33,801 nucleotides of DNA from contig NZ_CAJXYK010000056.1 in NCBI RefSeq assembly GCF_913063425.1, positions 1 through 33,801 of the forward strand. The letters are read 5' to 3'. The position numbers were made by a program, and so were the translations under genes. This document shows positions 1-33,801 of this stretch, piece after piece (within the stretch, counting starts at the first letter, position 1; every line of letters starts with the position of its first letter). Origin of the DNA: an uncultured Thiohalocapsa sp. (GTDB taxonomy: Bacteria; Pseudomonadota; Gammaproteobacteria; Chromatiales; Chromatiaceae). The notes beneath the pieces are model-generated. The model was not told where the DNA came from, searched no databases, and was given only the letters and a program-made list of their open reading frames with translations.

Positions 1-990
1 AGCCGGGGGTCGAACGGCGACCTGATCCTGTATCCGGTTCGGCCTGGCCTTCAAGCTCGCCGATGAAGCAGGCCTTGTGCCTGGCGGCGCATCCGCGCCT
101 CGCAGAAGGTCGCCGAGCTGTTCGCGGGAACCCGGATACCACCGTTGCGGTCGTCCTCCATCGACAAGGACGGCTGGATCTGCTTGGGACCTACGTCAAG
201 TCCGTGCTGCTGCCGCCGGGCGTTTGCGCAGAGTGGCTTGCCGGTGATCCGACCGTGGAGCAGGCCCTGTCCAGTGCCGGTTTTCTTCGGGTCGTTGCAG
301 TGACGGACCATGCCCTTCAGGAGCAGATGCGCTCCCTGGAGACCGCGGACCTGAACGACGCCAACGTCGCGAGCCGCTTCATCGAGGTCAAGAAGTCCCT
401 GCGCGATGCCTTGTAGACGGAGATCGCCAACAGCGGCACGTCCCACGCCGAGAGTCTGGATGACGACACCGACGGCCTCGCGACGCGCTGCGTCCGCTGG
501 CTGTTCTCGGCATCCCGGGCCGAGGTCAACCCCCGCGGCCCCACCGAGCCCGAGCTGGCGTAATACCTGCTCGCCCCGGGCGAAAGCATCCAGGGTATGC
601 GCGACGCCCTGAAGCGCCTCTACGACACCTGCTGGTACATCCAGCAAACCAAGTCCGGGCGCTATCTGTTTCAGCGTCACAGAAACCTCAATGCGCAGAT
701 CAACAGCTAGGTCAACGTCTGCTCCAACGCGGACCGCGACGAGCGCATCGAGGGCAAGCTCAAGGAGATGTTCGCCCCAAAAGACAAGGCCTGCTGTCTC
801 GACTACGCCTTCATGCCGTCGCCGACGGCAGGCCATCAGGTGCTCAAGGTCCAGGTGGTGCCGCCCGGGAGCAAGCTGCTCTAAAGCCTGGACGGCAGCA
901 ACCCGGCCGACAACGGCGCTGCCTACGCCGAACCCGGCATCGACGCCCCCGACCGCGACCGCCCTGCACGACTTCGGCCAGGTGGCCGAG
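1..990 (+). pseudogene. Decayed DUF499-like ATPase gene, 5' end outside window
   Basis: From about position 180 one reading frame (codons starting at multiples of 3) gives continuous protein-like sequence, including ALKRLYDTCWYIQQTKSGR and FQRHRNLNAQIN around 610-710. I recognise this as resembling the large DUF499 proteins, which are found with helicases and methylases in phage-defence islands. The frame is broken by TAG at 414, TAA at 561, TAG at 708 and TAA at 882. In the first 180 bases the protein-like stretches change frame several times (for example LAFKLADEAGL near 44 and AELFAGTRIPPL near 112), so that part also carries indels. The family assignment is from memory of the motif and needs a profile search; that the gene is broken is seen directly. 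The long open frame on the opposite strand here is antisense shadow. Confidence 0.5.
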
Positions 991-1074
991 CATGGCGACA
1001 GCTCCTTGCGAACCGGGCGGGGTTGGCCTAGTTTGGCCCGATCACCCCAATCCCCGAGAGCCCGCGTGCAGAAC

Positions 1075-1356
1075 ATGTCCTTCCACGACGCCAAGGGCCG
1101 GTTCGGCCAGCATTTGGACACCGCGCGGCGCGAGCCCGTCACCATTGAGTGCCATGGCCGCCCGGTGGCGGTCGTACTCTCCAAGGAGGAGTACGACGAG
1201 CTGAACGACATCAAGCTCCGCCAGCTCCGCGCCGAGATCGACGCGGGGCTGGCCGATTTAGAGCGCGGTGCCTACACCGATTACGCGCCTGAAGCCTTGC
1301 CCAAGCTCGCCGAGCGGATCAAGGCCGCCGGCCGCGAGCGACTCGGTAAGGAATGA
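1075..1356 (+). CDS. Phd/YefM-family antitoxin
   Basis: Encodes about 93 residues beginning MSFHDAKGRFGQHLDTARRE and containing PVTIECHGRPVAVVLSKEEY, the typical Phd/YefM pattern of an N-terminal DNA-binding fold that recognises the promoter of its own operon. The C-terminal half is charged and helical, as expected for the toxin-neutralising tail. A GTG at 1066 in the same frame (VQNMSF) could also be the start. Its TGA overlaps the ATG of the downstream ParE-like toxin (ATGA at 1353-1356), the usual coupling of such pairs. The antitoxin appears intact while its toxin is interrupted, a common fate in decaying islands. Autoregulation is expected from the family, but I see no clear operator. 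Confidence 0.8.
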   Translation: MSFHDAKGRFGQHLDTARREPVTIECHGRPVAVVLSKEEYDELNDIKLRQLRAEIDAGLADLERGAYTDYAPEALPKLAERIKAAGRERLGKE

Positions 1357-1661
1357 TCTACCGGCTTTCCGCCCGCGCGGAGGTGGACCTTGCCGAGATC
1401 TGGGTCTAGATCTGGCTCTATAGCGTCGCGCAATGGGGCATTGATCCGGCGGACCGCTACGTGGACGACCTGGTGGTCCGTTTCGCATGGCTCTGCAACA
1501 ACCCTGCGCTCTGGAAACCCCGGACGGACCTCGCCGAAGGGCTCCAGAGCTGTCCGCAGCAGCGCCACGTCATCTACTTTCGCGCGGTTGGCGCTCCTGC
1601 CGACACGATCGAGATCGTGCGCGTGCTCCACGCGCGCATGACGCCGGCAGACCACCTTTGA
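1353..1661 (+). pseudogene. ParE-family toxin interrupted by an in-frame stop
   Basis: The frame starts MIYRLSARAEVDLAEIW and, after a TAG at codon 19 (1407-1409), continues LYSVAQWGIDPADRYVDDLV and ends with RVLHARMTPADHL. This is the full RelE/ParE pattern: an N-terminal helix hairpin, an RHVIYFR-type strand and a C-terminal IVRVLH motif. ParE toxins act on DNA gyrase. The stop lies in an imperfect 12-base tandem duplication (ATCTGGGTCTAG followed by ATCTGGCTCTAT). Deleting one copy restores AEIWLYSVAQWG, which reads as a normal ParE. The start overlaps the antitoxin stop. The toxin is probably inactive unless the stop is read through. Confidence 0.8.
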
Positions 1662-1746
1662 CCTCGATGGATAGGACGATGACCCCACCCGGTGACGACC
1701 AGCCGGCCGGCATGCGCTTGGAGCAATACCGGGCCACGCGCATCCC

Positions 1747-1986
1747 CTGATCGGCACGAACGCGGCGAGCACCGGCCTGAACCTGCAACGCCTGGGCAGC
1801 CTGATCAACCTGGACCTCCCGTGGAATCCGACCGTGCTGGAGCAACGCAAGGGGAGGGTGCAGCGTGGCACCCTGGCGAAGCGCATCCCCTTCTACAACA
1901 TGCGTTACGACAAGGGGGCGGAGCAGCGCTTGTTTCAGGTCCTGAACGGCAATGTGGCTTATCGCATGTTGCTCGATGCCTGGTAG
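1747..1986 (+). pseudogene. C-terminal fragment of an SF2 (SNF2-like) helicase
   Basis: The frame reads LIGTNAASTGLNLQRLG, then INLDLPWNPTVLEQRKGRVQ, which are helicase motifs V and VI of the second RecA-like domain in SNF2-type superfamily 2 proteins. It continues to IPFYNMRYDKGAEQRLF and stops at TAG 1984. Nothing upstream encodes the ATPase half, so only about 80 residues remain. Helicases of this type accompany DUF499 proteins in defence islands, which fits the remnant at 1-990. The fragment runs toward the 3' end of ssrA but on the opposite strand. The arginine of motif VI is visible in QRKGRVQRGT. Confidence 0.65.
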
Positions 1987-2127
1987 AGCGCGCTTCGTCT
2001 CTGCAGGCGTGCGCTGCCGCACCGCAAGGTCGATGGGCGTCGTCCCCGCGCCGTCATGCATGTTCGCAACGCTTTCCGCCGGCAAAATCGCTCGCCGTCG
2101 AACGGTGCAATCTTCGGTTCATCAACG

Positions 2128-2169
2128 AAAAAACGCCGCGGTCGTCTGTAAAGACGGCCGCGGCGTTTT
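2128..2169 (-). terminator. Rho-independent terminator of ssrA
   Basis: On the minus strand, immediately beyond the tmRNA 3' end, a GC-rich stem (AACGCCGCGG ... CCGCGGCGTT) closes a short loop and is followed by six T (2133-2128). The stem is nearly perfect over about 17 bases. A shorter T run on the plus side (2165-2168) could make it weakly bidirectional. Confidence 0.85.
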
Positions 2170-2174
2170 CTTGT

Positions 2175-2536
2175 TGGTGGAGGCGGCGGGAATCGAACCC
2201 GCGTCCGCGAGCCCTCCGCCGTCGGTACTACATGCTTAGTCCGCTCTATTGTGTTTAACCTTCCACCGCCCGAGGGACAGGGCGATTGGTCGGCGATCCC
2301 GAATTTGGGGTTTTAGCGAATCAGGTCCGGGCCCCCGTCATCGCGATCCTGTGTAAGGTTACCCCACGAATCCGCCGCCCACAGGCAAGTGACGGTGTGA
2401 GGCCCGCTGGGATTAAGCAGCGAGGGCGTAGTTGTCGTCGTTGGCAACTATTGATTTGCGGATGGTTTTACGAGGTATCCCGCACCTCGGCATGCACCTC
2501 GGGTTTTGCGACCCACGTCGAAGCCAAGTCGCCCCC
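2175..2536 (-). ncRNA. ssrA: Transfer-messenger RNA (tmRNA)
   Basis: tmRNA rescues stalled ribosomes and tags the unfinished protein for proteolysis, working with SmpB. On the minus strand the 5' end GGGGGCGACTTGGCTTCGAC and the 3' end GGTTCGATTCCCGCCGCC plus an encoded CCA form a tRNA-like half; the seven-base acceptor stem pairs with one G-U. The internal reading frame near 2410-2440 reads ANDDNYALAA followed by TAA, with GCC as resume codon, preceded by AATAGTT as in E. coli. The length of 362 is almost that of E. coli tmRNA. The segment GAGGTGCATGCCGAGGTGCGG corresponds to the first pseudoknot. The CCA is genome-encoded and a terminator follows. The 3' end faces the decayed island at 1-2130. 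Confidence 0.97.
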
Positions 2537-2553
2537 TGTTCGCAGGATCGGAC

Positions 2554-2582
2554 AGTCTATCGCCCTGCGGGTTCCATGGCAA
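2554..2582 (-). promoter_or_regulatory. Candidate sigma70 promoter of ssrA
   Basis: On the minus strand TTGCCA (2582-2577), a 17-base spacer and TAGACT (2559-2554) lie just upstream of the mature tmRNA 5' end. The -10 is 17 bases from the mature end, which leaves a short leader of roughly ten bases for RNase P to remove, as known for tmRNA. The match is 5/6 and 4/6; no transcript data support it. Confidence 0.45.
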
Positions 2583-2688
2583 TTGGGGGTGGATGGCTCG
2601 GGACGCAAGGTCCGGGTGGGTCGGCGGGAGCGTTCGCGGCGGTCCAGTCGGGTCGGGCTGCGGCGCAGCATGCTGCGGGGGTTGAGGA

Positions 2689-2740
2689 TACTGTCCCCCC
2701 AAAAAGTTCCCCCCAAAAAAAGGTTGCGTGTACTGTCCCC
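2689..2740 (+). repeat. Pair of TACTGTCCCC motifs separated by C/A homopolymers
   Basis: TACTGTCCCC occurs at 2689-2698 (within GGATACTGTCCCC) and at 2731-2740 (within GTGTACTGTCCCC). Between them lie C6, A5, C6 and A7 runs. The reverse complement, GGGGACAGTA, recurs at 27336. I associate such motifs with the borders of REP-associated (IS200-like) transposase elements in gammaproteobacteria, but that link is from memory; no transposase is in the window. Confidence 0.6.
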
Positions 2741-2851
2741 CATAACGTTTTCCAAGATGCTGTTGGGGTTCAACGGACCAGACAATGAGGATACGGTCCC
2801 TGGGGCATCCCCGCGCCTTCGGCCTGGAGAGCGCGCGGGCAGGACTGGGGG

Positions 2852-3011
2852 CGCCGGCTTTCAGCCGGCGTCGCGCGCCGGGGGCTCGATGCCCCCGGCG
2901 CGCGAGCTGCGGCGCCGGAGCCGGGCGTTGGCCCATGCGGCCCTGGACGGGCGGTTGTGCATGCGGCCCCGTGCCGGTCCAGAGGCCGTCGACGCGGCAT
3001 TGAGCCGCGTC
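2852..3011. repeat. Cluster of three perfect hairpins (REP-like)
   Basis: Three inverted repeats follow one another: 2852-2870 (CGCCGGCT, loop TTC, AGCCGGCG), 2872-2904 (14-base arms CGCGCGCCGGGGGC, loop TCGAT) and 2991-3011 (GACGCGGC, loop ATTGA, GCCGCGTC). All arms are perfect. None is followed by a T run, so they are unlikely to be simple terminators. The arrangement resembles REP/BIME elements, but the sequence class is not one I can name. Confidence 0.6.
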
Positions 3012-3171
3012 GGCGGTGAGTCGGCTGAAGGGCCGGCGATTCCGCTCAGCCGCGCGGCGGCGAGGCAGCTGCGACTCTGCCGCGGATTACGCGTCGAAAG
3101 CTGGCAGCAGGCCACTGCTTCTCGGCGCGGGAATCTGTGGATGGCTCAGGTATGCCTCCCCTTTTTGGCCC

Positions 3172-3240
3172 GGGAAATCAGTGTACTGTCCCCGAACAAC
3201 GGCCTGGGAAACCAGTGTACTGTCCCCGCAAAACAAGTGT
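3172..3240 (+). repeat. Two 34-base tandem units carrying GTGTACTGTCCCC
   Basis: GGGAAATCAGTGTACTGTCC starts at 3172 and GGGAAACCAGTGTACTGTCC at 3206, both continuing CC, giving a 34-base period with one mismatch across the shared 22 bases. A third partial copy (AAGTGTAC, to about 3242) follows and diverges. Same family as the motifs at 2689-2740 and 27336. Confidence 0.65.
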
Positions 3241-3376
3241 ACGGGCGTCAAAAAAGAGCTGCCGCGGAGCTGGGGCCGGTGCGGTGGATGTGGGCGTTGG
3301 ACTGGATGGGGGGCTTCTGGTGGCCGCTTGCGGGCCCATGTAGCGATGACGGGTTGATTGCGATGGGTGATGCAGC

Positions 3377-4138
3377 GTGAGCAATGCACTGGGGCTCGAC
3401 TTTGCCGGCAAGCGCTTTCTGGTGACCGGCGGCAGCAGCGGCATCGGCCGTGCCGCGGCTGAGCTGCTGTACGATGCCGGCGCCCGTGTGCTGGTGACCG
3501 GCACCTCCGCCGAGCGGCTGGCGGCGCTGGAGGCGGACTGCCCCGGTGTCACCTCGCGACGCAACGATGCGGGGGACCCGGCGGCGGCGGAGCAGCTGGC
3601 GGCGGCGGTGCGCGAGGGCCTCGGCGGCCTTGACGGTGCCTTTCTGAACGCGGGCACCGCGAGCTTCGAGCCGCTGCCGGCGCTCACCACCGAGGCCATC
3701 GACCGCCAGTTTGCCGTCAACGTGCGCGGGCCGATGCTCCAGGCCCGGGCGCTGGCGCCGCTGCTGGTGGACGGCGGCGCCCTGGTGCTCAACACCTCCG
3801 TCGCCCGCGACAGCGGCCTGCCGGGGGCGGCCGCCTATGCGGCGAGCAAAGGCGCGCTGCGCTCCCTGGTGCGGGTGCTGGCGGCGGAGCTCGCGCCCCG
3901 GGGTATCCGCGTGAACGCGGTGAGTCCGGGGCCGATTAAGACGGATTTCTACGCGCGCTCCGGCATGCCGGAGGCGGCCGCCGCCGCCATCGCCGAGTCC
4001 GTGCGCGCCCGTGTACCACTCGGGCGCTTCGGCACGCCGGCCGAGGCGGCCCAGGTGGCGCTGTTCCTGCTCTCCGGGCTCGCGTCCTTCGTCACCGGCT
4101 CCGAGTATGTGGTGGACGGCGGCCTGAGCGAGGTCTGA
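3377..4138 (+). CDS. SDR-family oxidoreductase
   Basis: A classical short-chain dehydrogenase/reductase of 253 residues, NAD(P)-dependent and cytoplasmic. Seen: the cofactor loop TGGSSGIG at residues 17-24, NAG at 91-93, the catalytic serine at 141 (LNTSVA), YAASK with Tyr154 and Lys158, and the PGPIKTDF segment typical of the family. It ends with the usual TGSEYVVDGG. The start is GTG at 3377, with GGGTGA just upstream. Two bases separate it from the SRPBCC gene at 4141, so they are probably cotranscribed. The substrate cannot be told from sequence; 3-oxoacyl-ACP reductase-like and sugar or alcohol dehydrogenases share this layout. Confidence 0.92.
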   Translation: MSNALGLDFAGKRFLVTGGSSGIGRAAAELLYDAGARVLVTGTSAERLAALEADCPGVTSRRNDAGDPAAAEQLAAAVREGLGGLDGAFLNAGTASFEPLPALTTEAIDRQFAVNVRGPMLQARALAPLLVDGGALVLNTSVARDSGLPGAAAYAASKGALRSLVRVLAAELAPRGIRVNAVSPGPIKTDFYARSGMPEAAAAAIAESVRARVPLGRFGTPAEAAQVALFLLSGLASFVTGSEYVVDGGLSEV

Positions 4139-4140
4139 GC

Positions 4141-4728
4141 ATGCGCGCAATCACACTTCGACGCCGCCGGTGGTGGGTCGCCATCGCGCTGTTGCCGCTG
4201 CTCGCCCTCGCCGCCGCGCCGCTCCCCGCCGAATCCCTGCTGTCGCTCGATGTACACCACGAGGACGGCCGCTACCGGCTGCGCGCGGACATGGAGATTG
4301 CCGCGCCTGCAGCGGCGGTGCGTGCCACGCTCACGGATTACGCCAATCTGACGGCGCTGAATCCGTCCATCCGGCAGAGCAGCGTGCGGGCGGCGCCGGC
4401 GCCCTATGACGCCCGGGTCACCACCCTGCTGCGGGCCTGCATCCGGGAGCTCTTCTGCCGGGAGCTGAAGCGCGTTGAGGACGTTCGGGAGGACCCGCAG
4501 CGGCTGCTGGCGGTCATCGTACCGGCGCAGAGCGATTTCCGCGCGGGCCGCACCGAATGGCGCCTGTCGCCACGGCCGGACGGCGTGCGGGTGTCCTACC
4601 GCGCCGAGCTGACGCCGGCCTTCACGGTGCCGCCGCTGGTGGGGACTGCGCTGGTGAAGCAGGGCCTGGAGCGGGAGCTGCGCCGGCTGCTGCGCAACCT
4701 GGAGCGACTGGCCCGGGCGCGCTCCTGA
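4141..4728 (+). CDS. Exported SRPBCC (START-like) domain protein
   Basis: 195 residues. Residues 1-31 form a signal peptide: a basic start RAITLRRRR, a hydrophobic core IALLPLLALAAAPLPA and cleavage near AES. The remainder has the pattern of polyketide-cyclase/START-like ligand-binding folds: MEIAAPAAAVRATLTDYANL near residue 51 and a C-terminal amphipathic helix ending in an Arg-rich tail. Two cysteines (RACIRELFCREL) may form a disulfide in the periplasm; a similar Cys pair is familiar in exported members of this family. It follows the SDR gene by two bases. Function unknown; lipid or hydrophobic ligand binding is only a family-level guess. Confidence 0.75.
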   Translation: MRAITLRRRRWWVAIALLPLLALAAAPLPAESLLSLDVHHEDGRYRLRADMEIAAPAAAVRATLTDYANLTALNPSIRQSSVRAAPAPYDARVTTLLRACIRELFCRELKRVEDVREDPQRLLAVIVPAQSDFRAGRTEWRLSPRPDGVRVSYRAELTPAFTVPPLVGTALVKQGLERELRRLLRNLERLARARS

Positions 4729-4844
4729 GGCGGTGCCGGCAGCCGGGCCGCCGGGCAACGCGTCTTGGTCGCCCGTCGGCACTGGCTTACACTCCGGTCT
4801 GCACGGGGCGGCACCGTGCGCCGACCGGAGCAGATCAGCCCATC

Positions 4845-6284
4845 ATGGAGCCCACGCAACCGCAACCACCGCTGCCACGCCGCGTGCGCCTCGTGCAATG
4901 GCTGCGCTGGCTGCTCAAGGCCACCGTCTGGCATGGGCTGACGGCGCTGCTCGACCGCGCCGGCTTCACGCCGCAGACGGTGCAGGTGCTGTGCATCGAC
5001 CCGCAGGCAGACAAGCTGCTGCTGCTGCGCACCCGTGAATACCGCTGCGGCCTCTCGCCGGTGCAGGGCCTGCGCCGCGGCACGCTCACCTTCGGCCTGG
5101 TGCCCGGACGGCTGGACGTGCGCGAGGACGCCCGCCGCGAGCTGGCGGAGGAGGCCATCCCCGAGCCGCCGCCGCTGGCGGACTTCCGCGTCGCCGAGCG
5201 CTATCGCGAGGGCCCGTATCAGCAGTTCGACTGCACCGTGCTGGTGGTCTTCTGCGAGCACCAGGCCGTGATCCTGGGCCCCGAGACCGCCGAGGGCCAG
5301 CCTTGCTGGCTGCCGGTGGGGGAGGCCGTCGAGCGCCTCGGCAACCGCACCCTGCGCGATCTGTTCGCGGACTGGCGGGACGACCCCGGCTGCGCCCCGG
5401 ATGCCCCGGCGCAGGCGCAGCGCCGGCGCTTCATCCTGGGGCCGGCGCTGGAGGTGCAGGGGCCCGCTGCCCAGGGCAGCGTCAGCCGGCGCGGGGCCGT
5501 GCCGGCGGATGCGGAGCCGGCGCTGCCGCGGCTCTGGCCCATGTCCCTGTCCATGCTTGCCGCCGCCCGGCGGCTCGGCCGGCGCGATGCCGCGCAGGTC
5601 TACCAGGCCAATCCGAAGTTCGCCGCGGAGCTCTGGAATGGGATGTCCACGGCGGCGCGGGACTGTTACCGCCCGGACCCCAGACTGTGGCGCGATTGCC
5701 GGCTGCTGGACGCGGCACGGCCGGATGCCCTGCTCGCGGGTTGGCGGGAGGCGCGGGTGGAGCGCCTCGCCGCGCGCAACAACGACAGCGATGCCTGCTC
5801 CATCCCCGGTTGCGCCACGCCGGAGGCGGCGCTTGCGCTGCAGCGCCTCTCACGCTGCGAGATGTCGCTGGACCTGATCTACGACAGTGTCGAGGACCGC
5901 GTCGGCTGCTTCCTGACCCGCGGCGCCGTGTCCGGGGTGATTTCCGACGTGCTGTTGTATGCGCATCTGTCCGCGCGCTATGTGCCGATTCCCGTGTTCC
6001 ATACCCATCCCATCTACCGCACGGCGCTCGGCTACAAGCAGCCCTCGGCGGCGGACTTCTGGGTCATGGGCGCGCTCTACTACCGCCTGGAGGGGGCGAG
6101 CGTCGGCGACTGCGCCTTCTTCCCGGACGGCACCTGGACCGAGTACGGCATCACGGGGCACGGCCGCTGCTGCTTCCGCCGCGCCGGGGACCCGCTGCTG
6201 CCCGCGGCGGGGGAGCCGGTGACGACCTTCATCGAGGTGGCCCTGCCCGAGCGCACGGCGCCCTCGGTGCCGGCGACGCCTTAA
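4845..6284 (+). CDS. Degenerate Nudix domain fused to a JAMM/MPN-like domain
   Basis: 479 residues, start ATG at 4845. Residues about 45-165 look like a Nudix hydrolase: G84, five residues, L90, seven residues, then RELAEE at 98-103. Against the box Gx5Ex7REUxEExGU, the first glutamate is Leu90 and the last glycine is missing, so hydrolysis is doubtful. The C-terminal half (about 330-465) carries HTHP at 386-389 and SAAD at 401-404, matching the HxH...SxxD metal site of JAMM/MPN proteases, though the spacing is longer than the usual seven residues. A middle segment of about 120 residues (210-330) is not recognised. No signal peptide is seen. It converges with rlmKL and shares four bases (TTAA) at 6281-6284. 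Domain calls are by eye. Confidence 0.7.
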   Translation: MEPTQPQPPLPRRVRLVQWLRWLLKATVWHGLTALLDRAGFTPQTVQVLCIDPQADKLLLLRTREYRCGLSPVQGLRRGTLTFGLVPGRLDVREDARRELAEEAIPEPPPLADFRVAERYREGPYQQFDCTVLVVFCEHQAVILGPETAEGQPCWLPVGEAVERLGNRTLRDLFADWRDDPGCAPDAPAQAQRRRFILGPALEVQGPAAQGSVSRRGAVPADAEPALPRLWPMSLSMLAAARRLGRRDAAQVYQANPKFAAELWNGMSTAARDCYRPDPRLWRDCRLLDAARPDALLAGWREARVERLAARNNDSDACSIPGCATPEAALALQRLSRCEMSLDLIYDSVEDRVGCFLTRGAVSGVISDVLLYAHLSARYVPIPVFHTHPIYRTALGYKQPSAADFWVMGALYYRLEGASVGDCAFFPDGTWTEYGITGHGRCCFRRAGDPLLPAAGEPVTTFIEVALPERTAPSVPATP

Positions 6285-8536
6285 CCCGGTCTGCGCAGCC
6301 GCCAGCAGCGGTGGATGTGGGGGTTGCGGCGGAAGTCGCGGGGGATGGTGGCGTCGCTGATGTCCTCGATCTGAAGCTCACCGTGCTGCGCCAGGGCATC
6401 GCTGTCGAGCCGAAAGCGGCGCCGGTTGGTGGAGAAGATGAGCTCGCCGTCGGGGGCGAGCAGGGCGACAGCGGCGCGGATCAGATGCACGTGGTCGCGC
6501 TGCACGTCGAAGGTCCCCTGCATGCGCTTGGAGCTTGAGAAGGTGGGCGGGTCCAGGAAGATGAGCCCGAAGCGCCCGCGGTAGGCGCGTGCGTTGGCGA
6601 GCCAGGTGAGGCAGTCCGCCTGGATCAGCTGGTGGTCGCGGCCGGTGAAGCCGTTCAGAGCCAGGTTGCGCCGAGCCCAGTCCATGTAGGTGCGCGACAG
6701 GTCCACGCCGGTGGTGGAGCGGGCGCCGCCGGCCGCCGCATGGACGCTCGCGCTCGCCGTGTAGCAGAACAGGTTCAGCACGTGTCGGTCGCGCGAGCGC
6801 TCGCGCACCAGCCGGCGCGTGTCGCGGTGGTCCAGGAACAGGCCGGTGTCCAGATAATCCGCGAAGTTCACCAGCAGCTTGAGCCCGTCCTCCGCCACCA
6901 CGTGGAACTGACCCGTCTGCCCCTGCCGCTCGTACTGGGCCGCGCCGCGCTGGCGCTGACGGACCTTGAAGAAGAGGTCTTGCTCCGGCACCCCGAGCAC
7001 GTCGGCGATGACGCCCATGGCCTCGCGCAGCCGGCGGCGCGCGGCCTTGGGGTCGACGTTTGCCGGCGGCGCGTATTCCTGCACGTGCACGAAGCGGCGG
7101 TCGGGCGTGTCGGGCTCGGCGGAGGCGTAGACATCGATGGCCAGCGCGTACTCCGGCAGGTCCGCATCGTACAGGCGCCAGCAGCCGATGCCCTCCGCCC
7201 GCAGCCACTTGGCGAGCGCCTTCTGGTTCTTGCGCAGCCGGTTGGCGAGCATCTCCGCCCCCGGGCCGCGCTCGGCGGCGGGCAGGGGGCGCGGACGGTC
7301 CGAGACATGCGCCTCGGCGCTCACGCGGAAATGCAGCAGCCGGCACTCGATGGGGCCGTTGTAGAGGGTGTGGAAGCGCGCCGCACGCAGGCCCATGCCC
7401 TTGCCCAGGTCCGGGTTGCCGGTGAGCACCGCGGCACGCCAGCCGTCGAAGCGCTCCCGCAGTACGGCCCCCAGGGTCGCGTACAGCGCCGGCAGCTCGG
7501 ACTGGGCGCCGAGGCGCTCGCCATAGGGCGGGTTGGTGACCAGGAGCCCCGGGGGCTCGTCCGGCGCCGGCGCGCAGTCGCCCAGGGCGCGGCGCTCGAA
7601 GCGCAGATGCCCGCCGAGCCCGGCGCGCTCGGCGTTGGCCTGCGCCGCGCGCACCGCCTGCGGGTCCTGGTCCGAGCCGCGGATGTGGAGCCGGCGGCGG
7701 CCGAGCGCGGTCAGTCCCGCCACGCGGCGCGCGCGGGCCTCCGCCAGCAGGTCCGCCCAGGCCGCCGCGTCGTGGCCGGCCCAGCCGAGGCAGCCCCAGT
7801 GCACACCGAGCTCGCTGCGCAGCAGGCCGGGGGCGATGTCGGCGGCCATGAGCGCGGCCTCGATGGGCAGGGTGCCGGCACCGCACAGGGGGTCCAGCAG
7901 CCCACCGCCGGCGGCGGCGATGTCCGGCCAGCCGGCGCGCAGCAGCACGGCGGCGGCGAGGTGCTCCTTGAGCGGTGCGGCGACCTCCTGCACGCGCCAG
8001 CCGCGGCGGTGCAGGGGGGCACCGGCGAGGTCCAGGGACAGGCTGGCCCGGTCGCGGAACACCTGGCAGCGGATGCCGAGGTCGGGGCGGGCGGTGTCCA
8101 CGTTGGGGCGCGCCAGGCCCAGGTCGCGGAACTGGTCCACGATGGCGTCCTTGACCCTGAGCGCCCCGAAGTGGCTGTTGTCGATGCCCGAGCGTACCGC
8201 GTCCAGGTGCACCGCCAGGGTGCGGCCCGGTGCCAGGTGGTCCGGCCAGTGGATCTCCCGCACCCGGGCGTAGAGGCTGTCGGCGTCCGGCGCGTCGAAG
8301 CCCGCCAGCGGCAGCAGCACCCGGCTCGCCACGCGCGACCACAACAGCACACGGTAGGCATCCGCGAGGCTGCCCGAGAAGCGCACGCCGGCGCGGGTCT
8401 CCTGGGCGGAGGCGATGCCGAGACCGCGCAGCTCCTCCGCCAGCAGGGTTTCGAGGTTGCGGGCGGCGGTGGCGAAGAACTGACTCAGCGCCGGCGCGGC
8501 GGCTGCCGTGGCGCTGCCCCCTGCGCCGGAGCTCAC
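6281..8536 (-). CDS. rlmL: Bifunctional 23S rRNA methyltransferase RlmKL
   Basis: 751 residues; fused enzyme that methylates G2445 (RlmL half, m2G) and G2069 (RlmK half, m7G) of 23S rRNA in gammaproteobacteria. Seen: a THUMP-like N-terminus (about 45-165), SAM motif DPLCGAGT at 215-222 and NPPYGERLG from 335 in the first methyltransferase. The second has VLNLFCYTASASVHAA from 586 and LDPPTFSSSKR from 661. E. coli RlmL is about 700 residues; the extra length is Ala-rich N-terminus and linkers. The start is GTG at 8536, overlapping the oxyR stop as GTGA, so translation is probably coupled to oxyR. It converges with the Nudix-JAMM gene. Confidence 0.95.
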   Translation of the reverse strand: MSSGAGGSATAAAAPALSQFFATAARNLETLLAEELRGLGIASAQETRAGVRFSGSLADAYRVLLWSRVASRVLLPLAGFDAPDADSLYARVREIHWPDHLAPGRTLAVHLDAVRSGIDNSHFGALRVKDAIVDQFRDLGLARPNVDTARPDLGIRCQVFRDRASLSLDLAGAPLHRRGWRVQEVAAPLKEHLAAAVLLRAGWPDIAAAGGGLLDPLCGAGTLPIEAALMAADIAPGLLRSELGVHWGCLGWAGHDAAAWADLLAEARARRVAGLTALGRRRLHIRGSDQDPQAVRAAQANAERAGLGGHLRFERRALGDCAPAPDEPPGLLVTNPPYGERLGAQSELPALYATLGAVLRERFDGWRAAVLTGNPDLGKGMGLRAARFHTLYNGPIECRLLHFRVSAEAHVSDRPRPLPAAERGPGAEMLANRLRKNQKALAKWLRAEGIGCWRLYDADLPEYALAIDVYASAEPDTPDRRFVHVQEYAPPANVDPKAARRRLREAMGVIADVLGVPEQDLFFKVRQRQRGAAQYERQGQTGQFHVVAEDGLKLLVNFADYLDTGLFLDHRDTRRLVRERSRDRHVLNLFCYTASASVHAAAGGARSTTGVDLSRTYMDWARRNLALNGFTGRDHQLIQADCLTWLANARAYRGRFGLIFLDPPTFSSSKRMQGTFDVQRDHVHLIRAAVALLAPDGELIFSTNRRRFRLDSDALAQHGELQIEDISDATIPRDFRRNPHIHRCWRLRRPG

Positions 8537-9453
8537 TGGTTGACCACCTTCACGGTGTTCGGCAGCTGGCTCAGGGTCACCTCGGCGAAGGTCTCAAGTG
8601 CCGCCCGCCGCGGGAAGGTGCGGCGGAACACCAGCGAAATGCGGCGCTTGGCGTCCGGCAGGTCGAGCCCGCGGGCGATGATGCCGCTGTCGGTCATCCA
8701 ACTGCCGCGGATGGCCAGCGCCGGCACCAGGGTGCAGCCGAAGCCGGCGCCAACCAGCTGCAGCAGGGTCTCCAGGCTCGCCGCACGCAGGTCCGCCATC
8801 TCGCCGGTGCGCGGGCGGTCCGCGAGCTTGCACACCTCCATGACCTGGTGGCTCAGGCAGTGCCCTTCCGAGAGCAGCAGCAGGTCGATGGACTCCAGAT
8901 CTGCCTGGGTGATGTCGTCCTTGTCGTAGAGCGGATGCTTGCGCGGATGGGCGAGCCAGAAGGGCTCGTCGAACAGCGGAATGCTGGTGAGATCGGGGTT
9001 GGGCGTCGGCGTGGCCAGCAGCGCCGCGTCCAGCTCATGCCGCTCCAGGCGGCGCAGCAGCGCGTCCGTGGTCTCCTCGAACAGCACCAGCTGCAATTGC
9101 GGACAGCGGCGCTTGAGCGGCACCAGCACCAGGGGCATCAGATAGGGGCTCAGGGTCGGGATGGCGCCCACGCGCAGCGGGCCCGCCAGCGGGTCCTGGT
9201 ATGCGCGGGCCACCTGCTCGATGGCGTCCGCCTGCTCCACCAGGAGCCGCGCATGCTCCAGGATCTGCTCGCCGATGGGCGTGACCTCCACCGAGCGGTT
9301 GGTGCGCTCGAAGATCACCACCCCCAGCTGGTCCTCCAGCTTCTTGATCTGCCCGGAGAGCGTGGGCTGGCTCACGAAGCAGCGCTCCGCCGCCTTGCCG
9401 AAATGCCGGGTCTCCGCCACGGCGAGGATGTACTTGATGTCCCGTAGGTTCAT
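8533..9453 (-). CDS. oxyR: Peroxide-sensing LysR-type regulator OxyR
   Basis: 306 residues with an N-terminal winged helix (AERCFVSQPTLSGQIKKLED, residues 22-41) and a LysR substrate-binding domain. The segment EGHCLSHQVMEVC places cysteines at exactly 199 and 208, the pair that forms the activating disulfide in E. coli OxyR, so I call the peroxide sensor with confidence rather than a generic LysR protein. It activates peroxide-defence genes when oxidised. Its stop overlaps the rlmKL start (GTGA). A perfect 7-base inverted repeat lies upstream at 9494-9516. The DyP peroxidase cluster and the ferritin in this window are plausible but unproven targets. Confidence 0.93.
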   Translation of the reverse strand: MNLRDIKYILAVAETRHFGKAAERCFVSQPTLSGQIKKLEDQLGVVIFERTNRSVEVTPIGEQILEHARLLVEQADAIEQVARAYQDPLAGPLRVGAIPTLSPYLMPLVLVPLKRRCPQLQLVLFEETTDALLRRLERHELDAALLATPTPNPDLTSIPLFDEPFWLAHPRKHPLYDKDDITQADLESIDLLLLSEGHCLSHQVMEVCKLADRPRTGEMADLRAASLETLLQLVGAGFGCTLVPALAIRGSWMTDSGIIARGLDLPDAKRRISLVFRRTFPRRAALETFAEVTLSQLPNTVKVVNQ

Positions 9454-9493
9454 TGACTGGCGCTGCCGCTGTGTGTCCTCTGCGCTGAGACCA

Positions 9494-9516
9494 CAGGGAT
9501 GTTAAACCAATCCCTG
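9494..9516. promoter_or_regulatory. Inverted repeat upstream of oxyR
   Basis: CAGGGAT, nine bases (GTTAAACCA), ATCCCTG: perfect 7-base arms, 41 bases before the oxyR start and downstream of the epimerase-like gene. It could be an OxyR autoregulatory site or a weak stem between the two genes. It does not match the ATAG-N7-CTAT OxyR consensus, and no T run follows. Confidence 0.35.
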
Positions 9517-9556
9517 CGCGGCGGGTTTTGTACGGCGCGCTCTGGGGCGACTGGCC

Positions 9557-11005
9557 TCAGCGGGCGAGCCGCGCCAGGCGGCGCTGGTAGCGGCGCATCA
9601 CCAGCAGGTGCGCCGCGGCCTGACTCAGGATGTAGAGATACCAGGGCAGGGACGGCGCATAGTCGTGGATGGCGGTCATGGTGTAGCGCCCGTCGAGGAG
9701 GGTGTGGAACTCGAACCGCGGGCGCCCGGCGGCGCTCTGCCGTGCGAGCAGGCCGCCGACGATGGCATACACCTGGCGCTCGGGCGTGCTGGCGGCGGGC
9801 TGATGGCGCAGCGCGAGCAGCTTGATGGGCAGCAGGCGCAGGCGCACCTCGACGTTCCGGTCGGCATCCACCCGGCTGCGCACCAGGGGCCAGCAGCATT
9901 CACCGAGCCAGCGGAAGTAGTTGCCGGCGACCCAGGCCGCATCCTGCCCCGGCGGCAGCAGCACGCGCTGGATGGACCGCACCAGGGACTGCTCGCGCAT
10001 CAGGTGGCTGTCCTGCTCCCGGATGGTCTCCCGGGGGTTCGGCTTGAGGCGCCCGGTGGCGGGGTCCAGGCTCGCGCGCAGGGCTGCCGTGAAGCCCATG
10101 GCGTCGGGCTCGATGGCGCGCTGCAACGGATTGTCCTGCATCACCGTGTCCTGCGGCAGGCTCTCCACCACGGCCCCCACCAGCTGCGGCGGCGCCCGGC
10201 TCACCAGCCGCGCGGTGGCCGCGGCCAGGGCGTTGGGCAGGAAGGGCACGCGCAGGAACACGCGCCGGCGGCCGAGGACGCGGGCGGTCTCGCGCAGCAT
10301 CTGCTCGTAGCTCAGCACCTCGGCGCCGCCGATGTCGAAGGGGCCGGTGAAGGACGCCGGCCGGCCGAGACAGTGCAGGATGGCCCGCACCAGGTCCTGC
10401 ACGGCGATGGGGCGGGTGGTGGAGCGCGCCGAGGGCGGCAGGGCGAGCACCGGCAGCCGGCGCACCAGGTCCAGCAGCAGGTCCGGCGCGGTGCCGCCGG
10501 GCCCCACCACCAGGCTTGCCCGCAGCGCCGTCACCGGCGTGCCGTGGGCGGCGAGCACCAGCTCCACCTCACGCCGGCTCCACAGCAGTGGCGAGAAGCG
10601 AAAGCTCTGGGGCATGACGCCGCTCACGTAAAGGATCTGGCGCAGCCCGTTGGCGGCGGCGGCGCGGGCGAAGTTGTCCGCCAGCACCAGGTCCATGTCC
10701 CGTGGGCGCGCCTGGGTCAGCCGCGACGAGGGGGCGAGGGAATGCACCAGATAGACGGCGACGTCGATGCCCGCCAGCGCCGCCGTCAGGTCCGGTGCGG
10801 AGAACAGGTCGCAGTGGCGCCAGCGCAGTCCCGGCACCGCAGATGGCGCGGCGGCCCGGGCCGGCGAGCGCGTCAGCGCCAGCACTTCGTGCTGCTGCGC
10901 GAGCACCGGTGCCAGCGCGGCGCCGATGAAGCCGCTGGCGCCGGCGACGGCGACGCGCAGCGGGCGGTCGGTGCCGGCGGGCTGCCGTTGGCTCTCGGTG
11001 CTCAA
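9557..11005 (-). CDS. NAD(P)-binding epimerase-like protein with DUF2867-like C-terminus
   Basis: 482 residues. Residues 16-240 form an atypical/extended SDR Rossmann domain: VAVAGASGFIGAAL with the GxxGxxG loop at 22-28, a VYLVHSL strand, a YVSGVMPQ segment and a FDIGGAEVLSYEQM region like NmrA/epimerase proteins. The C-terminal part (about 330-482) resembles the DUF2867 SRPBCC-like domain fused to such proteins (FEFHTLLDGRYTMTAIHDYA). It ends in a basic tail. The longest frame starts TTG at 11005 without a convincing ribosome site, so the true start is uncertain. It lies 84 bases after yebG and 103 bases before oxyR on the same strand. Substrate unknown. Confidence 0.8.
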   Translation of the reverse strand: MSTESQRQPAGTDRPLRVAVAGASGFIGAALAPVLAQQHEVLALTRSPARAAAPSAVPGLRWRHCDLFSAPDLTAALAGIDVAVYLVHSLAPSSRLTQARPRDMDLVLADNFARAAAANGLRQILYVSGVMPQSFRFSPLLWSRREVELVLAAHGTPVTALRASLVVGPGGTAPDLLLDLVRRLPVLALPPSARSTTRPIAVQDLVRAILHCLGRPASFTGPFDIGGAEVLSYEQMLRETARVLGRRRVFLRVPFLPNALAAATARLVSRAPPQLVGAVVESLPQDTVMQDNPLQRAIEPDAMGFTAALRASLDPATGRLKPNPRETIREQDSHLMREQSLVRSIQRVLLPPGQDAAWVAGNYFRWLGECCWPLVRSRVDADRNVEVRLRLLPIKLLALRHQPAASTPERQVYAIVGGLLARQSAAGRPRFEFHTLLDGRYTMTAIHDYAPSLPWYLYILSQAAAHLLVMRRYQRRLARLAR

Positions 11006-11040
11006 GGTGCGCTGCGCGGCTTTGCGGTCCGTGGTCCCGA

Positions 11041-11071
11041 TGCCGACCGAGTGCCGACCGAGTGCCGACCG
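11041..11071. repeat. 11-base tandem repeat, three copies
   Basis: TGCCGACCGAG occurs at 11041-11051 and 11052-11062, followed by TGCCGACCG at 11063-11071. It sits between yebG and the epimerase-like gene, just upstream of the annotated TTG start of the latter. Confidence 0.8.
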
Positions 11072-11089
11072 TTACGGCGGCCCCCGGCC

Positions 11090-11395
11090 TCAGCCCGTGG
11101 CCTTGAGCGGCGTGACCTCGCCGCCGGCTTCTGCCGGCGCCGCTTCGTCGCGCGGCTCCGGCGCCTTGCCCCGGAGGATGCGCTCCACCTGCTTCGCGTT
11201 GCGCGCCAGGTAGATGGTGAGCTCTTCGAGGTCCGCGTCCGGCAGCTGCGGCAGCACGCCGTCATCGCGCAGCAACTGGCCGAGGCGGTCGGCGTTCTCC
11301 AGCACCTTGTCGTAGGCGTCGGCGGCCTTCTTGTCGGCGGTGCGCAATCTCTCGACTCCGTTGCGGTCTTTGACGATGTACTCGATCTCGATCAT
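11090..11395 (-). CDS. yebG: YebG-family protein
   Basis: 101 residues. The N-terminal pattern MIEIEYIVKDRNGVERLRT followed by ADKKAADAYDKVLENAD matches YebG, a small DNA-damage-inducible protein of unknown mechanism (E. coli YebG is 96 residues). The middle (DADLEELTIYLARNAKQVER) corresponds to the second helix, and the C-terminus is a disordered Glu/Ala/Pro tail. In E. coli yebG is LexA-controlled; I looked for CTGT-N8-ACAG upstream (11396-11530) and found none. A TATACT that could be a -10 lies at 11472-11467. First gene of a minus-strand run leading to oxyR and rlmKL. Confidence 0.85.
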   Translation of the reverse strand: MIEIEYIVKDRNGVERLRTADKKAADAYDKVLENADRLGQLLRDDGVLPQLPDADLEELTIYLARNAKQVERILRGKAPEPRDEAAPAEAGGEVTPLKATG

Positions 11396-11573
11396 GGCGG
11401 GGTCCGTGCAGGGGCGGCGGATGGGGGCCGGATGCTGCCGCCGGCGCTGCCTGCCGGGGCGGGGGCAGTATAACGAGGCCGCGGAGGTGGGGGATTCTGG
11501 GATCGATCATGGGTTGAAATAGGTCATGATACTGTCAACCTTTCACCGGGGGAGGTGGCGAGCCGCCGTCCAG

Positions 11574-11608
11574 CCCACCGCACGCCGCACCGCACGCCCC
11601 ACCGCATG
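11574..11608. repeat. Imperfect 11-12 base tandem repeat, three copies
   Basis: CCCACCGCACG, CCGCACCGCACG and CCCCACCGCATG follow each other in the leader region of the ferritin gene, about 60 bases before its start. Confidence 0.5.
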
Positions 11609-11666
11609 CGGCTGCCGAAGCCTCCACCGCCGACCCCCATCGCCTCACCGTCACGGAGCTGTTGCC

Positions 11667-12194
11667 ATGATCTCCGACACCATGCGCATGCGGATGAACC
11701 AGCAGATCAACCGCGAGCTGTACTCCGCCTATCTGTACCTGTCCCTGTCCGCCCACGCCGAGCGGGTGAACCTCAAGGGCACCGCGGCGTGGTTCATGGC
11801 CAAGCACGCCGAGGAGATGACACACGCCCTCAAGATGTACCGCTACCTGCTGGACCAGGACGCGCAGGTGGAGCTGGCGGCGGTGGACGCGCCGCCGGTG
11901 AGCCCGGACGGCGTTATGGCGATGTTCGAGGGGACCCTCACGCACGAGCGCGAGGTGACGGCGGCCATCAACGACCTGGTGGACCTCGCCCTGTCGGAGA
12001 AGGATCACGCGACGAACATCTTTCTGCAGTGGTTCGTGACGGAGCAGATCGAGGAAGAGGCCACGGTGAACGACATCATCGGCCGACTCCAGCTCTTCGG
12101 CGACAAGGGTCAGGGCCTGCTCATGATCGACAATGAGCTGGGCACCGCGGCCAAGACCATGGGGCAGGCGCAGGCGCCGGAGGCCGGGGCCTGA
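11667..12194 (+). CDS. ftnA: Non-haem ferritin (FtnA type)
   Basis: 175 residues. Iron-storage ferritin that oxidises Fe(II) and stores Fe(III) in a 24-subunit shell. Seen: NRELYSAYLYLSLSAHAE with Glu17, KHAEEMTHALKM with Glu50 and His53, LTHERE near 92-97, and FLQWFVTEQIEEEA. These match the ferroxidase ligands of E. coli FtnA, and there are no haem-ligand features of bacterioferritin. The ATG at 11667 follows ACGGAG at a good distance, which fixes the start against longer upstream extensions. The C-terminal 10 residues (Ala/Gln/Pro) go beyond the usual end. Upstream carries a short tandem repeat; no clear Fur box was seen. Confidence 0.95.
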   Translation: MISDTMRMRMNQQINRELYSAYLYLSLSAHAERVNLKGTAAWFMAKHAEEMTHALKMYRYLLDQDAQVELAAVDAPPVSPDGVMAMFEGTLTHEREVTAAINDLVDLALSEKDHATNIFLQWFVTEQIEEEATVNDIIGRLQLFGDKGQGLLMIDNELGTAAKTMGQAQAPEAGA

Positions 12195-12296
12195 GGGCGG
12201 GGCATCCAAGGGGACTGTCACAGTGGGCGTCGGTGGGCCGCATGGGGTAACCGCCGGGCTTGGCCGTCCATTGCGTCGAGGAGCGCAGGTCTCTGT

Positions 12297-12380
12297 ATGA
12301 GCAAGAAGAAAGACAAGTGCTGCGAGAAATACAAGAAGGACAAGCGCTGTAAGAGCTGTCCGAAGCGCAAGGGCCGCTGA
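12297..12380 (+). CDS. 27-residue Cys/Lys-rich peptide
   Basis: ATG at 12297 encodes a 27-residue peptide beginning MSKKKDKCCEKYKKDKR and ending CKSCPKRKGR before TGA at 12378. It has four cysteines in a CC-x8-C-x2-C arrangement and 11 lysines. An AGG lies seven bases before the ATG, with GAGGAG a little further up. It is 102 bases after ferritin and on the same strand. I recall similar tiny Lys/Cys peptides in related genomes but no function. The cysteine spacing would suit one metal ion, and the charge would suit nucleic acid binding; both are inferences. It is short enough to be missed by gene callers. Confidence 0.65.
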   Translation: MSKKKDKCCEKYKKDKRCKSCPKRKGR

Positions 12381-12506
12381 CGCCGCCCGGCGCCATCGGC
12401 CCGGGCGCGCGGCCCGACCTGCGCAGACAGCATTGCGGCAGAGTCAGATACAGGCGCCTTCGGGCGCCGCAGCGAGTCAACCGTCCATTCCTAACCGGGG
12501 GGAATC

Positions 12507-13244
12507 ATGGTCAAGCCATCCACGTCCTTGCCGCGGCGCGCCGCGACCTTGCCGCTCCTGCTGCTGTGGGCCGCCGCCGTGGCGGTCTATGCCGGTACCG
12601 ACGACGACTGGCCCGACTGGGCCAATGAGCCCGATCTCATGGAGCAGGTCGCAGCCGTCAGCGACGGCGAGCTGCGCTTCCTGAGCGCCGCCGACACCGA
12701 CGGCGAGCATGCCCACCTGAACCGCATCCGCATCACCGAAGACAGCCTGGACGGCGGCTGGGTCGCCCTGGAGCAGTGCCATGAGAATCTGGACGCCGTA
12801 CCGGCGGCGCAGATCCTGTTCCGGGCCGGCGGCATCCGGGACCTCTCCATCGAGTCCAGCCGCAACATCGGCCGCGCCTGGGTGGAGGGCCACAGCGTAC
12901 AGCTGGAAGACGTCGGCCGTGATGCCGTGCTCTGCATCCGCGCCGAGAGTCAGGCCCTGCGCGACCTCGGCGACGGCCACTACCGCCTGCGCAACGGCCC
13001 CTACATGCGCCGGTTTCTGGACGGTTACTATCCCATGCGCGTGACGCTCGATATCCAATACCCCGCCGATGTCATCCAGGTGGTGGGTCAGTCGCCGGTG
13101 ACCCAGCCCGGCTTCGACGTGAGCAACGGCGGCTCGGATCTCAGTGTGGACGCCACTTTCGAGGGCCGGCTGGTGACTTGTTTCGACTTCTGCCGGCGCG
13201 GCGGCGACTGCTCCGGGCCCGTGCCCGCCTGCGACGAGAGCTGA
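12507..13244 (+). CDS. Secreted protein of unknown function
   Basis: 245 residues. A strong GGGGGGA ribosome site lies before the ATG. Residues 1-29 form a signal peptide (RRAATLPLLLLWAAAVAVYA, then G). The mature part is acidic and has cysteines in EQCHENLD and VLCIRAES and a Cys-rich tail (VTCFDFCRRGGDCSGPVPAC), suggesting disulfides in the periplasm or outside. I do not recognise the family. The macrodomain gene begins six bases after its stop, so the two are probably cotranscribed although one product is exported and the other is not. Confidence 0.75.
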   Translation: MVKPSTSLPRRAATLPLLLLWAAAVAVYAGTDDDWPDWANEPDLMEQVAAVSDGELRFLSAADTDGEHAHLNRIRITEDSLDGGWVALEQCHENLDAVPAAQILFRAGGIRDLSIESSRNIGRAWVEGHSVQLEDVGRDAVLCIRAESQALRDLGDGHYRLRNGPYMRRFLDGYYPMRVTLDIQYPADVIQVVGQSPVTQPGFDVSNGGSDLSVDATFEGRLVTCFDFCRRGGDCSGPVPACDES

Positions 13245-13250
13245 GCGCGC

Positions 13251-13748
13251 ATGCCCGGGCCCGAGGTCATCGTCGCCGACATCACCACGCTGGATGTCGA
13301 CGCCATCGTCAACGCCGCCAACACCTCGCTGCTCGGCGGGGGTGGCGTTGACGGCGCCATCCACCGGGCGGCGGGGCCGGAGCTGCTCGCGGCCTGCCGT
13401 GCGCTCGGCGGCTGTCCCACCGGCGAGGCCCGCATCACGCCGGGCTTTCAGCTGCCGGCGCGCTGGGTGATCCACGCCGTCGGCCCGGTGTGGCAGGGCG
13501 GCGGCGCCGACGAGCCCGCGCTGCTGCGCGCTGCCTACCGGCACAGCTTCGCGCTGGCCCGGGAGCACGGCGTCGTGAGCATCGCCTTCCCGGCCATCAG
13601 CACCGGCGTCTACGCCTACCCGAAAGATGCCGCCGCGGCCATTGCCGTGGACGAGATGCGCACACAGGCCGGCGCATTCGAGCGCATCATCGTCTGCTGT
13701 TTCAGCGAGTCCGACGCAGAGCCCTACCGCCGCCTGCTCGCCCCGTAA
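13251..13748 (+). CDS. Macrodomain protein, O-acetyl-ADP-ribose deacetylase type
   Basis: 165 residues covering one complete macrodomain. Seen: [20 protein letters not shown] at residues 20-39 (the adenine/ribose binding Asn and glycine loop), [10 protein letters not shown] at 72-81, and [12 protein letters not shown] at 113-124 (diphosphate loop). These are the hallmarks of the MacroD/YmdB class, which removes ADP-ribose or deacetylates O-acetyl-ADP-ribose. Cytoplasmic. It begins six bases after the secreted-protein gene. No ADP-ribosyltransferase or sirtuin gene is in the window, so the substrate is not indicated by context. Confidence 0.93.
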
Positions 13749-13814
13749 CCCTGAATAATGAGAACAGGTTCAACGCGCCGGCACATCGGCGTCTGTATAG
13801 GGACGCGGGCTCGG

Positions 13815-13866
13815 CTATGCTTGGAGGCATAGAAGCGGTCGCAGTTGCCGGCATGTCTCATGCCGG
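13815..13866. promoter_or_regulatory. Two adjacent palindromes upstream of the pilin gene
   Basis: CTATGC-TTGGAG-GCATAG (13815-13832) and CCGGCATG-TCT-CATGCCGG (13848-13866) are both perfect. They lie 50-100 bases before the pilin start, in the 165-base gap after the macrodomain gene. They could be a terminator-like stem or operators. A GG-N10-GC (13823-13836) is present but is a poor sigma54 match. Confidence 0.35.
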
Positions 13867-13913
13867 TGGCGCGAAGCCGCCGGCAGCAACGATGACGTAC
13901 AGCGGGGTGACGG

Positions 13914-14423
13914 ATGTTCGCGCAACACCGGGCCCGGGGTTTTTCTTTGGTGGAGCTGATGATCACGGTGGCGATCATCGGCATTCTCGCCGCAATCGGC
14001 ATCCCGGCCTACGAGAATTACATCCGCCGGGCGGCATCGATGGACGGCTACCTGCAGTTCGGTGCCCTCAAGGCCAGCATCACCGAGTACTACGTCGCCA
14101 ACGGCGTACTGCCGGCAAGCTTCACGGACATGGGTCTGCCGCCGGCCACCGGTACCGCCCACGGCGGTGACGAAGGCTCGTATCAGTACGTTTTCGGCAT
14201 CGAGAGCGATGTCTGGTCCAGTGTCGAGTACCAGCCCAAGCCGCCCAACGGCTATGTCTTCGTGCTGCGCTCCAGCGGTGAGCCCGACATCGGCCTGCAC
14301 TTCCAGATCAAGGCCGAGCAGGGGGGTATCCGTGTGCGCTGTACCATCAACGAGATCGCCGAGCGCGGTCCCTACGTGCCGGCGCAGTGCCGCGACGGCA
14401 GTGTCGATGAGTGGAACTGGTAG
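13914..14423 (+). CDS. Type IV pilin-like protein (PilE/PilA class)
   Basis: 169 residues. The N-terminus [16 protein letters not shown] carries the prepilin peptidase site: cleavage after Gly9, giving a mature N-terminal Phe and the conserved Glu5. The hydrophobic helix [20 protein letters not shown] follows. The globular part contains aromatic strands and a C-terminal Cys pair (VRCTINE ... PAQCRDG), the usual D-region disulfide. The length fits PilE/PilA-type pilins. No other pilus gene is nearby, so it is either an orphan minor or alternative pilin or depends on assembly genes elsewhere. GGGGTGACGG precedes the ATG. It converges with the protease gene. Confidence 0.9.
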
Positions 14424-14478
14424 TGACGTAGTCGGTGAGCGCTGACCGGCGCAAGCACTGCGGCCGGTTGCTGTGCCG

Positions 14479-14511
14479 GGTCAGTGTGGGGTCAGTGTAG
14501 GGTCAGCGTGG
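14479..14511. repeat. 11-base tandem repeat, three copies
   Basis: GGTCAGTGTGG, GGTCAGTGTAG and GGTCAGCGTGG follow one another between the pilin stop and the end of the protease gene. The last copy overlaps the final codons of the protease (stop at 14503). Confidence 0.8.
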
Positions 14512-15522
14512 GGCGTCCTCGTCGGCGCGCCGGTCCAGCGCCGCCCAATCCCGCAGCACACGCAACCGCACGGCGCGGTTGGAATGCCCACCGCGCCGGC
14601 CCGGATGGCCGCCGAAACCGTGCACGCTGCTGTGCACGCCCACGATGCGTCCCGCGCGCAGCACAGGTCCGCCTGAATCGCCTGGGCACAGGGAGGGTGC
14701 ACCGCTGCGCAGATGCCGGCCATAGGTGTAGAGGTTGACGCCGTCGGTGCGGATCACCCGGCTCGCGGCGAAGCGTCGGCTGCCGAGTCCCGCATCGCGG
14801 CCCGTGGCCTCCCGGGCTGGCTGCGCATCCGTGCAGCCGAAGCCCACCAGTGTGACCGGCTCATCCGGTGCGAGCGGGCCGAGGTCGGTTCCCAGGGTCG
14901 GAACGGCCGGCGTCGGCGTGTCGAGCACGATGACCGCGGCGTCCGGGAAGCGGGCCGTGAAGTGATGATCGCCGCCACGCTCGCGCAGGCGCTGCACGAG
15001 GCCCGGGTCATCGAGCTGCGCCCGGAGTGCCGCAATCCGCTCGCGCTTGAACGCCTGCAACCGCTCCAGTCCGGCCCGGAAGGCTGGGGCGATTTGGGTG
15101 CGCCGGACCCTGACCGGCCGGAGGTCGGCGCTGCCCTGCGGATGCAGTGCGTTGCTGATGTGCAGCCTGCCGCCGGCAGTAAAGGGCGGGTGCAGGGCGC
15201 TGGAGGCGGTGTCGAGGGTGCAATGGGCCGCCGTGAGCAGGCGCTGTGGGCCGATCTTGGTGGCGGTGCAGAAGCCTTCGCCTGTGAGCACCAGCACCAC
15301 AGCGGCGAAGCGAGCGTCCGTGTCGGGCGCCCCGCCCATGATGGCCGCGGCCTCGCCGGTGCCCAGCAGCAGCAGCAGGAGGAGCAGGTGCGCCGGCTGT
15401 CGTGGGCGCCGCCTGCACCTTGCATGCAGCGGTGCAGCAGGGCGAGCCACCGTGGCACCGGGGCGGCTGCGGCCCATCATGCGCGCCGTGCCCTGGGCGG
15501 CCTTGAACATCACTCCGACCAC
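14503..15522 (-). CDS. Secreted trypsin-like (S1) serine protease
   Basis: 339 residues at the longest start; methionines at 5 and 15-16 are alternatives. A basic region, then HLLLLLLLLGTGEAAA (45-60) is a signal peptide, followed directly by IMGGAPDTD, the trypsin-type mature N-terminus. Catalytic triad seen: His100 (LLTAAHC), Asp194 (FPDAAVIVLD) and Ser283 (CPGDSGGPV). Cysteines 85/101 and 279 fit S1 disulfides. Between His and Asp there is a charged insertion (about 150-190, rich in Arg, Glu and Leu) that ordinary trypsins lack. The tail is Gly/Arg-rich. Extracellular or periplasmic. Converges with the pilin gene. Confidence 0.88.
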   Translation of the reverse strand: MVGVMFKAAQGTARMMGRSRPGATVARPAAPLHARCRRRPRQPAHLLLLLLLLGTGEAAAIMGGAPDTDARFAAVVLVLTGEGFCTATKIGPQRLLTAAHCTLDTASSALHPPFTAGGRLHISNALHPQGSADLRPVRVRRTQIAPAFRAGLERLQAFKRERIAALRAQLDDPGLVQRLRERGGDHHFTARFPDAAVIVLDTPTPAVPTLGTDLGPLAPDEPVTLVGFGCTDAQPAREATGRDAGLGSRRFAASRVIRTDGVNLYTYGRHLRSGAPSLCPGDSGGPVLRAGRIVGVHSSVHGFGGHPGRRGGHSNRAVRLRVLRDWAALDRRADEDAPR

Positions 15523-15542
15523 CTGATCCGCTGACTGCGTCG

Positions 15543-15584
15543 TCAGGCCATCCTGGCCTGAGACAAGCAGGGCTGGAAGCCCTG
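15543..15584. repeat. Two adjacent short hairpins
   Basis: TCAGGCCA-TCC-TGGCCTGA (15543-15561) and CAGGGCT-GGA-AGCCCTG (15568-15584) are perfect with three-base loops. They sit just upstream of the protease gene and downstream of the DHOD-like gene. No T run follows on the minus strand, so a REP-like pair is more likely than a terminator. Confidence 0.55.
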
Positions 15585-15694
15585 ACTACGCCCGGCGCGC
15601 CCGCTGATGGACGCAGTCGCGATCAAGGCCCTTGGGGCGGCAGCGCGGCACCCAAAGGCGGCGCCGCCCGCTCACCGCGGCCCCGCGCGTCCCG

Positions 15695-16711
15695 TCAGAC
15701 CATCACACCCGGCGCGAAGCTGTAGCTGTCGATGATGTTGACGTAGTTGGCGCGCTCGAACTCCGCCGGGTTCGGCACGGCAAGGGCGCTGACCCGACCG
15801 CGCACGTCCTCCAGGGACTCGAAGCCCTGGTCTTCCATCCATTGCTCGATGCCCTTCAGGATCACGCCCGTCTGCCCGGCACCGTGCTTGAGCAGCGTGC
15901 TGCAGAGGTGCACCACGTCGGCACCGGCGAGCAGCAGCTTGATGGCGTCATCGGCGGTGTGGATGCCGCCGGTGGCACCGAGGGAGAGGTTGTCGATGCG
16001 CCCGTAGAGGATGGCGATCCAGCGCATGGCGAGCAGGGCCTCCGCCGACGTGGACGGATGCAGGCTCGGCTGCAGGCGCAGGCTGTCGATGTTGATGTCC
16101 GGCTGGTAGAAGCGGTTGAACAGTGCCACGCCGTCGGCGCCGGCGGCGGCCATGCGCTGCACCATGTTGCCGATGGAGCTGAAGGTCGGCGACAGCTTCA
16201 TGTTGATGGGGATGGAGATGCTGTTCTTGAGGGTGCGCAGGATCTCCAGATAGCGCTCCTCCACCACGTTGCCGGTCTGGTCGATGTCGGCGGCGACGTA
16301 GTAGACGTTCAGCTCCAGCGCATCGGCGCCGGCCTCCTGGAGCTCCCGGCCGTGCTCCACCCAGCCGGACGGCGTGACGCCGTTCAGGCTCGCGATGACG
16401 GGGATGTCGAGCGCCTCCTTCAGGGCGCGCAGATTCTCCAGGTACGGCTCTGCGCCCGTGCTGAAGTCCTGCCAGTCCGGCAGGATGCTTTCGCCGATCT
16501 CGGCAAAGCCCGTGTCCTGATGGTTCAGGAAGCGGTTCATCGTCTCCGCATCCGCGGTGATGGCCTCCTCGAACAGGGAGTACATGATGATGGCCGACGC
16601 ACCCGCGTCCTCCAATTGCTTGCTCTGATCGACGCTTTTCGACAGCGGCGACGCGGACGGGACGAGGGGGTTCTTGAGGTCGAGGCCGAGGTATTTGGTG
16701 GTCAGGTCCAT
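15695..16711 (-). CDS. Dihydroorotate-dehydrogenase-like flavoprotein
   Basis: 338 residues with the FMN-binding TIM-barrel pattern of class 1 DHODs: LGLDLKNPLVPSASPLS at 8-24, VIASLNGVTPSGW, ALELNVYY, INMKLSPTFSS, LGATGGIHTADDA and GADVVHLCSTLL. It belongs to the DHOD-like group commonly encoded beside nifJ rather than to the pyrimidine gene pyrD, judging from the divergent active-site loop and the neighbour. It lies 117 bases downstream of nifJ on the same strand, separated by a large inverted repeat. The real substrate is unknown; electron exchange with the PFOR or ferredoxin pool is an inference from context. Confidence 0.85.
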   Translation of the reverse strand: MDLTTKYLGLDLKNPLVPSASPLSKSVDQSKQLEDAGASAIIMYSLFEEAITADAETMNRFLNHQDTGFAEIGESILPDWQDFSTGAEPYLENLRALKEALDIPVIASLNGVTPSGWVEHGRELQEAGADALELNVYYVAADIDQTGNVVEERYLEILRTLKNSISIPINMKLSPTFSSIGNMVQRMAAAGADGVALFNRFYQPDINIDSLRLQPSLHPSTSAEALLAMRWIAILYGRIDNLSLGATGGIHTADDAIKLLLAGADVVHLCSTLLKHGAGQTGVILKGIEQWMEDQGFESLEDVRGRVSALAVPNPAEFERANYVNIIDSYSFAPGVMV

Positions 16712-16767
16712 GGGAGGCTCCGGGTTCGTGCGATGCGGGCGTTAATCGAAGGGCTTGCAGTGCGTAC

Positions 16768-16821
16768 GAAGTACGAAGTCCGGAGTACGGGGGCGCCCAC
16801 GTACTCCGTACGCCGTACTTC
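16768..16821. repeat. Imperfect 21-base inverted repeat between nifJ and the DHOD-like gene
   Basis: The left arm at 16768-16788 and the right arm at 16801-16821 pair at 18 of 21 positions around a 12-base loop. Both arms are built of a GAAGTACG / CGGAGTAC motif. In the nifJ transcript this would fold as a strong hairpin between two genes of one probable operon. The GTACGAAGTACGAAGT pattern suggests a dispersed intergenic element, but only one copy is in the window. Confidence 0.7.
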
Positions 16822-16828
16822 CCAGCGT

Positions 16829-19800
16829 CTAGTCCGCCTTCTCCACCGGCTTCTCGGCCTTCTGCCAGGCCAGATGCGCCAACTGCTCGTACAGCGAGTA
16901 CTTGGTCTCCACGTGCTTCTGCGCGAGCTTCAGGAAGCGCTCGGCGTCGTCCGGATGGGTGCGGTTCAGCACGCTGAAGCGGGTCTCGCTGGCCAGATAA
17001 TCCCGGTAGGGGATGCTCGGCGCCTTGCTGTCAATGTGCAGCGGGTTCTCGCCGGCGTCGATCTTGCGCGGATCGTAGCGGAACAGCGGCCAGTGGCCGG
17101 AGTTCACGGCCATGTCCTGCTGGCGCAGGTTGTTCGACATGTCCACGCCGTGGGCGATGCAGGGCGAGTAGCAGATGAGCACCGACGGCCCCGGATAGGA
17201 CTCCGCCTCCAGGAAGGCGCGGATGGTCTGCACGTCCTTGGCGCCGAAGGCCACCTGGGCGACATAGACGTTTTCGTAGGCCATGGCCATCATGGCGAGG
17301 TCCTTCTTGAACGTGGGCTTGCCGCCGGCGGCGAACTTGGCCACGGCGCCCATGGGCGTCGCTTTGGACTTCTGGCCGCCGGTGTTGGAGTAGACCTCGG
17401 TGTCCAGCACCAGCAGGTTCACGTCGCGGCCGGTGGACAGCACGTGGTCGACGCCGCCGTAGCCGATGTCGTAGGCCCAGCCGTCGCCGCCGACGATCCA
17501 TACACTGCGCTTCACCAGATGCTCACAGACGCTGGCCAGGTTGGCTGCTTCTGGCGTGTTGATGGACTTGAGCTTCTCCTTGAGCGCCGCGACCCGCTGG
17601 CGCTGCTCGTGGATGCCGGCCTCGCTGGACTGGTCGGCGTTGAGCAGGCCGTCGGCCAGGTCGGTGCCGATCTTGTCCGCGAGCAGAGTCACCAGCACCC
17701 GGGCCTGCTGATTGTGGGCGTCCACGGCGAGGCGCAGACCGAGGCCGAACTCCGCGGTGTCCTCGAACAGGGAGTTGTTCCAGGTGGGGCCGCGGCCATC
17801 GGGGTCGGTCGTATAGGGCGTGGTGGGCAGGTTGCCGCCATAGATGCTGGAGCAGCCGGTGGCGTTGCCCATCAGCATGCGGTCGCCGAACAGCTGTGTG
17901 GCGAGCTTCACGTAGGGCGTCTCGCCGCAGCCGACGCAGGCGCCGGAGAACTCGAACAGCGGCTGCAGCATCATCGCGTGCTTGATCTTGTGCGGATCGA
18001 GCCTGGTGCGGTCGTACTCGGGTAGACCTAAGAAGAAGTCCCAGTTCGGCTGCTCGACGTCATGCCGCTCCTCGGCGGGCAGCATGTTCAGCGCCTTGCG
18101 CTTGGGGTCCTTGCGGTCGCGGATGGGGCACACCTCCACGCAGAGCCCGCAGCCGGTGCAGTCGTCCGGGGCAATCTGATAGGTGATGCGGTAGTCCGCC
18201 GGGAAGTCCTTGCCCTTCACCTTGGCATGCTGGAAGTCAGCCGGTGCGCTGTCGGCGACGTCCGCCGGGAAGATCTTGGAGCGGATGGCCGCGTGCGGGC
18301 ACACCAGCGGGCACTTGCCGCACTGGGTGCAGAGGTCCTCCTCCCACTTCGGCAGCTCCAGGGCGATGTTGCGCTTCTCGTACTGCGTGGTGCCGGTGGG
18401 CCAGGTGCCGTCGGGCGGCATCAGGCTTACGGGCAGCTCGTTGCCGCGGCCGGCGATGAGTGTGGCGGAGACGCGCTGCACGAAGTCCGGCGCGTGATCC
18501 GGCACCACCGGCGGGCGCTCGAAGGTACTGGTCACCTGGCCCGGCACCGGCACCTGGTGCAGGCCCGCGAGGGTCGCGTCGATGGCCGCGAAGTTGCGGT
18601 CGAGGAGCTTCTGGCCCTTCTTGCCGTAGGTCTTCTCCACCGCCTTCTTGATCTGCGCGATGGCCTCGTCCTTGGGCAGGATGCCGGAGATGGCGAAGAA
18701 GCAGGTCTGCATGATGGTGTTGATGCGCCTGCCCATGCCGGTCTTCTCGGCGATGTCATAGGCGTCGATGACGTAGACCTGGATGCCCTTGTCGATGATC
18801 TGCTGCTGCATGGATTTCGGCAGCTCGTCCCAGAGCTTGTCCTTCGGCGTCGAGGAGTTGACCAGGAAGGTCGCACCCTGCTTGGCCTTGTCCAGCATCT
18901 CGTAGCGGGAGAGGAAGGTCGGCTGGTGGCAGGCGACGAAGCTGGCCTCGTCGTTGCCGATGAGATAGGTGCTGTTGATGGGCTCGGGGCCGAAGCGCAG
19001 GTGCGACACCGTCACGGCGCCGGCCTTCTTGGAGTCGTACTCGAAGTAGCCCTGGCCGAAGTTCGGCGTCTCCTCACTGATGATCTTGATGCTGTTCTTG
19101 TTGGCGGAGACGGTGCCGTCGGAGCCCAAGCCGTAGAACACGCACTCGGTCACGCCTGCGGCGGCGTCCGGCTTGAAGCTCGGGTCCCACTCCAGGCTGG
19201 TGTGGCTCACGTCGTCGATGATGCCGATGGTGAACTTGTTCTTCGGCTTGTCCTTGGCCAGCTCGTCGAAGATGGCCTTCACCATGGCGGGCGTGAACTC
19301 CTTGGACGACAGACCGTAGCGACCGCCCACCACCCGCGGCATGCTGGCCATGTTGCCCTCGGCGACGGCCTCGGACAGGGCGGTGACCACGTCCAGATAC
19401 AGGGGCTCGCCGTTGGCGCCCGGCTCCTTGCAGCGGTCCAGCACGGCGATCTTCCGGGTGGTGACGGGCAGGGCTTCGAGCAGGTGCGCGGCGCTGAAGG
19501 GCCGGAACAGGCGGATCTTGATCATGCCCACCTTCTCGCCGTGGTCGGCCAAGTGCTGGACGGCCTCTTCCGCGGCGCCGATGCCGGAGCCCATGAGCAG
19601 GATGACGCGCTCGGCGTCCGGGGCGCCGACATACTCGAAGAGCTTGTACTGCCGGCCGGTGAGCCCGGCGAGCTTGTCCATCTGCGCCTGAAGGATGTCG
19701 GGCAGGGCGGCATAGAAGGGGTTCACCGTCTCGCGACCCTGGAAGTAGACGTCCGGGTTCTGCGAGGTGCCGCGGATGATGGGGTGGTCCGGGTTCATGG

Positions 19801-20422
19801 CCCGCTCGCGGTGGGCCTGCACCAGCGACTCGTCGATCATCGCGCGGATGGTCTCCACCGGCAGCTTGTCGATCTTGTTGACCTCGTGCGAGGAGCGGAA
19901 GCCGTCGAAGAAGTGCAGGAAGGGCACCCGGCTCTCCAGCGTCGCCGCCTGGGCGATCAGCGAGAAGTCCATGATCTCCTGGATGTTGGCCGAGCAGAAC
20001 ATGGCATAACCGGTGGCGCGGCAGGCCATCACGTCGGAGTGGTCACCGAAGATGGACAGGCCCTGGGCCGCCAGGGAGCGCGCCGACACATGCAGCACCG
20101 TCGGCGTCAGCTCGCCGGCGACCTTGTACATGGTCGGGATCATCAGGAGCAGGCCCTGGGAGGCCGTGAAGGTCGTCGAGAGCGAGCCGCCCTGAAGCGC
20201 GCCGTGCAGGGAGGCGACGGCACCGGCCTCGCTCTGCATCTCGATGACGTCGGGCACCGTGCCCCAGAGGTTCTTGATGCCGAGGGACGACCACTCGTCC
20301 GACCACTCGCCCATGGGCGAGGCCGGGGTGATGGGGTAGATGGCGATGACCTCGTTGGTCATGTGGGCGACGTAGGCGGCGGCTTCGTTGCCGTCGAGGG
20401 TGACCATTTGCTGCTGCGACAT
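16829..20422 (-). CDS. nifJ: Pyruvate:ferredoxin (flavodoxin) oxidoreductase
   Basis: 1197 residues from the ATG at 20422 (MSQQQMVTLDGNEAAAYVAH); the open frame extends further upstream, but the extension is Pro/Arg-rich and not protein-like. Oxidatively decarboxylates pyruvate with CoA to acetyl-CoA and reduced ferredoxin or flavodoxin, using TPP and Fe-S clusters. Seen: the N-terminal pyrimidine-binding domain (IAIYPITPASPMGEW), two 4Fe-4S motifs with cysteines at 698/701/704/708 and 755/758/761/765, and a TPP-binding region near 985 (GDGWAYDIGYGG, then LDTEVYSNTGGQKSKATPMG). All domains are fused in one chain, as in bacterial homodimeric PFORs. It suggests anaerobic or microaerobic metabolism. 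Followed by the DHOD-like gene. Confidence 0.96.
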   Translation of the reverse strand: MSQQQMVTLDGNEAAAYVAHMTNEVIAIYPITPASPMGEWSDEWSSLGIKNLWGTVPDVIEMQSEAGAVASLHGALQGGSLSTTFTASQGLLLMIPTMYKVAGELTPTVLHVSARSLAAQGLSIFGDHSDVMACRATGYAMFCSANIQEIMDFSLIAQAATLESRVPFLHFFDGFRSSHEVNKIDKLPVETIRAMIDESLVQAHRERAMNPDHPIIRGTSQNPDVYFQGRETVNPFYAALPDILQAQMDKLAGLTGRQYKLFEYVGAPDAERVILLMGSGIGAAEEAVQHLADHGEKVGMIKIRLFRPFSAAHLLEALPVTTRKIAVLDRCKEPGANGEPLYLDVVTALSEAVAEGNMASMPRVVGGRYGLSSKEFTPAMVKAIFDELAKDKPKNKFTIGIIDDVSHTSLEWDPSFKPDAAAGVTECVFYGLGSDGTVSANKNSIKIISEETPNFGQGYFEYDSKKAGAVTVSHLRFGPEPINSTYLIGNDEASFVACHQPTFLSRYEMLDKAKQGATFLVNSSTPKDKLWDELPKSMQQQIIDKGIQVYVIDAYDIAEKTGMGRRINTIMQTCFFAISGILPKDEAIAQIKKAVEKTYGKKGQKLLDRNFAAIDATLAGLHQVPVPGQVTSTFERPPVVPDHAPDFVQRVSATLIAGRGNELPVSLMPPDGTWPTGTTQYEKRNIALELPKWEEDLCTQCGKCPLVCPHAAIRSKIFPADVADSAPADFQHAKVKGKDFPADYRITYQIAPDDCTGCGLCVEVCPIRDRKDPKRKALNMLPAEERHDVEQPNWDFFLGLPEYDRTRLDPHKIKHAMMLQPLFEFSGACVGCGETPYVKLATQLFGDRMLMGNATGCSSIYGGNLPTTPYTTDPDGRGPTWNNSLFEDTAEFGLGLRLAVDAHNQQARVLVTLLADKIGTDLADGLLNADQSSEAGIHEQRQRVAALKEKLKSINTPEAANLASVCEHLVKRSVWIVGGDGWAYDIGYGGVDHVLSTGRDVNLLVLDTEVYSNTGGQKSKATPMGAVAKFAAGGKPTFKKDLAMMAMAYENVYVAQVAFGAKDVQTIRAFLEAESYPGPSVLICYSPCIAHGVDMSNNLRQQDMAVNSGHWPLFRYDPRKIDAGENPLHIDSKAPSIPYRDYLASETRFSVLNRTHPDDAERFLKLAQKHVETKYSLYEQLAHLAWQKAEKPVEKAD

Positions 20423-20827
20423 GGATAGTTCCCGCGATTGAGGGTGACTGCAAAGGGGGCTGCGCCGGAGACAGGGACGGGGGTGCGGCCGGAGGTAACG
20501 CCGGGCGGCAGCCACGGAGGCCGACTGGCCGGGCCATGGCCTTCGACTATATCCAGAACGGCAGCATGGGCCACTGATCCAAGTCCAAGGCACAGCGATA
20601 ATCCCCGCAGGGCATGATCCGCGTCAGCCAAGCTCGAAAAGGCGCGATGCAGAGCATTGACGCCGGTGGCGGCGATGCGGGGGCGGCGCTGTTGCAGCAC
20701 GGCTCGGCCTGTGCTCTGGGCCACCCGTGGCGAGACCTCGCGCCCACCGGGACGCGGCTCGACGTCGGTGTCCAGAACCAGTCCGGCCCTTTTGCTTTTC
20801 GGGCCTGTGACGGGTAAGAAGCGCGAC
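20423..20827. other. Divergent intergenic region between nifJ and rimI
   Basis: 405 bases without a convincing gene; it must hold the promoter of nifJ (minus) and probably that of rimI (plus). I see a TATAGT on the minus strand near 20550 but no well-placed -35, and no FNR-like TTGAT-N4-ATCAA site. Nothing else stands out. Confidence 0.5.
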
Positions 20828-21304
20828 ATGGTCGCCGTGCCCACAGACATGTCCGTTGCCCTGCGCGCCATGCGCGAGGACGACCTGCCCGCGGTGCTCG
20901 CCTGCGAGCGCGCGAGCTACGCTGCGCCCTGGTCGGAAGGCATCTTCCGCGACTGCCTGCGCGTGCGTTACTGCTGCCTGGTGGTGGAGACCCGGGACAT
21001 TGTGGTGGGCCACGGCATCATGTCCGTGGCCGCGGGCGAGTGCCATCTGCTGAATCTGTGCATCCATCCGTTGTTCCAGCGCCTCGGCATCGGCCGGCGC
21101 ATGCTGCGCCGGCTGCTGGCGCTGGCGCGTCGCCAGCAGGCGGATTCCGCCTTCCTGGAGGTCCGGACTTCGAACGCAGGCGCCATCGCGCTTTACCGCA
21201 GCGAAGGGTTCGACGCCATCGGTGTACGCAAGGGCTACTATCCGAGCACCGATGCGGAGCCGTCACGACGCGAGGATGCGCTCATGATGGCGCGCGCCCT
21301 ATAG
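20828..21304 (+). CDS. rimI: Ribosomal protein S18-alanine N-acetyltransferase
   Basis: 158 residues with the GNAT fold of RimI, which acetylates the N-terminal alanine of ribosomal protein S18 in the cytoplasm. Seen: LRAMREDDLPAVLACERASY, the acetyl-CoA loop FQRLGIGRRMLRRLL, LEVRTSNAGAIALYRSEGFD, and GVRKGYYPS...EDALMM at the C-terminus, all close to the RimI pattern. The start is ATG 20828; ATG 20849 is possible and would lose seven residues. In many gammaproteobacteria rimI lies next to tsaB or holD; here it stands alone between nifJ and an unknown gene. Confidence 0.9.
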   Translation: MVAVPTDMSVALRAMREDDLPAVLACERASYAAPWSEGIFRDCLRVRYCCLVVETRDIVVGHGIMSVAAGECHLLNLCIHPLFQRLGIGRRMLRRLLALARRQQADSAFLEVRTSNAGAIALYRSEGFDAIGVRKGYYPSTDAEPSRREDALMMARAL

Positions 21305-21380
21305 GGCAAAGGCGTAGGCCCAAGGCGAGCAGGACTTGGCCGGGCAGAGCCCGATTGATCTGCGTTGCGCCCGGTGGATG

Positions 21381-21818
21381 TCAGCGCCGCGGCGGCGGGG
21401 CGTCGGGCGGCGGCGGGTCGTCTTCGGCGGGGTGCTGGGTGCCGAGGCGCTGCTCCCACATGGCGATGCGCCGCTCCCAGTCGTCGTCCTTCGGGTCTTG
21501 ATGCTGGGGGTCTTGATGCTGGGGGGCTTGATGCTGGGGGTGGGACGCCGCCTGCCTGCCCGCGCTGTCGCGCTTGTCGGCGCGCCGGCGCCGGAAGAGA
21601 TGGAGTGCGAGCCCCGCGACACCAGCCAGTGCCAGCGCGGAGGTGGCGGGGGCGTACAGCATCACGGGGGCGAGCCAGCGGTGGCTGCCCACGGCGCGCT
21701 CGCCGGTGTCGGCCAGCGCCGGCGCGGCAGGCCGCAGCAGGAGCAGCGCAGCCAGCCCACCGATGGCGGCGGTCCGGCCGGCACTGCGCGCGTGCTGTGT
21801 GCGAAGGGCTTTGCGCAT
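21381..21818 (-). CDS. Small membrane protein with QHQxP repeats
   Basis: 145 residues. It has an N-terminal signal or first membrane segment (IGGLAALLLLRPAAPALA, about 19-36), a second hydrophobic segment (LYAPATSALALAGVAGLALHLF, about 54-75), a basic stop-transfer RRRRADKR, and a hydrophilic tail. The tail carries three QHQ(A/D)P pentapeptides encoded by a 15-base tandem repeat at 21496-21540, then WERRIAMWEQRLG and a Pro-rich end. The layout suggests an inner-membrane protein with a cytoplasmic tail. I do not recognise the family. ATG at 21818; gene calling is moderately sure because of the coherent membrane topology. Confidence 0.55.
   Translation of the reverse strand: MRKALRTQHARSAGRTAAIGGLAALLLLRPAAPALADTGERAVGSHRWLAPVMLYAPATSALALAGVAGLALHLFRRRRADKRDSAGRQAASHPQHQAPQHQDPQHQDPKDDDWERRIAMWEQRLGTQHPAEDDPPPPDAPPPRR
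21496..21540. repeat. 15-base tandem repeat, three copies, inside a gene
   Basis: TCTTGATGCTGGGGG occurs at 21496-21510 and 21511-21525, and GCTTGATGCTGGGGG at 21526-21540. On the minus strand it encodes the QHQ(A/D)P repeats of the small membrane protein. Copy number could vary by slippage without shifting the frame. Confidence 0.85.
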
Positions 21819-22345
21819 GGACTTGCTCGATACATCGTCGGGCCGGTGCGATGGCGGCTGCCGGCCTTACTCGCTCCGCGACTGCAACGTCGCCGGCGGC
21901 GGTCGCTCCACAGCAGACCGTGTTCGCCGACTTAAACCCAACGATAGATCACCCAAGGCTGCTGCGGTAGCGGGTGTGTTCTGCTCGTGACGAAGCCGCG
22001 CATCACGCCGCTGGAAGGCTGTTGCACGCCTAGGCGGCGTTGCGGTAGTGGCGTCTGCGCCAGCCCCGTGGGGCGCCGCGTGCCGCAGGCGTGGGCCCAG
22101 AGCCGGACGGCCATTGCCGGTGTTGGACGCCAGGCGCTCGGGTCTGTGGTGGGGCCTGCCCGCAGGCGGGCATGGCGTCCACGCGGCGGTGGCGCCTGGT
22201 GCGCCGCGGCTCGGCGCCGGCGCTCCGAAGCCGGGCTGACCCGCGTGGGCCGGGCTGCCGTTCGGCGTTGATGCTTGTCATTGACCTCGGCTCGGCGCAT
22301 GATTCGGTTCCGGCTGCGGCTCGACGTCCCCTGGAGGAAGCGCCC
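21819..22345. other. Gene-free region before the peroxidase/P450 cluster
   Basis: About 530 very GC-rich bases with no frame that looks coding. It contains short palindromes such as GCCTGCCCGCAGGC near 22159 and a TTGACC at about 22282 that might be a -35, but with no good -10 at the right distance. The promoter of the 22346 gene should lie here. No OxyR-type site was recognised by eye. Confidence 0.45.
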
Positions 22346-22993
22346 ATGTCCAACCTCGCCGGCAAGGCCTACGGGATGAACGTCATCACCCCGATGCGGC
22401 CATCCCGGACCTGGATCAATCGGCTGATCTTCATGGTCGCCCGGCTCAAGCCCGCGGTGCTGTCCGGGCTGCTCGGGCTGTCGCTGATCCACTTCGCGCG
22501 CTGGTTCATGATCAAGCGCGACCAGTGGCCGGACCTGGGGCAGGGGCCGGAGCAGCTGCAGTTCGACTACATGTTCTTCTGCAGCAACTTCAACGGCACC
22601 TGGGATCAGTACATCGACGCCTTCGCCGACGGCATCCCGAGCGGGCTGGATCTGTTCTGGTACTCCAGCATCAAGTATCCCAAGTCGATTCCGCTCACGC
22701 CCTTCAAGTCCTACATCGTCCACAACCAGCTGGACACCCAGTACTACTACAACGCCACCCCCGGCAGCGCCCAGCGGGACATCAAGGGTGCGCTGCGGGT
22801 CATGGCCGCGCTGCGCGAGCTCGCTGCGCAGCACCCGGACATGACGCCGGCCGAATTCGCGGCGGCCTACCGCAAGGCGCTGCGCACGGTGCAGACCAGC
22901 CTGGGTGCCCCGGGGCTCGCCCCGGTGGCGAGCAACGCCACCTTCGACGCCGAGCGCAACCTGAAGCCGCTGCTCGAGGCCCGCTGGGGCTGA
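22346..22993 (+). CDS. Conserved protein of unknown function, HFARW family, first gene of cluster
   Basis: 215 residues; GGAGGA eight bases before the ATG fixes the start. Seen: LSLIHFARWFMI at 45-56, FDYMFFCSNFNGTWDQYIDAF at 73-93 and PFKSYIVHNQLDTQYYY at 119-135. I have seen this HFARW / FxSNFNGxWDQYIDAF pattern as a conserved family without assigned function. No clear signal peptide or membrane helix; 36-56 is only moderately hydrophobic. The motifs recur in modified form in the next gene (NHLARFVV, YLFFGADIDA, FFRYIKD), so the two are probably paralogues. Alternating strands and helices would suit a ferredoxin-like fold, as in DyP peroxidases; that is inference. 97 bases separate it from the next gene. 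Confidence 0.8.
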   Translation: MSNLAGKAYGMNVITPMRPSRTWINRLIFMVARLKPAVLSGLLGLSLIHFARWFMIKRDQWPDLGQGPEQLQFDYMFFCSNFNGTWDQYIDAFADGIPSGLDLFWYSSIKYPKSIPLTPFKSYIVHNQLDTQYYYNATPGSAQRDIKGALRVMAALRELAAQHPDMTPAEFAAAYRKALRTVQTSLGAPGLAPVASNATFDAERNLKPLLEARWG

Positions 22994-23090
22994 GTCCGGC
23001 GACCCAGCCCAGTCCCTCGCCATCCAGGCCCATCCCGAGCCCGGCCCATCCGACTTCCCGCTCATCCACCGTCTGACGGAGCGCTGCGCG

Positions 23091-24053
23091 ATGCCCAATT
23101 TCGACGGCGGTCATTACTTTCTGTCGGTGCTGATCCCCATCCGCACCGATGTCGAGCAGAACGCCGCAGGAGCCTGGCGCTCCCATGTGGACCTGCTGCG
23201 CGAGGAGCTGGCCCTGCTGCCGACGGCGCAGCAGAACCGCGTCTCGCGTGATGCCGAGCGGCAGAGCCCCTTCGCCCGCAATACGCTGAACCATCTCGCG
23301 CGCTTCGTCGTCATCGACGATGTGGTGTTCAACGGGCGCAGCGGGGGCAATGCGCTGTGGGAGCGGGTCCTGGGCCGCAACCCCCTGACGCCGCAGCCGG
23401 TGGACCGGCTCAAGTGCTCTTACCTCTTCTTCGGGGCGGACATCGATGCCGCGAGCGGCGACGATGCCGCCCTGCGCCGCTACACCGACGCGTTGTGGGA
23501 GACCATGCAGGACGAGCTCCGCGCCGTGCTGCGCCATTGCCTCGGCTTCGAGGCGCGTGTGCGCGACGCCGCGGGCTTCTTCCGCTACATCAAAGACTGT
23601 CAGGTCGAGACCACCATGCCCTTCAACGACTACTGGGCGAACGGTCTGCCGGTGGCGGCGGCGGACACCAGGCTGTGGCCGGTGCTGCTGGTGCCCGGGC
23701 TGACGGCGGCGGTGGCCGTGCTCGGCTTCCTGCTGCACCTGTTCGGCGCCGGTGACGGCGGCTGGATCTGGGTCAGCCTGGTGGCGCTCGCCCTCGCGGC
23801 TGCCATGGGCGCCGGCCTCTATCACTACCTGGTGGCCAAGGCGCAGGCGCCGCTGCCCAGGGCGCCGGATTCGGACCTGCCCTCGGTGCTCAAGGCGCTG
23901 TATCTCCAGCAGCACTTCACGGACTTCGCCATCGCCCAGCAGGGCGCGGACGACGGGGCCCTGTACGCGGCATTCAGGGATTTCGTGGACACCCATAAGC
24001 CCGGTGACGCCAGCGGCCCCACGCAGCCGCCGGGCGTCATCGCGGCGCGGTGA
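23091..24053 (+). CDS. Membrane-anchored paralogue of the HFARW family protein
   Basis: 320 residues. The N-terminal part has GGHYFLSVLIPI (6-17), NHLARFVVIDDVVF (67-80), CSYLFFGADIDA (109-120) and FFRYIKDCQVETTMPFNDYW (163-182). These parallel HFARW, YMFFCSNFNG and FKSYIVHNQ of the preceding protein. Two membrane helices follow at about 196-218 and 224-248, then a short hydrophilic C-terminus with YLQQHFTDFAIAQ. The positively charged VAKAQAPLPR after the second helix suggests that both ends are cytoplasmic. ACGGAG lies before the ATG. Eleven bases separate it from the peroxidase gene. Function unknown; it might tether a redox complex to the membrane. Confidence 0.8.
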   Translation: MPNFDGGHYFLSVLIPIRTDVEQNAAGAWRSHVDLLREELALLPTAQQNRVSRDAERQSPFARNTLNHLARFVVIDDVVFNGRSGGNALWERVLGRNPLTPQPVDRLKCSYLFFGADIDAASGDDAALRRYTDALWETMQDELRAVLRHCLGFEARVRDAAGFFRYIKDCQVETTMPFNDYWANGLPVAAADTRLWPVLLVPGLTAAVAVLGFLLHLFGAGDGGWIWVSLVALALAAAMGAGLYHYLVAKAQAPLPRAPDSDLPSVLKALYLQQHFTDFAIAQQGADDGALYAAFRDFVDTHKPGDASGPTQPPGVIAAR

Positions 24054-24064
24054 GGAGGCACCCC

Positions 24065-25759
24065 GTGAGCACGACCCATCTCGACCTCGCCGACATCCAG
24101 GGCAATGTGGTCCGCGCCTACGGGCGCTTCGGCTTCCCCTGCGCGCGCTATTACTTCCTGCGCGTAGACCCGGCGCAGGGCGCCGATGGCCGCGCCTTCG
24201 TGGACCGGGTGCGCCGGCGCATCACCACCGCCGTGCGCTGGCGCCAGGGGCCGAACGAGACCGCCCCGGGCGCCGTGGACGCCCCGGATGCGACCCTCAA
24301 CATCGCCTTCACCTTCTACGGGCTCCTGGCACTCGGCCTGCCCACCAGCGTACTGGCGCGCATGCCGCCCGAATTCATCGAGGGCATGCCCGGGCGCACC
24401 TACATCCTGGGTGACGCGGGCGACAACGCCCCCGAGCACTGGGACCCCCTCTGGCGCACCAACGCGGAGAAGCGCGTCAGCGGCGGGCAGATGGCCGCCG
24501 ACGGCGAGCTTGGCCACGTGCACATCTGGCTCGCCATCAACGCCCGCAGCATGGAGCACATGGAGACCGCCCACGAGGCGCTGATGGCGGACATCGCCGC
24601 CCACCCGGGCGTGAGCCTGCTGTCGGGCAACGGCGCGGAGGGCGCCGACTACCAGGCCGCTTCGGCCATCTTCGCGCCGGGGCCGGACGGCACGCTGGTG
24701 CCCACCGGCAAGGAGCACTTCGGCTTCACCGACGGCATCGGCGACCCGGTGTTCGACGGCCGCTATGAGCCCGATGTGGAGGCGCGCCGGGTCAAGGGCC
24801 GCGGCCGGCTCACCCCGGCGCCGGAGCAGCGCTGGGTGCCGCTCGCCGCGGGTGAGTTCCTGCTCGGCCATGCGGACGAGTCCCAGGAGCTGCCGCCCAC
24901 GGCGCCGCCCTGGGAATTCACCCGCAACGGCACCTTCATGGTGTTCCGCAAGCTGCACCAGAACGTCAAAACCTTCCAGGACTACATGGCCGGGCAGGCG
25001 GGGCTGTTCGGCCGGCTGTGGGGGCTCGAGGGCGAGGCGGCGCTGGCCACGCTCAAGGCCAAATTCATCGGCCGCTGGAGCGACGGCATCCCACTCATCG
25101 CCGCGCCCACCTATGACGACTGGCGACGGTTGCAGCACGCGTGGCAGGACATCCCGGCCATTGCGCTCAAGCCGCGGGGCGAGCGCACCCCGGCGGAGCA
25201 GGCGCGCAAGGACGCCTACGACGCGCTGCTCGCGGACTTCACCTTCGGCGACGACAAAGACGGCATCAAGTGCCCTTATGGTGCACACCTGCGGCGCGTC
25301 AACACCCGCGACATGCTGGACCCGGAGTTGCACAGCGGCAATCCGGACGCGCGCACCGGCTCTTCGCTCAACAAGCGCCGGCGCATCCTGCGCCGCGGGC
25401 TGCCCTACGGGCATGTGGACCCGGACAATCCCACGGATGACGGCGAGCACGGCGTCATCTTCATCGCCCTGTGCGCCAGCCTGAGCCGGCAGTTCGAATT
25501 CCTTCAGCAGCAGTGGATCCAGTACGGGCTCGACTTCAACACCGGCAACGACACCTGCCCGCTGGTGGGCAACCATCGCCTCGACGACAGGCTCCCCGCC
25601 ACCAAGCACGTCATCGCCGCGGACCCGGCCGGCAATGCACCGCCCTTCATCGCCGCCGACCTGCCGAGCTTCGTCACCACCCGTGGCGGCGACTATTTCT
25701 TCCTGCCCGGCATCAATGCGCTGCGCATGATCGCCCAGGGCAGTGTGGACCCCACCTGA
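24065..25759 (+). CDS. DyP-type haem peroxidase
   Basis: 564 residues from GTG 24065, chosen because AGGAGG lies seven bases upstream. Dye-decolourising peroxidases use H2O2 to oxidise varied substrates. Seen: the hallmark GxxDG as FGFTDGIGD with the catalytic Asp at 223, the proximal haem ligand His408 in PYGAHLRRVNTRD, the substrate/haem segment RTGSSLNKRRRILRRG, and the C-terminal FVTTRGGDYFFLPGI. It is longer than the compact bacterial types (about 300-400 residues) and nearer the large C/D-type enzymes, with an insertion around 320-395. No Tat or Sec signal and no encapsulin-targeting tail that I recognise, so it is probably cytoplasmic. The P450 gene follows after 13 bases. Confidence 0.93.
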   Translation: MSTTHLDLADIQGNVVRAYGRFGFPCARYYFLRVDPAQGADGRAFVDRVRRRITTAVRWRQGPNETAPGAVDAPDATLNIAFTFYGLLALGLPTSVLARMPPEFIEGMPGRTYILGDAGDNAPEHWDPLWRTNAEKRVSGGQMAADGELGHVHIWLAINARSMEHMETAHEALMADIAAHPGVSLLSGNGAEGADYQAASAIFAPGPDGTLVPTGKEHFGFTDGIGDPVFDGRYEPDVEARRVKGRGRLTPAPEQRWVPLAAGEFLLGHADESQELPPTAPPWEFTRNGTFMVFRKLHQNVKTFQDYMAGQAGLFGRLWGLEGEAALATLKAKFIGRWSDGIPLIAAPTYDDWRRLQHAWQDIPAIALKPRGERTPAEQARKDAYDALLADFTFGDDKDGIKCPYGAHLRRVNTRDMLDPELHSGNPDARTGSSLNKRRRILRRGLPYGHVDPDNPTDDGEHGVIFIALCASLSRQFEFLQQQWIQYGLDFNTGNDTCPLVGNHRLDDRLPATKHVIAADPAGNAPPFIAADLPSFVTTRGGDYFFLPGINALRMIAQGSVDPT

Positions 25760-25772
25760 GCGGGGCAGGGCA

Positions 25773-27152
25773 ATGGCCTTCCTGATGACTCTGCTGCGGC
25801 TGCCGGTGCGCTGGCTCGGCACACTCGGCGGCGGCATCGCGGACCTCGTGGCCCTGATCAAGCTCCTGGCCGGCGCCTTCCCCGGCGACAAGGCGGGCCG
25901 GCAGCAGCGCGTGCTCGGCGTGCTCGCCACCACCGCCGGTCAGCGGGCGCTGTTCGGCGTGCTGCGGGTCTTTTGGGCCAATCTGGTGCTGGGCCGCAGG
26001 CTGGTGGCGGCCTACGACAACACCGGCACCGCCATCGTGACCCGCGATGCCGACGTGCGCGAGGTGCTCGCGCGGGATGCGGACTTCCTGGTGGTCTACG
26101 AGCCGCGCATGCGCCGGATCACGGATGGTGAGAACTTCTTTCTCGGCATGCAGGACTCGCCCGCCTATCAGCGCAACGTCTCCGTCATGCGGCTCGCGGC
26201 GCGCTGGGAGGATGTGAGCGCGATCATCCTGCCCACCGTGGAGGCGCATGCCGGCACCATCGTGGCGGACGCCGGGGGCAGGCTCGACGTCCCCGCACAG
26301 CTGACGCTGCCGGTGGTCGCCGACATGGTGGCGCGCTATTTCGGCACGCCGGTGGGGGGCCACGGGCAGCCGAGCCGGGACGACCTGATCGCCTGGACCA
26401 GCGTCATGTTCTGGTACCTGTTCATCGACCTGGGCGCGGACCCGAAGGTGGACCGCAAGGCCATGGTCGCCGCCGCCGCCGCCCGGCGCTGGCTGGACCA
26501 GTGCATCGCAGCCCGGAAGGCGTCGCCGACCGAGACCGACGACGTGCTGAACCGCTGCCTGGACCTCCAACGCGCGGGCATCCCCGGCTTCGATGACGTC
26601 GGCATCCGCAACAACCTCATCGGGCTCATCATCGGCGCCGTGCCGACGCTCTCCCGCGCCGCGGTGCAGGCGCTCGATCAGTTGCTGGACCGCCCGGAGC
26701 CCCTCGCCGCCGCCTGCGCCGCCGCGGGCGCCGACCATGCTTCCAAGCTCGCGGACATCGTCTTCGAAGCCCTGCGCTTCAACCCCGTGAACCCGTTCAT
26801 CTACCGTCGCGCCCTGGTGGACACGACCATCGCCCAGGGCACGCTGCGCGCCCGACGCATTCCGAAGGACACGCTGGTGCTTGCCGCCAACCTGAGCGCC
26901 ATGTTCGACCCCGCCCGGCTGGACGTCCCGGAGCGCTTCGACGCGGGCCGCCCCTGGGACGACTACATGCTCTGGGGCCATGGGCTGCACACCTGCTTCG
27001 GCCGCCACATCAACCGCGCCGTGGTACCGGCGCTGCTGAAGCCGCTCCTCGCCGCCGGCACGCCGCACCGTGCCCCGGGCGAGGCAGGGCAGATCGACAC
27101 CGCCGGCACGCCCTTCCCGGCGCACCTGACCGTGGAGCTGGGGCGGGGCTGA
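25773..27152 (+). CDS. Cytochrome P450 with atypical I-helix
   Basis: 459 residues. The haem-binding loop is WGHGLHTCFGRHINRA with the thiolate ligand Cys408, and the K-helix EALR is at 332-335. In the I-helix (282-300) the usual [A/G]Gx[D/E]T is GAVPT: the acidic residue that helps activate O2 is replaced by Pro291 before Thr292. Such changes are known in P450s that use peroxides or rearrange hydroperoxides (CYP152, CYP74). No ferredoxin or reductase gene lies nearby. The N-terminus is hydrophobic (MAFLMTLLRLPVRWLGTLGG) and may touch the membrane. 13 bases after the DyP gene; last gene of the cluster. Substrate unknown. Confidence 0.9.
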   Translation: MAFLMTLLRLPVRWLGTLGGGIADLVALIKLLAGAFPGDKAGRQQRVLGVLATTAGQRALFGVLRVFWANLVLGRRLVAAYDNTGTAIVTRDADVREVLARDADFLVVYEPRMRRITDGENFFLGMQDSPAYQRNVSVMRLAARWEDVSAIILPTVEAHAGTIVADAGGRLDVPAQLTLPVVADMVARYFGTPVGGHGQPSRDDLIAWTSVMFWYLFIDLGADPKVDRKAMVAAAAARRWLDQCIAARKASPTETDDVLNRCLDLQRAGIPGFDDVGIRNNLIGLIIGAVPTLSRAAVQALDQLLDRPEPLAAACAAAGADHASKLADIVFEALRFNPVNPFIYRRALVDTTIAQGTLRARRIPKDTLVLAANLSAMFDPARLDVPERFDAGRPWDDYMLWGHGLHTCFGRHINRAVVPALLKPLLAAGTPHRAPGEAGQIDTAGTPFPAHLTVELGRG

Positions 27153-27222
27153 CAGCAGGGACGGACGCCGGTGCGGATCGGCTGCGGCTGCCGACCAAAC
27201 ACACACTCAGGCCGCACACCCG

Positions 27223-27300
27223 CAGGACCGAGCTCCCAAGTTCCGGGACAAATGCAGCGTGATCCTGGTACTGACTTGCGTTCCATTTCTGCTTTGTCAT
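27223..27300 (-). pseudogene. N-terminal fragment of a SAM-dependent methyltransferase
   Basis: On the minus strand AAGGAGA lies eight bases before ATG 27300, which opens [20 protein letters not shown] followed by LGSSVL. This resembles the first 26 residues of class I methyltransferases that begin WxxxxYxxHAxFVxxLG, but the SAM motif (LDLGCGDG) that should follow is absent and the frame runs into unrelated sequence. A TATACT -10-like element inside the ACAGTATACT repeat lies upstream (27347-27342). It looks like the 5' end of a gene left after a deletion. Family assignment is by eye. Confidence 0.45.
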
Positions 27301-27335
27301 GCAAAGTCTCCTTGTGGGCGCAACCTGCATCGATA

Positions 27336-27352
27336 GGGACAGTATACTCAAC
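27336..27352. repeat. GGGACAGTATACTCAAC, copy of the ACTGTCCC motif family
   Basis: Reverse complement GTTGAGTATACTGTCCC; shares TACTGTCCC with the four copies at 2689-3227. Here it lies between the methyltransferase fragment and the glp operon. Confidence 0.55.
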
Positions 27353-27421
27353 TTCCGCACGGCCACACCCGCGCCGAACGATCTCCCCGATATCCAGGCT
27401 TCTACACGGCGGAGGCGAGGC

Positions 27422-27449
27422 TGGACCATCCTCCAATGTGTCCTATACT
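27422..27449 (+). promoter_or_regulatory. Candidate sigma70 promoter of the glp operon
   Basis: TGGACC (27422-27427), a 16-base spacer and TATACT (27444-27449) precede glpK by 218 bases, leaving a long leader. No GlpR operator could be identified by eye in the leader, which is GC-rich and otherwise featureless. The 515-base gap 27153-27667 holds only this, the methyltransferase fragment and the repeat at 27336. Confidence 0.35.
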
Positions 27450-27667
27450 CGAAAACCAAGTCCCGCAGTGGGAGAAGACGGGATGCGGGATGGAGCGGTC
27501 CCGGAAGAATCCGCGCCCGCGGCGGTCCGCCAGTCGGCGTCCCGGTGCCGGGGTTTGGCTGCTGTGGCGGCGCGCCGAGCGCCGGTGCCGGTGCAGCGGC
27601 TCCGTGCCGCGACGCGCGAACGACAATCAGAACATCACCACATCGCCGCCGGCGGAGGAGATCACGT

Positions 27668-29179
27668 ATGCAAGACGGCTTCATCCTGTCCATCGATCAG
27701 GGCACAACCGGGTCGACGGTGCTGGTCTTCGATCATGCGGGGCAGGTGCGCGCCCGGGCCTATTCGGAATTCACGCAGCATTACCCCCGGCCGGGCTGGG
27801 TGGAGCACGACCCCGAGGAGATCATCGTGGTGACCATGAAGGTCATCGCCGACGCCCTGCGCAAGGGCGACATCGATCCGGATCGGGTTCGGGCCATCGG
27901 CATCACCAACCAGCGCGAGACGGTGGTCGTCTGGGACCGGGCATCCGGCGAGCCCGTGGGTCGGGCCATCGTCTGGCAGGACCGCCGAACGGCCCGCTAC
28001 TGCGATGAGCTGAAAGCGCGGGGGCTGGAGTCCATGATCCAGGCGCGCACCGGCCTTGTCATCGATCCCTATTTCTCCGGTACCAAGCTCAAGTGGATGC
28101 TGGACAATACGCCGGGGCTGCGGCAGCGTGCCGAGCGCGGCGAGGTCTGCTTCGGCACCATCGATTCCTGGCTGGTGTACCGGCTCACCGGCTGCCGCGT
28201 CCACATCACCGACTATTCCAACGCCTCGCGCACGCTGCTGTACAACATCCGCGACCTGCAATGGGACCCGGAGATGCTGGAATTGCTCGACATCCCGGCG
28301 GCAATGCTGCCGGCGGTGCGGCCGTCCTCCGAGGTCTACGGCGAGACCGATCCGCGACTGTTCTTCGGTACCCGCGGCATCCCGGTGGCCGGCATCGCCG
28401 GCGACCAGCAGGCGGCCCTGTTCGGCCAGGCCTGCCACAGTCCCGGCATGGCCAAGAACACCTATGGCACCGGCTCGTTTGTGCTGATGAATACCGGGAC
28501 GGAGGCGGTGACCAGCAACGAGAAGCTGCTGACCACCATCGCCTGGGGGGTCGGTGACGAGCCGGTGGAATACGCGCTCGAGGGCGCGATCTTCGTCACC
28601 GGCTCGGCCGTGCAGTGGCTGCGCGACGGTCTTGGTCTGATCGGGCATGCCGCTGAGACCCGCGAGCTGGCCCGCGGTGTGCCCGAGAACGAGGGCGTCT
28701 ACTTCGTGCCGGCCCTGGTGGGACTGGGAGCGCCGCATTGGGACCCTTATGCCCGCGGCCTGCTCATCGGCATCACCCGCGGCACCGGCAAGGGTCATAT
28801 CGCCCGCGCCGTGCTGGAGAGCATGGCCTACCAGACCCGCGACGTGATCGAAGCGATGCAGCGGGATTCGGGTATCACGCTCAAGGAACTGCGCTGCGAC
28901 GGCGGCGCGTCGGTCAACAGCGTGCTGATGCAGTTCCAGTCCGACATTCTGGGCGTCAACGTGGAGGTCCCGAGCATCGTCGAGACCACGGCGCTGGGCG
29001 CCGCCTATCTCGCTGGCCTCGCGGTGGGTTTCTGGGAGAGCAAGGCCGAGATCGCCGAGAAGTGGGCGCTGGACGTGCGTTATCACCCGCGCCTGGATGC
29101 CGCCACGCGCGAGCGGCTGTTCAACCGCTGGCACAAGGCCGTGGAGCTGGCCAAGGGCTGGGCGCTGGACGACGATTGA
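27668..29179 (+). CDS. glpK: Glycerol kinase
   Basis: 503 residues, the usual length. Phosphorylates glycerol to sn-glycerol 3-phosphate with ATP in the cytoplasm. Seen: the phosphate-binding loop [10 protein letters not shown] at 8-17, [35 protein letters not shown], the ATP-side [13 protein letters not shown] and [14 protein letters not shown], and the FGGY signature region ([40 protein letters not shown]). GGAGGAG lies ahead of the ATG. First gene of glpK-glpD-glpF-SBP. Residues that bind the regulators FBP and EIIA-Glc in E. coli were not checked in detail. Confidence 0.97.
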
Positions 29180-29248
29180 GCCGGCTGCGTTCGCCCGGCT
29201 CGTCGAGCCGCCCGACCTGGATCTGGACCCGGCAGGAGCAAATGCCCT

Positions 29249-30907
29249 ATGACCTTGCGTGAAAGCAATATCGATAAGCTTGGCCAACGCACCTTCGATG
29301 TACTCGTTGTCGGCGGCGGCATCAATGGCGCCGTCTCCGCGGCGGCCCTGTCCGGCAAGGGGGCAAGCGTCGCGCTCATCGATCAGCGCGACTTCGCCGG
29401 TTTCACCAGCCAGCAGTCGTCCAACCTGGCCTGGGGCGGCATCAAGTACCTGGAGAGCGCCGACTACGGGCTGGTGCGCAAGCTCTGCCTGAGCCGCAAC
29501 GAGCTGATCCGCAGCTATCCGACCCGGGTCAAGGAGATCCGCTTCTTTGCGACCATCGACCGGGGCTTCCGCTTCTCGCCGTTCTTTCTCTGGCTCGGCA
29601 CCTGGGTCTATTGGCTCTTCGGCAACGGCTTCACAAAGCCGCCGCGCTTTCTGACCAAGGCCCGCATCCAGCGCGAAGAGCCCGTTGTCGGCACCGCCAA
29701 GGCCGCCGGCGGCTTCGAGTATTCCGACGCCTACCTGCACGACAACGACTCGCGCTTCGTCTTCCAGTTCGTGCGCTCGGCCATGAACCGTGGCTGCATT
29801 GCGGCCAATTACGTGGAATCCCTCGGCGCCCGCCGCGAGCGGGACCTCTGGATCACGCGGGTGCGCGACACCGAGACCGGGCGCACCTTCGAGGTCCGCT
29901 CGCGCGCGCTGATCAATGCCGCCGGCCCCTTCGTCGACGACCACAACCAGCTGACCCATGAGGAGACGGAGCACCAGCACCTGTTTTCCAAGGGCATTCA
30001 TCTGATCGTGCCGCAGATCACGCCGCACCGGCGCATCCTGACCTTCTTCGCCGACGACGGCCGCCTGTTCTTCGTGATCCCGATGGGCGTGCGCACCTGC
30101 ATCGGTACCACTGACACCCGTGTGGACAGCCCCTACACCGAGGTCACGGAGGAGGACCGCAGCTTCGTGCTCGACAATGTCAACGAGCGCCTGAACCTGG
30201 ACAAGCCCCTCACCAAGGCCGACATCATCGCCGAGCGTTGCGGCGTGCGGCCGCTGGTGGTGCGCCGCCAGGCCAGCAGTGAGAGCGGGCGCGACTGGAT
30301 GCAGCTCTCGCGCAAGCACGAGATCGACGTGGATCGCGCCAACCGGCACCTGTCCATCTACGGCGGCAAGCTCACGGACTGCGTCAACGTCGGCAACGAG
30401 GTGTCGCAGTACATCGCCGCCTTCGGCATCGACCTGCCCTATGCGGACTACCGCTGGTACGGCGAGCCGCACCGGTCCGTGTACGACGAGTACATGCACC
30501 AGGCAAAGCTCATGAGCCTCGACGGCTATACGTCCCCGGACTCCATCGAGCCGCTCTCCAGCCGGCTGTGGCGGCGCTACGACCAGCAGGCCTTCGAGCT
30601 GCTGGACCAGATCCGCGAGGACCCGAGCCAGGCCGAAGTGCTGATCAAGGGCACCGACTACCTGCGCTGCGAGATCCAGCTTGCCCGGCGCCGGGAGATG
30701 ATCGTCAAGCTGGAGGACTTTCTGCGCCGCCGCTCCAAGATCGCGCTGGTGGTGCCGCGCGACACCATCGCCAACGCCGAGGGCCTGATGGACGCCTGCC
30801 GCATCCTGTTCGGCGACCAGGCCGAGGCACGCTACGAGGAGTACTTCGGCGCGCCGCTGAAGGTCACGCCGGCCCAGTCGCATCAGCCGGATCAGGCCGC
30901 GGCCTGA
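29249..30907 (+). CDS. glpD: Aerobic glycerol-3-phosphate dehydrogenase
   Basis: 552 residues. Membrane-associated flavoprotein that oxidises glycerol 3-phosphate to dihydroxyacetone phosphate and passes electrons to quinone. Seen: the FAD loop VLVVGGGINGAV at 18-29, FAGFTSQQSSNLAWGGIKYL, LINAAGPFVDD, VIPMGVRTCIGTTDT, AERCGVRPLVV and YGGKLTDCVNVG, all matching the GlpD family. Starts at ATG 29249, 69 bases after glpK; an ATG at 29242 is out of frame. AGGAG at 29233 is somewhat far. The C-terminal region (about 430-540) carries the helical cap domain. glpF follows after 13 bases. Confidence 0.95.
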   Translation: MTLRESNIDKLGQRTFDVLVVGGGINGAVSAAALSGKGASVALIDQRDFAGFTSQQSSNLAWGGIKYLESADYGLVRKLCLSRNELIRSYPTRVKEIRFFATIDRGFRFSPFFLWLGTWVYWLFGNGFTKPPRFLTKARIQREEPVVGTAKAAGGFEYSDAYLHDNDSRFVFQFVRSAMNRGCIAANYVESLGARRERDLWITRVRDTETGRTFEVRSRALINAAGPFVDDHNQLTHEETEHQHLFSKGIHLIVPQITPHRRILTFFADDGRLFFVIPMGVRTCIGTTDTRVDSPYTEVTEEDRSFVLDNVNERLNLDKPLTKADIIAERCGVRPLVVRRQASSESGRDWMQLSRKHEIDVDRANRHLSIYGGKLTDCVNVGNEVSQYIAAFGIDLPYADYRWYGEPHRSVYDEYMHQAKLMSLDGYTSPDSIEPLSSRLWRRYDQQAFELLDQIREDPSQAEVLIKGTDYLRCEIQLARRREMIVKLEDFLRRRSKIALVVPRDTIANAEGLMDACRILFGDQAEARYEEYFGAPLKVTPAQSHQPDQAAA

Positions 30908-30920
30908 TGACGGGGCGACG

Positions 30921-31655
30921 ATGAACCCCTTTCTCGGCGAGATCATCGGTACAACCCTGCTGCTGCTGCTCGGCAACGGCGTCGTCGCCAACGTCGTCCT
31001 GAACGACACCAAGGGCCACGGGGCCGGCTGGATCGTCATCACCTGGGGCTGGGGCATGGCCGTCTTCGTCGCCGTGTTCACGGTCGCGGCCTTCAGCGGC
31101 GCGCACCTGAACCCGGCTGTATCCGTGGGCCTGGCCGTCGCCGGCAAGTTCGAATGGGCCAAGGTGCCGGCCTATGTGCTGGCGCAGATGACCGGCGCCA
31201 TGATCGGCTCGGCACTGATCTGGCTCCTGTACCGGCCGCACTTCGCCCGCACCGAGGACCGGGACCTGAAGCTTGCCTGCTTCTGTACCGCCCCGGCTAT
31301 TCGCGATCTGCCGTCGAGCCTGCTGTCCGAGGTGGTCGGTACCTTCGTACTTGTCTTTGCCGTGCTGTTCCTGGCCGTCTCCGTGTTCGGCCTGGGTGCG
31401 CTGGACGCGCTGCCGGTGGGCCTGCTGGTGCTGGCCATCGGGCTGAGCCTGGGCGGCACCACCGGCTATGCCATCAACCCCGCCCGCGACCTGGGCCCGC
31501 GGTTGGTCCATGCCCTGCTGCCGATGCCCGGCGGCAAGCGCGACAGCGACTGGGGCTACGCCTGGGTGCCCGTGGTGGGGCCGCTGATCGGCGCCGGGCT
31601 CGCCGGTGGCCTCTACCTGCTGCTGCAGGACCCGACCAGCGTGAACTTCCGCTGA
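30921..31655 (+). CDS. glpF: Glycerol facilitator (aquaglyceroporin)
   Basis: 244 residues with six hydrophobic segments and both NPA half-helices: GAHLNPAVSVG near residues 61-71 and YAINPARDLGPR near 179-190. The Asp right after the second NPAR is typical of glycerol-conducting GlpF rather than water-only AqpZ. The N-terminus MNPFLGEIIGTTLLLLLGNG is characteristic. Inner-membrane channel that lets glycerol in by diffusion, to be trapped by GlpK. The order glpK-glpD-glpF differs from E. coli, where glpF precedes glpK and glpD is separate. The SBP gene follows after 20 bases. Confidence 0.95.
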   Translation: MNPFLGEIIGTTLLLLLGNGVVANVVLNDTKGHGAGWIVITWGWGMAVFVAVFTVAAFSGAHLNPAVSVGLAVAGKFEWAKVPAYVLAQMTGAMIGSALIWLLYRPHFARTEDRDLKLACFCTAPAIRDLPSSLLSEVVGTFVLVFAVLFLAVSVFGLGALDALPVGLLVLAIGLSLGGTTGYAINPARDLGPRLVHALLPMPGGKRDSDWGYAWVPVVGPLIGAGLAGGLYLLLQDPTSVNFR

Positions 31656-31675
31656 CGCGCCCACCGGAGCCAATC

Positions 31676-33439
<1,764 letters not shown>

Positions 33440-33441
33440 AA

Positions 33442-33491
33442 AAGTTAATTAAATCCGGGAGCTGAGAGACAAGTCAATTCAGCCTGACCCC
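33442..33491. repeat. AT-rich repeat ending in CCTGACCCC
   Basis: Immediately after the SBP stop the base composition changes. AAGTTAATTAA (33442-33452) and AAGTCAATTCA (33471-33481) are related 11-mers 29 bases apart, followed by GCCTGACCCC. The reverse complement GGGGTCAGGCTGAATTGACT resembles dispersed GGGGTCAGxCTxAATT motifs that I recall next to small mobile elements. It marks the junction between the operon and the truncated ORF. Confidence 0.45.
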
Positions 33492-33633
33492 TTCTCTCAC
33501 GCGCTTTTCCCGGCGTCCTCGTCTGTACATCTGGAATGTTTCCGTTCCACTCAACGACAGCCGCTCTCGCAGCAGCTTGCTCAATCCGAGCTACAAGTTC
33601 TTCGAATTGCTTCGATTCGGCGTGTGTTGTCAT
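33445..33633 (-). pseudogene. Truncated ORF, possible restriction-endonuclease N-terminus
   Basis: From ATG 33633 on the minus strand the protein begins MTTHAESKQFEELVARIEQA and continues with VVEWNGNIPDVQTRTPGK before running into the GGGGTCAGG repeat. The start resembles small restriction-endonuclease-like proteins whose N-termini read xxFExLVARIE...IPDxxTGxxR, with the catalytic core expected after that point. Here the core is missing. Nineteen bases upstream of the coding strand lies GTTAGGC, the core of a candidate attC site, so this may be a disrupted integron cassette. The family is a guess from about 45 residues. Confidence 0.4.
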
Positions 33634-33645
33634 TTGTCTTGTAAC

Positions 33646-33727
33646 GCCTAACGTCAACCTGAGCCCGCGCCAAACTGCGGCGACGCGCGAAGCGCCCGCC
33701 GCAGCTTGGCGGCGGGCTGGCGGGCTA
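33646..33727 (-). repeat. Candidate integron attC recombination site
   Basis: On the minus strand the sequence ends with GTTAGGC (33652-33646), matching the attC core GTTRRRY, directly before the truncated ORF as at a cassette junction. Inward is an extended stem: the arm AGCCCGCCGCCAAGCTGCGG pairs with its partner across a 14-base loop over 20 of 22 positions, with one extra unpaired base, as attC sites have. The opposite core (RYYYAAC) is not recognisable, so the site is degenerate, truncated, or merely a hairpin. Confidence 0.4.
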
Positions 33728-33801
33728 GCCCGGATCGCTCACACCTCTGGCTCCCCGCCCGACACCCTCGCCGAAGTGTGATTCCGGGTGCATTTTCCCG
33801 C

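Follow-up and report, generated by a model that had tools for sequence, protein, structure and literature searches.

What could two haem enzymes, a DyP-type peroxidase and a cytochrome P450, do together with two proteins of no assigned family in an uncultured Thiohalocapsa species, a purple sulfur bacterium? The four genes lie side by side in the window (the whole 33,801-nt stretch of DNA that was analyzed), and titles and abstract openings of the open-licence literature contained no earlier description of such a cluster. To our knowledge, no substrate, product, or in-cell activity has been assigned to any member of this system.

Four genes form a compact locus

As the earlier note had described, the genes share one strand (plus), at 22346..22993 (gene 1, 215 aa), 23091..24053 (gene 2, 320 aa), 24065..25759 (gene 3, 564 aa), and 25773..27152 (gene 4, 459 aa), with intergenic gaps of 97, 11, and 13 bases. 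Gene 3 begins with GTG and has an alternative GTG start at 24050. A GGAGGA ribosome-binding-like site (22333..22338, plus strand) precedes gene 1, and upstream of it is a weak sigma-70-like promoter match (22275..22303, plus strand; a consensus match only, 9/12), with two sites as good in the region compared to 0.4 expected. Over 15 pairwise comparisons, dN/dS was 0.09 to 0.43 across all four genes (0.09–0.24 for the HFARW gene), and all four look to be under purifying selection. We rejected a functional tie to the downstream glycerol genes (glpK is on another contig in both Thiohalocapsa relatives that have HFARW and glpK), as well as known anti-phage defense (no PADLOC model matched the four locus proteins or one fused protein).

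Genes 1 and 2 encode the HFARW protein and a membrane paralogue

Gene 1 encodes the HFARW protein, with the core motif IHFARW ... FFCSNFNGTWDQYIDAF; 58 columns are invariant in an alignment of 80 rows. Gene 2 encodes a paralogue with an inserted membrane hairpin, and a hydropathy scan placed the two helices that had been predicted for one of the unknown proteins at residues 197 to 215 (23679..23735) and 225 to 243 (23763..23819, both plus strand). Neither protein matched a Pfam or NCBIfam family above cut-off. The relationship between them emerges only through intermediates: direct BLASTP gave no match, hhalign of the narrow gene 1 and gene 2 alignments gave a weak score, and a later hhalign value of 99.3% is partly circular because 3 of the 17 rows used were second-gene-type sequences. 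One link is the second gene of a Granulicella cluster, which is hit by the HFARW-only profile (58 bits, E 9e-17) as well as by the second-gene profile; another is a broad core profile, which recovers Thiohalocapsa gene 2 at E 1.2e-9. Judged by these profile matches, genes 1 and 2 are paralogues, as had been proposed. Short gene-2 relatives of 197 to 235 aa (Granulicella L006, L113–L115, and L118) do not have the hairpin.

Profile comparison of HFARW with DyP gave no match, and PDB profile searches with both unknown proteins returned poor matches only, none of them credible; the best, to oligogalacturonate lyase (E 6e-4), covered only 30 columns and was taken as chance. By eye, both proteins have a strand-helix-strand-strand-helix-strand pattern, which we read as suggesting ferredoxin-like α+β domains.

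The genes recur together and fuse

The earlier note had proposed searching other genomes for the same combination, and this search carried it well beyond close relatives. All four genes occur in the same order in 54 of the best 80 of 485 HFARW loci, and these 54, without exception in their order, span many families of Alpha- and Gammaproteobacteria. Three betaproteobacterial loci contain the first three genes only (two are cut by contig ends), and the HFARW–DyP core is present in four phyla. Among 398 evenly drawn Pseudomonadota genomes, 27 encode the HFARW domain, and in every one of the 27, the Thiohalocapsa source included, a DyP is encoded nearby or is part of the same polypeptide. DyPs do occur without an HFARW partner, as in 4 of 20 plasmid DyP records among the matches listed (two Rhizobium, two Streptomyces).

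Two to four of the parts form one polypeptide in several lineages. Nine loci encode P450, HFARW, and DyP as a single chain of 1,408 to 1,620 residues; a Rhizobium leguminosarum protein joins a gene-2-like region, an HFARW domain, and a DyP; and there are a DyP–catalase fusion (L144) and an HFARW–DyP–P450-like–GDSL fusion (L139). We conclude that the four genes are one functional module, with a conserved core made up of HFARW, the paralogue anchored in the membrane, and the DyP.

The DyP retains its catalytic residues

DyPs are H2O2-dependent peroxidases, and we know of none shown to act as a hydroperoxide-forming dioxygenase. The gene 3 protein is a long, divergent member: Dyp_perox_C scored 31.2 bits (cut-off 20), while DyP_N was under its cut-off (19.9; 27.5) and TIGR01413 narrowly under the curated one (97; 100.5 bits). 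The distal Asp of the GXXDG motif, the proximal His, and the distal Arg are all present and fall on matching stretches of 8re3; Asp223, His408, Arg443, and Arg444 are each conserved in 76/76 rows. The closest solved relatives are 8re3 and 8re2, both of Deinococcus radiodurans DrDyP (DR_A0145), whose gene is flanked on one side by an HFARW-like gene and on the other by one of the catalase family. DrDyP alone is reported to be inactive at physiological pH, and the physiological role and biological substrates of DyPs are described as still unclear (PMC10820274).

The P450 has lost the acid of its acid–alcohol pair

Gene 4 matches PF00067 (36 bits, cut-off 22.8), so that both haem-protein identities given by the earlier note stand, and its Cys408 ligand and ExxR motif are conserved in 54/54 rows. 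The acid position of the I-helix acid–alcohol pair, by which an O2/reductase monooxygenase is recognized and whose acid serves to activate O2, is occupied by Pro291 (codon 26643..26645, plus strand) in the Thiohalocapsa P450. Proline is found here in 74 of the 75 scorable DyP-linked P450 rows, this one included, and the alcohol, Thr292, is retained in most rows. A HMMER alignment had placed the proline at the alcohol position; alignment with close sisters overturned this. The substitution fits a single event on the P450 tree, and the 74 proline rows are therefore not independent.

The sister P450s have Glu-Thr in 8/8. A RoxA-like gene is near five of them and a cyclooxygenase-like gene near three (PF03098 beside 3/8), with loci L132 and L152 having between them one gene of each kind. 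Both families contain fatty-acid dioxygenases (PMC4496055; PMC13049297). Thus, partnership with a dioxygenase-like gene alone does not predict loss of the acid. P450 peroxygenases are described as being without the acid–alcohol pair (PMC10988616), and fungal 9-AOS P450s as having a proline in the same helix, in (V/A)PxT or TPxG (PMC13049297).

These features bear on whether the P450 is an O2/reductase monooxygenase that draws on a ferredoxin whose gene lies elsewhere, while the DyP catalyzes its own step on the same secondary metabolite or aromatic compound. Reliance on housekeeping ferredoxins is common among bacterial P450s, and neither Thr292 nor the haem-binding motifs are disrupted. Nevertheless, the acid is Pro in nearly every row, a Pfam scan of two fused chains revealed no reductase domain, and no redox gene family among ORFs of at least 100 aa recurred within 5 kb in the best 80 of 485 HFARW loci. 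Ferredoxin-like motifs were scattered (8/53 loci); since the recurrent-neighbor test was limited to ORFs of at least 100 aa, the result for small ferredoxins comes from this motif scan alone. We consider such ordinary tailoring unlikely. The peroxide-driven route put forward in the earlier note is supported in part, gaining from the lost acid and from the lack of a recurrent redox-partner gene.

The second haem enzyme is exchangeable

Across the 27 HFARW-positive genomes, the second enzyme is a P450 in 16 (one, L140, called by a purpose-built profile only), a catalase-like protein in 7, and a P450-like protein recognized by its haem motif only in 1; none was found in 3. The claim that there is no catalase therefore holds at the Thiohalocapsa locus but not system-wide, where a catalase-like gene replaces the P450 in other members. 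Of the 69 loci in which readable sequence follows the first three genes, 15 lack the P450, one of these retaining a fragment of it. Where there is room for a further gene after the P450 (52 loci), a GST-like gene comes next in 26; none of the 15 loci without a P450 has one. The haem Tyr motif is present in 14/14 catalase-like rows, while 4 of the 12 partners, and both of two extra nearby genes, have lost the distal His.

Could the system simply serve in oxidative-stress defense, clearing H2O2 or organic peroxides while the membrane protein keeps the DyP and its partner near the source? DyP and catalase-family pairs recur, the distal His is kept in 8 of the 12 catalase-like partners, a Fur regulator gene and katG lie no more than about 5 kb from the Granulicella cluster, and D. 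radiodurans is stress-resistant. Set against this are the partners that have lost the distal His, the inactivity of DrDyP alone at physiological pH (PMC10820274), a P450 that seems a poor scavenger, and fused forms that adjoin cyclase/TPR or SARP-like genes rather than stress regulators. We regard peroxide defense as quite unlikely.

Those neighbors also raise the idea of signaling, in which the adjacent cyclase/TPR or SARP-like protein would sense an oxylipin-like messenger produced by the module. We consider this improbable: a homologous TPR gene is directly upstream in 9/9 fused loci (five with a cyclase-like domain), but several of the nine are near-copies, such genes are not recurrent beside the unfused form and none was found in the Thiohalocapsa window, and the idea is compatible with a two-haem cascade rather than opposed to it.

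A candidate two-haem peroxide cascade

Our best reading, to which we give about an even chance, is that this module runs a two-haem peroxide or hydroperoxide cascade, similar to the fungal DOX-CYP systems but based on a DyP. HFARW and its paralogue would pair into a scaffold that is attached to the membrane and carries the DyP together with its substrate. The DyP would form or activate a peroxide of that substrate, and the P450 or catalase-like protein, acting either as a peroxygenase or as a hydroperoxide isomerase, would break the O–O bond without a reductase. In loci that have it, the GST-like fifth protein may handle the reactive product. The most likely substrate would be a lipid, such as an unsaturated fatty acid, giving oxylipin-like products.

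The nearest parallels are the fungal DOX–P450 fusions (8R-DOX-LDS and 9-DOX-AOS, Ppo type), in which one chain carries two haem proteins, a member of the peroxidase-cyclooxygenase superfamily and a reductase-free P450, with the I-helix proline of 9-AOS as a further likeness (PMC13049297). Unlike these, the Thiohalocapsa-type module starts with a DyP rather than a cyclooxygenase-like protein (PF03098, the animal-haem-peroxidase domain that comes first in DOX-CYP, is absent from the four locus proteins) and adds two domains of no known family and a membrane hairpin. Nostoc punctiforme offers a bacterial parallel, in which the hydroperoxide from the haem oxygenase 10S-DOX passes to a catalase-related hydroperoxide lyase, but the first enzyme there is cyclooxygenase-like, and the cited portion of the source does not mention an HFARW domain (PMC13049297). 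The coral fusions couple a catalase-type allene oxide synthase to a hydroperoxide maker, although this is a lipoxygenase instead of a DyP, and the system is animal (PMC5617202, PMC3925239). CYP152 peroxygenases (OleT, BSβ) are peroxide-driven and without the acid–alcohol pair (PMC10988616); absence of the acid is the only feature shared, and the Thiohalocapsa P450 differs in keeping Thr, in having Pro at the acid position, and in its operon with a DyP. DrDyP, the nearest solved DyP, has the HFARW-like and catalase-family neighbors but belongs to the catalase branch, with no P450, and its GXXDG motif has a Met (PMC10820274), compared to GFTDG in the Thiohalocapsa DyP.

A bolder version, which we hold only tentatively and consider rather unlikely as a whole, is an oxylipin-type pathway widespread in bacteria. 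Its DyP, within a membrane-bound heterodimeric HFARW/paralogue barrel, would be a new hydroperoxide-forming haem oxygenase, feeding either a P450 that needs no reductase or an isomerase related to catalases. This would be a third independent invention beside cyclooxygenase–P450 and lipoxygenase–catalase, with products read in the fused form by cyclase/TPR or SARP-like regulators.

Implications for DyPs and their P450 partners

The conserved partner set and the one-chain fusions can guide the choice of proteins for co-expression and of the chemistry to be sought. The module could give the poorly understood DyPs a job, probably on peroxides, perhaps those of lipids. On this view, the “inactive” D. 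radiodurans DyP is predicted to be missing its neighbor protein. The DyP-linked P450s are a natural family that should run on peroxide and would be of use in biocatalysis.

Gene arrangement in the window

The four open reading frames, at 22346-22993, 23091-24053, 24065-25759 and 25773-27152 (all + strand), are separated by gaps of 97, 11 and 13 bases, exactly as the earlier note had placed them. Gene 3 encodes a DyP-type peroxidase and gene 4 a P450; Pfam and NCBIfam return nothing above cut-off for gene 1 (the HFARW protein) or gene 2. Values of dN/dS over the four genes were 0.09-0.43 (15 comparisons), and the nearest named records are from Thiohalocapsa (HFARW identity 87-93%), which makes this genus the very probable source of the window. 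Among the ten Thiohalocapsa genomes searched, four (the window's own counted) carry HFARW, the same four carry DyP, and six have neither. The upstream gene rimI is on the cluster contig in two of three HFARW-bearing relatives; the third has it elsewhere, on a separate contig. The downstream gene glpK is on a different contig from the cluster in both relatives that have it. From this placement and the patchy presence in the genus, we conclude that the cluster behaves as a unit separate from its window neighbours. The window also holds a tmRNA gene (2175-2536, - strand; tag ANDDNYALAA).

Relationship of genes 1 and 2

BLASTP between the window's gene 1 and gene 2 proteins gave no match. Nevertheless, their description as paralogous unknowns held up through short intermediates: the second gene of Granulicella scores 58 bits on an HFARW-only profile and also matches the second-gene profile, the second genes of four other loci (L113, L114, L115 and L118) match both more weakly, and a broad core profile of 17 rows, of which three are of the second-gene type, recovered window gene 2 at E 1.2e-9. 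Genes 1 and 2 are paralogues, bridged by these short relatives. The conserved stretches run strand, helix, strand (IHFARW), strand (FFSNFDG), helix, strand, a pattern that suggests a ferredoxin-like domain; DyPs are described as alpha+beta barrels built of ferredoxin-like domains (PMC4835899). The window copy of gene 2 has a two-helix membrane hairpin.

The gene set is widespread, with one order in the four-gene loci

Scanning one genome per species across 84,980 species found 485 HFARW relatives, of which we analysed the best 80 loci, which are thus the nearest relatives. All four genes are present in 54 of these 80, in window order and on a single strand every time. At one of the 54 (L087:8079-12833) the operon is whole, with frame breaks that split genes, reflecting decay or assembly errors. 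Another 15 of the 80 carry the first three genes and extend more than 2.5 kb past DyP without a full P450 (L033 has a P450 fragment), and contig ends cut 11. A second sample, of 398 Pseudomonadota genomes drawn evenly, has the core domain in 27 (the window's own counted), and each of these 27 has a DyP no more than about 1.1 kb away or fused into one chain with it. As second haem enzyme, 16 of the 27 have a P450 (including L140, a P450 by our own profile only, Pfam having assigned no family), 7 a catalase-like protein and 1 a stretch that is P450-like by haem motif only; our profiles found none in 3. At E 1e-20, 15 of the 19 genomes carrying this P450 family have that P450 at an HFARW-DyP locus. 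Carriers of HFARW-DyP beyond Pseudomonadota include Deinococcus, Rhodococcus koreensis and the acidobacterium Granulicella. The four-gene association reported in the earlier note is correct, and larger than was claimed.

Among the plasmid matches listed (20 of 81 DyP records and 40 of 41 catalase-linked HFARW records), the two lie less than 300 bases apart in all 15 records common to both listings. Four of the 20 listed DyP records are absent from both HFARW listings, so an HFARW partner is not universal among DyPs.

Among 581 ORFs of at least 100 aa in the 5-kb flanks of the best 80 loci, GST-like (Pfam GST_C domains) is the sole family recurring in at least six loci. Of the 52 loci with enough sequence past the P450, 26 have such a gene there (L019:12974-13810, for example), in most cases about 30 bases away or less. 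The 15 loci that lack a P450 gave no match, and neither did the window's genome at E 0.01. A small-ferredoxin motif scan matched 8 of 53 loci, at scattered positions.

A catalase-like protein can replace the P450

L118 has a core of the window type, and next after it a catalase-family gene stands where the P450 would be. All 14 catalase-like rows (12 partners and two extra nearby genes) retain the haem-ligand motif RxxxY. The distal His is kept in eight partners and replaced by Asn in four (L119:9833, L123:4847, L128:4697 and L144:8688) and by Gln in the two extra genes (L128:9220 and L144:3179); given these replacements, at least some of these proteins are probably not true catalases. The Deinococcus DyP (PDB 8re2/8re3) has an HFARW-like gene on one side and a catalase-family gene on the other, and its cluster comes after a 3-hydroxyacyl-CoA dehydrogenase gene; one also adjoins the cluster in Acinetobacter lwoffii. 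That DyP is reported to be inactive alone at physiological pH, and its authors speculate about control by other proteins (PMC10820274), for which its neighbour is an obvious candidate.

The DyP-linked P450s have lost the I-helix acid

In an alignment of 86 P450 rows, the acid position of the I-helix acid-alcohol pair is Pro in 74 of the 75 scorable DyP-linked rows and Ala in the other (two fragments were unscored). The eight sister P450s, whose fetched surroundings gave no DyP match, all have Glu then Thr. Near each is a RoxA-like gene (L131, L132, L133, L146 and L148; L131 and L146 are identical, and intervening ORFs are possible in L132 and present in L148) or a cyclooxygenase-like gene (L145:4857-7774, L147:4872-7774 and L152:4917-7831). 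The best solved match of the L145 protein is cyclooxygenase-2 (E 4.6e-53), and the Pseudomonas aeruginosa oleate 10S-dioxygenase and diol synthase are reported to be RoxA-like proteins (PMC4496055). Sister P450s paired with a cyclooxygenase-like haem peroxidase occur on plasmids of Sinorhizobium medicae, Rhizobium etli and R. gallicum; these rhizobial pairs are bacterial look-alikes of fungal DOX-CYP. The acid-alcohol pair is described as missing from P450 peroxygenases (PMC10988616), and reductase-free fungal 9-AOS P450s as having Pro in the same I helix (PMC13049297). Because the sisters retain the acid, a dioxygenase partner by itself does not explain its loss. The DyP-linked and sister groups each fall on one side of a branch in the P450 tree, so a single change is enough to account for the pattern and the rows do not count as independent.

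Fusions join the parts

Nine loci encode P450, HFARW domain and DyP as one chain of 1,408-1,620 aa (L124-L126, L135-L137 and L149-L151; L124 and L137 are near-duplicates, as are L125 and L126), with carriers including Pararhizobium qamdonense, Novosphingobium aromaticivorans pNL2 and a Sulfitobacter. A single R. leguminosarum protein combines a gene-2-like region (read by eye), a membrane part, the HFARW domain and DyP; its locus (L011:1-14883) also holds a CHAT-domain protein, nucleases and a DpnII-type restriction-modification pair. In L144, DyP is fused to a catalase-like domain, and L139:392-5155 encodes a 1587-aa chain in which HFARW, DyP and a P450-like stretch bearing the haem motif are joined to a GDSL-lipase-like domain (27 bits, under the Pfam cut-off of 32.9). 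Fusions of this kind argue strongly for joint function of the parts. A homologous TPR protein is encoded just upstream at all nine P450-HFARW-DyP loci (553-620 aa at the eight loci where an ORF was read; at L135 the match comes from tblastn), five of the nine with an N-terminal adenylate/guanylate-cyclase-like domain, which hints at a signalling role.

Proposed mechanism

We propose that the set would act as a membrane-tied, peroxide-using two-haem cascade, in which the paralogue pair would hold DyP plus substrate, DyP would make or activate a peroxide, which would then be rearranged by the P450 or its catalase-like counterpart. Parallels are fungal DOX-CYP, the Nostoc 10S-DOX, reported to work with a catalase-related lyase (PMC13049297), and coral catalase-AOS, described with lipoxygenase. 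The weakest step is the substrate, which may be a lipid given these parallels, the sisters' neighbours, one weak lipase-like fusion and the two 3-hydroxyacyl-CoA dehydrogenase neighbours. Judged by the sequence of its first enzyme, a DyP, the module lies outside the DOX-CYP kind; as proposed, it would work like the known two-haem hydroperoxide systems.
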